Source: Microbacteriaceae bacterium
Lineage (GTDB): Bacteria; Actinomycetota; Actinomycetes; Actinomycetales; Microbacteriaceae
Direction of reading: 5' to 3'
Length of the DNA: 64,000 nucleotides
NCBI GenBank assembly: GCA_014377425.1
Contig: JACMPQ010000025.1
Span: forward strand, 1 to 64,000
This document shows, in pieces, positions 1-64,000 of the stretch. The stretch's first letter is position 1. Each line of letters opens with the position of its first letter. Position numbers and translations under genes: made by a program. Below the pieces are notes generated by a model, which worked only from the letters and a program-made list of their open reading frames with translations, was not told the origin of the DNA and did not search any database.

Positions 1-1038
1 GACCTCGCGACCGCCGCCGAGCAGTCTTCCGAGGAGGACGAAGCGCAGGAAGGTAACGAACTGGCCGCGGATGAAGAATCCGCCGAGTCGGCCGAAAGCC
101 TTGCGCTCCACGTTGTGAATGCGGACGACGGCGAAGACGAGACCGAGACAGACACCGATACCGATGTCGAGGCAAATCTCGATGCGGCGCTCGATGCGGT
201 CGCGCTCGCCGCGGATCCCGAAGCGGATGCCGCAGTCGCGGATGCGCTCGAAGTTGACTCCGCCGACGAGGCCGAGGCCGCCGTCGAGGCGACCGATGAC
301 GAGGTTGGATCCGTGGAGGGCGAGACCGAAGAGGTCGTGCCGTTCGACGATGAATTCGAGGCAGAAATCGAGTCAGAGCTCGCCGAGCAGGCGAGCGTGG
401 ACGAGGCCGAGGAAGAGACCGAGGTCGACCCTTACGACGAATTCCGCAAGGAGCTCAAGGCGGCCTATGGCAAGTGGTACGTCATCCACTCCTACGCCGG
501 TTTCGAAAAGCGCGTCAAGCAGAACATCGAGAACCGCAAGGTCTCGATGGCCATGGAGGACTTCGTCTTCCAGGTCGAGGTGCCGATGGAAGACGTCGTT
601 GAGATTAAGAACGGCCAGCGCAAACTGGTGAACCGCGTGCGCATCCCGGGCTACGTGCTCGTGCGCATGGACCTCAACGAAGACAGCTGGTCGGTTGTTC
701 GCCACACCCCCGGTGTCACCGGGTTCGTCGGCAACTCGCACAACCCCACCCCGCTGCGCTTCGAAGAGGCCTTCTCCATGCTGAAGAGCCTGGTTCAGAT
801 CATCGAAGCTCCGGTCAAGCCGGGCGTCAAGGGTGGCAAGACCACCCAGCGCTCGATCCCTCAGGAAGTCGACTTCGAGGTCGGCGAGACCATCACGATC
901 AAGGAAGGCTCGTTCGCGGGCCTGCCCGGCACGATTAGCGAAATCAAGGCGGAGAGCGGAAAGCTCATCGTTCTGGTCTCGCTCTTCGAGCGCGAGACGC
1001 CGGTCGAGCTCAGCTTCGACCAGGTCACCAAGCTCTAA
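1..1038 (+). CDS. nusG: Transcription termination/antitermination factor NusG (5' partial)
   Basis: NusG binds RNA polymerase and couples it to Rho or to the ribosome. The frame is open from base 1, so the true start lies upstream of the window; the GTG at 115 is an internal codon or at best an alternative start. The first ~145 visible codons encode a very acidic, Ala/Glu/Asp-rich extension, as is common in actinobacterial NusG. The NGN domain follows ([16 protein letters not shown], with VPGY-type core [10 protein letters not shown] and TPGVTGFVG), then a C-terminal KOW domain ([19 protein letters not shown]). It lies 102 bp upstream of rplK, the normal secE-nusG-rplK-rplA order. Family assignment is certain; only the start is missing. 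Confidence 0.97.
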
Positions 1039-1140
1039 ACTCCGTTCGCCGTCACGGCGACACAGACCACCGCATCCGGACCTACCGGAGGTGCGGGAGA
1101 GCATCCGGAAGACGGACGCTCGAAACCGAAAGAAGGAAAC

Positions 1141-1572
1141 ATGGCATCGAGAAAGAAGATCACGGGGCTTATCAAGCTCCAGATCAACGCTGGCGCCGCC
1201 AACCCCGCCCCGCCCATTGGGCCGGCGCTGGGACAGCACGGCGTCAACATCATGGAATTCTGCAAGGCTTACAACGCCGCGACCGAGTCGCAGCGCGGTA
1301 GCGTTATTCCGGTAGAGATCACCGTCTACGAAGACCGCTCGTTCACCTTCATCCTGAAGACCCCGCCCGCAGCGGAGCTCATCAAGAAGGCTGCCGGCGT
1401 TCTCAAGGGCTCTGGAACCCCGCACACCGTCAAGGTTGCCAAGCTCACCAAAGAGCAGGTTCGCCAGATCGCCGAGACCAAGATGAGTGACCTCAACGCA
1501 AACGACATCGACGCTGCGTCGAAAATCATCGCGGGCACCGCCCGTTCGATGGGAATTACGGTGGAAGCATAA
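1141..1572 (+). CDS. rplK: 50S ribosomal protein L11
   Basis: L11 forms the GTPase-associated centre with 23S rRNA and the L10/L12 stalk. The 143-aa length is standard. The N-terminal domain shows [23 protein letters not shown], with the conserved proline-rich L11 signature, and the C-terminal rRNA-binding domain ends SMGITVEA. A purine-rich ribosome-binding site (AAAGAAGGAAAC) directly precedes the ATG. Its stop overlaps the rplA start by one base (TAATG), implying translational coupling. Confidence 0.98.
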
Positions 1573-2261
1573 TGGCTACGAAATCTAAGGCATACCGCGC
1601 CGCCGCCGAGAAAATCGAAGAGGGCAAGTTCTACACCTCCGCCGAGGCTGTCGCACTCGCTCGCGAGACCGGTTCGAAGAAGTTCAACTCCACTGTTGAG
1701 GTCGCCCTCAAGCTTGGCGTCGACCCCCGCAAGGCAGACCAGATGGTTCGTGGAACCGTCAACCTGCCCCACGGAACCGGCAAGGTTGCCCGCGTTATCG
1801 TGTTCGCAACGGGCCCCGCGGCTGAGGCAGCACTCGCTGCCGGCGCCGACGAGGTGGGTGGTGACGAGCTCATCGAGAAGGTTGCCGCAGGCTACACGGC
1901 ATTCGATTCCGCGGTTTCGACCCCGGAGCTGATGGGCAAGGTCGGTCGTCTCGGAAAGGTCCTCGGCCCGCGCGGACTCATGCCGAACCCGAAGACCGGT
2001 ACCGTAACCCCCGACGTCGCTCGCGCCGTCACCGAAATCAAGGGTGGAAAGATCGAGTTCCGCGTTGACAAGCACAGCAATGTGCATTTCATCGTGGGCA
2101 AGGCCGGTTTCGACCAGGCTCAGCTCGAAGAGAACATCTCTGCAGCCCTCGACGAGATCACGCGTGCCAAGCCGTCGAGCTCGAAGGGTCGCTACATCCA
2201 GAAGGGCACCGTGACCACCACGTTCGGCCCCGGAATTCCGCTGGACGTCAACGCGCTGTAA
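1572..2261 (+). CDS. rplA: 50S ribosomal protein L1
   Basis: L1 forms the mobile L1 stalk that handles E-site tRNA, and in many bacteria it represses its own operon. The 229-aa length is standard. The signature around [20 protein letters not shown] and the following [11 protein letters not shown] are clear. The start overlaps the rplK stop by one base. A strong intrinsic terminator follows the stop within 15-50 bp, so rplK-rplA ends a transcription unit. Confidence 0.98.
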
Positions 2262-2275
2262 CGAACGCTTGCTAT

Positions 2276-2311
2276 AAAAAAAGGGGGTCCACTTCGGTGG
2301 GCCCCTTTTTT
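2276..2311 (+). terminator. Intrinsic terminator after rplA
   Basis: A 9-bp GC-rich stem (GGGGTCCAC / GTGGGCCCC, one G-T pair) closes a TTCG loop and is flanked by an A-run upstream and a T-run downstream. The A/T flanks make it potentially bidirectional. Confidence 0.9.
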
Positions 2312-2381
2312 GTCCGGCTCTCGTGCGGCGGCGCGTGGTGCAGGTGGCTGGCAGCCCGACGGTTTTCCTCGACAATGGACT

Positions 2382-2999
2382 ATGCCCGCCGCCGACCTTC
2401 CCGCTTTCGTTGCGCCGGCATCCGGCTCTCTAAAAGCGGCATCCCATTCTTCTAATCACCCGCAGCGCCATCCCTCGTCGCTTCGTCCAGCGGTGGAATC
2501 GGATGCCGCCGCGCTGCACTCGCTGGCAGCAGACACCTTCCCGCTGGCCTGCCCGCCCGGCACTCGGGCGCTTGAGATTGAACGACACATTGCGGCGGAG
2601 CTCTCGGCCGAACGGTTCGCGCAATTTCTGGCCGACCCGGCTCGCGAACTGTTTGTGGCGCACCGTGACGGTGAACTCGTGGGCTACACGATGCTCGTGT
2701 ACGGCGAGCCGACCGATGCCGAGGTTGCCGGCTGCCTCACCGTGCGCCCCACGGTGGAACTCAGCAAGTGCTATTTCGCGCTCAGCCAACATGGCACAGG
2801 GGCCTCCGCCGCACTCATCGCGCTCACGGTAGCGGCGGCGCGGGCTCGCGGATCCGCGGGCATGTGGCTCGGCGTGAACGAGCACAATCACCGCGCTAAC
2901 CGCTTCTATGCCAGGCACGGTTTCGAAGCGATCGGGCACAAATACTTTTATGTCGGCACCGAGCTCAACGACGACTTCGTGCGCGAGCTGGTGCTGTGA
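2382..2999 (+). CDS. GNAT family N-acetyltransferase
   Basis: Predicted acetyl-CoA-dependent acyltransferase of unknown substrate, about 205 aa. The GNAT fold is indicated by ELFVAHRDGELVGYTML (beta4 region), an acetyl-CoA-binding stretch GASAALIALTVAAARARG, and the typical C-terminal GVNEHNHRANRFYARHGFEAIG. An upstream TTG at 2310 would lie in the rplA terminator, so the ATG at 2382 is preferred; GACAAT ends 5 bp before it, which would give a leaderless mRNA. Its stop overlaps the next start (GTGA), so it is coupled to the DUF998-like membrane gene. The substrate cannot be predicted. Confidence 0.8.
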   Translation: MPAADLPAFVAPASGSLKAASHSSNHPQRHPSSLRPAVESDAAALHSLAADTFPLACPPGTRALEIERHIAAELSAERFAQFLADPARELFVAHRDGELVGYTMLVYGEPTDAEVAGCLTVRPTVELSKCYFALSQHGTGASAALIALTVAAARARGSAGMWLGVNEHNHRANRFYARHGFEAIGHKYFYVGTELNDDFVRELVL

Positions 3000-3703
3000 T
3001 CGCGCGCGACCGCATCGCCTCAGGGGTAGGTTGTGTGCTGGTGACTGCAGCCCTCGCGATCATCCTGATTGCGCGCTCCACGATGCATAGGGTGGCGTAC
3101 GTGAGCGAGCTCGGCGCGGTCGGCGAACCCACTGCGCGCTGGTTTGAGGCAGCCCTTCTGCTCATTGTGGTGGGTGGTTCACTCATCGCATGGACCGGCC
3201 GCGGGGTGCGTTCGCGGGCCCGACTGTTGGGCCTCTGGACGCCGGCGATCTCGCTCTGGATCGGCTGCGCGTTCTTTCTCGGGGCGTCTCAGGTCACCTG
3301 CACGGCGGGCTGTCCGCTGCCGGTGGGGCCAACCTTCACCCCACAAAACTTTGCGCACACCCTGATGGCTGTTCTGGCCTTCGCCGCCGCCTGCACCGCG
3401 ATGCTGCAATCCGCCTTTGCCCACGGGCACCGGATGCTGGCGCGCCTGTCACTTGCGGCGGGAATCTCGGTCGCCGTGGTGGCTGCGACCGGCGGCATCC
3501 TGTCGCTAATGCGCTTTGGCACCGACGTTGGCAGTGTGCTGGAACTGGTTGCCACCGCCATCTCGATCGGGTGGTTAGTGGTGTTTGGGCTAACCGCGGC
3601 GGCGGGCTCAGCCCGAACGGGCGCAGTGCCGGCCAGCGCTGCCGGGGCTGATGCAGCGCGGCTCGGTGCAGTGCCGCAGCGCACCCCCGGGCAGTACATC
3701 TAG
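2996..3703 (+). CDS. DUF998-like integral membrane protein
   Basis: A 235-aa protein with about six hydrophobic segments. Features resembling DUF998 proteins are YVSELGAVGEP after the first membrane segment, a Cys pair in CTAGCPLP, and a FAHTLMAVLAF motif in a later helix. Function is unknown. It starts at a GTG overlapping the acetyltransferase stop by 4 bp, so the two are probably co-expressed. Its 3' end overlaps the end of the convergent YqaJ-like gene by 4 bp. Confidence 0.7.
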   Translation: MIARDRIASGVGCVLVTAALAIILIARSTMHRVAYVSELGAVGEPTARWFEAALLLIVVGGSLIAWTGRGVRSRARLLGLWTPAISLWIGCAFFLGASQVTCTAGCPLPVGPTFTPQNFAHTLMAVLAFAAACTAMLQSAFAHGHRMLARLSLAAGISVAVVAATGGILSLMRFGTDVGSVLELVATAISIGWLVVFGLTAAAGSARTGAVPASAAGADAARLGAVPQRTPGQYI

Positions 3704-4401
3704 CTCGCGATTCGGCCCGCGGCGAGCTGATCGAGCACGCTATTTGCTAACAGCACGAGCGCCGCAATCTCGGTGTCGTCGCGCTCAATCCAGCGGCACT
3801 CCGGCGTGGGGTGGGTGGGCACGAAGTCGCTGTGCTGTTCCCAAACCAAGAGCGTGCGCTCGGCGCCGAGAACGTATTGCTGCCACCAGACCTGCCGCAG
3901 ATACGAACGCGGGATCGAATTCCAGGCGCTCTTGGTGGTCTTGATCTCGGCCAAAACTACCTCGCCCGACTTCGAGGTTCCGACACCGTCAGGGGTGGCG
4001 AGGTGTCGCGGTTCGTCCAGGGCGTGAAAGAGGCGGTCGCTCGGCACGATTCCGAACTCGCCGCGCACCCAGCGGGCAATCTCCGGCTCCCGCGCGCGGC
4101 CGTGGTCGGTGTAGGCATTACCGCCGAAGCCGGAGCCGCGAATTTTCTCGAGCACGAGGGCGGGCACGCTCCGGATGCTGGCGAGCCGGGCGGCGTCCGT
4201 TGCGGTAATGCCACGACTGCGCGCCTTCAGCCAGGCCACCCGGTCGCTGGCCACGGCGACGACCCGATCACTGTGGTGCGGGGGTGGCGACTCCCACAGG
4301 GAGAGCATGGGCTGGAACGAAGGCACGATCTCATTGTGCTCGTGTTTGGGCTCGGTCCGGCGCAGGAACACCCTGAGCGCTGCACGTGTGGCTCTCAGCA
4401 T
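3700..4401 (-). CDS. YqaJ-like viral recombinase family nuclease
   Basis: Predicted exonuclease of the lambda-exonuclease/YqaJ (PD-(D/E)XK) fold, 233 aa. Supporting motifs are WLKARSRGITATDAARLASI near the N-terminus, a GRAREPEIARWV helix carrying the conserved Glu, LATPDGVG with an Asp, and VLAEIKTTKSAW supplying the E-x-K of the active site, followed by the Gln-rich helix YLRQVWWQQYVLG. Such stand-alone genes occur in many actinobacterial chromosomes and need not mean a prophage; no phage genes are next to it. The start is uncertain: the M at about residue 32 (4308) is an alternative that would remove a basic tail. Confidence 0.75.
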   Translation of the reverse strand: MLRATRAALRVFLRRTEPKHEHNEIVPSFQPMLSLWESPPPHHSDRVVAVASDRVAWLKARSRGITATDAARLASIRSVPALVLEKIRGSGFGGNAYTDHGRAREPEIARWVRGEFGIVPSDRLFHALDEPRHLATPDGVGTSKSGEVVLAEIKTTKSAWNSIPRSYLRQVWWQQYVLGAERTLLVWEQHSDFVPTHPTPECRWIERDDTEIAALVLLANSVLDQLAAGRIAS

Positions 4402-4452
4402 CGTTCATTCTTCGTTGCGGCGTACGTAAATCTTCGTTGTGGTGCCCACAAA

Positions 4453-4489
4453 AACCAGCAGCTCGGGATCAGATCCCGAACTGCTGGTT
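4453..4489 (-). terminator. Intrinsic terminator for the 4518-5105 gene
   Basis: An 18-bp inverted repeat with a single mismatch and a one-base centre (CCAGCAGCTCGGGATC / GATCCCGAACTGCTGG). On the minus strand it is followed by TTTTTG, so it terminates transcription leaving the repeat-rich membrane protein gene. Confidence 0.8.
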
Positions 4490-4517
4490 AGCCAGTACAG
4501 CGTTCCTTGGGTGAGCG

Positions 4518-5105
<588 letters not shown>

Positions 5106-5319
5106 TGTGGTTCGCTTTCTGGGCGGGGAGCGGGGGAAGTGTCGTTGCCTTCCCGAAATCTCGGTGGTCGAGATTCGAGCGCAGGCTGCAACACGAATGT
5201 GCTTGCTGCTTCGATCGTCGCGAGAGCGGCTATGTGATTCCTATGGAGCGGCTTAGTCGCTTCCCTGAATGCATCACTCACGGTGTATTGGTTATTTCTT
5301 CAGGTTCAACCAAGACCGC

Positions 5320-5336
5320 TCATAGAACCTTCATAG
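5320..5336 (+). promoter_or_regulatory. Direct repeat upstream of the response regulator, possible binding site
   Basis: TCATAG occurs at 5320-5325 and again at 5331-5336, an 11-bp period typical of tandem half-sites bound by OmpR/PhoB-type regulators. It lies 23 bp before the preferred start of the response regulator gene, so autoregulation is possible. Inferred from spacing only. Confidence 0.35.
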
Positions 5337-5358
5337 CTTCGTGGTAATAGTGGTAACT

Positions 5359-6108
5359 GTGACCCAGCCCAATCCTGTGCCCAACCCCGCACCTGTGCTC
5401 CTCCGCCGACTTGACGGCAGCCCTGTGCGCGCGGTCGTCGTCGACGACGAGGCAACCCTCGCCGATCTGCTCACCATGGCTCTGCGCTACGAGGGGTGGG
5501 ATGTTAAGGCGGCAGCCGACGGTCGAAGTGCCATCGCGCTCATTAGAGAATTCAAACCGGACGTCGTGATTCTCGACGTCATGCTGCCGGATATCGATGG
5601 GCTGCAGGTGCTCCACCGCCTTCGCAACGACGGTCATGACATGCCGATCCTGTTTCTCACCGCGAAGGATGCCCTCGATGACCGCATCGCGGGGCTGACC
5701 GCCGGCGGTGACGACTACGTGACCAAGCCATTCAGCCTCGAGGAGCTCATTGCGCGCCTGCGCGGACTCATCCGGCGCTCGACCGTAACCATCGCGGATT
5801 CATCCGACCCGGTGCTGCGACTTGGAGACCTCACCCTCGATGAGGAAAGCTACGAGGTTCGTCGCGGCGACCGTCTAATTGACCTCACGGCGACCGAGTT
5901 TGAGTTGCTGCGCTTTCTCATGCGCAATCCTCGTCGCGTGGTGTCGAAGATCCAGATTCTAGATCGGGTGTGGAGCTACGACTTCGGCGGGCGCTCCAGC
6001 ATCGTTGAGATTTACATTTCCTATCTGCGCAAGAAAATCGACGCAGGGGCCACCCCGATGATTCATACGGTTCGCGGAGTGGGCTACCTGCTCAAGGCTG
6101 GCGTGTGA
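5359..6108 (+). CDS. OmpR-family response regulator
   Basis: Two-component transcription factor, about 249 aa from the GTG at 5359. The receiver domain shows the acidic pair VVVDDE, phospho-acceptor Asp73 in ILDVMLPD, Thr in FLTAKD and Lys in YVTKPFS. The C-terminal winged helix contains LTATEFELLRFLMRNPRRVVSK and the typical end IHTVRGVGYLLK. A GTG at 5341 would add six residues; 5359 is preferred because an AATAGT -10-like box lies 7 bp upstream, as in other leaderless genes here. Its stop overlaps the kinase start (GTGA). The stimulus is unknown; the divergent membrane protein is a candidate target. Confidence 0.92.
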   Translation: MTQPNPVPNPAPVLLRRLDGSPVRAVVVDDEATLADLLTMALRYEGWDVKAAADGRSAIALIREFKPDVVILDVMLPDIDGLQVLHRLRNDGHDMPILFLTAKDALDDRIAGLTAGGDDYVTKPFSLEELIARLRGLIRRSTVTIADSSDPVLRLGDLTLDEESYEVRRGDRLIDLTATEFELLRFLMRNPRRVVSKIQILDRVWSYDFGGRSSIVEIYISYLRKKIDAGATPMIHTVRGVGYLLKAGV

Positions 6109-7637
6109 GCGAGGCTCCGCAGACGCGGTGGTCACCGAGAGGCATTCTGGGCCGAATGCAACGGATGCAACCGATGCAACGGATGCAACGGATGACCGGG
6201 CCGTGGACCCTGCGCCGCCGGCTCGTGCTCAGTGCCGTTGGACTCTTAGCTATGACCAGCGTGGTGGTTGGACTGGTCAGTGTGCTCGCGCTCCAGCGCG
6301 CACTCACCGACCGTCTCGACGAGCAACTTACCGGCGCGATTGTTCGATCGCAAGGGGCCGGTGACCGCTCGCCCAACGACGACGACTTCGGGCGCAACAT
6401 CCGTCCCGAATTGATTGCTGTCGGACTGATTTCGGCGACCGTCACCAATGGTTTCGTTGATCGGGCGGTTTATTTCACCGAACGGGGAACGGTGCGGAGC
6501 CTTACCGTTGCGCAGGCCACCTCGCTGTTTCAGGTTTCGGTCGACGGCAAACCGCTCACGGTACAAATCGATGGCCTCGGAAGCTATCGGGTTGTCGCCG
6601 GGGCAGTCAATTCCTCCCGCATCGTGCTCGTCGCGCTGCCGCTTGCACCGGTGAACGCGGTGCTCTGGAAAGTGGTGCTCGTAATCTCAGTTATCACGCT
6701 GGCCGGAATCGTGGCAGCGGGATTCGCAGCACGCTGGATTGTGCGCCTGGCGCTGCGACCGCTCGACCGCGTGGCCGAGACGGCGACGCAGGTGGCGCAG
6801 CTTCCGTTGGACCGCGGGGAGGTGGCTCTTGCCGTACGCGTGCCGGATGCCGATTCTGACGCCGACACCGAAGTCGGCAAGGTCGGCGCCGCTATCAATC
6901 TCATGCTGGGACACGTGGCATCCGCCCTCAGTTCTCGCCAGGAAAGCGAGCGCAAGGTGCGGCAGTTTGTGGCCGACGCCAGTCACGAGTTGCGCACCCC
7001 ACTTGCCTCAATTCGCGGTTACGCCGAACTCACCCGGCGAGGTCGTCACGAACTTCCCGATGACGTCGTGCACGCGATCGGGCGGGTCGAGTCCGAGGCC
7101 ACCCGCATGACCTCGCTCGTGGAAGACCTGCTGCTTCTGGCACGGCTCGACGAGGGCCGCGACCTACAGCACGATCCGGTCGATCTGTCCCGGCTGCTCA
7201 TCGACACTGTGAGCGATGCCCACGCGGCGGGCCCGGAACACGTTTGGTCACTCGATTTACCCGAGGAACCGGTAGTCGTTACCGGCGACGAATTGCGGCT
7301 GCATCAGGTCATCGCTAACCTGTTGGCCAACGCTCGGGTGCACACGCCTGCCGGCACGAATGTCACGGCAGGTCTCGTTGTCGGCTCGTATGGCCAATCG
7401 ATCATCTCGGTTACCGACAACGGTCCGGGGGTGCCCGAAGATCTTCGCCCCACCCTTTTTGAGCGCTTCGCCCGTGGAGACAGTTCTCGCTCTCGTCTGG
7501 CCGGCAGTACCGGGCTCGGCCTTGCAATTGTGCGGGCGGTGGTCGAGAGCCACGGCGGTTCGGTGCGCGTCGACAGCGTTCCCGGCCAGACCTCATTCAT
7601 CGTGGAACTTCCCGCGACCGCTCCCGTGCGCGTCTGA
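6105..7637 (+). CDS. Membrane sensor histidine kinase, partner of the OmpR-type regulator
   Basis: A 510-aa class I kinase. It has a membrane helix after the basic PWTLRRRLVLSAVG stretch, an extracytoplasmic sensor region (~residues 70-185), a second helix (VVLVISVITLAGIVAAGFAA), a HAMP linker, HisKA with His294 in ASHELRTPLASIRGYAEL, and a HATPase domain with N box (NLLANARVHT), G1 (DNGPGVP) and G2 (GSTGLGLAIV). The GTG start overlaps the regulator stop by 4 bp. Four in-frame 9-bp repeats near the start encode MQR/MQP units and supply extra ATG codons, so the true N-terminus is uncertain (6105, 6156-6192). Confidence 0.92.
   Translation: MSEAPQTRWSPRGILGRMQRMQPMQRMQRMTGPWTLRRRLVLSAVGLLAMTSVVVGLVSVLALQRALTDRLDEQLTGAIVRSQGAGDRSPNDDDFGRNIRPELIAVGLISATVTNGFVDRAVYFTERGTVRSLTVAQATSLFQVSVDGKPLTVQIDGLGSYRVVAGAVNSSRIVLVALPLAPVNAVLWKVVLVISVITLAGIVAAGFAARWIVRLALRPLDRVAETATQVAQLPLDRGEVALAVRVPDADSDADTEVGKVGAAINLMLGHVASALSSRQESERKVRQFVADASHELRTPLASIRGYAELTRRGRHELPDDVVHAIGRVESEATRMTSLVEDLLLLARLDEGRDLQHDPVDLSRLLIDTVSDAHAAGPEHVWSLDLPEEPVVVTGDELRLHQVIANLLANARVHTPAGTNVTAGLVVGSYGQSIISVTDNGPGVPEDLRPTLFERFARGDSSRSRLAGSTGLGLAIVRAVVESHGGSVRVDSVPGQTSFIVELPATAPVRV
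6156..6191 (+). repeat. Four tandem 9-bp repeats in the kinase N-terminus
   Basis: ATGCAACGG is repeated four times (the second copy reads ATGCAACCG), in frame, giving MQR-MQP-MQR-MQR. Changes in copy number would keep the frame but move the spacing of candidate start codons. Confidence 0.9.
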
Positions 7638-7672
7638 CCCGGCGTCGCTATGCCGGATGCCGCAGGGCCGGT

Positions 7673-7702
7673 TTGCGGTTGCGACATCCGACCCCGTAGT
7701 CT
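7673..7702 (+). promoter_or_regulatory. Candidate promoter of rplJ-rplL
   Basis: TTGCGG (7673-7678), an 18-bp spacer and TAGTCT (7697-7702). It would start transcription near 7709 and give a leader of about 235 nt before rplJ, the expected length for an L10-regulated leader. Confidence 0.5.
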
Positions 7703-7708
7703 TGCCTA

Positions 7709-7943
7709 AACCCAAGACCGCAGGTTATTGGCGTGTCTCGAAGTCTTCGCTCGCGAAGAATAAGAGTCCGTCGGTCGGAGATTCGCCCAAGCGAAGACCA
7801 GCGCAGGTGTGTGAAGACGTTTTCGTTGTGATGCAAATCACAAAGTTTGCAGCTCCGTGCCCCTGTGCCGGAGCTTTTTTTGTGCCGAAATCTTCCATCA
7901 GATCTGCAGCCCTAGCGTTTCGACTATCAATCTAAGGAGTGCC
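7709..7943 (+). promoter_or_regulatory. L10-type ribosomal protein leader with attenuator hairpin
   Basis: The ~235-nt untranslated region before rplJ fills the otherwise gene-free stretch after the kinase. It contains several complementary segments (for example CTTCGCTCGCGAAG near 7747) and ends in a terminator-like hairpin: AGCTCCG (7851-7857) pairs with CGGAGCT (7869-7875), with an inner GC/GC pair, followed by seven T. In many bacteria L10(L12)4 binds such leaders to control rplJL. The position and attenuator are seen here; the L10-binding fold is inferred. The ribosome-binding site TAAGGAGT sits at 7933-7940. Confidence 0.65.
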
Positions 7944-8459
7944 ATGGCGAACAAGGAAGCGTCAGTCGCCGAGCTCACGGAGAAATTCCGCAGCTCGAAC
8001 GCTGTTTTGCTCACCGAGTATCGCGGGCTCACCGTCGCCCAGCTGAAAAAGCTGCGGACGTCGATCAGTGAGCACGCCACATTTGCCGTGGTGAAGAACA
8101 CGCTGACCAAGATTGCGGCCAATGCCGCGGGCATCACGTCGTTTGACGCCGAGCTCGTCGGTCCGTCCGCCATCGCTTTTGTTCACGGTGACACCGTCGC
8201 CGTCGCGAAGGCTCTGCGCGACTTTGCCAAGGCAAACCCCCTGCTCGTGGTCAAGAGCGGTTACTTTGACGGTAACCCGCTTACCTCGGCAGAGGTCAAC
8301 AAGCTCGCCGATCTCGAAAGCCGGGAGGTGCTGCTTGCAATGCTCGCAGGAGCCTTCAAGGCGTCGCTCTTCGGTGCGGCCTATCTGTTCAACGCACCGC
8401 TGTCGAAGGCTGTTCGCACCATCGACGCGCTGCGCGAAAAGCAGGAGTCCGCAAACTAA
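7944..8459 (+). CDS. rplJ: 50S ribosomal protein L10
   Basis: L10 anchors the L7/L12 dimers on the ribosome. About 171 aa from the ATG at 7944, which follows a strong TAAGGAGT site. An in-frame start further upstream (7857) would fall inside the attenuator hairpin and is rejected. The sequence [38 protein letters not shown] is typical of L10, with the C-terminal L12-binding helix ending [10 protein letters not shown]. rplL follows 60 bp later. Confidence 0.97.
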
Positions 8460-8519
8460 TTCCCGATTGGGAAATAGCACGCGGTTCACGAACATCACTG
8501 AATTACAGGGAGAAAAATC

Positions 8520-8897
8520 ATGGCAAAGCTGACCACAGAAGAGCTGCTCGAAGCATTCAAGGAGCTCACGCTCATCGAGCTGAGCGAGTTCGTCAAGAAG
8601 TTTGAGGAGACCTTCGAGGTCACCGCCGCCGCTCCGGTCGCTGCTGCTGCAGCCGCTGCTGCTCCGGTTGAAGAGGTCGAGGAGAAGGATTCCTTCGACG
8701 TCGTTCTCGAGGCTGCTGGCGACAAGAAGATCCAGGTCATCAAGGAGGTTCGCGCGCTTACCAGCCTCGGACTCGGCGAGGCCAAGGCCGTTGTAGACAG
8801 CGCTCCGAGCGTTGTTATCGAAGGCGCCAACAAGGAGACCGCTGAGAAGGCAAAGGCACAGCTCGAAGCAGCTGGCGCCACCGTTACCCTCAAGTAA
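8520..8897 (+). CDS. rplL: 50S ribosomal protein L7/L12
   Basis: Stalk protein that recruits translation factors; 125 aa. The N-terminal dimerisation domain ([26 protein letters not shown]) is joined by an Ala-rich hinge to the globular C-terminal domain ([28 protein letters not shown]). GGGAGAAAAATC precedes the ATG. It is the last gene of the rplJL unit, followed by a terminator. Confidence 0.98.
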
Positions 8898-8908
8898 TTT
8901 CCTCGAAA

Positions 8909-8944
8909 GGGCTCCGCTTCCGATTTCGGGAGCGGTGCTCTTTT
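8909..8944 (+). terminator. Intrinsic terminator after rplL
   Basis: CCGCTTCCG (8914-8922) pairs with CGGGAGCGG (8927-8935), with further outer pairs and TTTT after the stem. It lies 12 bp beyond the rplL stop. Confidence 0.8.
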
Positions 8945-9303
8945 GTCGTTAACGGCCGGTTGCCTGTCATTAGCGTCCGTTAGCCCGTTGTCAAAATTCG
9001 CTAGATTGCCGCTTGCGGCCGACTGTTTGTTGCTTCTGATCGCCCGGTTGCCGCAGCACGCATCCCGCATATCGACCATGAATTGTCCGCTTTCTCGCCG
9101 CTTACGTGATCGAACCGTTAGCGGCAAGGGCGCGGCGGATGCTTGCATCCCGGAGGAACCATCGCGTACCGTGACTCTCAGCGTCGATGTCCTCACTTTT
9201 TGAAGCAGTCTTGTTTCCCTTCAGTCCGGCCGATCCCTCGACGCACCAGCGACTTCGTTGTCCCTGTCGCGGGGCACGACGTCACCTCAACGAGGAGGCT
9301 CTG
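8945..9303. other. Intergenic region before the sugar importer operon
   Basis: About 360 bp without a convincing gene. An 86-codon open frame here lacks a ribosome-binding site and protein-like composition. The region should hold the promoter and operator of the downstream importer; repeated CGTTA/TTAGC elements (for example CGTTAACG at 8947 and CGTTAGC near 8978) are visible but no clear palindromic operator is. An AACGAGGAGG ribosome-binding site lies just before 9304. Confidence 0.5.
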
Positions 9304-10707
9304 ATGCACTCGCCCACAGCACGATCATCTCGAACAATTCCGGCAGCGTTCGGCGCTATGCGGCGTCGTCGTCGCATCCTTACGCCGCTGGCGATGCTGG
9401 CCATCACGGGGCTTGCCCTAGTGGGATGCTCCGCCGGAGGCACCGGCGCCAGCGGGGGAGCCGTTGCGGGCAAGGGCCCAGGCAACGCCGGGAAAGCCGA
9501 TGGAGTAGTCACGCTTTACGGAACGATTTCCGGAGCTGAAGCGGCGCTATACGAGAAAGCGTGGTCCGACTGGGAGACAAAGAACAAGATCAAGATCAAA
9601 TACGAGGCGAGCAAGGAATTCGAAGCGCAGATCGGAATTCGCGCTCAGGGCGGGAATGCCCCCGACCTAGCGATCTTCCCGCAGCCTGGGCTTTTGGGAG
9701 ATTTGGCAAGCAGGGGGTTCATTCAGCCCGCTCCAACGGGTGTTGCCGCGAATGTCGATAAGAATTGGTCGAAGGACTGGGCCAAGTACGCCACCGTGGG
9801 CGGGACGCTGTACGGGGCACCGTTTATGGCCAATATCAAGGGATTTGTTTGGTACTCCCCCGCGGAATTCGCAAAGAATGGCTGGCAGGTGCCGAAGACC
9901 TGGGATGAAATGATGTCCCTCACCGACAAAATCGCCACAACGACCGGCAAAGCGCCGTGGTGCGCCGGCTTCGGGTCTGGGGAGGCCAGCGGCTGGCCAG
10001 GTACCGACTGGGTGGAAGACGCCGTGCTCCGCCAAGCCGGTCCCCAGGTGTACGACGATTGGGTGAGTCACAAGGTGAAGTTCACGGATCCAAAAATCAA
10101 GACCGCGCTCGACACGGTGGGCAAAATTCTCCTCAACCCCAAATACGTGAATGCCGGGTTGGGCGACGTCAAGTCGATTAACGCGACTCCGTTCGGTGAC
10201 GTGGCCCGTGTAATCGGAAACGGCACGTGCGCGATGACCCACCAGGGTTCATTCTTTGATGGTTTCATTCAAGACCCCAAGAATGGCAACGCAACAGTCG
10301 GCCCCGACAAGCAGGTTTGGGCATTTATGACGCCCCCGGTGAAGGCAGATGCCGGTTCGGCAGTGGTCGGCGGGGGTGAGGTGGTTGCCGCATTCTCGAA
10401 CGACGCCGACACCATCAAGGTTCAGGAGTACCTCTCGAGCCCGGAGTTTGCCAACAGTCGCGTGAAGCTTGGCGGCGTTATCAGCGCAAACAAGGGACTC
10501 GACCCCGCTAATGCCAGCAGTCCGATTCTGCAGGAAGCAATTCGAATTCTGCAGGATCCGAAAACAACCTTCCGATTCGACGGTTCAGACCTGATGCCGG
10601 GAGCGGTGGGTTCGGCTGCGTTCTTCACCGGAATCGTCAACTGGATCAACGGTTCGTCGAGCGATGATGTTTTGAAGGCCATCGACGCCGCGTGGCCGAG
10701 TAGCTAG
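9304..10707 (+). CDS. Family 1 extracellular sugar-binding lipoprotein of an ABC importer
   Basis: About 467 aa. The start at ATG 9304 is chosen because CGAGGAGG lies 6-13 bp upstream. A basic N-terminus (MRRRRRILTPL) and a hydrophobic segment end in the lipobox LALVGC, so the protein should be a surface-anchored lipoprotein. The mature part (VVTLYGTISGAEAALYEKAWSDWE, PDLAIFPQPGLL, TWDEMMSLTDKI) fits the family 1 solute-binding fold. Conserved stretches such as APWCAGFGSGEASGWPGTDW recall alpha-glucoside (AglE-like) binding proteins, so an oligosaccharide or alpha-glucoside is the best guess. Two permease genes follow. Confidence 0.85.
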   Translation: MHSPTARSSRTIPAAFGAMRRRRRILTPLAMLAITGLALVGCSAGGTGASGGAVAGKGPGNAGKADGVVTLYGTISGAEAALYEKAWSDWETKNKIKIKYEASKEFEAQIGIRAQGGNAPDLAIFPQPGLLGDLASRGFIQPAPTGVAANVDKNWSKDWAKYATVGGTLYGAPFMANIKGFVWYSPAEFAKNGWQVPKTWDEMMSLTDKIATTTGKAPWCAGFGSGEASGWPGTDWVEDAVLRQAGPQVYDDWVSHKVKFTDPKIKTALDTVGKILLNPKYVNAGLGDVKSINATPFGDVARVIGNGTCAMTHQGSFFDGFIQDPKNGNATVGPDKQVWAFMTPPVKADAGSAVVGGGEVVAAFSNDADTIKVQEYLSSPEFANSRVKLGGVISANKGLDPANASSPILQEAIRILQDPKTTFRFDGSDLMPGAVGSAAFFTGIVNWINGSSSDDVLKAIDAAWPSS

Positions 10708-10887
10708 ACCGCATCGACCAGCTAGACCGCATCGACCGGGCCGGTGTCCCCACCTGGGGCACAGGCCCGGTTGTCAAACCCGGTGCACAGAAGCATCGCC
10801 AACTGCCACTCACCACCTGCTGACAGCGCCGCCCGTGGTCTATCAGAACGTTCCCCAGAGTTCACCGTCGCACTCGAAAGGCTCCCC

Positions 10888-12018
10888 GTGTCAGCATTCC
10901 TGGCCTGGATTTCACAGTTTCCCCCGCTGGTTCAGGTGCCAATCGTTGTGGTGGCGTTTCTCGTAATCGTCGCAGTCGTTATCTTCTTCGTCGACATCGC
11001 GCCCCGCAGGGGCCGCCGGTTTACCGTCATCAGATTGATTGCGTGCCTTTTGGCGCCGGTCATCCTCTTCCTGGCCCTCGGATCGGTGCCCGCGGCAGCA
11101 ATCGGTGCCCTCATCATCGGTGGCCTATTTTTCGTTCTCGACTATCGTTCTCGCTCCGGGGCGGGGTACCTCTTTCAGCTCATCGGCTTCCTTGGGCCCG
11201 CAATGCTTCTGCTCACCATCGGTTTGATCTATCCAACGGTGAAGACGGCCATCGATTCCTTTTACAGCGGTCGCGGTGTGTTCGTCGGTTTCGATAACTT
11301 CGTGTGGATCTTCACCCAGCCCTCCGGCATCCGCACCGTCCTCAACACCATCGTTTGGGTGCTGATTGCGCCGATCGTCTCCACGATCATCGGTCTCGCC
11401 TACGCCGTCTTCATCGACAAATCTCGCGGTGAGAAATATTTCAAGATTCTGGTCTTTATGCCGATGGCAATCTCCCTCGTGGGTGCCAGCATCATTTGGC
11501 GCTTCGTCTATACCGCACGGCCAGACGACCAGGCGCAGATTGGGTTGCTCAATCAGCTCGTGGTGATGTTCGGTGGAAAACCGATGGACTTTCTCGGCGT
11601 AGCTCCCTGGAACACCGTCTTTCTCATTGTCATTCTCATTTGGGTGCAAACCGGATTCGCCATGGTCGTTTTGTCGGCCGCCATCAAGGGGGTGCCGATT
11701 GAGCAGATGGAGGCAGCAGAACTCGACGGGACAAGCGCATGGCAACGATTCGTGAACGTCACGGTACCGGGCATCCGGAGTTCACTCGTCGTGGTGCTCA
11801 CCACTATCTCGATCGCCTCGCTCAAAGTTTTTGACATTGTGCGCACGATCACCGCTGGCTCCAACGACACGAGCGTCATCGCCAACGAAATGTATACGCA
11901 ATTTAAAAGCTTCGAGTACGGGCGGGCAGCGGCCTTTGCCGTGGTGCTCTTCCTGCTGGTACTGCCGATCATCATCTACAACGCACGCCAAATTAAATTG
12001 CAAAGGGAGATCCGATGA
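10888..12018 (+). CDS. Carbohydrate ABC transporter permease (MalF/AglF type)
   Basis: About 376 aa from the GTG at 10888, which follows CGAAAGG; a longer frame from 10744 adds a polar, unlikely N-terminus. Two or three extra N-terminal helices precede the conserved permease core. The EAA loop that docks the ATPase is visible as MEAAELDGTSAWQRFVNVTVPGI. The stop overlaps the next permease start (ATGA). Together they form the membrane channel for the binding protein encoded at 9304. No ATPase gene lies in the operon; actinobacterial importers of this class often share an MsiK-type ATPase encoded elsewhere. Confidence 0.88.
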   Translation: MSAFLAWISQFPPLVQVPIVVVAFLVIVAVVIFFVDIAPRRGRRFTVIRLIACLLAPVILFLALGSVPAAAIGALIIGGLFFVLDYRSRSGAGYLFQLIGFLGPAMLLLTIGLIYPTVKTAIDSFYSGRGVFVGFDNFVWIFTQPSGIRTVLNTIVWVLIAPIVSTIIGLAYAVFIDKSRGEKYFKILVFMPMAISLVGASIIWRFVYTARPDDQAQIGLLNQLVVMFGGKPMDFLGVAPWNTVFLIVILIWVQTGFAMVVLSAAIKGVPIEQMEAAELDGTSAWQRFVNVTVPGIRSSLVVVLTTISIASLKVFDIVRTITAGSNDTSVIANEMYTQFKSFEYGRAAAFAVVLFLLVLPIIIYNARQIKLQREIR

Positions 12019-12992
12019 GCGCCGTCGCACCCGTTCAGGTTCCGGTGGATGCCGCAACCAATACGCAATCGGCCACCGGTCGTCGCGCGGCCGCCGAGTC
12101 GGTGACCAAGCGCACCAAAAAACGTCTCACCAGTCGTGGGGCAACGATTGCTGCCCTCATCATCGCGGTGCTCTGGACGATTCCCACTTTCGGGCTCTTC
12201 GTCTCATCAATTCGACCGGCGGGGCAGATAAACTCTTCCGGCTGGTGGACGTTCTTCCAAAACCCCGGTGTCACCCTCGATAACTACACGCAGGTACTGG
12301 GTGCCGGCAATAGCCAGATCACCCTGGCGGGCGCCTTCATTAACTCCCTCGCCATCACAATTCCCGCCACCATCTTTCCGCTGGTGTTAGCGAGCCTCGC
12401 CGCCTACGCCTTCGCCTGGATCGACTTCCGCGGCAAGAACGCCCTCTTCATCGCGGTGTTCGCGCTTCAGGTGGTTCCCCTACAAATGGCGCTCATCCCG
12501 CTCCTCAGCCTGTTCTCCCGTGGACTCAACGTGGGAGACGCGCACCTGTTCGACGGGCTAAATGCCAGCGGCGGCTACGCGCAGGTATGGATTGCGCACA
12601 CCATCTTCGCCCTCCCCCTGGCCATTTTCCTGCTGCACAACTTTGTCTCAGAGATCCCGACTGAGGTGATCGAAGCTGCGCGCGTGGATGGTGCCGACCA
12701 CGGTCAAATCTTCTTCCGCGTGGTGCTGCCGCTCACTATGCCGGCCATCGCCTCCTTCGCGATCTTCCAATTTCTCTGGGTATGGAATGACCTTCTGGTG
12801 GCGCTGATTTTTGCCGACGGAGCCGTAGCGCCGATGACCAAGTTGCTGGCCGAGATCACCGGCAGCCGGGGTCAGGACTGGAATCTGCTCACTTCGGGCG
12901 CGTTCATCTCCATCTTGGTTCCGCTAATCGTTTTTTTCGCCCTGCAACGGTTCTTTGTGCGCGGGCTCCTGGCAGGTTCCACCAAGGGATAG
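12015..12992 (+). CDS. Carbohydrate ABC transporter permease (MalG/AglG type)
   Basis: A 325-aa inner-membrane permease with about six helices. The EAA loop reads EVIEAARVDGADHGQIFFRVVLPLTMPAI, and the C-terminus FFALQRFFVRGLLAGSTKG is the usual end of this family. It begins with a 4-bp overlap to the preceding permease. A Ser/Thr/Lys-rich cytoplasmic N-terminus of about 40 residues precedes the first helix. It ends the importer operon; the next gene has its own leaderless promoter. Confidence 0.9.
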   Translation: MSAVAPVQVPVDAATNTQSATGRRAAAESVTKRTKKRLTSRGATIAALIIAVLWTIPTFGLFVSSIRPAGQINSSGWWTFFQNPGVTLDNYTQVLGAGNSQITLAGAFINSLAITIPATIFPLVLASLAAYAFAWIDFRGKNALFIAVFALQVVPLQMALIPLLSLFSRGLNVGDAHLFDGLNASGGYAQVWIAHTIFALPLAIFLLHNFVSEIPTEVIEAARVDGADHGQIFFRVVLPLTMPAIASFAIFQFLWVWNDLLVALIFADGAVAPMTKLLAEITGSRGQDWNLLTSGAFISILVPLIVFFALQRFFVRGLLAGSTKG

Positions 12993-13043
12993 CGGGCCAG
13001 CCAACCGGGCCGGCGCCCAGCCGCCGCGTCGTAAAGTTGAGCA

Positions 13044-14894
13044 ATGAGCGGTATGCGCGGCGGGCACGGAGTGATGGTGGGGCGAGATGCATCCGCCCAG
13101 CGGAAGCAGAATGCAAAAGCCCCAGAGGTGCCCAATTTGTTGCGCAGGATCAGCGCACTTTTCGTTCCCTATAAGCGGGAACTGACACTCACGATTGTGT
13201 TGGTCGTGGTGGGTGCGGCGCTGAGCGTACTCCCACCTCTCCTCACCAAACACGCCTTTGACGATGGCCTCTTCCCGGGCACCGGACGACCGAACGTACC
13301 GGTATTGGTCAACCTTGTCGCCCTCATGGTCGGCATCTACGTGGTGGGGGCGGCCATCGGCGTCTGGCAGACCTGGCTCACCGCCACGGTCGGCAACAAG
13401 GTGATGGGGGAGATGCGCATCAACCTATTTGGCCACCTGCAGAAGATGGAACTGGCATTCTTCACCAAAACCAAGACCGGCGTCATCCAATCCCGACTGC
13501 AAAATGACGTGGGCGGGGTGGCTGGGGTGCTCACCAACACCGTCTCCAGCGTGCTCGGCAACACGGTCACCGTGGCCGCTGCCTTCGTGTCAATGCTCGT
13601 GCTGTCCTGGCAGCTCACCCTTGTGGCAATCGTGCTCATGCCGGTGTTGGTGTTCGCCCAGCGCAAGGTGGGTCAGGTGCGCGCGCGCATCGCCACTAAG
13701 ACGCAGGAATCGCTGAGCGATATGACCGCGATCACACAAGAAACCCTGTCGGTCTCCGGTATTTTGCTGGCCAAAAGCTTCAACCAGCAGACCACCGAAA
13801 TCGGTCGGTACTCGAAGGAGAACGACACCCAGGTCGATCTGCAGGTGCAGCAGCAGATGAGCGGCCAGTGGTTTTTTGCTACCGTGCAAATTTTCTTGGC
13901 CATCATCCCGGCCATCATCTATCTGGTTTCGGCCTGGCTCATCACCGGCCGGGTTCCGCTCACCGCCGGCACGATCGTGGCCTTCACCACGGTGCAGGCA
14001 CGATTGATGTGGCCGTTGCTCGGGCTCATGCGGGTGGCGCTGGACATTCAAACTTCCTCTGCCCTATTCGCTCGCATCTTCGAGTACCTCGACCTGCGCC
14101 CGGCCATCGTCGACGCTCCGGCGGCTCAACCAGTGCCCGATGCCCACCTCGGCCGGGTCGAGTTCGACAACGTGGTGTTCGCCTACCCCGATGCCCCCGA
14201 AGACGCCACGCCGACCCTGCGCGGGGTGTCGTTCGTGATCGAACCGGGACAATTTGCCGCGTTCGTCGGCCCCTCCGGTGCGGGCAAGACCACCGTTTCC
14301 TACCTCATTCCCCGGTTCCATGACGTCTCGGGTGGGCGCATCCTCTTTTCCGGCACGGACATTCGCGACCTCGGTCAAGATAGTCTCGTGGCACGAATTG
14401 GCATCGTGAGCCAGGAGACTTACCTCTTTCACGCCACCATCGGCGACAACCTGCGCTATGCCCGACCGGATGCCACGGCCGACGAACTCGTGGCCGCGGC
14501 CCGCGCCGCCAACATCCATGAGACGATCGTGTCGTTCCCCGACGGCTATGACACGGTTGTCGGCGAACGCGGCTACCGCCTCAGCGGCGGTGAGAAACAG
14601 CGCATCGCCATCGCGCGCGTATTACTAAAGGACCCGGCGGTGCTGATCCTCGACGAGGCCACCAGCGCCCTCGACTCGATCTCCGAAAGCATCGTGCAAC
14701 GGGCACTGGATTCCGCTTCCCGTGGCCGCACCACGATTGCGATCGCGCATCGGCTCTCCACCGTCGTCGACGCCGACGTGATTTTCGTCGTCGACGCCGG
14801 CCGGGTGGTGGAACGGGGCACCCATCAGGAGTTGCTAAGTATCGGTGGGGTCTATGCCGGGCTCTACTCGCAACAGGTGTCGGCGGCGAGCTGA
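13044..14894 (+). CDS. ABC exporter, fused permease and ATPase (half-transporter)
   Basis: A 616-aa type I ABC exporter half, probably acting as a dimer on lipids, peptides or drugs. About six membrane helices (residues ~50-335) precede the nucleotide-binding domain. Walker A is FVGPSGAGKTT, the Q-loop is in IVSQETYLFH, the signature is YRLSGGEKQR, Walker B is AVLILDEATSALD, and the switch His is in IAIAHRLST. TAAAGT (13032-13037) sits 6 bp before the ATG, so translation is probably leaderless. The substrate is unknown. Confidence 0.9.
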   Translation: MSGMRGGHGVMVGRDASAQRKQNAKAPEVPNLLRRISALFVPYKRELTLTIVLVVVGAALSVLPPLLTKHAFDDGLFPGTGRPNVPVLVNLVALMVGIYVVGAAIGVWQTWLTATVGNKVMGEMRINLFGHLQKMELAFFTKTKTGVIQSRLQNDVGGVAGVLTNTVSSVLGNTVTVAAAFVSMLVLSWQLTLVAIVLMPVLVFAQRKVGQVRARIATKTQESLSDMTAITQETLSVSGILLAKSFNQQTTEIGRYSKENDTQVDLQVQQQMSGQWFFATVQIFLAIIPAIIYLVSAWLITGRVPLTAGTIVAFTTVQARLMWPLLGLMRVALDIQTSSALFARIFEYLDLRPAIVDAPAAQPVPDAHLGRVEFDNVVFAYPDAPEDATPTLRGVSFVIEPGQFAAFVGPSGAGKTTVSYLIPRFHDVSGGRILFSGTDIRDLGQDSLVARIGIVSQETYLFHATIGDNLRYARPDATADELVAAARAANIHETIVSFPDGYDTVVGERGYRLSGGEKQRIAIARVLLKDPAVLILDEATSALDSISESIVQRALDSASRGRTTIAIAHRLSTVVDADVIFVVDAGRVVERGTHQELLSIGGVYAGLYSQQVSAAS

Positions 14895-14978
14895 ACCGTT
14901 GTCGCCCTCTGCCGCTTGCACGGCTCTTGATAGTCTGAGGGGTCAGCTTTACCAGTCAACAAGAAAAGGCCTCCCCAA

Positions 14979-16343
14979 GTGAAGTACGCGAATTCCGTTA
15001 TCGATTTGGTCGGCAATACTCCGCTCGTCAAGCTCAATAAGGTGACAGCCGGCATCGAAGCGACGGTTTTGGTGAAGGTGGAGTACCTGAATCCCGGGGG
15101 TTCTTCCAAGGATCGCATCGCCACCCGCATTATCGACGCGGCCGAGCGGGATGGCTTCCTGAAGCCGGGCGGCACGATCGTTGAGCCCACCTCCGGCAAC
15201 ACCGGTGTGGGGCTCGCCCTCGTCGCTCAGCAACGCGGCTATCGCTGCGTTTTCGTGCTTCCCGACAAGGTCGGTGAAGATAAGCGCAACGTGCTTTTGG
15301 CCTACGGCGCCGAGATCGTGGTCACACCCACCTCGGTCGCACCCGATAGCCCGGCGTCCTACTACAGCGTTTCCGACCGTTTGGCACGGGAGATTCCGGG
15401 AGCGTTCAAGCCCAACCAGTACGCCAACCCGAACGGACCGCTGAGCCACTACGAGACCACCGGTCCCGAGATTTGGCGCGACACCGAGGGAAAAATAACC
15501 CATTTTGTGGCCGGCGTGGGCACCGGGGGAACCATCAGCGGTGTCGGTCGCTACCTCAAGGAGGTCTCGAACGGTGCCGTTCAAGTGATCGGTGCCGATC
15601 CCGAGGGCTCGGTGTACTCCGGCGGAACGGGTCGCCCCTACCTGGTCGAAGGGGTAGGTGAGGATTTCTGGCCGGAAGCCTATGACCCGACGGTGGTGGA
15701 CCGCGTGATTGCGGCATCCGATGCCGTCTCGTTTGATCTCACCGTGCGGCTCGCTCGTGAGGAGGGCCTGCTCGTCGGAGGCTCCAGTGGATTGGCGCTC
15801 GCCGCGGCTCTTGAGGCCGCTAAAGACCTCGGGCCGGATGACGTCGTGGTGGTGCTCTTGCCCGACGGCGGTCGCGGCTACCTGGGCAAAATTTTCAACG
15901 AGAAGTGGATGCGCTCCTACGGCTTCAGCGCCGCAGCGGATGCCGACGGCCAGACGGTCGCGACCCTGCTGGCTCACACGGGTGCTGCGACGCTCACACA
16001 CGTTCGGGCGACCCATACCGTGCGTGAGGCCATTGCGCTCTTAGCCGAGAACGGCGCCTCGCAGTTGCCGGTACTCACGGAAGAGCCTCCCGTGGTGATG
16101 GGTGAGATGCTCGGTGCGGTTAGCGAGCGGGCGCTTCTGACCCAGGTGTTTGCCAAGACCATCGCCCTCGACGACCCGATAGCCGACGCGGTCGGGGCCC
16201 CAATGCGACTGATCGGCATCAACGAATCGATCGATGCCGCACGCACCGCACTCGACGAAACCGACGCGCTATTGGTGACCGAGGCTGGGAAGCCGCTCGC
16301 TATCATCACCCGCCAGGACCTGCTGTCGTTTCTGACGAACTAA
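14979..16343 (+). CDS. cbs: Cystathionine beta-synthase
   Basis: PLP enzyme joining homocysteine and serine to cystathionine; 454 aa. The fold type II catalytic domain carries the PLP-binding Lys in NPGGSSKDR, the substrate loop TSGNTG and the glycine-rich phosphate loop GVGTGGTISG. Residues ~325-454 form a tandem CBS-domain regulatory module (for example HVRATHTVREAIALLAENGASQLPVL). GTG start after AAAAGG. The cystathionine gamma-synthase/lyase gene follows 22 bp later, forming a transsulfuration pair. A plain cysteine synthase lacks the CBS domains, which settles the call. Confidence 0.93.
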   Translation: MKYANSVIDLVGNTPLVKLNKVTAGIEATVLVKVEYLNPGGSSKDRIATRIIDAAERDGFLKPGGTIVEPTSGNTGVGLALVAQQRGYRCVFVLPDKVGEDKRNVLLAYGAEIVVTPTSVAPDSPASYYSVSDRLAREIPGAFKPNQYANPNGPLSHYETTGPEIWRDTEGKITHFVAGVGTGGTISGVGRYLKEVSNGAVQVIGADPEGSVYSGGTGRPYLVEGVGEDFWPEAYDPTVVDRVIAASDAVSFDLTVRLAREEGLLVGGSSGLALAAALEAAKDLGPDDVVVVLLPDGGRGYLGKIFNEKWMRSYGFSAAADADGQTVATLLAHTGAATLTHVRATHTVREAIALLAENGASQLPVLTEEPPVVMGEMLGAVSERALLTQVFAKTIALDDPIADAVGAPMRLIGINESIDAARTALDETDALLVTEAGKPLAIITRQDLLSFLTN

Positions 16344-16365
16344 TTCGAAAGCGGCATAGAACACC

Positions 16366-17508
16366 ATGACCCACCACTTCTCGACCCGCGCCATTCATGC
16401 CGGTCAGACCCCTGACCCGACGACCGGTTCAGTGATCCCGCCGATCTACCTCACCTCCACCTTTGTGCAAGACGGCGTCGGCGGTTTCCGCAACGGCTAC
16501 GAGTACACCCGCGGTGGTAACCCCACGCGAACCACGCTCGAGACCCTCATCGCCGACCTCGAGGGAGCGAGCCACGGCTACGCCTTCGCATCCGGGCTCG
16601 CTGGCGAGGACACCCTGCTGCGCGCGCTCCTCAAACCGGGTGGCCGTGTGGTGATGGGCAACGACGTCTACGGCGGAACCCATCGCTTGGTCAACCGGGT
16701 GTTCGTTCCGTGGGGGATCAGCCTTGAGACGGTAGAACTCTCCGACCTCGACGCCGTGCGCGCCGCCGTCACCCCGGGCACAACGGTGCTCTGGGTGGAG
16801 ACCCCGAGCAACCCGATGATGAAGATCAGCGACATCGCGGCTTTGGCCGAGATCGGCCACGCGGTCGGCGCGATCGTTGTCGTCGACAACACCTTCGCCT
16901 CGCCCTACCTGCAGAATCCGCTGGCGCTCGGCGCCGACGTTGTGGTGCACTCCACCACCAAGTACCTCGGCGGTCACTCCGATGTGCTCGGTGGCGCGGT
17001 CGTCACTAGCAACGACGAGATCGCCGAGAAGGTGGGTTTTTTGCAGTTCGCCGTCGGTGCCGTCGCCGCCCCGATGGATGCCTGGTTGACTGTTCGCGGC
17101 ATCAAGACGCTCGCGGTGCGCATGACCCAGCACTCCGCTAACGCTCAGGCCATCGCTGAGGCGCTGGTCGGGCATCCGGCAATCGAACGGGTCTATTACC
17201 CGGGGCTGGCCGAACACCCCGGGCACGAGCTCGCCGCCCGACAGATGCGTGGCTTCGGCGGCATGCTGTCGCTGTCGATGGTGGGGGGAGCGGATGCCGC
17301 CCGCCTCTTCGTTGAGTCAACGAACGTGTTTTTGCTGGCCGAGTCCCTGGGCGGGGTGGAGTCGCTCATCGGCTACCCGGCGGAGATGACCCACGCCTCG
17401 GTGCGCGGTACGGCACTCGAGGTTCCCGAGAACATCGTGCGGCTCTCCGTGGGCATTGAGGGCGTAGATGACCTCATCGCCGACCTACTGGAGGCACTCA
17501 AGCACTGA
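16366..17508 (+). CDS. metB: Cystathionine gamma-synthase / gamma-lyase family enzyme
   Basis: PLP enzyme of the Cys/Met metabolism family, 380 aa. The N-terminus (HFSTRAIHAGQTPDPTTGSVIPPIYLTSTF), the Tyr-Arg phosphate contact in YEYTRGGNPTR, and the PLP Lys in VVHSTTKYLGGHSD are clear. Synthase and lyase cannot be separated by eye. Being next to cbs favours the reverse route (homocysteine to cysteine), while actinobacterial homologues are usually named metB; dual activity is possible. Confidence 0.88.
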   Translation: MTHHFSTRAIHAGQTPDPTTGSVIPPIYLTSTFVQDGVGGFRNGYEYTRGGNPTRTTLETLIADLEGASHGYAFASGLAGEDTLLRALLKPGGRVVMGNDVYGGTHRLVNRVFVPWGISLETVELSDLDAVRAAVTPGTTVLWVETPSNPMMKISDIAALAEIGHAVGAIVVVDNTFASPYLQNPLALGADVVVHSTTKYLGGHSDVLGGAVVTSNDEIAEKVGFLQFAVGAVAAPMDAWLTVRGIKTLAVRMTQHSANAQAIAEALVGHPAIERVYYPGLAEHPGHELAARQMRGFGGMLSLSMVGGADAARLFVESTNVFLLAESLGGVESLIGYPAEMTHASVRGTALEVPENIVRLSVGIEGVDDLIADLLEALKH

Positions 17509-17643
17509 GTGGATTGAGATTCCGGTCGGCCCGTTTTGCCGGAGCGGGCGGGCATCCCCTTCGGAATGTGGCTTCCGGCGCCGCTCCGTTGAAACAGGGA
17601 TCGCTCCTGCCCCGGCAATGCGCAATAATTACGGATAGTCAGA

Positions 17644-17658
17644 TGTGAACGTGAACAT
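17644..17658. promoter_or_regulatory. Weak LacI-type operator before the lacI-family gene
   Basis: TGTGAACGTGAACAT shares its left half-site ATGTGAAC with the operators at 25192 and 29436, but its right half is imperfect. It lies 13 bp before the start of the LacI-family gene, where it could serve autoregulation. Confidence 0.4.
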
Positions 17659-17671
17659 TTAATAGGGCAGG

Positions 17672-18721
17672 GTGGCCAAAGTGGAACCGTCGAAGGTTCG
17701 TGCACCGAATATTCGCGACGTGGCCCACCTTGCCGGTGTTTCCCACCAGACCGTCTCCCGAGTGCTCAACGGCTCGGAAAGCATTCGCCCGGCCACTCGT
17801 GCCCGGGTGGTTGCGGTCATTCAGCAACTCGGCTACCGCCCCAATCAGGCGGCACGGGCCCTAGTGACCAGTAAGTCTCGCACCATCGGCGTGCTCTCCT
17901 CGCACACCGCCCACTACGGCCCCACCACGAGCCTGCACGCCATTGAGGAAGCCGCTCGGTTGGCGGACTACTTCGTCACCGCGGTTAATCTGGTGGAGAC
18001 CGATTTGGATTCGGTCACCGCCGGGCTTCAGCACCTGATGGCCCGAGCCATCGAGGGACTCGTCGTGATCGCGCCGCAAGCCCGCGTCTTGGAGGCCTTC
18101 GCCGGTTTGGCCCTCACCATCCCCGTCGTCACCCTTGACTCCACCGCTCAACTTTCCGGCTCGGCCTCAGCCGATTCCTTCGCCGCCAGTCACAGCCTGT
18201 CGGTAGACCAGATCGCCGGGGCGCGGATGGCAACCCGGCACCTGATCGAATTAGGGCACCGCGACATTCGGCATGTGGCTGGTCCCGCCGGCTGGACGGA
18301 GGCGGCAGCCCGCGAGCAAGGCTTCGTCGATGAGATGCTGGCCGCCGGTCTCCCCGTCCGAGCGGCGATCGTGGGTGACTGGACCTCGGAGCGAGGGTAC
18401 GCCATCGGGCAAGAGCTGTTGCGTGACCGCGATTTCACGGCGCTCTTTGTAGCCAACGACCAGATGGCGCTGGGCATCTCGCACGCATTTTTAAACGTTG
18501 GACTGTCGTTGCCTCGGGATGTCAGCATTGTCGGCTTCGACGATATCCCCGAGGCCAGCTACTTCTGGCCGGCTCTCACCACCGTGCGGCAGGATTTCGC
18601 CGAACTCGGTCGTCGGTCCATTGCCCTGCTTCTGGATGAGTTGCAGGGCAAGAGCGATCTCGACCACGAGCGCATTCTGCCCGAACTCATGGTGCGAGCC
18701 TCCACGGCGGCACCAGCATGA
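17672..18721 (+). CDS. LacI-family transcriptional regulator, candidate arabinose regulator
   Basis: A 349-aa repressor. The N-terminal helix-turn-helix and hinge read IRDVAHLAGVSHQTVSRVLNGSESIRP and YRPNQAARALVTSKSRTIGV. The periplasmic-binding-protein-like effector domain includes FVANDQMALGI and VGFDDIPEASYFWPALTTVRQDFAELGR. The GTG start is placed 13 bp after a weak copy of the operator found before araB and the second importer, so it may regulate the pentose block and itself; this is inference. It overlaps the ROK gene by 4 bp (ATGA), so the two regulators are co-expressed. Confidence 0.9.
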   Translation: MAKVEPSKVRAPNIRDVAHLAGVSHQTVSRVLNGSESIRPATRARVVAVIQQLGYRPNQAARALVTSKSRTIGVLSSHTAHYGPTTSLHAIEEAARLADYFVTAVNLVETDLDSVTAGLQHLMARAIEGLVVIAPQARVLEAFAGLALTIPVVTLDSTAQLSGSASADSFAASHSLSVDQIAGARMATRHLIELGHRDIRHVAGPAGWTEAAAREQGFVDEMLAAGLPVRAAIVGDWTSERGYAIGQELLRDRDFTALFVANDQMALGISHAFLNVGLSLPRDVSIVGFDDIPEASYFWPALTTVRQDFAELGRRSIALLLDELQGKSDLDHERILPELMVRASTAAPA

Positions 18722-20013
18722 CAGACCTGTATACCGCATCCTCTGAACTCGAAGGGGTGTCACGCGTTAACTTCTTGACTCCAGCTTCCGAATACGGCAC
18801 TGTCATGAACATGCCCTTACCGTCGGATAGCCACGGAGTTTCTGTTGTACACCCGGAGACTAATCCGGGTTCCCAGACCGCCTTGCGCAAGCTCAACCAG
18901 CAGCGAATCATCGACACCCTCGCCGAGGGTGGCCCCGCCACTCAGGCCGAACTTGCCCGCCACACCGGACTCTCAACGGCAACGATTTCCAACATCGTCA
19001 AATTGATGGTGGCCAGTGGTTCGGTTGAAACCGAGCGCATTACCAGCTCCGGTCGCCGAGCGCTTTCGGTGCGACTATCACATAACGGCGCCGTCGCTCT
19101 CGGGCTGGATTTCGGTCGCCGCCACCTTAGGGTGGTGCTCTCCAGTCGCGGCTACCAAGTGCTGGCGGAGCGATTCGTCGAGCTTCCGATCGGTCACGAA
19201 GCGGCGGAGGGAATTTCTCGGGCCGCCGAGGTCATCACCGAGATTCTGCAAGAGTGCTCCGTGTCGCGCAGCGCCGTGCTCGGTGTCGGAGTGGGAATTC
19301 CGGGGCCAATCGACCGTCGAGCAGGCACGGTTGCTCCCGGATCGATCCTTCCGCAGTGGGTGGGAATGGATCTGCGCTCGCTAGACCAGAGCTTCAATTT
19401 TCCCGTTTCCATCGATAACGACGCTAATCTGGGAGCCCTCGCCGAGGTCACCTGGGGGGAGGCCGCTAAAGCCTCCAATCTCGTTTTCATCAAGATCGGC
19501 AGCGGCATCGGCGCCGGGCTCATCCTCAACGGCGCACCGTTTTATGGCCACCTTGGGCTTACCGGTGAGATCGGTCACGCCACCATCAGCGAACAGGGCA
19601 GCATCTGTACCTGCGGCAACCGCGGCTGTCTCGAAACCGTGGCCTCCACCTCGGTGATGATGGAACTCCTCAGTCGGGGAGGACGGGATGTTCATTCCGC
19701 GGCCGACATCGTGCGCCATGCCGTGTCCGGCGATTCTGCCACTCTCCGGGTTATCGACGACGCGGGGGCCATCATCGGCCGAGCGCTTGCGGGGGTCGCG
19801 AATCTTCTCAACCCCGAGGTGATTGTCGTTGGCGGACCGCTCGCAGGGCTCGGGGACATCCTGCTCAAGCCGATTCACCGCGGACTCCTGCGGCACGCGG
19901 TGCCTATCATTGGCGAGTCCACGCGGCTCGTAATGAGTTCGCTGGGCGATCGCGCCGAGGCACTGGGAGCCGCAAGTCTCGTACTGCAACGACAGGGAAT
20001 CCGCATCAACTAG
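18718..20013 (+). CDS. ROK-family transcriptional regulator
   Basis: A 431-aa XylR/NagC-like protein. A winged helix (residues ~55-115: LNQQRIIDTLAEGGPATQAELARHTGLSTATISNIV) is fused to a ROK sugar-kinase-like domain. The zinc motif CTCGNRGCLET and the preceding GEIGHATI are intact, as is the DNDANLGALAE region. Starts by a 4-bp overlap with the LacI-family gene; an alternative ATG at 18805 would remove a poorly conserved N-terminus. It sits directly before the first ChvE/GguAB importer, so control of that importer by a sugar ligand is likely. Confidence 0.88.
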   Translation: MTDLYTASSELEGVSRVNFLTPASEYGTVMNMPLPSDSHGVSVVHPETNPGSQTALRKLNQQRIIDTLAEGGPATQAELARHTGLSTATISNIVKLMVASGSVETERITSSGRRALSVRLSHNGAVALGLDFGRRHLRVVLSSRGYQVLAERFVELPIGHEAAEGISRAAEVITEILQECSVSRSAVLGVGVGIPGPIDRRAGTVAPGSILPQWVGMDLRSLDQSFNFPVSIDNDANLGALAEVTWGEAAKASNLVFIKIGSGIGAGLILNGAPFYGHLGLTGEIGHATISEQGSICTCGNRGCLETVASTSVMMELLSRGGRDVHSAADIVRHAVSGDSATLRVIDDAGAIIGRALAGVANLLNPEVIVVGGPLAGLGDILLKPIHRGLLRHAVPIIGESTRLVMSSLGDRAEALGAASLVLQRQGIRIN

Positions 20014-20020
20014 CGAAGTT

Positions 20021-20084
20021 ATCAACTCGTTACTCGTTTGATGCGTACACAACTTGACGCCAAGGTGTGCATTTGGGGTAACTT
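20021..20084 (+). promoter_or_regulatory. Putative operator/promoter before the first pentose importer
   Basis: ATCAA-N12-TTGAT (20021-20042) is an interrupted palindrome that also contains the direct repeat ACTCGTT-ACTCGTT (20026-20038). It is followed by TTGACG (20054-20059) and TAACTT (20079-20084), a promoter-like pair with a long 19-bp spacer. It could be a ROK- or LacI-controlled promoter of the importer at 20199. Confidence 0.35.
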
Positions 20085-20198
20085 AACCGTGGGGCTTTCC
20101 CCGCCGTCACCCGACGAGACAAGGCAGTCACGGTTCATGTACGAGATTCTCTGCAGCACGCCACGGGTTCAGATCCTCTTCGTCGAGCGCTCAAACTG

Positions 20199-21767
20199 AT
20201 GGTGGCTGCGGCGGTTATCCTGGAGATGCGAGGCATCACCAAGGAATTCCCGGGTGTCCGAGCCCTCGACAATGTTTCCCTCACCGTGCGTGCCGGAGAG
20301 ATCCATTCGATCTGCGGCGAAAATGGCGCCGGAAAGAGCACCCTGATGAAGGTGCTTTCAGGGGTATATCCCTACGGAACCTACGGCGGCGAAATCGTCT
20401 ACCAGGGCGAGGTGTCTCGTTTCAAAGACATCCGCTCCAGCGAACTCGCCGGGATCGTCATCATTCATCAGGAATTGGCCCTCATTCCCGAGCTGTCAAT
20501 CACCGAAAACATCTTCCTCGGCAACGAACCCGGTCGTCGCGGAGTTATCAACTGGGTGCAGGCAAAGCAGCGCGCCATCGAGCTTCTCGCCCGCGTAGGT
20601 CTGGAAGACGACCCCGATACCCAGGTAAAGAACCTCGGGGTCGGCAAGCAGCAATTGGTTGAAATCGCCAAGGCGCTCAACAAGTCGGTGAAGTTGTTGA
20701 TTCTGGATGAGCCCACTGCGGCCCTCAACGAGGCGGAATCGCAGCACCTGCTCGACCTCATTCGCGGGCTCAAGGGTCGCGGAATCTCCTCGATCATGAT
20801 TTCGCACAAGCTCAACGAAATTGAGCAGGTATCCGACTCCATCACGATCATCCGTGACGGCAAGGCCATCGAAACGCTCGACGTCGTAGCCGACGGTGTC
20901 AATGAGGATCGGATCATCCGGGGCATGGTCGGCCGCGTTTTGGAAAACCGCTTCCCGGCACGCACCCCCGACATCGGCGAAGTGATCTTCGAGATCAGAA
21001 ACTGGGTCGTTGAGCACCCACTCACCAAGCACCGCCTGGTCGTGAAGAATTCCAGCTTCATCGTGCGCCGCGGTGAGGTGGTGGGGTTTGCCGGCCTCAT
21101 GGGTGCCGGACGCACCGAGCTGGCGATGAGTATTTTCGGTCGGTCCTATGGAACCTTCATTTCCGGCCAGGTGTTCAAAAACGGCAAAGAAATTCAGCTG
21201 CGCAACGTAAGTGAGGCCATTGACCACGGCATCGCCTACGTGAGTGAAGACCGCAAGGCACTCGGACTCAACCTCCTCGACGACGTTAAACGATCGGTGG
21301 TGTCGGCCAAGCTTTCAAAGATTTCCACGGCCGATGTCGTCAGCGAGGTGAAGGAACGCAAGTTCGCCGAGGAATACCGCACGAGTCTGCGAATCAAGAC
21401 CCCCACGGTGGATATGGGGGTCAACAAGCTTTCCGGCGGAAACCAGCAGAAAGTGGTGCTGGCCAAGTGGATGTTCACCGACCCCGACATTCTGATTCTG
21501 GATGAACCGACCCGCGGTATTGACGTGGGTGCGAAGACCGAGATCTACGGGATCATTCGCGATTTCGCCGCCCAGGGCAAGGCGGTCATCATGATTTCGT
21601 CAGAACTGCCCGAACTTCTGGGCGTCTCCGATCGTATTTACACAATTTTTGAGGGTGCTATTACCAACAACCTCACGGCCGAAGAGGCCACCCCCGAAGC
21701 ACTGATGAGAAGCATGACGTCGGCCAAAAAGGCCGCGTCGGCAACGACGATAGGTACCCGGCCATGA
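20199..21767 (+). CDS. Multiple-monosaccharide ABC transporter ATPase (GguA/MmsA-like)
   Basis: A 522-aa protein with two fused ATPase domains, as in sugar CUT2 importers. The first has Walker [13 protein letters not shown], signature [14 protein letters not shown] and Walker [13 protein letters not shown]. The second has a degenerate Walker A ([12 protein letters not shown]), signature [14 protein letters not shown] and Walker [16 protein letters not shown] 20199 and ATG 20226 (at [10 protein letters not shown]) are both possible starts. The permease start overlaps its stop (ATGA). With the permease and the ChvE-like lipoprotein it forms an importer for pentoses or related sugars. Confidence 0.92.
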
Positions 21768-23116
21768 CCACCACCACGGCGACGCCCAAAAAGTCCGGCG
21801 GTCTGCGCGACCTCAGCAAGATGTTTGGCACCGGCTCCAGCGGCCGGCAGGTGGGTATCCTGGGCGCTCTCGTCGTAATCATCGTGTTCTTCCAGGTCGC
21901 AACAGACGGGCTCACCCTCGACCCGACCAACCTGATCAACCTCGTAAACGCCAACGCCTACGTTTTGATCTTGGCGATCGGCATGGTCATGGTGATCATC
22001 GCCGGTCACATCGACCTCTCCGTGGGTTCGGTGGCGGCGTTCGTCGGAATTGTTGTTGCCACCTCGATGACCAGTTGGCACCTGCCCTGGGGGCTTGCAA
22101 TCCTCCTCGGTTTGGGAATCGGAGTTTTGATCGGTGCTTGGCACGGTTTCTGGGTGGCCTACATCGGGGTGCCCGCGTTTATCGTCACCCTCGCCGGGAT
22201 GCTCATCTTCCGCGGGGCAAACCAGTGGTTCGGAAATTCCATCAGTGTCACCGTGCCGGTGGACTACACCTTCATCGGGGCCGGTTTCCTCAACGACTTC
22301 GGCCCAAACACCAACTACAGCAACGGCACCCTGATTCTTGGATTGCTCGTGGCACTGGCCGTGATTTACCAAGAGTTTCGGGCCCGCCGCACCCAAACCA
22401 TCATGGGCTCGGAGAAGGCGCCGCTCTGGGTGAGCCTTGTCAAGGTGATCGTTCTTGACGCCGTCGTGATCTACGCCACACTGCTATTCGCTGGCGGCCG
22501 CGTTGGCACGAGCTTTCCCGTCTCCGGAATAATTCTCGGGCTCTTGGTTTTGGCCTACGCCTTCATTACCCGCAACACCACCTTTGGTCGCCACATCTAC
22601 GCGGTCGGCGGCAACTGGCACGCCGCTGAGCTTTCGGGCGTCAAGATCAAGCGCATCAACTTCTTGGTGATGCTCAACATGTCGGTGATTGCGTCAATCG
22701 CCGGAATGATCGGTGTCGCTCGTGCCGGGGCATCTGGTCCGGCAGACGGCGTGGGCTGGGAGCTCGATGCCATTGCGGCAGTCTTTATCGGTGGTGCCGC
22801 CGTGGCCGGCGGAATCGGAACCATCATCGGCTCGATCGTCGGTGGACTCGTTATTGCGGTATTGAATAACGGTCTGCAGTTGCTCGGGATTGGCATCGAC
22901 CGCGTGCAGATCATCAAGGGTCTTGTGCTGCTGCTCGCGGTGGGCGTCGATGTCTACAGCAAGAAATCCGGTCGTCCCTCCCTCATCGGGCTGATGACAC
23001 GAAACCGGCAGTCGGCTTCTGGTGCGCAGTCCGTCACCGTGCCAGATCGCCCGGCGGTTACGCCCACCTCCAGCGCGGAGGAATCTTCGCGCCCACAATC
23101 CACTACGCCTAACTAA
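21764..23116 (+). CDS. Sugar ABC transporter permease (GguB/MmsB-like)
   Basis: A 450-aa CUT2 permease with roughly ten or more hydrophobic segments. Conserved stretches are [41 protein letters not shown] and the late [23 protein letters not shown]. It is longer than RbsC-type permeases (~320 aa), matching the GguB/MmsB/XylH subgroup. A polar Ser/Thr/Pro tail of ~45 residues ends the protein. Overlaps the ATPase gene by 4 bp; the binding protein follows after 77 bp. Confidence 0.92.
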
Positions 23117-23193
23117 CCCTTCGCGTAGTCCTCGGGAACATTCCTCAGTTTCCGGTTTACACAGCAGTAATCCTGAAAAGAAAGTGAAATCAC

Positions 23194-24294
23194 ATGCGTA
23201 AGTTCGTAATTACGACTGCGGCAATCGCCGGAGTCGCGTTGATGGCCCTCTCGGGTTGTTCTACCCGCACCGACACCGCAGCCTCGGCTCCCGCCGCAGG
23301 ATTCAAAGCCGGATCGGTTATCGGCGTCTCCCTTCCCGACAAGACCAGTGAAAACTGGGTTCTGGCCGGACAGCTCTTCACCGACGCGATCACCAAAGCC
23401 GGGTTCACCCCCGACGTGCAGTATGCGCCGGCCACCGGCACCGCTGCCGAGCAGGCCAACCAGATCTCGGCCATGAACACCAAGGGTGCCAAGGTTCTCG
23501 TCATCGGTGCTTACGACGGCAAGCAGCTCGGCTCGCAGGTCAAGACCGCCCAAGACAACGGTGCCAAGGTCATCGCCTATGACCGCATCATCCAGGACAC
23601 CAAGAGTGTTGACTACTACGTCGCCTACGACAACGAGAAGGTTGGCGAGCTTCAGGGCCAGGCACTTCTTGACGGCATGAAGGCGCGTTACCCCGATGCC
23701 AAGACCTACAACATCGAGCTCTTCTCGGGCTCCGCCACCGACCCGAACGCGAAGGTGTTCTTCGATGGCGCGATGAAGGTTCTGCAGCCGAAGATCGACG
23801 ACAAGACCGTTGTTGTTGTTTCTGGTCAGACCGCCATCACCCAGACGGCGACCCCGGACTGGAAGGCATCCAACGCGCAGACCCGCATGGACACCCTCCT
23901 CGCCGCGAGCTACTCCAGCACCATGCTCAACGGCGTTCTGTCGCCGAACGACACCCTCGGCCGCGCCATCATCACCTCGATCAAGGCCGCGGGCAAGGCC
24001 ACGCCGGTTATGCCCGTCGTTACCGGTCAAGACTCCGAGGCTGACTCCATCCCGCTCATCATGAGCGGTGTGCAGTACTCCACCATCAACAAGGACACCA
24101 CCAAGCTCGTCGATCAGGTTGTTGCGATGATCAAGGACCTTGCCGCTGGCAAAACGGCCGAGACCAACGCGGACCCGACCGACAACGGCGCGACCAAGGT
24201 TCCGACCTACTACCTGCCGCCGGAGCTCGTCACCAAGGCGAACGCTGCAGCGTCCTACGCGAACAACCCCAAGTTGCTCGCCCTCACCAAGTAA
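23194..24294 (+). CDS. ChvE-like sugar-binding lipoprotein
   Basis: A 366-aa periplasmic-binding-protein homologue. A short signal peptide ends in the lipobox ALSGC, so it is membrane-anchored. The mature part ([79 protein letters not shown]) fits the ChvE/xylose-binding group. AAAAGAAAG precedes the ATG. A strong terminator follows. It is clearly paralogous to the protein at 29751. Confidence 0.92.
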   Translation: MRKFVITTAAIAGVALMALSGCSTRTDTAASAPAAGFKAGSVIGVSLPDKTSENWVLAGQLFTDAITKAGFTPDVQYAPATGTAAEQANQISAMNTKGAKVLVIGAYDGKQLGSQVKTAQDNGAKVIAYDRIIQDTKSVDYYVAYDNEKVGELQGQALLDGMKARYPDAKTYNIELFSGSATDPNAKVFFDGAMKVLQPKIDDKTVVVVSGQTAITQTATPDWKASNAQTRMDTLLAASYSSTMLNGVLSPNDTLGRAIITSIKAAGKATPVMPVVTGQDSEADSIPLIMSGVQYSTINKDTTKLVDQVVAMIKDLAAGKTAETNADPTDNGATKVPTYYLPPELVTKANAAASYANNPKLLALTK

Positions 24295-24310
24295 TAAGAC
24301 TGTTCTGAAT

Positions 24311-24346
24311 GCCCGGCTCCCGCTTTGTGGCGGGGCCGGGCTTTTT
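24311..24346 (+). terminator. Intrinsic terminator after the first importer
   Basis: GCCCGGCTCCCGC (24311-24323) pairs with GCGGGGCCGGGC (24330-24341, one bulge) and is followed by TTTTT. It separates the importer from the convergent HEAT-repeat gene. Confidence 0.85.
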
Positions 24347-24456
24347 CGTGCCCGAAATGTGCCTTGGCAACCACAACTTTGCCCCGCCGTGGGCTCTCCG
24401 CTCGGCGGGCTGAGGCCTGCCGCTATGGCGCTTGGGCCTCGGATGCCCCTCGCACG

Positions 24457-24957
24457 CTATCCGCGGGGGGAGACGTGCTCGCGGGTTTGGGCCGCAGCGC
24501 GGCGTAACCACGGATTGTCGCTGGATGCCCAGCGGGTGAGCGCCGCCTCGGCTCGCCCCCGGCCGGTCTCCCATAACCCGCTGATCATCGGCGCGAGAAT
24601 CTCTACCGCGAGCGTGTCGACCAGCTCGGTGACACCGCCGTCGCGGAGAAAACCTTCCAGCCGGGTGAGATCTGTGTTATCCAGTAATGCCACCTGTGTC
24701 TGCAACAGAATGACCGCAGCTAAGCGACGTTCGTAGACCGGCGACGACCACAGTTCGGAGGCGAGCTCCACGACGGGGTCGTGCCCGGTCACTGCGGGAT
24801 AACGCCCGGCAACATCGCGCAGAGCCCCGCGGATAGCCCCGACCGAGCAGCCGTAGTAGTCGAGGTCTTCGCCGAGCCGGGCGCGGCTATCGGCTGCGCG
24901 TTGCCGTCCGCTTTCTCGTTGAAGCGCGGCGTCCACAAAGTCGAGGGCGTCACTCAT
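24457..24957 (-). CDS. AlkD-like DNA alkylation repair (HEAT-repeat) protein, short
   Basis: About 166 aa from the ATG at 24957 (MSDALDFVDAALQRES). A longer reading from 25122 adds low-complexity sequence and is not preferred. The pattern YYGCSVGAIRGALRDVAGRY, VELASELWSSPVYERRLAAVILLQ and WASSDNPWLRRAAA matches the AlkD HEAT-repeat glycosylase family. The protein stops just after the SDNPWLRRAA repeat, where family members of ~230 aa continue for about 70 residues, so the C-terminal repeats are missing. It is either a short variant or a truncated gene. Divergent from araB. Confidence 0.65.
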   Translation of the reverse strand: MSDALDFVDAALQRESGRQRAADSRARLGEDLDYYGCSVGAIRGALRDVAGRYPAVTGHDPVVELASELWSSPVYERRLAAVILLQTQVALLDNTDLTRLEGFLRDGGVTELVDTLAVEILAPMISGLWETGRGRAEAALTRWASSDNPWLRRAAAQTREHVSPRG

Positions 24958-25150
24958 CTCACCATTCTCGCCTTCGCTGCTCGCTCCTCTTGTTCGCTTG
25001 CAGCCGGATGCGGATGGGCCCGTACCCGGCGTGCGACTCGGGGCGTACTCCTGCCGACATGCTCTGGCCGACATACTCTGGCCGGGCGGGCTGCGCGGGG
25101 CAAGCCTGCAACGGGCAGCCACGTGTCAAGGACACGGCACGCGACTGCCC

Positions 25151-25209
25151 TTGACAGCTGCGCGAGCGGCGATGGTACGGTTAGCAGGCTAAATGTGAAC
25201 GGTCACATC
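25151..25209 (+). promoter_or_regulatory. araB promoter with LacI-type operator
   Basis: TTGACA (25151-25156), a 19-bp spacer and TACGGT (25176-25181) are followed 10 bp later by the near-palindrome AATGTGAACGGTCACATC (25192-25209). The operator would cover the transcription start, the usual arrangement for repression. The same architecture appears before the second importer at 29396-29453. Confidence 0.7.
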
Positions 25210-25252
25210 ATCCGGTCGGCTCGACCTAGCGCGTTCGACGAGGAAGTCGCCC

Positions 25253-27016
25253 ATGACGAATTCAGCCACACCCGCCGCGCCCGTACTGCGACCCGGTGAC
25301 CAATTTGTGATCGGCGTGGACTACGGCACGCTCTCGGGTCGTGCGCTGGTGGTGCGGGTGTCTGACGGCGCGGAAATTGCCAGCGCCAGCCACGATTATC
25401 CGCACGGCGTAATGGACACCATGCTGGCGGCATCCGGAGAAACGCTGCCGCCGGAGTGGGCGCTGCAAGTTCCGGCCGACTACGTTTCGGTGCTGAAGAC
25501 CGCGGTGCCCGAAGCCATTGCCCTCGCCGGCATCGACCCCGCCCAGGTGATCGGTATCGGCACAGACTTCACCGCGTCGACGCCCATGCCGGTGCTCGCC
25601 GACGGCACGCCGCTGAACGAGGTGCCCGGGTGTGAAACCCGCCCGCACGCCTACGTGAAACTGTGGAAGCACCACGCTGCCCAGTCGCAGGCCGATCGCA
25701 TTAACGTGTTGGCCGTCGATCTCGGCGAGAGTTGGCTGCCGCGCTACGGCGGGCTCATCTCCAGCGAATGGGAATTCGCTAAGGGCCTGCAGCTGCTCGA
25801 GGAAGACCCGGAGCTCTACGCGCTAACCGATCACTGGGTGGAAGCCGCCGACTGGATCGTCTGGCAGCTCACCGGGCGCTATGTACGCAACGCCTGCACG
25901 GCCGGCTATAAGGGAATCTGGCAAGACGGCAAATACCCCTCCGCCGACTTTCTCGCGGCCCTCAACCCCGACTTCGCCCGCTTCGCCATCGATAAGGTCG
26001 AGCATCAAATCGGCCAACTGGGGGATGCCGCGGGCACCCTCACCGCAGAGGCCGCGGCCTGGACCGGACTGCCCGAGGGCATCGCGGTGGCCGTTGGCAA
26101 CGTCGACGCGCATGTCACCGCTCCGGCGGCCGGGGCCGTGGAACCCGGCCAGATGCTCGCCATCATGGGAACCTCCACCTGCCACGTGATGAACTCGGAG
26201 GTGCTGCGCGAGGTGCCCGGCATGTGCGGGGTCGTCGACGGTGGCATCGTCTCCGGGCTCTACGGCTACGAGGCCGGGCAGTCCGGCGTCGGCGATATCT
26301 TCGCCTGGTACGTAAAGAACCAGGTGCCGCCGCGCTACTTTGAGGCGGCGCTGAGCGCGGGCCTCAGCATCCACGAATACCTCACCTCGCTTATTGAGCA
26401 CCAACCGGTCGGTGGCCACGGGCTCGTCGCCCTCGACTGGCACAGCGGCAACCGCTCAGTGCTGGTCGATCACGAGCTCAGCGGTGTCGTATTCGGCAGT
26501 ACCCTCACCACCCGCCCGGAGGAAATCTATCGGGCACTCTTCGAGGCCACCGCGTTCGGCACCCGCGTGATCGTCGAAACCTTCGGCGCAAGCGGAGTGC
26601 CGGTGACCGAATTCATCGTCGCCGGCGGGCTCCTTCGCAACACCTTCCTCATGCAGACCTACAGTGACGTGCTGCGAATGCCGATCTCCACGATTGTCAG
26701 CGACCAGGGCCCCGCGCTCGGTTCGGCCATTCACGCGGCGGTCGCCGCCAGGGCGTATCCGGATGTGCGCGCGGCGGGCCAGGTGATGGGCAAGGTCAAC
26801 CGTGCTCAGTACACCCCGAACGCGGCATCCGCGGATGCCTACGACCTGCTGTTCGCCGAGTACACGCTCTTGCACGACTACTTTGGCCGCGGCGGCAACG
26901 ACGTGATGCACCGACTGAAAGCGCTCAAGCGCGACGCGCTGACCGCAGCCCCCGCTGCGTCCGCGCCATCAGCAATTGGAACCCCCAGCACCGATGGCGA
27001 AGGAGCCACGATATGA
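25253..27016 (+). CDS. araB: Ribulokinase
   Basis: Phosphorylates L-ribulose to L-ribulose 5-phosphate. 587 aa, FGGY kinase family. The N-terminal VIGVDYGTLSGRALVV is the typical ribulokinase nucleotide-binding beginning, with GIGTDFTASTPMPV, the CETRPHAYVKLWKHHAAQ active-site stretch and AGGLLRNTFLMQTYSDVL near the C-terminus. An Ala/Ser-rich tail follows the domain. First gene of araB-araD-araA; its stop overlaps the araD start (ATGA). Confidence 0.95.
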   Translation: MTNSATPAAPVLRPGDQFVIGVDYGTLSGRALVVRVSDGAEIASASHDYPHGVMDTMLAASGETLPPEWALQVPADYVSVLKTAVPEAIALAGIDPAQVIGIGTDFTASTPMPVLADGTPLNEVPGCETRPHAYVKLWKHHAAQSQADRINVLAVDLGESWLPRYGGLISSEWEFAKGLQLLEEDPELYALTDHWVEAADWIVWQLTGRYVRNACTAGYKGIWQDGKYPSADFLAALNPDFARFAIDKVEHQIGQLGDAAGTLTAEAAAWTGLPEGIAVAVGNVDAHVTAPAAGAVEPGQMLAIMGTSTCHVMNSEVLREVPGMCGVVDGGIVSGLYGYEAGQSGVGDIFAWYVKNQVPPRYFEAALSAGLSIHEYLTSLIEHQPVGGHGLVALDWHSGNRSVLVDHELSGVVFGSTLTTRPEEIYRALFEATAFGTRVIVETFGASGVPVTEFIVAGGLLRNTFLMQTYSDVLRMPISTIVSDQGPALGSAIHAAVAARAYPDVRAAGQVMGKVNRAQYTPNAASADAYDLLFAEYTLLHDYFGRGGNDVMHRLKALKRDALTAAPAASAPSAIGTPSTDGEGATI

Positions 27017-27798
27017 GCCTCGGCGAGGACATCCTGCGCGTGCGTCGAGACGTCGCCAAGCTGCACGAACAGCTCACCCGCTACTCGCTGGTGATCTGGA
27101 CCGGCGGCAATATCTCAGGGCGCGTGCCCGGTGCCGATTTGTTCGTGATCAAGCCGAGCGGGGTCGAGTACGACGACCTCACCCCCGACAATATGATTCT
27201 CTGTGACCTCGACGGAGTGGTGATTCCCGGTTCCGAGGGCAGCGAGCGGAGCCCATCGAGCGACACGGCAGCCCACGCCTACGTGTACCGCAACATGCCG
27301 CACGTGGCCGGGGTCGTGCACACCCACTCCAGCTACGCCACGGCGTGGGCGGCGCGCGGCGAAGCTATTCCCTGCGTCATTACCGGGCAGGCCGACGAAT
27401 TCGGCGGCGAAATTCCGGTGGGGCCCTTCGCGATCATCGGTGATGAGTCGATTGGTAAGGCAATCGTCGAGACCCTCAGCGGGCATCGCTCCCGGGCGGT
27501 GTTGATGCAAAACCACGGTGTCTTCACCATCGGTTCGAGCCCACGAGATGCCGTCAAGGCCGCCGTCATGGCTGAGGATGTTGCGCGCACGGTGCACCTC
27601 TCCCTGCAACTCGGTACGCCCATCCCGATTCCGCAAGACAAGATCGACGCCCTCTTCAACCGCTACCAAAATGTCTACGGTCAGGGCGCGGACCCCGCCA
27701 CCGATACCGATTCCCAGGCCGACTCCGCGACCGACGCTGTGACCGGCGCTGCTGCCGGCCAAACCGACCCCACGAACCCCTCAGGAGTAACCGCATGA
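27013..27798 (+). CDS. araD: L-ribulose-5-phosphate 4-epimerase
   Basis: Converts L-ribulose 5-phosphate to D-xylulose 5-phosphate, feeding the pentose phosphate pathway. 261 aa, class II aldolase/adducin fold. The start of the fold reads [17 protein letters not shown], the zinc ligands are in [13 protein letters not shown], and a further His lies in [12 protein letters not shown]. The C-terminal ~35 residues are an Asp/Ala/Thr-rich tail not seen in enteric AraD. Overlaps araB and araA by 4 bp each, giving tight coupling. Confidence 0.93.
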
Positions 27799-29315
27799 CC
27801 CGCTCGATCATCCCCACCCTCACCGATTACGAAGTCTGGTTTGTCACCGGCAGCCAGAACCTGTATGGCGAAGAGACCCTGCGGCAGGTGGCCGAGCAGT
27901 CGCAGGAGATTGCCCGCGCGCTGGGCGAGGCAAACGACATCCCGGTTACGGTCAAGTGGATACCGGTGCTGAAGGATTCCGAATCGATTCGGCGTCTGGC
28001 CCTCGACGCCAATGCGCAAGACAATGTGGTCGGCATCATTGCCTGGATGCATACCTTCAGCCCGGCGAAGATGTGGATTACCGGGCTCGACCTGCTGCGC
28101 AAGCCCCTGTTGCACCTGCATACTCAGGCGAACGTGGCGCTTCCCTGGTCCGAGATCGACTTCGACTTCATGAACCTCAACCAGGCCGCCCACGGCGACC
28201 GGGAGTTTGGCTACATCCAGACGCGACTCGGGGTTGCCCGCAAGACCGTGGTGGGCCACGTCTCGAACCCCGCCGTAACGGCGAAGGTCGGCACCTGGAC
28301 GCGGGCCGCGGCCGGCTGGGCCGCGGTGCACGAGCTGAAGCTTGCCCGCTTTGGCGACAACATGCGCTTTGTGGCGGTGACCGAGGGGGATAAGACCGAG
28401 GCCGAGTTGCAGTTCGGCGTGCAGGTCAACACCTGGGGCGTGAATGACCTCGTGGAGGTCGTCGACGCTCAGACCGAGGCCGACATTGATTCGCTCGTCG
28501 CGGAATATGAGGAGCGGTACTCGGTGGTGCCGCAACTTCGCCGCGGGGGCGACCGTGCGGAGTCGTTGCGCTACGGCGCACGCATCGAGCTGGGGCTGCG
28601 CTCCTTTCTGGAGGCCGGCAACTTTGGTGCGTTCACGACGAGCTTCGAAGACCTCGGCGGCCTCCGCCAGCTGCCCGGGCTTGCCGTGCAGCGGCTGATG
28701 GCCGACGGCTACGGCTTCGGCGCCGAGGGTGACTGGAAGACCGCGCTTCTGGTGCGTGCCGCCAAGGTAATGGGTGCTGGCCTGCCCGGTGGGGCTTCCC
28801 TGATGGAGGACTACACCTATCACCTAGAGCCCGGCAATGAACTTATTCTCGGCGCGCACATGCTCGAGGTCTGCCCCTCTCTCACCACGGCAAAGCCGAC
28901 CCTCGAAGTGCATCCGCTCGGTATCGGCGGTCGTGAAGACCCGGTGCGCCTGGTGTTCGACACGGATGCCGGACCCGCTGTCGTGGTCGCCCTCAGTGAC
29001 ATGCGCGACCGTTTTCGACTGGTTGCCAACGTGGTGGAGGTCGTGCCGCTGCCCGAGCCGCTCCCGAAGCTGCCGGTGGCCCGCGCAGTCTGGAAGCCGC
29101 AGCCCGACTTCGCCACGAGTGCCGCGGCTTGGCTCACCGCGGGGGCAGCCCACCACACAGTGATGTCGACCGCCGTGGGCATCGACGTGTTCGAGGACTT
29201 CGCCGAGATCGCCAAGAACGAGCTCGTGGTCATCGACGAGAACACGACGCTGCGCGAGTTCGCCCGGGAGTTGCGTTGGAACCAGGCCTACTACCGACTG
29301 GCGCGCGGACTGTAG
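27795..29315 (+). CDS. araA: L-arabinose isomerase
   Basis: Isomerises L-arabinose to L-ribulose using a divalent metal. 506 aa, the usual length. The N-terminus [19 protein letters not shown] is diagnostic, together with [27 protein letters not shown] and the metal-binding Glu/His residues in the later [29 protein letters not shown]. Last gene of the araBDA operon, followed by a perfect 13-bp hairpin. Confidence 0.97.
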
Positions 29316-29329
29316 GCACTCTGCCCTAC

Positions 29330-29365
29330 CTCAACCCCGGCAGCTGCGAATGTGCCGGGGTTGAG
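29330..29365 (+). terminator. Hairpin after araA
   Basis: CTCAACCCCGGCA (29330-29342) is perfectly complementary to TGCCGGGGTTGAG (29353-29365). No T-run follows, so it may be a GC-type terminator, common in actinobacteria, or an mRNA end-stabiliser. Confidence 0.65.
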
Positions 29366-29395
29366 TGAGCGTTACCGAACCGAGAGCCGGTCGCC

Positions 29396-29453
29396 TTGAC
29401 AGCAGGGCCGGTCACCTTGGTAGGGTGGGAAAAACAATGTGAACGGTCACATT
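29396..29453 (+). promoter_or_regulatory. Promoter with LacI-type operator before the second importer
   Basis: TTGACA (29396-29401), a 19-bp spacer and TAGGGT (29421-29426) are followed by AATGTGAACGGTCACATT (29436-29453), which is palindromic in 8 of 9 base pairs. The sequence and spacing match the araB promoter, so the second importer and araBDA probably share one regulator. Confidence 0.7.
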
Positions 29454-29511
29454 ACATGACCCAGTTCCGCTGCTCATGATCAACCGCACTCCCCTGACAA
29501 AGAGGTCACCT

Positions 29512-29754
29512 GTGAAACTCCGCTACCGCTTTCGCGCCAGTAGCTCTTCCGCGTGCCCTCCCGCGATGACCACCTCCTCCCACCGGGCTTGGAGCGAGCG
29601 AACCGTAACGTCGCCCGAACACCCCCTACTTCCCGATTTGATGCAATTTGCATCGAGACGGATAAGAGACGCAGCCTTCGTGGGCTGGGCTGCGTCAGCA
29701 CCACCTGCCGACAAAGATGTCCACAGCAAAATCGAGAGGAACTTTTCACAGTGA
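29512..29754 (+). CDS. Possible leader ORF before the second sugar-binding protein
   Basis: An 80-codon frame starts at GTG 29512, 6 bp after AGAGG, and ends by a GTGA overlap with the binding-protein start at 29751. The encoded peptide is basic and Ser-rich with no recognisable domain. The spacing at both ends suggests translation and coupling, but composition is not strongly protein-like, so it may be chance. The transcript here also contains a perfect GATGCAA-T-TTGCATC palindrome (29640-29654) and a 9-bp stem GACGCAGCC / GGCTGCGTC (29668-29696). Confidence 0.3.
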
Positions 29755-30869
29755 AGTCGAAAACAGTATTTGCGGTTATTGCCGCCGGGGCTCTCGTAGC
29801 CTCACTCGCCGCGTGCTCCAGCGCTCGCACCCCCGACGCCGCAGCATCGGCCGGCACCAGCAACAAGGGCGCCCTCGTGGGAATCGCCATGCCGACCCAG
29901 ACCTCCGAGCGTTGGATCAAGGACGGCGCCGCCATCAAGAAGGACCTCGAAGCCCTCGGTTACAAGACCGACCTCGAGTACGCCAACAACGACATCCCCA
30001 CCCAGGTGCAGCAGATCTCCACCATGATCACCAAGGGCGCAAAGGTCTTGGTCATCGCCTCGATCGACGGCACCGCGTTGAGCACCCAGCTTGACAACGC
30101 CGCCGCCGCTGGCATCAAGGTTGTCGCCTACGACCGCCTGATCAACGGCAACAAGAACGTTGACTACTACACCACCTTCGACAACTACAAGGTCGGCGTG
30201 CAGCAGGCAACCTCGCTGTTGACCGGCCTCGGAATCCTCGATGACAGCGGCAAGGAGACCGGAAAGACCGGCCCCTTCAACGTCGAGCTGTTCGCCGGTA
30301 GCCCGGATGACAACAACGCCACATTCTTCTACAACGGTGCCATTGACACCCTGAAGAAGTACATCGACAGCAAGGTCGTCGTTGTGCAGAGCGGCCAGAC
30401 CGACTTCAAGACGGTAGCCACCCTGCGCTGGGACCCGGCCACCGCCCAGAAGCGCATGCAGGACCTGCTCGCCAAGAGCTACTCCGCAGGCACCAAGGTC
30501 AATGGCGTTCTGTCACCCTACGATGGCATCTCCATCGGAATCATCTCCGCTCTGACCGCGGCCGGTTACGCCCCCACGGCGCTGCCGACCATCACCGGCC
30601 AGGACGCCGAGCTCGGATCGGTCAAGTCGATCATCGCCGGACAGCAGTATTCGACGATCTACAAGGACACCCGCAACCTCGGCAAGCAGGCCGTCAAGAT
30701 GGTTGACGGAATGCTCACCGGTGCCAAGGTAGACACCAACTCCACCGACTACAACAACGGCAAGAAGGTCGTTCCGACCTTCCTCCTGCAGTCGGAGGTC
30801 GTCACCAAGGCCAACGTCCAGAAGATTCTGGTCGACGGCGGTTACTACACGGCGGACCAGCTCAAGTAA
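29751..30869 (+). CDS. ChvE-like sugar-binding lipoprotein (second importer)
   Basis: About 372 aa. The GTG at 29751 is chosen because GAGAGGA precedes it and a signal peptide follows at once, ending in the lipobox SLAAC. The mature part ([77 protein letters not shown]) is of the ChvE type. The gene lies under the same operator type as araB, so L-arabinose is the leading substrate candidate. It is paralogous to the protein encoded at 23194. Confidence 0.92.
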
Positions 30870-30892
30870 CACGGTCTCACCGGTCAGGACTA

Positions 30893-30932
30893 ACGGATGC
30901 TGGCGGCTCGGTTTCGCGCCGCCAGCATCCGT
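30893..30932 (+). repeat. Perfect 15-bp intercistronic hairpin
   Basis: ACGGATGCTGGCGGC (30893-30907) pairs perfectly with GCCGCCAGCATCCGT (30918-30932). It lies between the binding-protein and ATPase genes without a T-run. Such hairpins often protect the upstream mRNA and partly terminate, giving more binding protein than membrane components. Confidence 0.75.
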
Positions 30933-30963
30933 CTCGTTCATAAAGAATGAAAGCGAGTGGCAG

Positions 30964-32493
30964 ATGACCACCAATATTCTCGAAATGAGAAGCATTACCA
31001 AGACTTTTCCCGGGGTGAAGGCCCTGCAAGAGGTGAGCCTCGGAGTGCGTCGCGGTGAGGTTCACGCCATCTGTGGCGAGAACGGTGCCGGGAAATCCAC
31101 CCTCATGAAGGTGCTGTCTGGGGTATACCCTGCCGGCTCCTACGACGGCGAGATCTACTTCGAGAACGAGTTGGTGGAGTTTAAGAACATCAACGACTCC
31201 GAAGCTGTTGGCGTTGTCATCATCCATCAAGAACTCGCTCTAAGCCCCTTTCTGTCGATCGCCGAGAACATCTTTCTGGGCAACGAGCGCCAGAAAAACG
31301 GCTGGATCGACTGGAACGCCACCAACCTTGAGGCCGCAAAGCTACTGGCCCGGGTCGGTTTGAAAGACAACCCCATTACCAAGATCACCGAGATCGGCGT
31401 CGGAAAGCAGCAGTTAGTGGAGATCGCGAAGGCACTCTCCAAGCGCGTGAAACTGCTGATTCTCGACGAGCCGACCGCCGCCCTCAACGATGAGGACTCC
31501 GCTCACCTGCTCGACCTGCTCCTGCACCTCAAGAGCCAGGGCATCACCTCTATCATCATCTCGCACAAGCTCAACGAAATTAAACGTATCGCCGACTCGG
31601 TCACCATCATCCGCGACGGCAAAACGGTCGAAACGCTCGATATGGCCAAGGATGAAATCTCCGAGGAGCGCATCATCAAGGGGATGGTCGGTCGCGACCT
31701 CGAGAACCGCTATCCGCACCACACCCCTGACATCGGCGCGGAGGTTCTGCGGGTGGAGGACTGGACAGTGCATCACCCCACCGACCACTCGCGCGTGGTC
31801 ATCCACGGTGCCAATATCAACGTACGTCGCGGCGAAATCGTCGGAATCGCGGGACTCATGGGTGCCGGTCGCACGGAGCTCGCCATGAGTGTGTTCGGCC
31901 GCACCTACGGCCACAATATTTCCGGTCGTATTTATAAAGACGGCGTCGAAATTCAGACGCGCAGCGTTTCGGAGGCCATCGGTCACGGCATCGCCTACGC
32001 CACCGAGGATCGCAAACGCTACGGGCTCAACCTCATCGACGACATCAAGCGCAACATCTCCGGCTCCGCCCTCGGCAAGCTCGCCAAGCGCGGCTGGGTC
32101 GACGCCAACCAGGAATACGCCGTGGCCGAGGGTTACCGCAAGAGCATGAACATCAAATCGCCGACCGTGGGCGCCATCACCGGTAAACTCTCGGGCGGCA
32201 ACCAGCAAAAAGTAGTGCTGAGCAAATGGATGTTTGCCGACCCCGACGTGCTGATTCTGGATGAACCCACCCGCGGCATCGACGTCGGCGCCAAGTATGA
32301 GATCTACACGATCATCAACACGCTCGCCGGACAGGGCAAAGGAGTGATCGTGATCTCCTCCGAGCTTCCCGAGCTGCTCGGAATCTGCGACCGTATTTAT
32401 ACGCTCTCGGAGGGAACGATCACCGCCGATATTCCCCGCGATAAAGCGACCCCCGAACTTCTCATGCAGTACATGACCCAGGAACAGGACTGA
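30964..32493 (+). CDS. Sugar ABC transporter ATPase (GguA/MmsA-like, second importer)
   Basis: A 509-aa tandem ATPase. Domain one has [26 protein letters not shown] and [12 protein letters not shown]; domain two has [26 protein letters not shown] and [12 protein letters not shown]. It is closely paralogous to the protein at 20199. AAAGCGAGTGGCAG precedes the ATG. The permease follows 7 bp after its stop. Confidence 0.93.
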
Positions 32494-32500
32494 GCCCGCC

Positions 32501-33709
32501 ATGAGCGCTCCCGTTACGCCCGTCGCCCACAATCCCATCGGTCGGGCCGCCAACTATCTCACCAGTCAGCTGCGCCAGATCGGTATCTTTATCGCGCTGA
32601 TCGTGATCGTGGTGTTGTTTCAGATTCTCACCCAGGGTGTGTTGCTGAACCCGCAAAACGTGTCCAACGTGATCGTGCAAAACAGCTACGTGCTGATTCT
32701 GGCCATCGGCATGGTGATGATCATCATCGCCGGACACATCGACCTTTCGGTCGGGTCGGTGGTCGGGTTCATCGGCGCTATCGCCGGAGTGCTTACCAAC
32801 CGCATGGGTCTGCCCTGGTGGCTCGCCATCATCGCGGCCCTCCTCGCCGGCGTTTTGGTGGGCGCGTGGCAGGGCTTCTGGGTCGCCTACTTTGGCATCC
32901 CCGCGTTCATCGTGACCCTCGCCGGTATGCTAATTTTCCGCGGCCTCACGCAGGTCGTGCTCGGCAGCACCCAGATCACTCCGTTCCCCGATGAAATGCG
33001 TGCGCTCGGTGGCGGTTTCCTGCCAACCCTTGGTTTTCTTGGTGGGCAGTACGAAACCCTCACCGTGGTCATCGGTCTGCTGGCTGCCGCTGTTCTCGTG
33101 GCTGCCGGCATCCGTCAGCGCCTGATTCGCCGCCGCCTCAACCTCGAAGACGAGCCCTTCGCCTGGTTCGTGGTGAAGCTCGCCTTCACCGCAGCGCTCG
33201 TGCTGGCCATCGCGTTCCTGCTCGCGAGCTACCGCGGCACCCCGATCGTGCTGGTTGTACTTGGCCTGTTGGTGGTCGTTTACTCCGCAGTCATGGGCCG
33301 CAGCGTTTACGGGCGCCACATCTACGCCCTCGGCGGCAACCTCAACGCGGCGCTGCTCTCCGGCGTCAAGACCAAGCGGGTGACCTTCCTGCTGTTCGTC
33401 AACATGGGGGTGCTTGCAGCACTCGCCGGACTCGTCTTTGCCGGCCAGCTGAATCTCGCCAACCCCACCAACGGCACCGGCTTTGAACTGGATGCCATCG
33501 CCGCCGCCTTCATCGGGGGAGCCGCCGTTACCGGAGGCATCGGTACCGTTACCGGCGCCATCATCGGTGGTCTGATCATCGGAATCCTCAACAACGGAAT
33601 GTCGATTATCGGGGTCGGGACCGACTGGCAGCAGTTCATCAAGGGCATCGTGCTGCTTTCGGCAGTGGCCTTCGACGTGTACAACAAGCGCCGCTCCGGC
33701 GGTCGTTGA
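32501..33709 (+). CDS. Sugar ABC transporter permease (GguB/MmsB-like, second importer)
   Basis: A 402-aa CUT2 permease with ten or so membrane segments. Conserved segments [37 protein letters not shown] and FELDAIAAAFIGGAAVTGGIGT align with the permease at 21764. It lacks the long polar tail of that paralogue. Last gene of the second importer; a long terminator follows. Confidence 0.93.
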   Translation: MSAPVTPVAHNPIGRAANYLTSQLRQIGIFIALIVIVVLFQILTQGVLLNPQNVSNVIVQNSYVLILAIGMVMIIIAGHIDLSVGSVVGFIGAIAGVLTNRMGLPWWLAIIAALLAGVLVGAWQGFWVAYFGIPAFIVTLAGMLIFRGLTQVVLGSTQITPFPDEMRALGGGFLPTLGFLGGQYETLTVVIGLLAAAVLVAAGIRQRLIRRRLNLEDEPFAWFVVKLAFTAALVLAIAFLLASYRGTPIVLVVLGLLVVVYSAVMGRSVYGRHIYALGGNLNAALLSGVKTKRVTFLLFVNMGVLAALAGLVFAGQLNLANPTNGTGFELDAIAAAFIGGAAVTGGIGTVTGAIIGGLIIGILNNGMSIIGVGTDWQQFIKGIVLLSAVAFDVYNKRRSGGR

Positions 33710-33724
33710 TCGCTGAGTAGCGCA

Positions 33725-33760
33725 CAACAACCCCGGCGCCCTATGGCGTCGGGGTTGTTG
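33725..33760 (+). terminator. Hairpin terminator after the second importer
   Basis: CAACAACCCCGGCGCC (33725-33740) pairs with GGCGTCGGGGTTGTTG (33745-33760) around a CTAT loop, with one G-T pair. No T-run follows, as at the araA hairpin. Confidence 0.75.
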
Positions 33761-33761
33761 C

Positions 33762-33929
33762 GTGAACGGCTCTGAAGCGGTCGTCATCATTGGCGCCGTC
33801 GTTGCGGGCGTGGTTTTCCGGAGACGAGCTGGCCACCGATCGGTGTGGATTCCTCTGGCGGGTGGCGGTGCGATGGCGCTCGTTTTCGTCGTCAGCTGGA
33901 TCATCAGCAACGTCGCGTTCGACCTGTAG
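33762..33929 (+). CDS. Possible small membrane protein (55 aa)
   Basis: GTG start directly after the hairpin arm; 55 codons. The peptide has two hydrophobic segments (EAVVIIGAVVAGVVF and GGAMALVFVVSWIISNV) separated by a basic loop RRRAGHR, typical of a two-helix hairpin protein. No ribosome-binding site is visible, which keeps confidence low. Function unknown. Confidence 0.3.
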   Translation: MNGSEAVVIIGAVVAGVVFRRRAGHRSVWIPLAGGGAMALVFVVSWIISNVAFDL

Positions 33930-33965
33930 GGAACGAATTTGAGTGACGTCTCGAGCTGAGCCGCC

Positions 33966-34322
33966 CTACGACTGCAAGTACGCAGCGTGGGCTAGAGCCG
34001 CGGCCTCGTCCCAGGGGAGTCCGAGGCGTTTCATCTGCTGAGCGAAGGCGAGGGCGGCGGCGTGAGCCTGCTGCCGCACAGCGTCATCGCCGTCGGCAAC
34101 CGTCGTTCCGGCGCGCCCCCGAGTCACGATGAAGCCGGCGTCCTCGAGCTCCTTGTAGGCGCGCGCAACGGTGCCCGCTGCCAGGCCCAGTTCGGCGGCA
34201 AGCTTTCTCACGGTGGGCAGGTGCGCACCGGCCACCAAGCTCCCGGCCTGAATCTGCTCCCGCAATTGCAATTTAATCTGCTCGAACGGCGGGGTAGCCG
34301 AGGTTTTATCGAGGTTGATCAT
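33966..34322 (-). CDS. Short GntR-family regulator (YtrA-like)
   Basis: A 118-aa protein: an N-terminal GntR winged helix (PPFEQIKLQLREQIQAGSLVAGAHLPTVRKLAAELGLAAGTVARAYKELEDAGFI) followed by a short helical tail of ~45 residues, the size of the YtrA subgroup. Such proteins usually regulate an adjacent ABC transporter, but here the neighbours are the second importer (convergent) and a decayed sugar operon (divergent), so its target is not evident. Confidence 0.88.
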   Translation of the reverse strand: MINLDKTSATPPFEQIKLQLREQIQAGSLVAGAHLPTVRKLAAELGLAAGTVARAYKELEDAGFIVTRGRAGTTVADGDDAVRQQAHAAALAFAQQMKRLGLPWDEAAALAHAAYLQS

Positions 34323-34474
34323 GGCGCGCTACCTTCGTGTTGAGGCTTTAGTGCGCCAACGCTAGCATCGCAAAAAACCAATTGGGCTGCTCGGATCGAA
34401 ACCGGCAGTCCCGTGGTTGTGAGGGCTAACCTGCGTGATCCAACCGCGGCACGGGCTCATTGTCCATATTTATC

Positions 34475-34486
34475 GTGAGCGCTAAC
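34475..34486. promoter_or_regulatory. LacI/GalR-type operator before the decayed operon
   Basis: GTGAGCGCTAAC (followed by AC) matches the classic palindromic LacI/GalR-family operator with a central GCGC. It is distinct from the TGTGAACGGTCACA sites of the arabinose genes. It probably once served the LacI-family protein whose 3' remnant lies at 36072-36374. Confidence 0.55.
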
Positions 34487-34560
34487 ACTTTCACGCAGCC
34501 GGGACGAATTAGCCGCCGGTGGTCGTCATCACACGAGCTCCGGACACTAAACAAGGTGGT

Positions 34561-35535
34561 TTGGTAGATCAAAAGCTTGTTGGCCTCGCGGCCGTAAGCG
34601 CGATCATTTTGGCCCTCACCGGCTGTTCCAGTGCCGTGACCGGCGGTTCGGGCGGCAACTCAGACACGGTCGTTGGCTTCTCGCAGGTAGGGGTGGAAAG
34701 CGGCTGGTGAACCGCCAACACCATTTCCATCCAGCAGTCGTTCAAAGACGCGAAGATTCCGTTGAAGTTCTCCGACGCACAGGGCGAATAGGAGGGTCAT
34801 ATTAAGGCTATCGCTCCTACTATTCAGCAGAAGATCAGTGCAATCGCCTTCTCGCCGGTTGTTGAATCGGGCTGGGACACCGTCATGAAGGAGGCCAAGG
34901 GCGCCAAAATTCCGGTGATCCTCACCGACCGCGCTGTCGACTCCCAAGACAAGTCGCTGTGTGGGAGCTTCCTCGGGCCTGACTTCATCAAGGAGGGCGA
35001 GTCGGTCGGTACCTGGGTGAAAGAAAACTTCGCCGACCAGGCATCCGCACACGTCGCCGAACTGCAGGGAACCACCGGATCTGCACCGGCCAACGATCGG
35101 GCAAAGGGGTTTCGCAACATCGTGGGATCCGATCCGAGGTTCAAGATTGTGGCCTCGCAGACGGGAGATTTCACGCGCGCGCTCGGCAAGCAGGTGATGG
35201 AAGCCTTCTTGAAGTCACACCCCGGAATCCACCTCGTGTTCGCCCATAACGACGACATGGGAATCGGAGCAATCGAGGCCATCGAGGCAACGGGCAAGGT
35301 GCCGGGAAAAGACATCAAAATCGTCACCATCGACGCTGTGAAAGACGGCATGCAGGCACTAGCCAACGGCAAGTCCAACTTCATCGCCGAATGCTCACCG
35401 CTCTTGGGCGACCAGCGTGTTTCGATTGTGAAGGACACCCTGGCCGGAACATCGGTGGAGCCCCGGAGCGTGACCGAGGAAACCACCCTCACCCAGGATC
35501 AGGCCGTCGAGGCCCTCCCCGACCGCAAGTACTAG
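34561..35535 (+). pseudogene. YtfQ-like galactofuranose-type sugar-binding protein, broken by two stops
   Basis: The frame reads a lipoprotein signal (VGLAAVSAIILALTGC), then TVVGFSQVGVESGW, a TGA (34708-34710), TANTISIQQSFKDAKIPLKFSDAQGE, a TAG (34789-34791), and then about 245 uninterrupted codons, including KISAIAFSPVVESGWDTVMKEAK, VAELQGTTGSAP, SQTGDFTRALGKQVMEAFL and FAHNDDMGIGAIEAIEA. The order and wording follow YtfQ. Both stops fit single C-to-T changes (CGA to TGA, CAG to TAG). No frameshift is seen within it. The TTG at 34561 is a plausible original start. The intact 3' part could in principle be translated alone but would lack a signal peptide. Confidence 0.85.
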
Positions 35536-35746
35536 CCCGCGGCAACGCGGACTAGAGCAAAGCCAGAAGTGCGACGAGCCCCCGCCGTGATCGAGCGCAC
35601 CGCCAACCCAGTCACCTCCCGCAACCAAGCCCCCATAACCAAGCCCCTCGCAACCAAGCTTCAGACAGTTCAGCCCAGGGCGCGCAAGCGCAGGACACAG
35701 TGATGAGTCAGACTGCATCGGAGCGCACAATGCGGCGGGGGCGCCG

Positions 35747-36071
35747 CTGATCGAAATAACCGAAATCTTCACCAGTTTTCCCGGGGTGAAGGCGCTAGAC
35801 CGGGTGAACTTCCGAATCTTTCCGGGCGAAGTGCAGTCGCTGATGGGCGAAGATGCCGCCGGAAAATCCACCCCGATCAAGGCGCTCACCGGTGTATGGC
35901 ATTGACTCCGGAACCGTCACCCTTCAGGGCACCCCGGTCCAGATTTCTGGACCGGCGGCGGCTCAGGCCGTCAATCCAGCGTCACTCATCAATGAGCATT
36001 CGCTCACCGTAGCGCAACTGGTGGCAATCGCCCGAGCCATCGTCATCGCCATCGCCGCCAGGGTGCTGATC
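35747..36071 (+). pseudogene. YtfR-like ATPase, N-terminal fragment with frameshift
   Basis: From 35747 the frame encodes LIEITEIFTSFPGVKALDRV, FPGEVQSLMGEDAAGKSTPIKALTGV and then stops at TGA 35903-35905. The homology resumes in another frame (GIDSGTVTLQGTPVQISGP) at about 35898, indicating a 2-bp loss. Walker A is altered (GEDAAGKST instead of GENGAGKST). The fragment continues as HSLTVAQLVAIARAI and ARVLI and then ends where a regulator fragment begins. All later ATPase motifs are absent. Confidence 0.75.
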
Positions 36072-36374
36072 GCCGCCGTCCGCAGCATCGCCGCCGTCTT
36101 TTCAGGCAACGACCAAATGGCGTTCGGCATCTTGCACGCCCTGAAAGAGAAGGGACTCAGCGCGCTGCACTATCTCAGCCGGGTCGGCTTCGACGACATC
36201 CCTGAGGCCCGGTACGTCAGCCCGCCGCTCACGACGGTTGCGGGCGATTTCGCCGAACTGGGCCGGGCGATTATGTCCACGCTCACCGAGATTCTGCCTG
36301 GAACTACCGAGAGCGATCATCCGCACAGCCTGCCGGTGCTGCTCGAACGGGCCTCCACCGCGCGCCTGGCTTAG
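36072..36374 (+). pseudogene. C-terminal remnant of a LacI-family regulator fused to the ATPase fragment
   Basis: In the same open frame as the end of the ATPase fragment, the sequence becomes AVFSGNDQMAFGILHALKEKGL, VGFDDIPEARYVSPPLTTVA and GDFAELGR...LLERASTARLA, the C-terminal third of a LacI-type effector domain. The DNA-binding half is missing. A deletion apparently joined the ATPase gene to the regulator gene, removing the rest of the ATPase and the permeases expected between them. Confidence 0.75.
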
Positions 36375-36522
36375 CGGCCGTTCCGGAACATTTGGGCGGC
36401 TGGCATCCCGGCGTGTCAGCCGCCCGCGTGCTGGGCCGATACCAACGCGACCACCACCACGAAGGGGTGAGGTGACGCACGCTTCGCATCTCCCTGCCCA
36501 CCGCGGTAATTTCTACTATTCG

Positions 36523-37362
36523 TCAGTTTCCGCTGACAGTTCCACCCCTTGCCTCCGGGGCGGTCGAAGGGTAACGGTTGCGCTGTGCTCGGCTGGTGCC
36601 ACCAAAAATGCGCGGGGAGGTGCCCAACGATGCATTTCCGGTCGCCCGACGCAGGTAGCGCAGGGGCGGCAATTCTCCGGGCCAGTGTCGGGTGAGGGTG
36701 TACTGACCGCGGCGAAACCGGTAAATGAGCGCGCTGAGACTCCCGAACGGTCGCATCGAGATTCCCATCGACAGGGTCGTCGAGAAGATCAGCTCACGAA
36801 TCGGCCCGAGATGCATCGACAGGTCAACGTCGTCGTGCACGAGCGGATCATTTCGGTGCACCGCATCCTTCACTTCAAGCCACGCGCTTCGCCGCATCGC
36901 GAGATTCGAACCGAAAAGCGGGATATGTCCGAGAGCTGCTCGCATGGTCAGAAAATAGCTACCGAGGTAGAGCGCCGCGAGCGGGGTGCGCAGCCAGCGT
37001 GGCCCATCAATAAAGTGGGCAGCTCCCGTGAGGGCAACGGCCTCCGGATGCGCGAGGAGTTCGCGATGGAGATCGGCCAGCCAAGTAACGGGCGGAAGGC
37101 AATCGGCGTCGAGGCGAGCGATGATCTCGCCGGATGCCGCGTCGTAGCCGGCCGCGCTCGCCGCTGGTATCCCCCCGCCGAGCTGGATCACCACGCGTGC
37201 CCCGAATTCGCGGGCAACGGCGGCGCTGGCATCGGTGGAGCCGTTGTCTACAACGATGATTTCGTCGGCTACACGAGTTTGGGCGGCCAGCGACTGCAGG
37301 CACCGCTGAAGTACGTCTGCGTCATCTTTTACTGGGATGACGACGGTGATGCTGGGCGACAC
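36523..37362 (-). CDS. Family 2 glycosyltransferase
   Basis: A 279-aa GT-A enzyme that should transfer a sugar from an NDP-sugar, probably to a cell-surface glycan. The N-terminus SITVVIPVKDDADVLQRCLQSLAAQT and DNGSTDAS bind the nucleotide; ARLDADC carries the metal-binding DxD; FGSNLAMRRSAWLEV and HDDVDLS mark the acceptor side. A hydrophobic stretch (LAALYLGSYFLTMRAALG) may contact the membrane. GTG start preceded by GAGGAG. Divergent from the epimerase gene. Confidence 0.85.
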   Translation of the reverse strand: MSPSITVVIPVKDDADVLQRCLQSLAAQTRVADEIIVVDNGSTDASAAVAREFGARVVIQLGGGIPAASAAGYDAASGEIIARLDADCLPPVTWLADLHRELLAHPEAVALTGAAHFIDGPRWLRTPLAALYLGSYFLTMRAALGHIPLFGSNLAMRRSAWLEVKDAVHRNDPLVHDDVDLSMHLGPIRELIFSTTLSMGISMRPFGSLSALIYRFRRGQYTLTRHWPGELPPLRYLRRATGNASLGTSPRIFGGTSRAQRNRYPSTAPEARGGTVSGN

Positions 37363-37452
37363 GGTTTAGCTCCTCACGGCGGCGCGGAGAGCGGAGTGAA
37401 CATCCGAAGCCTTTAGCGCTTGGCAGGCTACGCGGCCGATCTGTGGGTTGGC

Positions 37453-37490
37453 GTGCCAGATTGTGTGCCAGAGCCGCGATATCGGCACAC
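37453..37490. promoter_or_regulatory. Inverted and direct repeats in the divergent promoter region
   Basis: GTGTGCC (37463-37469) and GGCACAC (37484-37490) form a perfect interrupted palindrome; GTGCCAGA is also directly repeated (37453 and 37465). The site lies between the divergent glycosyltransferase and epimerase genes and could be an operator. Confidence 0.3.
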
Positions 37491-37586
37491 TGGGGCGGGG
37501 GCAGTTTGCCGCAAACAGCTGCCGTAACCGTCGCTGTCTTCAAAAAAATTCAGGCACGGCACCACCACACAGGAGTTGACCTAACT

Positions 37587-38474
37587 ATGAGAGTTGTTAT
37601 CACCGGAGCCCATGGCAAGGTCGGTCGTGCGGCCGTCACAGCGATGTTGGCGGGGGGTCACGACGTGCTGGCTGTCGACCTCACCCGGCCGAGCTTCGAG
37701 CGTCGCGACCCCGGCACGGCCGACTATCAGATGGCCGATCTCACCGACGCCGGCGAGGCATTCGCCGTGATACGAGGTGCTGACGCGGTGGTGCACGCCG
37801 CCGCCATCCCGGAACCCACCGCAAACCCGGCGCACGTGGTCTTTCGAACCAACCTCATGGCCACCTTCAACGTGCTGGAGGCTGCCGTTCGGTTCGGGGT
37901 GAGGCGATTCGTAAACATCTCCAGCGAAACGGTTCCCGGATTCTTCTTTCCCGAGCGGGATTTCCTGCCCAGCTACGCGCCGGTCGATGAGGCGCACCCG
38001 GTGCATCCACAAGACCCCTACGCACTGTCGAAGCATTTTGGCGAGCAGCTGATGGATGCCGCGGTTCAGCGCTCCGACATCCGGTGCATCTCGCTCCGGC
38101 CCAGCTGGGTGCAAAACGTCGACAACTACGAGCGCAACCTCGGCCCGCAGGTGCGGGATGCCGCAGTGCTCAGCCCCAACCTCTGGAGCTACATCGACGT
38201 CGACGATCTCGCCGACGCCATCGTTTTGGCCGCGGAGTCGGAACTTCCCGGGCACGAGGTCTTCTACATTGCCTCGCCGGATAACGTGGGGGGCCGCAAT
38301 TTCGCCGAGATCCTGCCGCGCTATTACGGAGACCAAATCGAGCTGCGACCCACCGACCGCATTGATGCCTCCGGGATTTCAAGCGCGAAGGCGCAACGGA
38401 TGCTGGGCTGGCAGCCCAAACGGTCCTGGCGGGACTACCTCGACGCAGACGGGCGTACCCTCGACCGTTCTTGA
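37587..38474 (+). CDS. NAD-dependent epimerase/dehydratase (extended SDR)
   Basis: About 295 aa from the ATG at 37587 (AGGAG 11 bp upstream). The Rossmann motif is VVITGAHGKVGRAAV; an Asp in DLTRPSF probably binds the NAD ribose. NISSETVPG supplies the catalytic Ser region and YALSKHFGEQ the Tyr-x3-Lys pair. The C-terminus ends with KAQRMLGWQPKRSWRDYL, typical of nucleotide-sugar epimerases. The substrate is unknown; a sugar or uronate is likely given the neighbourhood. Confidence 0.88.
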   Translation: MRVVITGAHGKVGRAAVTAMLAGGHDVLAVDLTRPSFERRDPGTADYQMADLTDAGEAFAVIRGADAVVHAAAIPEPTANPAHVVFRTNLMATFNVLEAAVRFGVRRFVNISSETVPGFFFPERDFLPSYAPVDEAHPVHPQDPYALSKHFGEQLMDAAVQRSDIRCISLRPSWVQNVDNYERNLGPQVRDAAVLSPNLWSYIDVDDLADAIVLAAESELPGHEVFYIASPDNVGGRNFAEILPRYYGDQIELRPTDRIDASGISSAKAQRMLGWQPKRSWRDYLDADGRTLDRS

Positions 38475-38546
38475 GCCGGCCCCCGCCCCCGTGCCGACCT
38501 GATTTGTGCTGCCGAAATGCTCAACAGCCGGGTTAGCGTGGACCGC

Positions 38547-39821
38547 ATGAGAATCCTTCTGGTCGGCGCCGGTGGTGTCGGCGATGCCTTCGCCAAAATT
38601 GCCGCCACCCGATCGTTCTTCGAACTCTGTGTAGTGAGCGACTTCGATATCTCCCGTGCCGAGAAAACTATTTCCTGGGTTGAAGCCAAGCATGGCCCGC
38701 AGAACGGTCGCTTCATTGCCGCGCGCATAGATGCGTCGAATGCGCAAAGCGCGGCGGAATTAGCCCGCACCCATTCGGCCACGCACATCATGAATGCGGT
38801 CGAGCCGAAGTTTGTGCCGACCATCTTTGCCGGGGCTCTCGCTGCCGGTGCCGACTACGTGGACATGGCGATGAGCTTGAGCGAGCCGCATCCGACCAAT
38901 CCGCTGGAGGAAACCGGCGTGAAGCTCGGCGACGACCAGTTCGCGCAGGCACCGGACTGGGAGGGTGCGAGGCGGCTTGCGCTGGTGGGGATGGGGGTCG
39001 AGCCGGGGCTCAGCGATGTGATGGCGCGCTACGCCGCCGACTACCTGTTTAGCGAGATCGACGAGCTGGGTACTCGCGACGGCGCGAATTTGGTGGTGCG
39101 AAACGAGGCCGGTGAAGAAATTTTCGCGCCGTCGTTCAGCATCTGGACCACGATCGAAGAGTGTCTGAATCCGCCGGTGATCTGGGAGAAAGACCGCGGC
39201 TGGTTCACCACGGCGCCGTTCTCTGAGCCGGAGACCTTCGTCTTTCCGGAGGGCATTGGCCCGGTCGAATGCGTCAACGTGGAACACGAGGAAGTGCTGC
39301 TGATGCCGCGCTGGATCGATGCCAAACGGGTCACCTTCAAATATGGGCTCGGCGACGAGTTCATCGGCATTCTGAAGACCCTGCACCAGCTCGGCCTCGA
39401 CCAGACGACTCCGCTCAAGGTGCGCTCCGCCGCCGGCCCGGTAATGGTGGCCCCGCGCGATGTGGTGGCGGCAGGGCTCCCCGATCCGGCAACGATCGGA
39501 CCCCGGATGACCGGCAAAACCTGTGCCGGCGTGTGGGTGACCGGCCGCGGGCTCGACGGCGAACCGCGCGAGGTGTACCTCTATCACGTGAGCGACAACG
39601 AGTGGACGATGGCTGAGTTTCAGGCCCAATGTGTGGTCTGGCAGACGGCGCTGAACCCGGTGATTGCGCTGGAGCTGTTAGCCACCGGCGTGTGGAGCGG
39701 TGTTGGCGTGCTCGGGCCGGAGGCGTTCGACGCCAAACCGTTTCTCACCCTGATGGCGACGCCGATCGCCGAGGGCGGCTACGGGCAGGTCTGGGGGCTG
39801 GAGGACCGGCCGGTTGCTTGA
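38547..39821 (+). CDS. Saccharopine dehydrogenase-like oxidoreductase
   Basis: About 424 aa. The N-terminal Rossmann fold starts MRILLVGAGGVGDAFAKIA, followed by VVSDFDISRAEK and the conserved ATHIMNAVEPKFVPTIFAGALAAGADYVDMA. ALVGMGVEPGLSDVMARYAADYLF is the typical domain-2 entry. Substrate is unassigned; lysine metabolism should not be assumed from the family name. An ATG at 38517 would add ten residues; 38547 begins exactly at the fold. Ends 6 bp before the 3' end of the convergent tRNA-Ser. Confidence 0.82.
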   Translation: MRILLVGAGGVGDAFAKIAATRSFFELCVVSDFDISRAEKTISWVEAKHGPQNGRFIAARIDASNAQSAAELARTHSATHIMNAVEPKFVPTIFAGALAAGADYVDMAMSLSEPHPTNPLEETGVKLGDDQFAQAPDWEGARRLALVGMGVEPGLSDVMARYAADYLFSEIDELGTRDGANLVVRNEAGEEIFAPSFSIWTTIEECLNPPVIWEKDRGWFTTAPFSEPETFVFPEGIGPVECVNVEHEEVLLMPRWIDAKRVTFKYGLGDEFIGILKTLHQLGLDQTTPLKVRSAAGPVMVAPRDVVAAGLPDPATIGPRMTGKTCAGVWVTGRGLDGEPREVYLYHVSDNEWTMAEFQAQCVVWQTALNPVIALELLATGVWSGVGVLGPEAFDAKPFLTLMATPIAEGGYGQVWGLEDRPVA

Positions 39822-39826
39822 TGCTC

Positions 39827-39914
39827 TGGCGGAGAATGGGGGATTCGAACCCCCGAGGGCTTGCACCCAACACGCTTTCCAAGCGTGCGCCATAGGCCAC
39901 TAGGCGAATTCTCC
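39827..39914 (-). tRNA. tRNA-Ser(GGA)
   Basis: Minus-strand cloverleaf: acceptor arm GGAGAAT / ATTCTCC, anticodon stem-loop CACGCTTGGAAAGCGTG with anticodon GGA, a long variable arm (GGGTGCAAGCCC), and T-loop GGGTTCGAATCCCCC. The long variable arm confirms a class II serine tRNA. CCA is encoded (39827-39829). Confidence 0.95.
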
Positions 39915-40014
39915 TGGCCGGTTTTACCGATGTTGCCGGTGAAACCGTGTCCTAGCTTAGCCCGAAGCGCTCGCAGGCGATTGCCACCCGCGGTTTCTAT
40001 TCGGTAGCCGCACC

Positions 40015-40020
40015 TAGGCT
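40015..40020 (+). promoter_or_regulatory. -10 box of pta, leaderless arrangement
   Basis: TAGGCT ends 6 bp before the GTG start of pta. With transcription starting about 7 bp downstream of a -10 box, the mRNA would begin at the start codon. No ribosome-binding site is present. Confidence 0.6.
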
Positions 40021-40026
40021 GGCCCC

Positions 40027-42135
40027 GTGTCGACCCGTATTTACATCACCTCAGCCGAAGGCCATACCGGCAAGTCGTCAGTGGCGCTGGGGGTTCTCGA
40101 AACCCTGAGTCGCCAAATCGATCGGGTTGGGGTGTTTCGCCCGATCGCCCGCTCCACCGTCGAGCGTGATTATGTACTGGAGTTGCTTCTCGCCCACGAC
40201 AGCGTCGCCCTCGACTACGACGATTGCGTCGGGGTCAGTTACGAATTGGTGCACTCTGACCCAGAGGCGGCACTGAGCCAGATCGTCTCCCGCTTCGCCG
40301 CGGTGGAGCGACAGTGTGACGCCATTATCATCCTCGGCAGCGACTACACCGATGTCAGCAGCCCTACCGAGCTCGCCTTCAACGCCCGCATTGCCGCTAA
40401 TCTCGGCGCACCGGTGCTCCTGGTGCTCGGCGGCCGGCGACCGGATGACGGCGGCGCGCGCACTCCTCACGATATGCACCAGATCGCCGAACTCACCATC
40501 GCGGAACTCCGCACCGCGCATGCGGGCCTGCTCGCCATTGTCGCCAACCGCTGTGATGCCGATTCGTTGGAAGACATTGCGGCCGGAATCAGGAGCGCAT
40601 TAATTGCTCCCCACGCGGTGGTGCCGGTCTGGGCGATTGCCGAGGACCCGGTTTTGGTAGCCCCGACGGTCGCCGGGCTCCTCGCCGCTACCGAGGCAAC
40701 CCTCATCGCCGGCGACACTGCCTTGCTTGAACGCGAGTCGATCGGGGTGGTGGTGGCCGCGATGTCAATGGAGAACGTGCTACCGCGGCTGTTGGAGGGC
40801 GCCATTGTGGTGGTACCCGGCGACCGCACCGACGTTTTGGTCGGCACTCTGCTTGCACATTCTTCGGCAACCTTCCCGTCGATTGCCGGCATCATTTTGA
40901 ACGGCGGCTTTGCGCTGTTACCGCAGATTGAACGGCTGATCGCCGGGCTCAACTCGCCGCTGCCGATTGCCCAAAACAGCCTCGGCACCTACGACACGGC
41001 GCTGCGCATTACCCAAACCCGGGGCCGACTCGCCGCCGAATCGCCGCGCAAGTACGCCCGCGCGCTCGCCCTGTTCGAGAAGCACGTCGACGCCACTGCC
41101 CTCTTGCAGCTGCTGCAGGTGCGACCGGCCGAGATCGTGACCCCGCTGATGTTCGAGTACGGGCTGCTGGAACGTGCCCGCAGCGATCGCCGTCACATCG
41201 TGCTTCCCGAGGGCGGCGACGATCGCATCCTGCGGGCTGCCACCATTCTGCTGCTGCGGGATGTCGCAGAGCTCACGATTTTGGGCGAGGAGGCGGCCGT
41301 GCGCGCGCGGGCCGCCGAGCTGGGCCTCGACCTGAGCGCAGCGCGCATCCTGAGTCCGTTCGATCCGGAGTTGCGTCAGCGCTTCGCCGAGGAGTACGCC
41401 CGCATCCGTTCGCACAAGGGAATCACCGTGCTGCAGGCGGCCGACACCGTCACCGACGTGTCGTACTTCGGCACCATGATGGTGCACCTCGGGCTCGCCG
41501 ACGGCATGGTGTCCGGCGCGCAGCACACCACCGCGCACACCATTCGCCCGGCGTTCGAGATCATCAAGACGCGCCCGGATGTCTCGGTCGTCTCAAGCGT
41601 CTTCCTAATGGCCCTCGCTGACCGGGTCTTGGTATACGGGGATTGCGCCGTGATTCCCGACCCGACCGCCGAGCAGCTGGCCGATATCGCCATCTCCTCG
41701 GCCGAGACCGCGGCGCAGTTCGGGGTGGATCCGCTGATCGCCATGCTGAGCTACTCCACCGGCGAGTCCGGGGCGGGAGCGGATGTCGAGAAGGTGCGGT
41801 CGGCTACGGCCCTCGTGCACGAGCGTCGGCCGGAGTTGCTCGTGGATGGCCCGATCCAATACGACGCCGCCGCCGATCCGACGGTCGCTGCCGCGAAAAT
41901 GCCGAACTCCCCCGTCGCCGGGCGTGCCACGGTCTTTATCTTCCCCGATCTCAACACCGGCAACAACACCTACAAGGCGGTCCAGCGCTCCGCGAATGCC
42001 GTGGCCATTGGCCCGGTGCTGCAGGGCCTCAACAAGCCGATCAACGACCTCTCCCGCGGGGCGCTCGTGCAGGACATCGTCAACACGGTGGCGATCACCG
42101 CTATTCAGGCGGCCAGCTCCGGCGAGCACGCATGA
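40027..42135 (+). CDS. pta: Phosphate acetyltransferase
   Basis: Interconverts acetyl-CoA and acetyl phosphate. 702 aa, the long form. An N-terminal P-loop, BioD/CobB-like domain (YITSAEGHTGKSSVALG), a central DRTGG-type domain, and a C-terminal phosphotransacetylase domain (residues ~375-700) with RRHIVLPEGGDDRILRAA, GLADGMVSGAQHTTAHTIRPA and FPDLNTGNNTYKAVQRSA are visible. GTG start, probably leaderless. The ackA start overlaps its stop (ATGA), so acetyl phosphate is passed to the kinase of the same operon. Confidence 0.96.
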   Translation: MSTRIYITSAEGHTGKSSVALGVLETLSRQIDRVGVFRPIARSTVERDYVLELLLAHDSVALDYDDCVGVSYELVHSDPEAALSQIVSRFAAVERQCDAIIILGSDYTDVSSPTELAFNARIAANLGAPVLLVLGGRRPDDGGARTPHDMHQIAELTIAELRTAHAGLLAIVANRCDADSLEDIAAGIRSALIAPHAVVPVWAIAEDPVLVAPTVAGLLAATEATLIAGDTALLERESIGVVVAAMSMENVLPRLLEGAIVVVPGDRTDVLVGTLLAHSSATFPSIAGIILNGGFALLPQIERLIAGLNSPLPIAQNSLGTYDTALRITQTRGRLAAESPRKYARALALFEKHVDATALLQLLQVRPAEIVTPLMFEYGLLERARSDRRHIVLPEGGDDRILRAATILLLRDVAELTILGEEAAVRARAAELGLDLSAARILSPFDPELRQRFAEEYARIRSHKGITVLQAADTVTDVSYFGTMMVHLGLADGMVSGAQHTTAHTIRPAFEIIKTRPDVSVVSSVFLMALADRVLVYGDCAVIPDPTAEQLADIAISSAETAAQFGVDPLIAMLSYSTGESGAGADVEKVRSATALVHERRPELLVDGPIQYDAAADPTVAAAKMPNSPVAGRATVFIFPDLNTGNNTYKAVQRSANAVAIGPVLQGLNKPINDLSRGALVQDIVNTVAITAIQAASSGEHA

Positions 42136-43271
42136 GCCAGATTTTCGTCGTCAACTCGGGCTCCTCATCGATCAAGTACCAGTTGATCGATCTGGCGACC
42201 GAACTCCCGGTGCTGGGCGGGCTGGTCGAACGCATCGGCGAGCCGGAATCAGATGTCGCCGACCACACCGAAGGTTTGCAGCGGGTCCTGGCACTGCTCG
42301 GGTCGGACCACGACATCGCGGCCGTCGGTCATCGCGTCGTGCATGGTGGTTCGCGCTTCACCACGGCAACCGTCATTGACGATGCGGTGGAACGGGGTAT
42401 CGCTGAACTCGCCGCCCTCGCCCCACTGCACAACCCGGCGAATCTGGCCGGCATCCGGGCGGCGCGTGCTGCCCTACCGAACGTGCCGCACGTAGCCGTC
42501 TTCGATACCGCCTTTCATTCGACGCTGCCGAAAGCCGCGTACACCTACGCAATCGATGCGGCTCTTGCCGCCCAGCACGGCATCCGGCGCTACGGATTCC
42601 ACGGCACCTCGCACAAATACGTCTCGGAGCAGGTGGCCGAGGAGCTTGGCCGTCCGCTGGCCAGCCTGAAGACCATCGTGCTGCATCTCGGCAACGGTGC
42701 ATCCGTAGCCGCCATCGATGGCGGAGTGTCGGTGGAGACGAGCATGGGGATGACGCCGCTCGAGGGTCTCGTGATGGGCACCCGTTCGGGCGATTTAGAT
42801 CCCGCCGCGCTCATCCATTTGCATCGCCAGGCCGGGCTCGACTTCGACCAGCTCGACACCCTGCTCAATCGCAAGAGCGGTTTGTTGGGGCTCACCGGCA
42901 GCGGCGATATGCGCGATGTGCAGACCGCTGCCACCGACGGTGATGCCGTGGCGATTGGGGCGCTCGCCGTGTATTGCCACCGCATCCGGCGCTACCTCGG
43001 CGCCTACCTCGTGCACCTCGGCGGGCTCGACGCGATCGCGTTCACCGCGGGGGTGGGCGAGAACGTCGCGAATCTGCGGGAAGAGATTCTGGCCGGATTA
43101 GAGTTTTTGGGCATCGCGGTCGACAAGACGGCCAACCGGGCGGCCTCGCGCGGCAACCGGATGATCTCGCCTGCGGGTTCCCCGGTGGCGGTGCTCGTGA
43201 TCGCCACCAATGAGGAACTTGAGATTGCCCGGCAGACGGCGGCGGCAGTCACCGGTAATCCGACGCGCTAA
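42132..43271 (+). CDS. ackA: Acetate kinase
   Basis: Makes ATP and acetate from acetyl phosphate and ADP. 379 aa from the ATG at 42132, which overlaps the pta stop. The ASKHA-fold N-terminus FVVNSGSSSIKYQLID, VGHRVVHGGSRF, VFDTAFHSTLPKAAYTYAI, RRYGFHGTSHKYV and LHLGNGASVAAIDGG are all classic. The frame is open further upstream inside pta but only the ATG at 42132 fits. SRP RNA follows within about 10 bp. Confidence 0.97.
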   Translation: MSQIFVVNSGSSSIKYQLIDLATELPVLGGLVERIGEPESDVADHTEGLQRVLALLGSDHDIAAVGHRVVHGGSRFTTATVIDDAVERGIAELAALAPLHNPANLAGIRAARAALPNVPHVAVFDTAFHSTLPKAAYTYAIDAALAAQHGIRRYGFHGTSHKYVSEQVAEELGRPLASLKTIVLHLGNGASVAAIDGGVSVETSMGMTPLEGLVMGTRSGDLDPAALIHLHRQAGLDFDQLDTLLNRKSGLLGLTGSGDMRDVQTAATDGDAVAIGALAVYCHRIRRYLGAYLVHLGGLDAIAFTAGVGENVANLREEILAGLEFLGIAVDKTANRAASRGNRMISPAGSPVAVLVIATNEELEIARQTAAAVTGNPTR

Positions 43272-43281
43272 ACTGGCTTCC

Positions 43282-43370
43282 GGCTCCTCGCGTGGCGTCA
43301 CCCAGGCCAACTCCCCCAGGACGGAAACGTAGCAAGGGTAACCGGGCTCTGGCGGGTGCGCGAGGGGTCA
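43282..43370 (+). ncRNA. ffs: Signal recognition particle RNA, small bacterial type
   Basis: The core AGGACGGAAACGTAGCAAGGGT matches the conserved SRP helix 8: AGG, a capped stem, AGCA and GGGT. The 5' segment GGCTCCTCGCG pairs with the 3' segment CGCGAGGGGTC, and the flanking ACCCAGGCCAACTCCCCC pairs with GGCTCTGGCGGGT. CTACTTTTTT after it acts as terminator. Unlike the common GGAA cap, the tetraloop reads as ACG-GAAA-CGT. Ends are approximate; the promoter lies in the end of ackA. Confidence 0.9.
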
Positions 43371-43485
43371 CTACTTTTTTGCCCGTGGGTGTCCAGTCGG
43401 ACGAAACTCGGGAATGAGGCCCCTGAGTGCCAAGACCCCCGGTCTGGGACTATTGGCACCGCGCTTCTCCTGAAACACTGGCCGG

Positions 43486-43743
43486 GTGTCAAGAATCAGC
43501 AATGTCGTCGTCGTCCGTGCAATCTGGCGAGATCTTCGAGCAGAATCCACACTGCACGGCGTCGCCCGCTTAGCACTTCCCGTAGCAATCGGCGTCCCAC
43601 TTCTGGCGCTGATTCTCCCGCTTCTCAATCTCCACTTACCCCTGTGGGTTTGGATCGCGGCGTTGGCGGCCTATGCGTTTCAGCAATTCGCACGTTGGTT
43701 GGAACCGGCTCGGTACAACGGCTCGGTCTTAGTCGACTCCTGA
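43486..43743 (+). CDS. Small membrane protein, function unknown (85 aa)
   Basis: GTG start. A cytoplasmic N-terminal amphipathic part (VVVVRAIWRDLRAESTLHGVARLAL) is followed by a hydrophobic pair of helices (PVAIGVPLLALILPLLNLHLPLWVWIAALAAYAFQQFA). No domain is recognised and no clear ribosome-binding site precedes it, so it could be leaderless or wrongly started. It lies alone between SRP RNA and dnaX. Confidence 0.5.
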   Translation: MSRISNVVVVRAIWRDLRAESTLHGVARLALPVAIGVPLLALILPLLNLHLPLWVWIAALAAYAFQQFARWLEPARYNGSVLVDS

Positions 43744-43780
43744 TCATTAGGAACTCAGTTCGCTCCTAATCATTAGGAGC
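43742..43780. repeat. Direct repeat and palindrome upstream of dnaX
   Basis: ATCATTAGGA occurs at 43743 and 43769, 26 bp apart, and GCTCCTAAT-C-ATTAGGAGC (43762-43780) is a perfect 9-bp inverted repeat. It could be an operator or a weak terminator for the small gene ending at 43743. Confidence 0.5.
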
Positions 43781-43903
43781 GGTTCCCGGCACGGAGTTAA
43801 CTGGCGGCCGGCAATCGCAGGTCACGCGCGTCGCCCCGCCTACCCAAGCGAACGCTGCCCGTCTCGCCGATCGCCTGCCGCGTCCGGCGTCGGTGGTCGC
43901 GGG

Positions 43904-43909
43904 TACGCT
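43904..43909 (+). promoter_or_regulatory. -10 box of dnaX, leaderless arrangement
   Basis: TACGCT ends 7 bp before the GTG start of dnaX, with no ribosome-binding site between. Confidence 0.55.
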
Positions 43910-43916
43910 ATGACCC

Positions 43917-46334
43917 GTGGTTACCGCCCTTTATCGCCGCTATCGGCCCGAGACCTTTGCCGAACTGATCGGGCAGTCGCAGGTGACCGATCCGCTACGA
44001 ACCGCGCTGCGAAATGATCGCGTCAATCACGCGTACCTTTTCAGCGGTCCGCGCGGCTGCGGCAAGACGACATCCGCACGCATTCTGGCGCGCTGTTTGA
44101 ACTGTGCCGCGGGCCCGACCGACACCCCGTGCGGCGTTTGCCCGAGTTGCGTCGAACTGAGCCGTGACGGTTCCGGTTCGCTCGACGTGGTCGAGATCGA
44201 CGCGGCCAGCCACGGCGGGGTCGAAGACTCGCGGGATCTGCGTGAGCGCGCCATTTTTGCCCCCGCGCGGGACCGCTACAAGATTTTCATTCTCGATGAG
44301 GCACACATGGTCTCGACGCAGGGCTTCAACGCATTGCTGAAACTCGTTGAGGAGCCGCCGGAGCACGTCAAGTTTATTTTCGCCACGACCGAGCCCGACA
44401 AAGTCATCAGCACGATTCGCTCGCGCACCCACCACTACCCGTTCCGGCTGGTACCGCCCGCGCAGATGCTCGACTACGTCGGAACCCTATGCACGAGCGA
44501 AAGCGTTGACGTCGAACCCGGCGTGCTCTCGCTCGTGGTGCGGGCCGGCGGCGGGAGCGTGCGCGACACGCTCTCCCTACTCGACCAGCTCATCGCCGGA
44601 TCGGACGGCTCTACCGTGCAATATGAGCGTGCCGTGGCGCTTCTGGGCTACACTCACGCCACCCTGCTCGGTGAGGTCGTGGACGCCCTCGGCGCTCAAG
44701 ATTCCCGGGCAGCGTTCGCGGCCGTGGATCGCGTCATCCAGACCGGCCAAGATCCGCGTCGTTTCGTCGAGGATTTGCTCGAAAGCCTGCGCGACCTCAT
44801 CATCGTGAGCGCCGTAATCAACGGTCCCTCCGGCACCTCGATGGCTGCTGTGGCGGCCGTTCTCCGCGGCGTGCAGCAGGAAGAACTCGACCGCATGGCC
44901 CTGCAGGCTGCGGCGTTCGGTGCGGTCGAATTGAGTCGGGCAGCGGATGTCGCCAACGCCGCCCTCACTGAAATGACCGGGGCCACCTCCCCTCGGCTGC
45001 ACCTTGAACTCATGATCGCCCGCGTGCTGGTTCCCGCAAGCGACCACTCCGAACGCGGAGCTTTGGCCCGAGTGGAACGGCTCGAGCGCCGTGCTGGAGT
45101 TGCCAGTGTTGCCAGTGTCGCCGGAGTCTCCGGAGCCGCCGATGCTTCGACGTCGCAAGCACTTCAAGTCACCGCTGTTGCTGCTTCAGCCGAGATATCA
45201 ACCGTATATGCCACGGTGCCCGACTCAGCCAGGTCCGCCACGGCACCCGCCACGGCACCCGTCGCGAAACACGTGGCTCCCGTGGTTTCCGTCGTGCCGC
45301 CCGCTCCTGCCGCGCCAACGACAACTGCGTCGACGGCTCCCACCACAGCCAACACGGTACCCGCCGCCGCAAACTCGGTGTCTGCCCAGCAGCTCCGCGA
45401 TGCCTGGCCCGAAATTCTTGAGGCGGTGCAGAAGTCCAAGCGCAGCGCCTGGATGGTGGTTTTCACCTCCCGCGTTCTCGACCTCGTCGGAGACGTGCTG
45501 TACCTGAGCTTCATCAGCGAAAACGATGTCGCCAGCTTCCGTGAGCAGGGCGCCGGTGACGGCGTAAGCGAGCACCTGCGCCGCGCGATCGTCGAGATTC
45601 TCGGCATCCGGGTCAAATTTCTCCCCCGAGTGGATGCCGCAGCGCACGCCAAAGCGCACCCGAACGCTGTGACAATGCCTCAGGCAACAGCTGAAATCGT
45701 CCCGGTAGCTTCCGCTGTCTCCCCCTCGGCGGCCGCCGCTCCCACCACCATCTGGGCGGCCGTCAGCGTTCCCACCGTGGACCCGACCCTCGGCCGCGAC
45801 CCGGGCACGAAACCGACAAAACCGCTGCAGCTGCAGCCGCAGCCGCAGCCGCAGCCGCAGCCACGCGCATCCGTGGCATCGGAAAAAGCGCAGCAGCACG
45901 CGCAGCAGCAGCAGCAGCCCTCGATCACCGCACCGGAGTTGAGCTACGAGCCGGATTCCGAAGCCGACCGCGAACCGGAACCGGAATTCGAGCCCGACCC
46001 CAACCCGGTATTCGCCGATGCCGGCCAGCTCACCCCGCGCACGGCGACCGGCACCCCCAGAGGCACTACCTCAGACGCCCCGGTCGTAGCCCCCAATGCC
46101 GCAACCCCCAATGCCGCAACTGCCACAACCGCCGACGGCTGGGCAACCGCGCCTTTTGTGATTGCACCACGAGCTGCCCCACCAACCGTCACCCCACCAA
46201 CCGTCACCGAGGTGTCGGTGAAGCCCCAGTTCGATAAGCAGCGTTACGGCGAATCGGTGGTTCGCGAGATTCTGGGCGCAAGCTTCATTGAAGAGCTTGC
46301 TGTCGTGCCCCGCGTCGTTCCGAGAGGGGACTAG
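43917..46334 (+). CDS. dnaX: DNA polymerase III subunit gamma/tau
   Basis: Clamp-loader ATPase that loads the beta clamp and links the polymerases. 805 aa. The AAA+ domain (residues ~1-230) has ALYRRYRPETFAELIGQ, Walker A SGPRGCGKTT, a four-Cys zinc module (CLNC...CGVCPSC), Walker B FILDEAHM and sensor FIFATTEPDKV. Domain III follows to ~380. The tau-specific part is a long Ala/Thr/Pro-rich linker, a conserved segment (RDAWPEILEAVQKSKRSAWMVVF) and a second disordered linker with QPQPQPQP and poly-Gln. No slippery frameshift signal was identified. recR follows 3 bp later. Confidence 0.96.
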   Translation: MVTALYRRYRPETFAELIGQSQVTDPLRTALRNDRVNHAYLFSGPRGCGKTTSARILARCLNCAAGPTDTPCGVCPSCVELSRDGSGSLDVVEIDAASHGGVEDSRDLRERAIFAPARDRYKIFILDEAHMVSTQGFNALLKLVEEPPEHVKFIFATTEPDKVISTIRSRTHHYPFRLVPPAQMLDYVGTLCTSESVDVEPGVLSLVVRAGGGSVRDTLSLLDQLIAGSDGSTVQYERAVALLGYTHATLLGEVVDALGAQDSRAAFAAVDRVIQTGQDPRRFVEDLLESLRDLIIVSAVINGPSGTSMAAVAAVLRGVQQEELDRMALQAAAFGAVELSRAADVANAALTEMTGATSPRLHLELMIARVLVPASDHSERGALARVERLERRAGVASVASVAGVSGAADASTSQALQVTAVAASAEISTVYATVPDSARSATAPATAPVAKHVAPVVSVVPPAPAAPTTTASTAPTTANTVPAAANSVSAQQLRDAWPEILEAVQKSKRSAWMVVFTSRVLDLVGDVLYLSFISENDVASFREQGAGDGVSEHLRRAIVEILGIRVKFLPRVDAAAHAKAHPNAVTMPQATAEIVPVASAVSPSAAAAPTTIWAAVSVPTVDPTLGRDPGTKPTKPLQLQPQPQPQPQPRASVASEKAQQHAQQQQQPSITAPELSYEPDSEADREPEPEFEPDPNPVFADAGQLTPRTATGTPRGTTSDAPVVAPNAATPNAATATTADGWATAPFVIAPRAAPPTVTPPTVTEVSVKPQFDKQRYGESVVREILGASFIEELAVVPRVVPRGD

Positions 46335-46337
46335 CCG

Positions 46338-46937
46338 ATGTACGAGGGAATTGTTCAGGAACTAATTGATGAGCTCGGTCGACTGCCCGGGATTGGGCCG
46401 AAGTCGGCCCAACGCATCGCCTTCCACATCGTGCAGACAGAGACTTTCGACGTCACCCGGCTCGCCGAGGTACTGATGGAAATCAAGGAGAAGGTGCGCT
46501 TCTGCGCCATCTGCGGCAACGTGTCCGAACAGGAAACCTGCCTCATCTGCCGCGACCCGCGTCGCTCACCCGCCACGATTTGCGTGGTCGAGGAGGCGAA
46601 AGACGTGGTGGCCATCGAGCGCACCCGCGAATTCCGCGGTCTCTATCACGTGCTCGGCGGGGCGATTTCTCCCATCGATGGCATCGGTCCCGACGACCTG
46701 CGCATTCGGCAACTGATGCAGCGCCTCGCCGATGGCACCGTCACCGAGGTGATCATCGCCACTGACCCCAACCTTGAGGGCGAGGCCACGGCCACCTACA
46801 TCTCGCGGTTGCTGATGCATCTGGAGTTGACGGTCACGCGACTGGCATCCGGTCTTCCCGTCGGCGGCGACCTGGAATACGCCGACGAGGTCACCCTTGG
46901 CCGCGCGTTTGAGGGCCGACGGGTCGTCGAGCACTAG
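46338..46937 (+). CDS. recR: Recombination protein RecR
   Basis: Acts with RecF/RecO to load RecA at gaps. 199 aa, standard length. The helix-hairpin-helix [15 protein letters not shown], the four-Cys zinc finger ([21 protein letters not shown]) and the Toprim domain ([43 protein letters not shown]) are intact. The ribosome-binding site GAGAGGGG lies in the end of dnaX, giving coupling. Confidence 0.97.
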
Positions 46938-46991
46938 CCCAAGAGCGCCCAAGAGCGCCAACAGTGCCCAAAAAGGGCGCAAAAAGGGCGC
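46937..46991. repeat. Short tandem repeats after recR
   Basis: GCCCAAGAGC is repeated twice (46937-46956), and AAAAAGGGCGC occurs twice (46970-46980 and 46981-46991). GCCC-AAAAA-GGGC within it forms a small hairpin (46967-46978). No gene is present; it may act as a weak transcription end for dnaX-recR. Confidence 0.7.
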
Positions 46992-47093
46992 AAACACAGC
47001 GCAGAAAGACCGCGAACAGCGGCCCCCTAGGCGCGCAATAGACTTTATTGCCGGTTCGAATGCGATCCGGTATCAACTTTTCGGGAGTGCGTT

Positions 47094-49411
<2,318 letters not shown>

Positions 49412-49488
49412 CTCGCCGAACGCGGCGACACCGGCCCGCGGCAGCGACTGCTGAGCTGGTGTTCGCTTCACGCCCGTATGCTGGGCAA

Positions 49489-50958
49489 GTGAGTACCCCA
49501 ACTGAGATCGATGTCGCCCTCATCGGCGGTGGTGTCATGAGCGCAACGCTCGGCACCCTGCTCAAACAACTGCAGCCAGACTGGTCAATTGCCGTCTACG
49601 AACGGTTGAGCGACGTCGCTCTGGAGTCCTCAAATCCGTGGAACAACGCCGGCACCGGTCACTCCGCGCTGTGCGAACTGAACTACACTCCCGAGCGCGC
49701 GGATGGCTCGATCGAGATCGCCAGTGCGGTCAAGGTAAATGAGCAGTTTCAGATTTCGCGTCAGTTCTGGTCGTTTTTGGTCGACCAGCGGATCCTGCCC
49801 GATCCGCAGGCTTTCATCAACCCCGTTCCGCACATGAGTTTTGTCTGGGGCGCCACCAACGTTGCCTACTTGCGCGCCCGCTTCGATGCGCTTAACGATC
49901 ACCCGTTGTTTGCCGGGCTCGAGTTCAGCGATGATCGAGCAGTTATTCAGTCATGGGCACCGGCATTGATCATCGGGCGTTCCTCGCAGGAGACGGTGGC
50001 GGCCACCCGCATCGGGGCGGGCACGGATATCGACTTCGGTTCGCTCACTCGCGTGTTGTTCAACAACCTCACCGAGAACGGCGCAACACTGGAAACCAAC
50101 TCGACGGTTACCGCGCTGCGCAAGCTCCCCAATAAGTCCTGGGAGTTGTCGATCAGCGGTGCCGGCGAAACCACACGGGTTCGGGCAAAGTTTGTGTTCG
50201 TGGGAGCCGGTGGCGGGGCACTGGCGTTGCTGCAAAAATCCGGGATCCCGGAGATCCGAGGATTTGCCGGTTTCCCGGTCAGCGGACAGTTCTTGCGCAC
50301 CGACAATCCGGAGGTTGTCTCCCAGCATCAGGCGAAGGTGTACGGAAAGGCGGCGGTCGGCTCCCCGCCAATGTCCGTGCCGCACCTCGACACCCGCATC
50401 ATTGACGGCAGCGCCAGCCTGATGTTTGGCCCGTACGCGGGTTTCAGCCCCAAGTTTCTCAAGACCGGGTCGATGTTCGACCTCGCGCGCAGCATCCGCT
50501 GGCACAACATTCTTCCCATGCTCTGTGTCGGACGCGACAATCTCGATCTCACCTGGTATCTCGTCAAACAGGTATTGGCGAGCCCGAAAAGCAAGTTTTC
50601 GGCCCTCTGCGAATTCATGCCGGAGGCGAAGCGCACAGACTGGTACCTCATTACCGCCGGTCAGCGTGTGCAGGTGATCAAGCGGGATGCCAAACGTGGA
50701 GGCGTGTTGCAGTTCGGCACCGAGGTCGTCTCCGCCGCCGATGGCTCCATCGCGGGTCTGCTCGGGGCGTCTCCCGGCGCGTCCACCGCGGTTCCGATCA
50801 TGTTGAACGTTCTGGCTCGCTGTTTCCCCGAGCGGCTCGCGGGGTGGACCCCGAAGATCACCGCAATGATCCCGAGCTACGGGGTGGAGTTGGCCGAGAA
50901 TGCCTCTCTTGCCGAGCAGACTCTCACCGCTGTCGAGCGCACCCTCGCGATTGCCTGA
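49489..50958 (+). CDS. mqo: Malate:quinone oxidoreductase
   Basis: Membrane-associated FAD enzyme oxidising malate to oxaloacetate in the TCA cycle. About 489 aa from the GTG at 49489. The FAD-binding motif is DVALIGGGVMSATLGTLLKQ; WNNAGTGHSALCELNYTP and FVFVGAGGGALALLQKSGIPE are typical of Mqo. An upstream GTG at 49459 is rejected because TATGCT (49477-49482) sits 6 bp before 49489, giving a leaderless start. It stands alone as a transcription unit. Confidence 0.96.
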   Translation: MSTPTEIDVALIGGGVMSATLGTLLKQLQPDWSIAVYERLSDVALESSNPWNNAGTGHSALCELNYTPERADGSIEIASAVKVNEQFQISRQFWSFLVDQRILPDPQAFINPVPHMSFVWGATNVAYLRARFDALNDHPLFAGLEFSDDRAVIQSWAPALIIGRSSQETVAATRIGAGTDIDFGSLTRVLFNNLTENGATLETNSTVTALRKLPNKSWELSISGAGETTRVRAKFVFVGAGGGALALLQKSGIPEIRGFAGFPVSGQFLRTDNPEVVSQHQAKVYGKAAVGSPPMSVPHLDTRIIDGSASLMFGPYAGFSPKFLKTGSMFDLARSIRWHNILPMLCVGRDNLDLTWYLVKQVLASPKSKFSALCEFMPEAKRTDWYLITAGQRVQVIKRDAKRGGVLQFGTEVVSAADGSIAGLLGASPGASTAVPIMLNVLARCFPERLAGWTPKITAMIPSYGVELAENASLAEQTLTAVERTLAIA

Positions 50959-51060
50959 TTTTTCGTCGGAGAATCCAGCGACATTTTGTGCCCCGGGGGT
51001 ACACGGTTCCGGGTTCGGCTCGGCTAGTTTGTAGCTAACGACGCGACAGGAGGTGCAATC

Positions 51061-52347
51061 ATGTCGCTTGGATTCCATGCCCCGCTCGTGCCAGATCGTG
51101 ATGTCGCAGCATTCTCCCGCGGGTTGCGCACGGCCGCCTTGGTTTTAGTGCTCGGAGCGATCCTGTCCGGCTTCAGTACGGCCGGGGCGCTCTCGCTCTC
51201 GTGGCGGCAAGCACCGATCGTCATTCTCGACCTCGTCGCCTTGCTGGGAATGGTGTTGCTGCTCGCCATCCTCAAACGGACCGCATCGTTAGGCCTTGCG
51301 GTTCTGTATCTCACGGTGGGCGCAATAGCGGTGTACCTCACAACGCTCGCGATGGGTGAATCCCCTCGGGCGGTGTTCACCAACCTTCTCAGCCTGTCGT
51401 TCGTCAAGATCGCCCTGATCTTGGTCTCTTCGGCGAACGGCGGGATGCGGCGCGCCCAGCTCTGGTGCAGTGGCGGGTTCATCATCGCCGAGGTGTCATC
51501 CGCGCTCGCGCAGCTTGCGATGGGCGACCCGTACCGCTTCGACAGCATCAGTTTTGCCGCCTACATCTTTATTTTTCTGGTGCTGCTCCTAGGGTGGTTT
51601 TCGCAGGGCGGGGGCTTGCGTGCTCAGCCGCTTTTCGAGAAGGCCGCCCGGGATGAGCTGATCTTCGATCTTCGGCATCGCATCGAGTTGAACGCCGCGG
51701 CACTGCTTCACGACACAATTTTGAATAACCTGGCCGTGATCGCAACCGCACTGCCGGGCCCTCTCTCAGCCAAAGTGCGGGCTCAGCTCGCGCTGGACTT
51801 GGAGACTCTGTCGGGGGAGGAGTGGATGACGCCGGTCGAGCCCTTGCCCGCGATCGGCGACGATCTCTGGCGGCAGAGCCCGCTGAACCAAGCTGTTTTC
51901 GACGGGCGCGCCATGGGTCTTACGGTGGAGGTGACGGGGGACCTTCCCGCCGTTTACCGGGTGTCACCGGAGGCGGGCGTTGCCCTCGGGCTTGCCGTGA
52001 AGCAGTGTCTGGCGAACGTGGCTCTGCATTCGGGTTCGAATTGGGCTGAGGTTACTGTTCACGCCTCGGCAGAGGAACTGCTGGTGATGGTGGTTGACAC
52101 CGGGCGAGGGTTTGTCGAGTTGGAGGTGGGCGCAGACCGGTTGGGTTTGCGCACCTCGGTTCGCCAACGAATTGCCACCGTCGGCGGCACCGTGCAGATC
52201 TGGTCTACGCCCGGGCGGGGCACCTCAGTGGTCATCCGAATTCCAATAGACCAACCGTCTGACTTACTCGTCGCGGGCGCCCCTGTCAGCGAAGACCCGG
52301 TTTGTGAACCACATTCCGCGCCTCCACGGGTGGGAGGTGTCACGTGA
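51061..52347 (+). CDS. Membrane sensor histidine kinase (NarL-partner type)
   Basis: A 428-aa protein with about six N-terminal membrane helices (residues ~20-185) and a cytoplasmic kinase core. The phospho-acceptor candidate is the His of AALLHDTILNNLAVIATALP, and the ATPase domain shows VKQCLANVALHSGSNWAEVTV (N box), MVVDTGRGF (G1) and GLRTSVRQRI with GTSVVIRIP. AGGAGGTGCAATC precedes the ATG. It overlaps the next gene by 4 bp. The LuxR-type regulator two genes downstream is the likely phosphate acceptor. The membrane region has no recognised ligand domain. Confidence 0.85.
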   Translation: MSLGFHAPLVPDRDVAAFSRGLRTAALVLVLGAILSGFSTAGALSLSWRQAPIVILDLVALLGMVLLLAILKRTASLGLAVLYLTVGAIAVYLTTLAMGESPRAVFTNLLSLSFVKIALILVSSANGGMRRAQLWCSGGFIIAEVSSALAQLAMGDPYRFDSISFAAYIFIFLVLLLGWFSQGGGLRAQPLFEKAARDELIFDLRHRIELNAAALLHDTILNNLAVIATALPGPLSAKVRAQLALDLETLSGEEWMTPVEPLPAIGDDLWRQSPLNQAVFDGRAMGLTVEVTGDLPAVYRVSPEAGVALGLAVKQCLANVALHSGSNWAEVTVHASAEELLVMVVDTGRGFVELEVGADRLGLRTSVRQRIATVGGTVQIWSTPGRGTSVVIRIPIDQPSDLLVAGAPVSEDPVCEPHSAPPRVGGVT

Positions 52348-53480
52348 TCGAAACGGAGCAGACACGACAACAGCTCGACCCCGCAGGCACCCTCGGCGCT
52401 TTCGCTCCCACGGTAGTTTTCGCCATGATCGCGTCCGGGTGGGCGGTGTGTGTCACCCTCATCTCTACGGGTAACCGAGGAACACCGGTTCTCGATTCAG
52501 CAATCGTGGTGCTGCTCGCCCTCATGGCTCTGCTATTTGTGCGTTCGGCGAGTCCCCTGCGGGCCCCGTTCAGCTCGATGTCGCACCTGCTGATTCATGC
52601 CACAATTTTGGCGGCGTTCTCGTTGCACGCCGCGGCGACCTGGGGCGATCCAAGCGAACCACCCGGGGGGTGGGGGCCGTACACGCTCGGCATTATGTTT
52701 CTCGCCATCGGGCCCTACCGACCTGCGCGAGAGTTGGTCACTTTTGGCACGGCGTCGGCGATCGCAATGGCTGTCGTGGTTTATATCCGGGCTGCGGCTA
52801 CGGTTGAGGCCCCGTTTGCGGTGGCTGCTGGCACCATTGTGCCTGCTCTGGCCTTTTGCTACGGCTCTTCACGCTATTCCGGTGGAGTGGTGGCCGGGCT
52901 TAGGTTGAGCCGTGCGCGCTCGGACCAGGATGCCGCGCGGCTGGTCGACCAGCTGCGCGGCGGTATTTCTCGTGCCGTTCGTGACAGTCGAGTAACCATC
53001 CTTGATCGTGACGTGACCCCGTTCTTCGCCGATCTGATCGCCCGCGGGGAGGTGACCGGTGAGGATCGCCATCGAGCGCGCGAGATTGCGCAATCAATTC
53101 GCGAGGTCATGGTGGCCGATGCAAACCGGAGTTGGCTGCAGGTGGCCATTGCCGGGTTGCGCAGCGGTCAGCCCAACCGTTTTACCGTTATCGATCCGCA
53201 GCTCGTTGCGCCGTCAGCATCTAGCCAGCAGCGCACCGCTTTGCGTGCCTTTCTAGTGGCGATCGACGTCGACTCCCGGGTGGAGTCGGTGGTGATGCAG
53301 CTGGCTAAAGATGGCGGCTATCCCTCCGGCCATTTAGAGATTCATAGCAAAGAGTCGAGCGCTGTGATGCGCAACCGATACGATCCCTACCTCGCCGTGA
53401 TGAAAATAGAATTTCCAGAATTTGCCGTTGAGGCTCATCGGAACACCCTGATCGTAAGGTTTGGCTTTGACCACAGTTGA
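52344..53480 (+). CDS. Membrane protein with degenerate kinase-like cytoplasmic region
   Basis: A 378-aa protein. Residues ~20-175 hold five or six hydrophobic segments. The cytoplasmic part begins with a dimerisation-like helical pair (DAARLVDQLRGGISRAVRDS and RHRAREIAQSIREVMVADANRSWL) but has no phospho-acceptor His in context, and the rest (LAKDGGYPSGHLEIHSKESS, VMKIEFPEFAVEAHRNTLIVRF) lacks N, G1 and G2 ATP-binding boxes. It looks like a pseudokinase-type partner of the kinase encoded before it. GTG start by 4-bp overlap; its 3' end overlaps the regulator by 20 bp. The relation to kinases is inferred from layout, not proven homology. Confidence 0.6.
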   Translation: MIETEQTRQQLDPAGTLGAFAPTVVFAMIASGWAVCVTLISTGNRGTPVLDSAIVVLLALMALLFVRSASPLRAPFSSMSHLLIHATILAAFSLHAAATWGDPSEPPGGWGPYTLGIMFLAIGPYRPARELVTFGTASAIAMAVVVYIRAAATVEAPFAVAAGTIVPALAFCYGSSRYSGGVVAGLRLSRARSDQDAARLVDQLRGGISRAVRDSRVTILDRDVTPFFADLIARGEVTGEDRHRAREIAQSIREVMVADANRSWLQVAIAGLRSGQPNRFTVIDPQLVAPSASSQQRTALRAFLVAIDVDSRVESVVMQLAKDGGYPSGHLEIHSKESSAVMRNRYDPYLAVMKIEFPEFAVEAHRNTLIVRFGFDHS

Positions 53481-54126
53481 TGCGAGCGTCCGTCGGGTTC
53501 GACTGGCGATTCTCGACGACCACGAACTTCTGCTCGACAGCATGAGCAGTTGGATCGATGCCAACGCCCCCGACTTTGAGCTCGTGCTGAGTGCCGCCAC
53601 CTGGTTAGACCTTGTGCACAGCAACAAGTTCCCCACCGATCTCGTGCTCATCGATTTCCAGTTGCGCGAGCCGGTGTCGATTGAGGCGCGGGTGCGCACC
53701 TGTCGTGCGGCCGGGGCCAAGGTCATAGTGCTGAGCAGCCTTGATCCACTGCAAGCACGGGATCGTGCACTAGCCGCCGGAGCGGCGGAGTACCTACCCA
53801 AGACTTTGCCCATGCGCGAGGTTATGAACGTCGCTCGTGCGGTGATGGGGGTCCCGCGGGGCGGCCAGGACCCAAAGGATTGGCGCCCGCTTCCCTCGGG
53901 CGCGCTTCCCCCCAAACCCAAGCTGAGCCACGGTGAACTGACAGCCTTTAAGCTATACGTGACGGGCGCTAGTACCACCGAGGTGGCCCGTCAGATGGAT
54001 GTCAAGTACGAGACGGCGAAGACCTTTATCCGCCGCGTGCGAGAAAAATATGCGAAAGCGAATCGTCCGGCGAGCAAGAAAGCCGAACTGATTCGTCGCG
54101 CTGCCGAGGACGGATACCTGCAATAG
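53461..54126 (+). CDS. LuxR/NarL-type response regulator
   Basis: A 221-aa regulator starting at a TTG that overlaps the preceding gene by 20 bp. The receiver domain shows LAILDDHELLLDSM (acidic pair), phospho-acceptor Asp in LVLIDFQL, Ser in IVLSSLD and Lys in YLPKTL. The C-terminal helix-turn-helix reads LSHGELTAFKLYVTGASTTEVARQMDVKYETAKTFIRRVREKYAKANRPA, with the usual LuxR spacing. Partner of the kinase at 51061. Its stop overlaps the thymidine kinase start by one base. Confidence 0.88.
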   Translation: MALTTVDASVRRVRLAILDDHELLLDSMSSWIDANAPDFELVLSAATWLDLVHSNKFPTDLVLIDFQLREPVSIEARVRTCRAAGAKVIVLSSLDPLQARDRALAAGAAEYLPKTLPMREVMNVARAVMGVPRGGQDPKDWRPLPSGALPPKPKLSHGELTAFKLYVTGASTTEVARQMDVKYETAKTFIRRVREKYAKANRPASKKAELIRRAAEDGYLQ

Positions 54127-54791
54127 TGGCCAAGCTTTACTTTCGTTACGGGGCAATGAACAGCGGAAAAAGCACCGCCATGCTTCAGGCCGCTTACAAC
54201 TACGAGGAGCGCGGACAGCAGGTTTTGCTCACCAAGCCGCAGGTAGACACCAAGGGCGAGTCGAGAATCGTGAGCCGGCTCGGAGTGAGCCGTGCGATCG
54301 ATTTTGCTCTTACCCCGGATGACTCTGCCCTCGACGCCTTCCTCGTGCAGCGTGACCGCGTGCGAAAACAAACCGGTCTCGAGGTGAGTTGTCTGTTAGT
54401 CGACGAGGCACAATTTCTCAGCGAAGCGCAGGTCGATGATCTGTTGCGGATCGCCATCCGGGAGGGGGTTCCGGTTCTGGCGTACGGCATCCGCACCGAC
54501 TTTCAAACCGTTGCGTTTCCGGGAAGCCGTCGGCTGCTCGAGGTCGCCCATTCCCTCGAAGAGCTCAAAACGATTTGCCGATGCGGCCGAAAAGCAATCT
54601 TCAACGCACGCAAGATTGGCGACCGGTTTCTCTTCGACGGTGATCAGGTAGCCATCGATGGTGTAGACGCCAGCTACGAGTCGCTCTGCGGCGCGTGCTA
54701 CCTCGACGAGAGTGCCGGGGTGCTCAACTACGGGCGCCGGTTCCGGATTGACGCCAGCTACGGTTTCGGCCCCGACGCAGACTTCAGCTAG
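54126..54791 (+). CDS. tdk: Thymidine kinase
   Basis: Salvages thymidine to dTMP. 221 aa, type II (zinc-containing) enzyme. Walker A is YGAMNSGKSTAML, Walker B CLLVDEAQFLS, the lid and substrate region YGIRTDFQTVAFPGSRRLLEVAH, and the zinc ligands CRCGRKA and CGACYLDE. GTG start one base overlapping the regulator stop, so it is probably co-transcribed with the signalling genes; a functional link is unclear. A 23-bp hairpin follows. Confidence 0.95.
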   Translation: MAKLYFRYGAMNSGKSTAMLQAAYNYEERGQQVLLTKPQVDTKGESRIVSRLGVSRAIDFALTPDDSALDAFLVQRDRVRKQTGLEVSCLLVDEAQFLSEAQVDDLLRIAIREGVPVLAYGIRTDFQTVAFPGSRRLLEVAHSLEELKTICRCGRKAIFNARKIGDRFLFDGDQVAIDGVDASYESLCGACYLDESAGVLNYGRRFRIDASYGFGPDADFS

Positions 54792-54806
54792 GGCATCAAG
54801 TCGGCC

Positions 54807-54856
54807 ACAGTGATGTAGCCCGGACCCGCACAAGCGGATCCGGGCTACATCACTGT
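54807..54856. terminator. Long hairpin after thymidine kinase
   Basis: A 23-bp inverted repeat with one mismatch and an ACAA loop (ACAGTGATGTAGCCCGGA... / ...TCCGGGCTACATCACTGT). It lies between tdk and the convergent tRNA-Pro and can end both transcripts. Confidence 0.85.
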
Positions 54857-54869
54857 CTTGCCATATTTA

Positions 54870-54946
<77 letters not shown>

Positions 54947-54947
54947 A

Positions 54948-55952
54948 TCACGAGCGATCGGGTTTCACAACCCGAGCGAACGCTTCTTTAGAATAGCCGA
55001 TATCCTCGGCGGTCAATGTCAACAACACCGCTTCGGGCTTACAGGCGAAGCGAACCGGGGCGTAAATCGAGGTTCCCAACCCCGCCGACACGTTCAAATA
55101 GGCCGACTTCAGCGCGTGATTCCACAGGCTGAGACCTTTCACTTGATTTCGGGGAATATCGCAATTGGTCACCAGCGCACCATAACCGGGTATGCACACC
55201 TGGCCGCCGTGGGTATGTCCGGCAAAAATCACATTGGCCCCGTTGGTCACGAGGGAGTTGAGAACGCGACGATAGGGAGCATGGGCGACGCCAATGGTGA
55301 CAACCTCCGGCCCGCCCTCGTCATCCTTCCAGCCCACGTTCTCGCGCAACTCGTCGAGCGCACCCGGCAACATGTCTAACCGGTCCCGGCCGATATGCGG
55401 ATCATCCACGCCCATGAACTCGAGACGGGAGCCATTAATCGACATGGCTCGGGCCGCGTTATTCAGGGACAGCCAGCCGAGATCATCAAAAAACTCGGTG
55501 AGTTCTGCGGTGTTGAGGGCGGGAGGGTTGAGCTTGTGACTGTCGGAGGGCCCGGTGAAGTAGATGAATGGATTCTTCAAAATCGGCCCGAAATAGTCGT
55601 TCGAGCCGTTGACGTACACGCCGGGTATTCCTCGGAAGGGCTCAAGGGCCCTCTCGATGCCGCGCAGGCCGTCGGCGTGCCCCAGGTTGTCCCCGGTGTT
55701 GACCACCAAATCAGGCTCGAGTTGGGCGAGGCTGCGAACCCAGTTTTGTTTGGCAGTTTGCCAGGGTGCCATGTGGAGATCGGAAAGGTGCAGCACGGTG
55801 AGAGTACGAGAGCCGGCAGGCAATACCGCCAGCGTTTCGTAGCGCACAGTGTAAGCGTTTCGCTCCACAAGCGCTCCCCATGCGAGGGCGCCCACGCCGA
55901 CAACGACCGCAGCGGATGCGATTACGCCCCCGGTGCGTCCCGCTGTGCTCAC
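54948..55952 (-). CDS. Membrane-anchored metallophosphoesterase
   Basis: About 334 aa. One N-terminal membrane helix (GGVIASAAVVVGVGALAWGALV) anchors a calcineurin-like domain facing outward. Metal-binding motifs are LHLSDLHMAPWQ, VNTGDNLGH, VNGSNDYFG and FAGHTHGGQV, so the GD-x-H, GN(S)ND and GHTH set is present. The GTG at 55952 overlaps the PBP stop by 4 bp (GTGA) and is preferred to 55958. Next to a penicillin-binding protein, a role at the cell envelope is likely; the substrate is unknown. Confidence 0.88.
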   Translation of the reverse strand: MSTAGRTGGVIASAAVVVGVGALAWGALVERNAYTVRYETLAVLPAGSRTLTVLHLSDLHMAPWQTAKQNWVRSLAQLEPDLVVNTGDNLGHADGLRGIERALEPFRGIPGVYVNGSNDYFGPILKNPFIYFTGPSDSHKLNPPALNTAELTEFFDDLGWLSLNNAARAMSINGSRLEFMGVDDPHIGRDRLDMLPGALDELRENVGWKDDEGGPEVVTIGVAHAPYRRVLNSLVTNGANVIFAGHTHGGQVCIPGYGALVTNCDIPRNQVKGLSLWNHALKSAYLNVSAGLGTSIYAPVRFACKPEAVLLTLTAEDIGYSKEAFARVVKPDRS

Positions 55953-58486
55953 GAGCACTTCGGAGCGACCCCGGGCACGATGACCCCGGCGTTCACGGTC
56001 AGCGCGATTGGGGTTATTTTTGACGACGCGGTTCCTGCCGGCGGGTTACTTGCCGTCACTAGGCACACCACTTTTGGATCACTGGCCTGATAGCTGACGG
56101 TGATATTCGTCGCGGGGAATCCGGCCGCCACCAGCAGCGCCATCGCATCGCCCAATTTCTTCTCCACGACGTTCGGTACCGTCGCCGCCAAAGTTCCGTC
56201 GCTCGTGTACACGGTCACGTTGGTGCCCTTGCTGACGAGACTTCCAGCGGCGGGATCACTCGATACCACCGTTCCGACCGGCAGCTCTGACGGGATTGGT
56301 CCGCCGTCGGTATAGCTGAGGTTCAGGGTTTCCAACAGGGCTTGGGCTGCGGCGCTGGTTTGACCGGCGAGAACCGGCACGGGCTGGCTCACTCCGGAGA
56401 CGAGGGCTTTGGACGGCACGGGGAATGCAGCTCCTCCAGGGTAGGCGTCGTCGAGCCATGCTTGCAGAGGTTTCATGATGCGATGGCGCGCGGTCGCGGC
56501 CGCGCCGCCGGCGACATTGATCTGGCGGAGATTCTGCTTGCCAACGATATTGCCCACCCACACCGCGGTAGCGACCTTTGTGCTGGCCGACAAAATCCAA
56601 GTTTGGAATGCATCCGCGGTTCCGGTTTTTCCGATTAGGGGTGTTCCGTCTCGGGGGTTGGAGGGCGAACCGGTACCGCCGTTCATCACGCCCTGAAGGG
56701 CCACTGCCGCGGCGGCGGCGATATCCGGGGAGATTGCCGGAGCGCAGTCCGGAACCTGACCGGGGAGTTCTTTGCCATCGGCTCCGACAATTTTGTCGAC
56801 CGCAACCGGCTGGCAGAGAACCCCGTTGTTGGCGACGGTGGCGTAGGCATTAGCAATGGCGAGCGGCGAGATCTCGTCGGTTCCCAGAACCGATGAACCG
56901 TAGGTCTGCAGTTTTCCGCCATCGGCGCGATGAACCCCCATTGACGCGGCCACGTCTCGGATGTCGCACATGTCGAGTTTCGAGGCCATATAGACGAAGG
57001 CGGCGTTCACCGAGCCTGCCGTCGCCTGCATCACACTCATGCGGCCGCCGGAAGAGTTACCGTCATTCTTCACCAAATATGGCTGATGATTCGGTTCACA
57101 CTTTGATGGAACCTTATAGCTCTGCGGGGCGCTACCGTCGACGTACTCCTGTAGTCCGTGGCCGTTCTGAAGCCAATTGATCAGAGTAAACAGCTTGTAG
57201 GCGGAGCCCACCTGAAATCCGGATGAGCCGCCGTATTTGATGTCGGAGTTGTAGTTCACCGCGGTGGCGGTCGGCCCCCCTCCTGCCCCGGTGTCGTTGA
57301 AGCTCTTGTTCTGGGCCATGATCAGGATTCGCCCGGTGCCCACCTGAAGAGTGGATACGGCCGAGCCGAGCTGGAATCGAGACTCGGTGGCCGGAGTTTG
57401 GGCAGCCAATAGCCCCTCGGCATGTTCTTGCATATCGAGATCGAGAGTTGTGTAAACCTTGAACCCGCCTTTTTTCCAATTCGCGGCGCGTTCCACGGGG
57501 GTCGCACCGAGTGAGGAAAAGTTCTTCACGTTTTTGATGACGTAGTCGCAGAAGGTTTTTGCTGCAGCGGCGTTATTACAGCCGTTGGAGGGTTGGGTGA
57601 TTTTCACCGTGGTTTCGTTGACGGGGGTGGCAACCGCCTCGTCAAACTGGGCCTTCGTCACCTTTTTGAGCGTCAGCATGGTGCGCAAAATGGCGTCCCG
57701 GCGCGACTGGTTATGAGGCCAATTTTTTTTATATTCCGGATTTCGGTAGGCCGGGTCTTGCACGATGGCAATGAGGCTCGCAGCCTGGGCCAGGGTGAGG
57801 TTCTTGGCCGTTGTGGAGTAGTAGAGCTCCGACGCCGACTCGATTCCGTAGGTCGTGCCGCCAAAGAAGGCGATGTTGAGATAGCCAAGCAGAATCTCCT
57901 GCTTGGTGTACTGCTTCTCCAGGCCGATCGCGAGTTTCGCCTCTTTGAGCTTTCGCTCGATGTCTCCCGCTTGCGCTCGCGCCACCGCGGCTGTTCGCTC
58001 TGCGGCGGTCGGCAGGGTCAGCGCCTGCTGAATCATGAGGTTCTTCACCAACTGCTGATCCAGTGTCGATGCGCCCTGTTTGCCTCCGGAGGTGATGTTG
58101 CTTACCACGGCCCGCGCGATGCCCGCGAGGTCCACTCCACCGTGCTCGTAGAACCGTTGGTCTTCGCCGGCGACGGCGGCATCCTTAGCAAACTGCGAGA
58201 CATCCGTCCAAGCGACTTCTTGACGGTTTTGGTCGTAGACCTGAGCGAAGGGAACCGGCTGGCCACCGCGCATGGCATACAGCACATTGCGCTGCGATTG
58301 CTGGTTGATCGTGACGTATTCGGGGAGATTTTGGAACACTCCCACGGTGTTGTTGGCGGTGATGCTGGTAACGGCGATCGCGGGAGTGATCATTGCGGTC
58401 ACGAGCACCCCGGCGAGAACGCTAAAGCCGAGGAAGCCGAGAAATGCGCCGACGGCACCGAAGGGCTTCGAATAGGGGTCAGACAT
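55949..58486 (-). CDS. Class A penicillin-binding protein (transglycosylase/transpeptidase)
   Basis: Bifunctional peptidoglycan synthase, about 845 aa. The ATG at 58486 (MSDPYSKPFG) is chosen because TACCCT lies 7 bp upstream, a leaderless arrangement; the frame is open further. After one membrane helix comes the GT51 domain (DAAVAGEDQRFYEHGGVD, GASTLDQQLVKNLM). The transpeptidase domain has the Ser-x-x-Lys motif SAYK, Ser-x-Asn in SVNAAF and KTGTAD. Two C-terminal PASTA-like repeats (VPVLAGQTSAAAQALLETLNL and VPNVVEKKLGDAMALLVAAGF) should bind muropeptides. The family (PonA-like) is certain; the exact orthologue is not. Confidence 0.94.
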   Translation of the reverse strand: MSDPYSKPFGAVGAFLGFLGFSVLAGVLVTAMITPAIAVTSITANNTVGVFQNLPEYVTINQQSQRNVLYAMRGGQPVPFAQVYDQNRQEVAWTDVSQFAKDAAVAGEDQRFYEHGGVDLAGIARAVVSNITSGGKQGASTLDQQLVKNLMIQQALTLPTAAERTAAVARAQAGDIERKLKEAKLAIGLEKQYTKQEILLGYLNIAFFGGTTYGIESASELYYSTTAKNLTLAQAASLIAIVQDPAYRNPEYKKNWPHNQSRRDAILRTMLTLKKVTKAQFDEAVATPVNETTVKITQPSNGCNNAAAAKTFCDYVIKNVKNFSSLGATPVERAANWKKGGFKVYTTLDLDMQEHAEGLLAAQTPATESRFQLGSAVSTLQVGTGRILIMAQNKSFNDTGAGGGPTATAVNYNSDIKYGGSSGFQVGSAYKLFTLINWLQNGHGLQEYVDGSAPQSYKVPSKCEPNHQPYLVKNDGNSSGGRMSVMQATAGSVNAAFVYMASKLDMCDIRDVAASMGVHRADGGKLQTYGSSVLGTDEISPLAIANAYATVANNGVLCQPVAVDKIVGADGKELPGQVPDCAPAISPDIAAAAAVALQGVMNGGTGSPSNPRDGTPLIGKTGTADAFQTWILSASTKVATAVWVGNIVGKQNLRQINVAGGAAATARHRIMKPLQAWLDDAYPGGAAFPVPSKALVSGVSQPVPVLAGQTSAAAQALLETLNLSYTDGGPIPSELPVGTVVSSDPAAGSLVSKGTNVTVYTSDGTLAATVPNVVEKKLGDAMALLVAAGFPATNITVSYQASDPKVVCLVTASNPPAGTASSKITPIALTVNAGVIVPGVAPKCS

Positions 58487-58537
58487 AGAATCAAGGGTAC
58501 GGGATATCCCGTTTCCCCTGTTCGAACGGAGCCCGCA

Positions 58538-58696
58538 ATGCCCACATGGGAGTATCTGACTACCCCCCTCATCGTGCACAACACCGCAGCGATCCTCAAC
58601 AACTGGGGCGAGCAGGGTTGGGAATTAGTGCAGGTTGTTACCGGTCCAGAAGGCGGGCTCGTCGCCTACCTCAAGCGTCAAAAGAAAGAAGACTGA
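58538..58696 (+). CDS. DUF4177-like small protein (52 aa)
   Basis: ATG at 58538 after ACGGAG. The peptide TWEYLTTPLIVHNTAAILNNWGEQGWELVQVV matches the small conserved proteins found directly before ridA in many actinobacteria. Function unknown. Its stop overlaps the ridA start (TGATG), indicating coupling. Divergent from the penicillin-binding protein gene. Confidence 0.8.
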   Translation: MPTWEYLTTPLIVHNTAAILNNWGEQGWELVQVVTGPEGGLVAYLKRQKKED

Positions 58697-59157
58697 TGTC
58701 GAAGATCGATCGGGCGCTTGCCGAGTTGGGGCTGACCCTTCCCGCGGTTACCAAACCACTCGCCGCCTATGTGCCCGCGGTGGTGACCGGGAATCTGGTT
58801 TTCACCTCGGGCCAACTGCCCATGATCGACGGTGTGCTGGCTGAGGCGGGCAAGGTCGGCGCAGAGGTGTCTGCCGAGCGCGGTAAGGAACTCGCGCAGA
58901 TTTGCGTTCTCAACGCGCTCGCTGCGGTCGCGGCCGAGATCGGCTCCTTGGATCGGGTGACCCGCATCGTGAAGGTCGTTGGGTTTGTTGCATCCGACCC
59001 CGGATTCCTCGCCCAGCCGAGCGTTGTCAACGGGGCGTCCGAGTTGATCGGCAAGCTGTTCGGCGATCTCGGCACGCACGCACGTAGCTCGCTCGGCGTG
59101 GCCGTGTTGCCGCTGGATGCTCCGGTTGAGATCGAACTGATCGTGGAATTCGCCTAA
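58696..59157 (+). CDS. RidA family protein (enamine/imine deaminase-like)
   Basis: A 153-aa YjgF/YER057c/UK114 homologue. Segments AAYVPAVVTGNLVFTSGQLPMIDG, LNALAAVAAEIGSLDRVTRIVKVVGFVAS and HARSSLGVAVLPLDAPVEIELIVEFA follow the RidA fold; the usual substrate Arg of the archetype (RxxxG...PLxxPVE) is replaced in this longer subgroup by ARSSLGVAVLPL. Deaminase activity is therefore likely but not certain. Followed by a strong terminator. Confidence 0.88.
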   Translation: MSKIDRALAELGLTLPAVTKPLAAYVPAVVTGNLVFTSGQLPMIDGVLAEAGKVGAEVSAERGKELAQICVLNALAAVAAEIGSLDRVTRIVKVVGFVASDPGFLAQPSVVNGASELIGKLFGDLGTHARSSLGVAVLPLDAPVEIELIVEFA

Positions 59158-59173
59158 ACCGCGTCGCAATCTA

Positions 59174-59208
59174 CTGCCCGCCGTTATGTAATAACGGCGG
59201 GCAGTTTT
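59174..59208. terminator. Terminator between ridA and acs
   Basis: CTGCCCGCCGTTAT (59174-59187) pairs perfectly with ATAACGGCGGGCAG (59191-59204), followed by TTTT. It ends the ridA transcript and may also stop the convergent acs transcript. Confidence 0.9.
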
Positions 59209-59254
59209 GTGTTCGGGCGTGGCCGTTTGGTCGGGCTCGGGCGTTTGGCTGGAC

Positions 59255-61261
59255 TCAGTTGTTGAAATCGGCCGGACGGTGCTCGGCCAATCGATCAACA
59301 ATGCTGTTCATCACGGCCGGGTCGGCGAGGGTCGTAACGTCGCCGATGGCTCGCCCTTCGGCGGCATCCCGCAGCAACCGGCGCATGATTTTGCCGGAGC
59401 GAGTCTTGGGCAATTCGGTGACGATAATCACGTCGCGGGGCCTCGCGATAGCACCGATCTGCTCGGCGACATGCTTTCGCAGCAGAACGGATGCCTCAGC
59501 CTCGGTCTGCTTGTCGAGTTGCTTCGCGCGCAAAATCACGAAAGCGACCACCGCTTGACCGGTTGTTTCGTCGCTGGCCCCCACCACGGCCGACTCGGCA
59601 ACGATTGGATGAGACACCAGCGCTGACTCGATCTCCGCCGTCGACAGGCGGTGGCCCGAGATATTCATCACGTCGTCCACCCGACCGAGCAACCACAACT
59701 CGCCGTCATCGTCGAGCCTCGCGCCATCGCCGGCAAAATACAGCGGGGCGCCGTCTGTGCCGGTGAACGAACTCCAATAGGTTTTACGAAAGCGGTCGGG
59801 ATCGTTCCAGATCCCGCGCAGCATCGCTGGCCACGGTTTGGTGACCACGAGCAGGCCGCCACCGCCCGTGGGCACCGGCTCGCCGGCATCCGTCAGAACG
59901 TCAATGCTGATGCCGGGGATGGCAACCTGCGCCGAACCCGGTTTGGTGGTGGTGATGCCGGGAAGTGCCGAAATCATGATTCCGCCGGTTTCGGTCTGCC
60001 ACCAGGTGTCGACGATCGGGGTGAGACCGGATCCGATCACCTCGCGGTACCAGACCCACGCCTCCGGGTTGATGGGTTCGCCCACCGAGCCGAGCAGACG
60101 GAGGCTGCTGAGGTCGCTTGCCTGCGGAATTTCCCGGCCGAGTTTCATGAAGGTGCGGATTGCCGTGGGGGCCGCGTAAAGAATGGTCACCCCGTATTTC
60201 TCGATGATTTTCCACCACCGACCCGCGGCCGGGGCATCCGGAACCCCCTCATACATCACCTGGGTTGCGCCGTTGGCGAGCGGGCCGTAAACCACGTAGC
60301 TATGCCCGGTAACCCAGCCGACGTCGGCGGTACACCAGTACACGTCAGTCTCCGGATGAAGGTCGAAAACGTTCTTGTGCGTAAAGGCCACTTGGGTGAG
60401 ATAGCCACCGCTGGTGTGCAGGATCCCCTTGGGCTTGCCGGTGGTTCCCGAGGTATAGAGGATGAAAAGCGGCTGCTCAGCCTCGAATGATTGTGCCTCG
60501 TGCTCGGGTGCGGCATTGGCGAGGGCCTCGTGCCACCAGAGGTCGCGGGCATCCGACCATTCGATCGTATTTTCGCCGCGCTTGACGACGAGAACCTTGG
60601 ACACCGAATGGTTGCCGACTCTGGCGAGAGCGGCATCGACGGTTGGCTTGAGCGGCAAAACTTTGCCTTTGCGCCAACCGCCGTCGGCCGTGATTACGAG
60701 CTTGACGTCGGCGTCGTCGATGCGATCCCGCACGCTGTCGGCGCTAAAGCCACCAAAAATCACCGAATGCACCGCGCCGATTCGAGCAATCGCCAGCATC
60801 GAGATAACTGCTTCGGGAATCATCGGCAGATAAACGGCAACCCGATCACCGGGCAGAACGCCCAACCCGAGCAAAACATTCGCTGCTCGCTTGACCTCGG
60901 CGGTGAGTTCCGCATAGCTGATCGAGCGACTGTCGCCCGGTTCACCCTCCCAGTGCAGCGCCACCCGATCGCCATTGCCAGCCAGAACGTGTCGGTCGAG
61001 GCAGTTGTAGGCGACGTTGAGCGTGCCGTCGGCGAACCAGCGCGCGAATGGCGGGTTCGACCAGTCCAGGGTCTCGGAGAAAGCTTTGTGCCAATGCAAC
61101 TCGCGTGCTTGGCGAGCCCAAAATTCGAGTCGATTCTCCTGCGCCTCACCATAGAGACCGGGTTCTGCCACTCGGTTTTTGATGAAAGTCGCGGAGGGAG
61201 GAAACCGTCGGTCTTCGTGTTGCAAGCTGTCGATCGGACTGTTGGACGAACTATTCGGCAT
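59255..61261 (-). CDS. acs: Acetyl-CoA synthetase
   Basis: Activates acetate to acetyl-CoA via acetyl-AMP; high-affinity route complementing Pta-AckA. About 668 aa; the ATG at 61261 follows GAGGATC, so the open frame to 61327 is not used. Motifs are LFILYTSGTTGKPKG (A3), DVYWCTADVGWVTGHSY, VDTWWQTETGG, YFAGDGARLDDDGELWLLGRVDDVMNISGHRLSTAEIE and the C-terminal acetylatable Lys in KTRSGKIMRR. Convergent with ridA. Confidence 0.96.
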   Translation of the reverse strand: MPNSSSNSPIDSLQHEDRRFPPSATFIKNRVAEPGLYGEAQENRLEFWARQARELHWHKAFSETLDWSNPPFARWFADGTLNVAYNCLDRHVLAGNGDRVALHWEGEPGDSRSISYAELTAEVKRAANVLLGLGVLPGDRVAVYLPMIPEAVISMLAIARIGAVHSVIFGGFSADSVRDRIDDADVKLVITADGGWRKGKVLPLKPTVDAALARVGNHSVSKVLVVKRGENTIEWSDARDLWWHEALANAAPEHEAQSFEAEQPLFILYTSGTTGKPKGILHTSGGYLTQVAFTHKNVFDLHPETDVYWCTADVGWVTGHSYVVYGPLANGATQVMYEGVPDAPAAGRWWKIIEKYGVTILYAAPTAIRTFMKLGREIPQASDLSSLRLLGSVGEPINPEAWVWYREVIGSGLTPIVDTWWQTETGGIMISALPGITTTKPGSAQVAIPGISIDVLTDAGEPVPTGGGGLLVVTKPWPAMLRGIWNDPDRFRKTYWSSFTGTDGAPLYFAGDGARLDDDGELWLLGRVDDVMNISGHRLSTAEIESALVSHPIVAESAVVGASDETTGQAVVAFVILRAKQLDKQTEAEASVLLRKHVAEQIGAIARPRDVIIVTELPKTRSGKIMRRLLRDAAEGRAIGDVTTLADPAVMNSIVDRLAEHRPADFNN

Positions 61262-61893
61262 GGCAAGATCCTCGTTGATCTGGCGGAAAATTGGGAAAAC
61301 GGCGCCGATTGCTGCGCCGGTGGTCATGAGAGTAATGCACCGAGCAATGACCGGACCCTCAAATGGGTAATGCTCATTAAGTGCAAATATGAGCTAATCG
61401 TCTGCGGTAATGGCGTTTGCCCCCCAATTGCTCTGCTTTGTACCCCAATGACGAGCCCGATGCCCTGTTTATTACGAATTCTTGCCGAATTTTCTCTTGC
61501 GCAAAGCGAGCGTTCAGGTACACTTTTCATGTCGGACTTGATCCGACAGGCAATGCCAACGATTCCCCCCAATCAGGCATTGCTGCGGCGGCACCAGTTC
61601 CCCCCAACCGGTGCCGCCCCTCTCGTTAACCGGCATGTCTTCTGACCGGCGAGGCTTCTACCTCGTCCTCCACCGGCGGCACATTCGGCCGAAGCTAACG
61701 GCTTCGCTCCGTAGTCCTCGGACACTGTCGGCCCGTTCCATCGTGGAGCATGCCGTCCGGACCGCTGCCCAAACTCAACCCCAACTGTGGAGCGCGCTTT
61801 GTAGCCAGTCGAGACGCGCCTTCCCGTCAAGTTGGCCCAGGCCGCGCAGCCCCATGCGACTTACCCGGAGCAGGGGCAGACGGACGCGCCCAT
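61262..61893. other. Gene-poor region between acs and tadA
   Basis: About 630 bp lower in GC than its surroundings near 61370-61560. A promoter-like pair TTGCGC (61497-61502) and TACACT (61519-61524, 16-bp spacer) points toward tadA. A 38-codon frame starts at ATG 61529 (SDLIRQAMPTIPPNQALLRR) but has only 4 bp between the -10 box and ATG and no ribosome-binding site. A longer open frame precedes tadA without recognisable protein sequence. No Ssd/CpaE-like gene, often found before tadA, is seen. Confidence 0.5.
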
Positions 61894-62994
61894 GTGGGAA
61901 GTGAGTCGACACTGGGGGGTTTGAGCGTAACCGGGCCGAACCTACCGGCTGTTGCGACCACCATCGCGTCAAACCGGTACGAATCGGCCGAACCCGCCCC
62001 TGCCGAGTTCGATGATCACCACCCGGCCCCAGACGATCTCCGTGTTCGCGGGGATCGCGGATCCCCCGGGCTCTTTGGTATTTTGCAAAGTTTCGTTGCC
62101 GATCCCGAGGTAACGGACATCTTCGTCAACGGTCCGGGGCAACTCTGGGTAGACAGAGGGGCGGGCTCGGTCCAACAGCCCGGTTTTACCCGCATCGAAA
62201 GCGAGGTGCGCGCTCTGGCGACCGCCCTGATCTCGGCAGGCGGTCGCCACATAGACGAAGCAACCCCCTGCGTGGATGTTCGACTCCTGCGGGGCATCCG
62301 AGTTCATGCGGTCTTACCCCCGATATCGCCCCAGGGCACCCTGCTGTCAATTCGGCTGCCGAGAGTTATCCCTCTCACGGTGCAACAGCTCGACCTCGAC
62401 GGTTTCTTCGCAGCCGTATCCCTCGATCAGGTGCGGTCGATGGTGAGATCGCGCCAGAACCTTCTGTTGACCGGTGCCGGAGGCAGCGGCAAGACCACCC
62501 TGCTCGGCGCGCTACTTTCCCTAGCCGATAAGGCAGATCGCATTGTGGCCATTGAGGATGTCGCTGAACTGCAGGTGGATCATCCGCAGTATGTGGCGCT
62601 CGAGTCACGTCAGGCCAATTTGGAAGGGGCAGGAGAACTGGGGTTGCAGCGGTTGGTTCGAGAAGCGCTTCGTATGAGACCCGACCGCCTTGTTATTGGC
62701 GAGTGTCGGGGGGCCGAGATCAGGGAATTACTGGGGGCGCTAAACACCGGACACGATGGTGGGGCCGGAACCCTCCACGCTAACTCTCTCGCCGACGTGC
62801 CGGCCCGACTGGAGGCGCTCGGCGCGCTGGCGGGGCTTGGCGCCTCCGCGATTGCTCGACAGGCGGTGAGCGCCATTGACGCAATCCTGCACATCGAGCG
62901 GGTGGACGGACGTCGCCAACTCGTGCAGCTCGGACGATTTCGGCCCGATACTCGCGATCGGTTGACGGTCGTTACGGGGGACAACGATGGGTGA
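61894..62994 (+). CDS. tadA: TadA/CpaF-type secretion ATPase
   Basis: Hexameric ATPase powering Tad/Flp-type pilus assembly or secretion; cytoplasmic. About 366 aa from GTG 61894 (TTG 61921 is an alternative; the frame is open upstream). The N-terminal domain shows GLFGILQSFVADPEVTDIFVNGPGQLWVDRG; the motor domain has Walker A LTGAGGSGKTTLLGAL, the Asp box VAIEDVAELQVDHP, Walker B-like RMRPDRLVIGECRGAEIRELLGALNTGHDGGAGTLHANS with the His box. Overlaps the next gene by 8 bp. Confidence 0.92.
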   Translation: MGSESTLGGLSVTGPNLPAVATTIASNRYESAEPAPAEFDDHHPAPDDLRVRGDRGSPGLFGILQSFVADPEVTDIFVNGPGQLWVDRGAGSVQQPGFTRIESEVRALATALISAGGRHIDEATPCVDVRLLRGIRVHAVLPPISPQGTLLSIRLPRVIPLTVQQLDLDGFFAAVSLDQVRSMVRSRQNLLLTGAGGSGKTTLLGALLSLADKADRIVAIEDVAELQVDHPQYVALESRQANLEGAGELGLQRLVREALRMRPDRLVIGECRGAEIRELLGALNTGHDGGAGTLHANSLADVPARLEALGALAGLGASAIARQAVSAIDAILHIERVDGRRQLVQLGRFRPDTRDRLTVVTGDNDG

Positions 62995-64000
62995 CCAGCT
63001 AAATGGCGGCCGCCGAAAGCGGCACGAACCCACCCTTCAGGTCACGGCATCCGTGGCCCAACGCCTCGCCGTGCTGCTTTCCGCGGGGGTTCCGCCAGCC
63101 GCTAGCTGGCAATACCTCGCTGAGCTCCCGCTTGGGGCGCCCAACGCTGGGGTCAACGAAAGTGTCAAAGCCAGGGTCACCAGTTCCGGATCCACTGCAA
63201 GTTCAAGTGCCAGTGCGTTGCTCGTGGCAATTGCCGAAGGCGCCCGCACGGGACGCCCCGTCGCTGGGCTCATCGTCGACTCGCTAAATCTGGTGGACGA
63301 CGCAGACGCTCCAGCCTGGCGAGGGTTAGCGGCGGCGTGGCATGTTGCAACGGCAGCCGGTGCACCACTAGCGCCGACGTTGCGCGATTTTGCGACCTCC
63401 CTGCGAAACCTCGCCCAGATTCAGCGTGACCTGCGCACGGCACTTGCTGCTCCCGCGGCAACGGCACGACTCGTAATGGGGCTGCCGCTCGTGGCCATCC
63501 TCTTCGGGTTTGCTCTCGGCTTTGACCCGCTCGCCATCCTGTTCGGTACACCACTGGGGGGCGCGTGTCTGGTGGTGGGAGTGCTGCTCATGCTGGCAGC
63601 CAGGGGCTGGAACCGGGCACTTCTGGCTCGAGCCCAACCGCGCGCACAGACGCCCGGACTAGTGCTGGAATTGATGGCAATAGCCGTTTCGGGAGGCGCG
63701 TCCATAGAGCGGGCGACCATGATGCGCACCGAGGCAATGAGCCAATGCGGTATTGGCGCGGAGGGCTCCAGCCGTGTGCTGGAAGAAGTTCTCATGCTGT
63801 CTAGCCGGGCGGGTGTTCCCGCAGCGGCACTCCTGCGCAGCGAGGCCGAAGAAGCTCGCCGCCAGGCGAGGAGCGACGGCGAATTGCGGGCTCAGAACCT
63901 GACGATCACGCTGATGCTTCCGCTGGGGCTCTGTGTGTTGCCCGCCTTTATGTTGCTGGGCGTTGCCCCCCTTCTCATCTCGGTCGTCACGTCCACAATC
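62987..64000 (+). CDS. TadB-like type II secretion F-domain protein (3' partial)
   Basis: The frame starts at ATG 62987 inside the end of tadA and runs open to the window edge (338 codons visible). Motifs LQVTASVAQRLAVLLSAGVPPAASW and LELMAIAVSGGASIERAT are the repeated T2SF-type domains; hydrophobic segments (LVMGLPLVAILFGFALGF, GACLVVGVLLMLAA, LTITLMLPLGLCVLPAFMLLGVAPLLISVV) form the membrane platform. It should be the inner-membrane partner of TadA. The usual split into TadB and TadC cannot be judged from the visible part. Confidence 0.85.
   Translation, partial: MGDQLNGGRRKRHEPTLQVTASVAQRLAVLLSAGVPPAASWQYLAELPLGAPNAGVNESVKARVTSSGSTASSSASALLVAIAEGARTGRPVAGLIVDSLNLVDDADAPAWRGLAAAWHVATAAGAPLAPTLRDFATSLRNLAQIQRDLRTALAAPAATARLVMGLPLVAILFGFALGFDPLAILFGTPLGGACLVVGVLLMLAARGWNRALLARAQPRAQTPGLVLELMAIAVSGGASIERATMMRTEAMSQCGIGAEGSSRVLEEVLMLSSRAGVPAAALLRSEAEEARRQARSDGELRAQNLTITLMLPLGLCVLPAFMLLGVAPLLISVVTSTI

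Follow-up and report, generated by a model that had tools for sequence, protein, structure and literature searches.

Why does chvE, the gene of a multiple monosaccharide-binding lipoprotein, begin some 300 nt downstream of an operator, and does the sequence in between help to set its expression? In the stretch analyzed here (the window, 64,000 nt in all), chvE and two ggu genes follow an arabinose gene cluster. The original prediction described a long structured leader before chvE, possibly with a coupled leader peptide, that may add post-transcriptional control. The features of the region are as follows.

25253-29315: araBDA, upstream of the chvE operator
29330-29365: perfect 13-bp hairpin directly 3' of araA, terminator-like in appearance, not called as a terminator
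29396-29401, + strand: candidate -35 hexamer TTGACA, 36 nt 5' of the chvE operator
29438-29451: operator TGTGAACGGTCACA of the chvE leader, with an identical copy before araB at 25194-25207
29495-29508, + strand: TGACAAAGAGGTCA motif (GAC-N6-GTC), containing a Shine-Dalgarno-like stretch
29512-29754, + strand: 80-codon frame overlapping the chvE start at GTGA, unlikely to be a gene
29640-29654: perfect 15-bp palindrome GATGCAATTTGCATC
29734-29739, + strand: Shine-Dalgarno sequence GAGAGG of chvE
29751-30869, + strand: chvE (NCBIfam NF040907, 497.8 bits against a cut-off of 460)
29751-33709: chvE-gguA-gguB, preceded by the operator and the ~300-nt leader; gguA, then gguB, lie downstream of chvE (NF040905 for GguA and NF040906 for GguB, both above cut-off)

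The predicted geometry is borne out: the operator lies 299 nt before the GTG start codon at 29751. The 2.42-Mb draft genome has exactly two sites for TGTGAACGGTCACA at one mismatch or fewer, one upstream of araB and the other upstream of chvE. The araB region has a similar TTGACA arrangement (25151-25156), and because at each of the two genes this hexamer precedes the operator by 36-37 nt, a long chvE transcript starting near the operator is likely, judging from the sequence. A promoter consensus scan around the candidate -35 hexamer found no full sigma-70 match, and no + strand site resembling an intrinsic terminator or attenuator (GC stem plus T run) was found in 29280-29900. The operator shares a TGTGA-NCGN-TCACA core with the LacI-type AraQ/MalR1 operators of bifidobacteria, given as CATTGTGAGC-GCTCACATCA in the accessible text of PMC6882875. 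Those operators concern the promoter and not a leader RNA, and the cognate repressor here is only presumed; we infer that a repressor of the arabinose type acts at the chvE operator. Within 75 nt after the operator, a GAC-N6-GTC motif is present in 22 of 35 operator-bearing loci (mean of 0.64 and maximum of 4 in mononucleotide shuffles). Between the operator and the hairpin, only 21 nt at this motif can be aligned (E 0.001) with the leader of L083, the closest relative found, whose ChvE is 88% and whose chvE DNA is 85% identical. At araB (25194-25248), GACGAGGAAGTC lies just 5' of the ATG, in a GAC-N6-GTC layout matching the start of the chvE leader.

The other features reported for the leader are likewise in place: a frame running from GTG at 29512 to TGA at 29752-29754, with AAAGAGG upstream and its stop overlapping the chvE start (29751-29753) as GTGA; the palindrome; and a 9-bp stem at 29668-29696 with an 11-nt loop. 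We assessed chance levels with 2,000 dinucleotide shuffles of 29454-29750. An opening of 80 codons or more, in whichever of the three forward frames, was found in 772 of them, and a palindrome with 7-bp arms and a loop of at most 3 nt in 116; the 64-kb window holds 42 such arm pairs, some of them nested. A perfect 9-bp stem with a loop of at most 15 nt arose in 31. Of the leader's frame, palindrome, and stem, the 9-bp stem alone is exceptional, and it is conservation in relatives that gives it weight. The suggestion that the leader holds more structure than an ordinary untranslated region needs survives for the stem, which is rarer by chance and conserved, and not for the palindrome, which is ordinary and absent from the L083 leader, where there is no 7-bp palindrome at all. 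As a candidate operator the palindrome was rejected: at two mismatches or fewer the genome holds three copies of it, two being imperfect. The leader as a whole is predicted to fold moderately more strongly than shuffles (z of -2.2), while the 89-nt window element alone folds no better than its shuffles (z of -0.6). A perfect 8-nt complementarity, CTGTGAAA at 29510-29517 and TTTCACAG at 29744-29751, joins the start of the leader frame to that of chvE and is paired in the predicted leader fold.

As first proposed, the frame (29512-29754) could encode a leader peptide whose translation is coupled to that of chvE by the GTGA overlap. Its Shine-Dalgarno sequence and start codon are both in place, its own frame (29512-29751) is open in just 360 of 4,000 shuffles, and six Leifsonia-type leaders (L048, L049, L067, L105, L110, and L111) carry a 47- to 49-codon frame at the equal position with a GTGA overlap onto chvE. 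However, the frame lacks coding composition: its GC content by codon position is 0.55/0.59/0.64, whereas the third position reaches 0.78 to 0.86 in four neighboring genes, and this strong bias is also missing from the Leifsonia frames. Pfam and NCBIfam gave no match to it, in L083 the coupled frame stays open for just 6 codons, and the Microbacterium and Amnibacterium loci have no start codon after the Shine-Dalgarno-like motif. Thus, neither the relatives nor the composition revealed a coding frame conserved under selection at 29512-29754. We consider the coupled peptide quite improbable, if slightly less so because its own frame is open in 9%, not 39%, of shuffles; coupling may occur in the Leifsonia-type leaders. 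As a warning, a leader frame counts for little on its own where the DNA is GC-rich.

The conserved part of the leader is instead a compact element around the 9-bp stem, made up in the window as follows.

29668-29676, + strand: 5' arm GACGCAGCC of the hairpin stem, P2
29680-29685, + strand: GTGGGC in the loop, proposed as the 5' strand of a pseudoknot helix and able to pair with 29719-29724
29688-29696, + strand: 3' arm GGCTGCGTC of P2
29698-29724, + strand: conserved GCACCAC linker and GACAAAGATGTCCAC motif
29719-29724, + strand: GTCCAC, within the GACAAAGATGTCCAC motif region, proposed as the 3' strand of the pseudoknot helix

The window copy thus reads GACGCAGCC, TTCGTGGGCTG, GGCTGCGTC, GCACCAC, GACAAAGATGTCCAC, and GAGAGG. 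Upstream regions of many, though not all, ChvE relatives show the same order, with a hairpin of variable stem, the loop ATGGACG, a linker that is often GCACCAC, the motif GACAAYGAYGTCCAT, and a Shine-Dalgarno sequence. Where the loop is usually ATGGACG and its pairing motif GTCCAT, the window has GTGGGC and GTCCAC, which form six pairs including one G-U (-7.5 kcal/mol as a duplex). The 3' strand of this helix ends 9 nt before the Shine-Dalgarno sequence and 26 nt before the start codon. There are exceptions to the pattern: L003/L085 has the hairpin and no motif, genus g8 has the motif before chvE and no hairpin, and L083 needs a different hairpin register. Reading the loop as a start codon (ATG, GTG, or TTG in most rows) was rejected, as the frames, inspected by eye, differ in length.

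That the hairpin is real is nearly certain. In an alignment of 51 elements fitted to the hairpin (A2), all nine P2 pairs change on both sides. Independently of any alignment, the mean pairing energy is -15.4 kcal/mol for own arms and -10.0 for swapped arms, and none of 10,000 permutations is as good (48 of the 51 rows). The own 3' arm ranks first in just 10 of those 48 rows because relatives share arms, and RNAalifold predicted no pair on A2. The conservation called for by the original prediction is found for the stem, which covaries, and not for the frame and palindrome, which are respectively broken and absent in the nearest relative, L083.

Pairing of the loop with the downstream motif into an H-type pseudoknot is likely from the sequence comparisons, with statistics that are no more than suggestive. 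The helix is paired in 83.7% of cells, compared with 79.5% in shuffles (none of 500 reach the observed value), and its covariation score is 0.144 against 0.100 (1 of 500). One pair appears as UA, UG, AU, GU, CG, and GC. With the register fixed, own loops and motifs score 6.10 and crossed ones 5.87, a difference matched in 52 of 10,000 permutations, or in 113 of 10,000 on the 38 distinct combinations, kinship being uncorrected in both figures. Loop and motif change together in L009 (GTACG with CGTAC), L087 (TTGGGCG with CGTCCAA), L288 (AGGACG with CGTCCT), L302 (CGGACG with CGTCCG), and the window (GTGGGC with GTCCAC). Since the GGAC:GTCC core is nearly invariant, the covariation depends on the end pairs, and the outermost of these does not form in 26 of 50 rows. 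At least as many pairs with double changes arise in 331 of 500 shuffles. When the 3' strand is shifted by +2 columns, there are 15 double-change cells compared with 12 and 13 pair types compared with 12, though just 40.1% of cells pair and the score is 0.092.

How closely the element follows chvE was assessed with two search models. The first, R1, was built on alignment A1 (24 of 32 trimmed elements); since it includes the Shine-Dalgarno sequence, its weak matches can be any start site. At E ≤0.1, it matches in 185 of 398 genomes of the window's family (f1, presumably Microbacteriaceae, given identical loci in named genomes), and 20 regions taken from further matches comprised 11 ChvE-type genes, 8 of another binding-protein class, and 1 coding false match. 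For the second, R2, 17 of the 51 A2 rows were left out (the window, most of genus g77, and rows that are hard to align), and A3 kept 25 of the 34 listed remaining rows, those dropped including L288 and L289 of g77 and L292 and L294 of g1. R2 covers hairpin to motif only and was trained without the window, its genus g1, genus g77, or the Shine-Dalgarno sequence. At E ≤0.01 (the E values of this search are rough), it matches in 76 of 299 family genomes. Its best 48 rows (E ≤3.1e-4) all lie before ChvE-type genes, and weaker rows include other places. In the window's own genome, R2 has a single match at E ≤0.01, at 29664-29725 (E 1.7e-5), and among the rows listed for R1 this genome likewise has no second match. 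The first binding-protein gene of the window (23194) scores below the ChvE cut-off, and the element is absent from 23117-23193. Among the five other chvE leaders of genus g1, R2 finds one, weakly (G004), and R1 matches all five, G002 over 28 nt only. At the L083 chvE leader, R2 reaches just 19.7 bits, and in the family scan its match in the source genome, G194, lies at another gene.

The element is present in the named isolates Galbitalea soli (L002) and Glaciihabitans sp. dw_435 (L019). Outside the family, R1 has weak matches in eight genomes at the order level (E 1.2e-4 to 9.7e-4), and the search of viral contigs found nothing. Three loci from Luteibacter and Rhodanobacter (L031, L032, and L034) encode ChvE relatives 66 to 67% identical to that of the window, and two have an element-like leader, those being the Rhodanobacter copies before chvE relatives (L032, 30.8 bits with R1; L034, 22.2 bits with R2). 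Their sequences suggest horizontal transfer. Two broader patterns were tried and rejected: GACRANGRNGTC as the mark of a regulon is too unspecific, the genome having 64 sites for it and 34 for its reversal, and GCACC..GACAANGANGTC occurs in 93 of 249 genomes, in some before chvE and other binding-protein genes, most of the 30 listed hits looking unrelated.

In many relatives, the element follows araA or araD, and it also lies behind operators of its own, as in the window and L083; it goes with chvE, then, and not with one promoter. The position after araA or araD is that of an intercistronic stabilizer, and the element could be a device for mRNA processing or stability, whose hairpin protects a 5' end or cleavage product and thereby yields more binding protein than araBDA products or permease, involving neither ligand nor translational control. 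A stem of free sequence with its pairing kept would suit such a role. A plain stabilizer has no need, however, of the conserved loop and linker or of a matching motif near the Shine-Dalgarno sequence, and the element also occurs behind its own operator. We regard this explanation as rather unlikely.

The GACAAYGAHGTCC motif might alternatively be a separate site at which a trans-acting RNA, a protein, or a DNA-binding regulator controls several sugar-binding-protein genes, the hairpin loop merely competing for it. Upstream of at least eight genes of an apparent second binding-protein class (L286, L290, L291, L295, L296, L299, L303, and L304; the sole product tested, that of L286, is an SBP_bac_8 protein) there is an GACAAYGAAGTCC-like motif with no clear copy of the hairpin. 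Two of these genes (L295 and L303) have ACAACGTTGT palindromes upstream, perhaps the operators of another repressor. Both this second class and the motif-only leaders of genus g8 would be expected of a separate site. The joint changes of loop and motif in the hairpin-bearing copies listed above argue against it, and the motif's place on the coding strand, adjoining the Shine-Dalgarno sequence in the copies examined, speaks against a DNA operator. We hold a separate site to be rather unlikely; it and the stability device are the strongest rivals.

The explanation we favor, to which we give somewhat better than an even chance, is that 29665-29725 is a conserved cis-acting pseudoknot RNA beneath an arabinose-type repressor, where it sets ribosome loading on chvE and probably switches. 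Our confidence is lowered by the slide control and by the weak results for L083 and genus g1. The repressor at 29438-29451 would gate transcription. In the long mRNA, the loop of the 9-bp hairpin would then pair with the downstream motif, and the resulting H-type pseudoknot, just upstream of a held 30S subunit, would set ribosome loading on chvE. According to the accessible text of PMC9410914, the 30S cleft spans about -18 to +10, and the standby step is one at which structured leaders can take effect. The pseudoknot strand, ending 26 nt before the start, would fall outside the cleft as described there (about -18), so the pseudoknot most likely acts on ribosome loading and not by hiding the Shine-Dalgarno sequence. 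We infer regulatory action on translation, a regulated switch, and a ligand; switching would probably be brought about by a bound ligand, a protein, or a partner RNA. The post-transcriptional control originally suggested thus fits the conserved, covarying stem, while its coupled leader peptide is not supported.

More specifically, the element could be a riboswitch whose ligand is a free monosaccharide or an early pentose metabolite and which, beneath the arabinose repressor, adjusts how much multiple-monosaccharide binding protein is made, a proposal we consider improbable. Sugar-sensing RNAs are, to our knowledge, rare, and an element sensing a sugar or sugar phosphate would be one of them. 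If no sugar is sensed, it would show how expression of a binding protein is set apart from that of the rest of its operon. Its proposed pseudoknot is compact, testable, and carried by named isolates.

Among known RNA families, Rfam 15 gave one match in 28800-30400 of the window at E ≤5, a sub-threshold animal microRNA match inside chvE and of no relevance. For 16 relative loci at E ≤2, one search gave four sub-threshold microRNA or snoRNA matches and a second gave none. Among the papers listed in searches of the open-access journal literature, none described an RNA of this kind. The element is thus a structured RNA without an Rfam match, tied to one transporter gene. The nearest known RNA in gene context is the msiK motif (RF01747; PMC2864571), which, like the chvE element, is an actinobacterial cis-element before a sugar ABC-transporter gene, there that of an ATPase; its long hairpin carries an 11-nt bulge, and its basal stem takes in the ribosome-binding site. 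The chvE element differs in architecture, showing neither the long bulged hairpin nor a basal stem with the ribosome-binding site. In architecture, the comparison is with the preQ1-I, SAM/SAH, and guanidine-III pseudoknot riboswitches, whose loop details are general background. What these H-type riboswitches have in common with the structure proposed for the chvE element is one hairpin with a loop that pairs to a strand farther downstream, close to the ribosome-binding site (PMC9410914). In the preQ1 riboswitch the pseudoknot strand overlaps the Shine-Dalgarno sequence, whereas in the chvE element, which has no Rfam match, it lies upstream of it.
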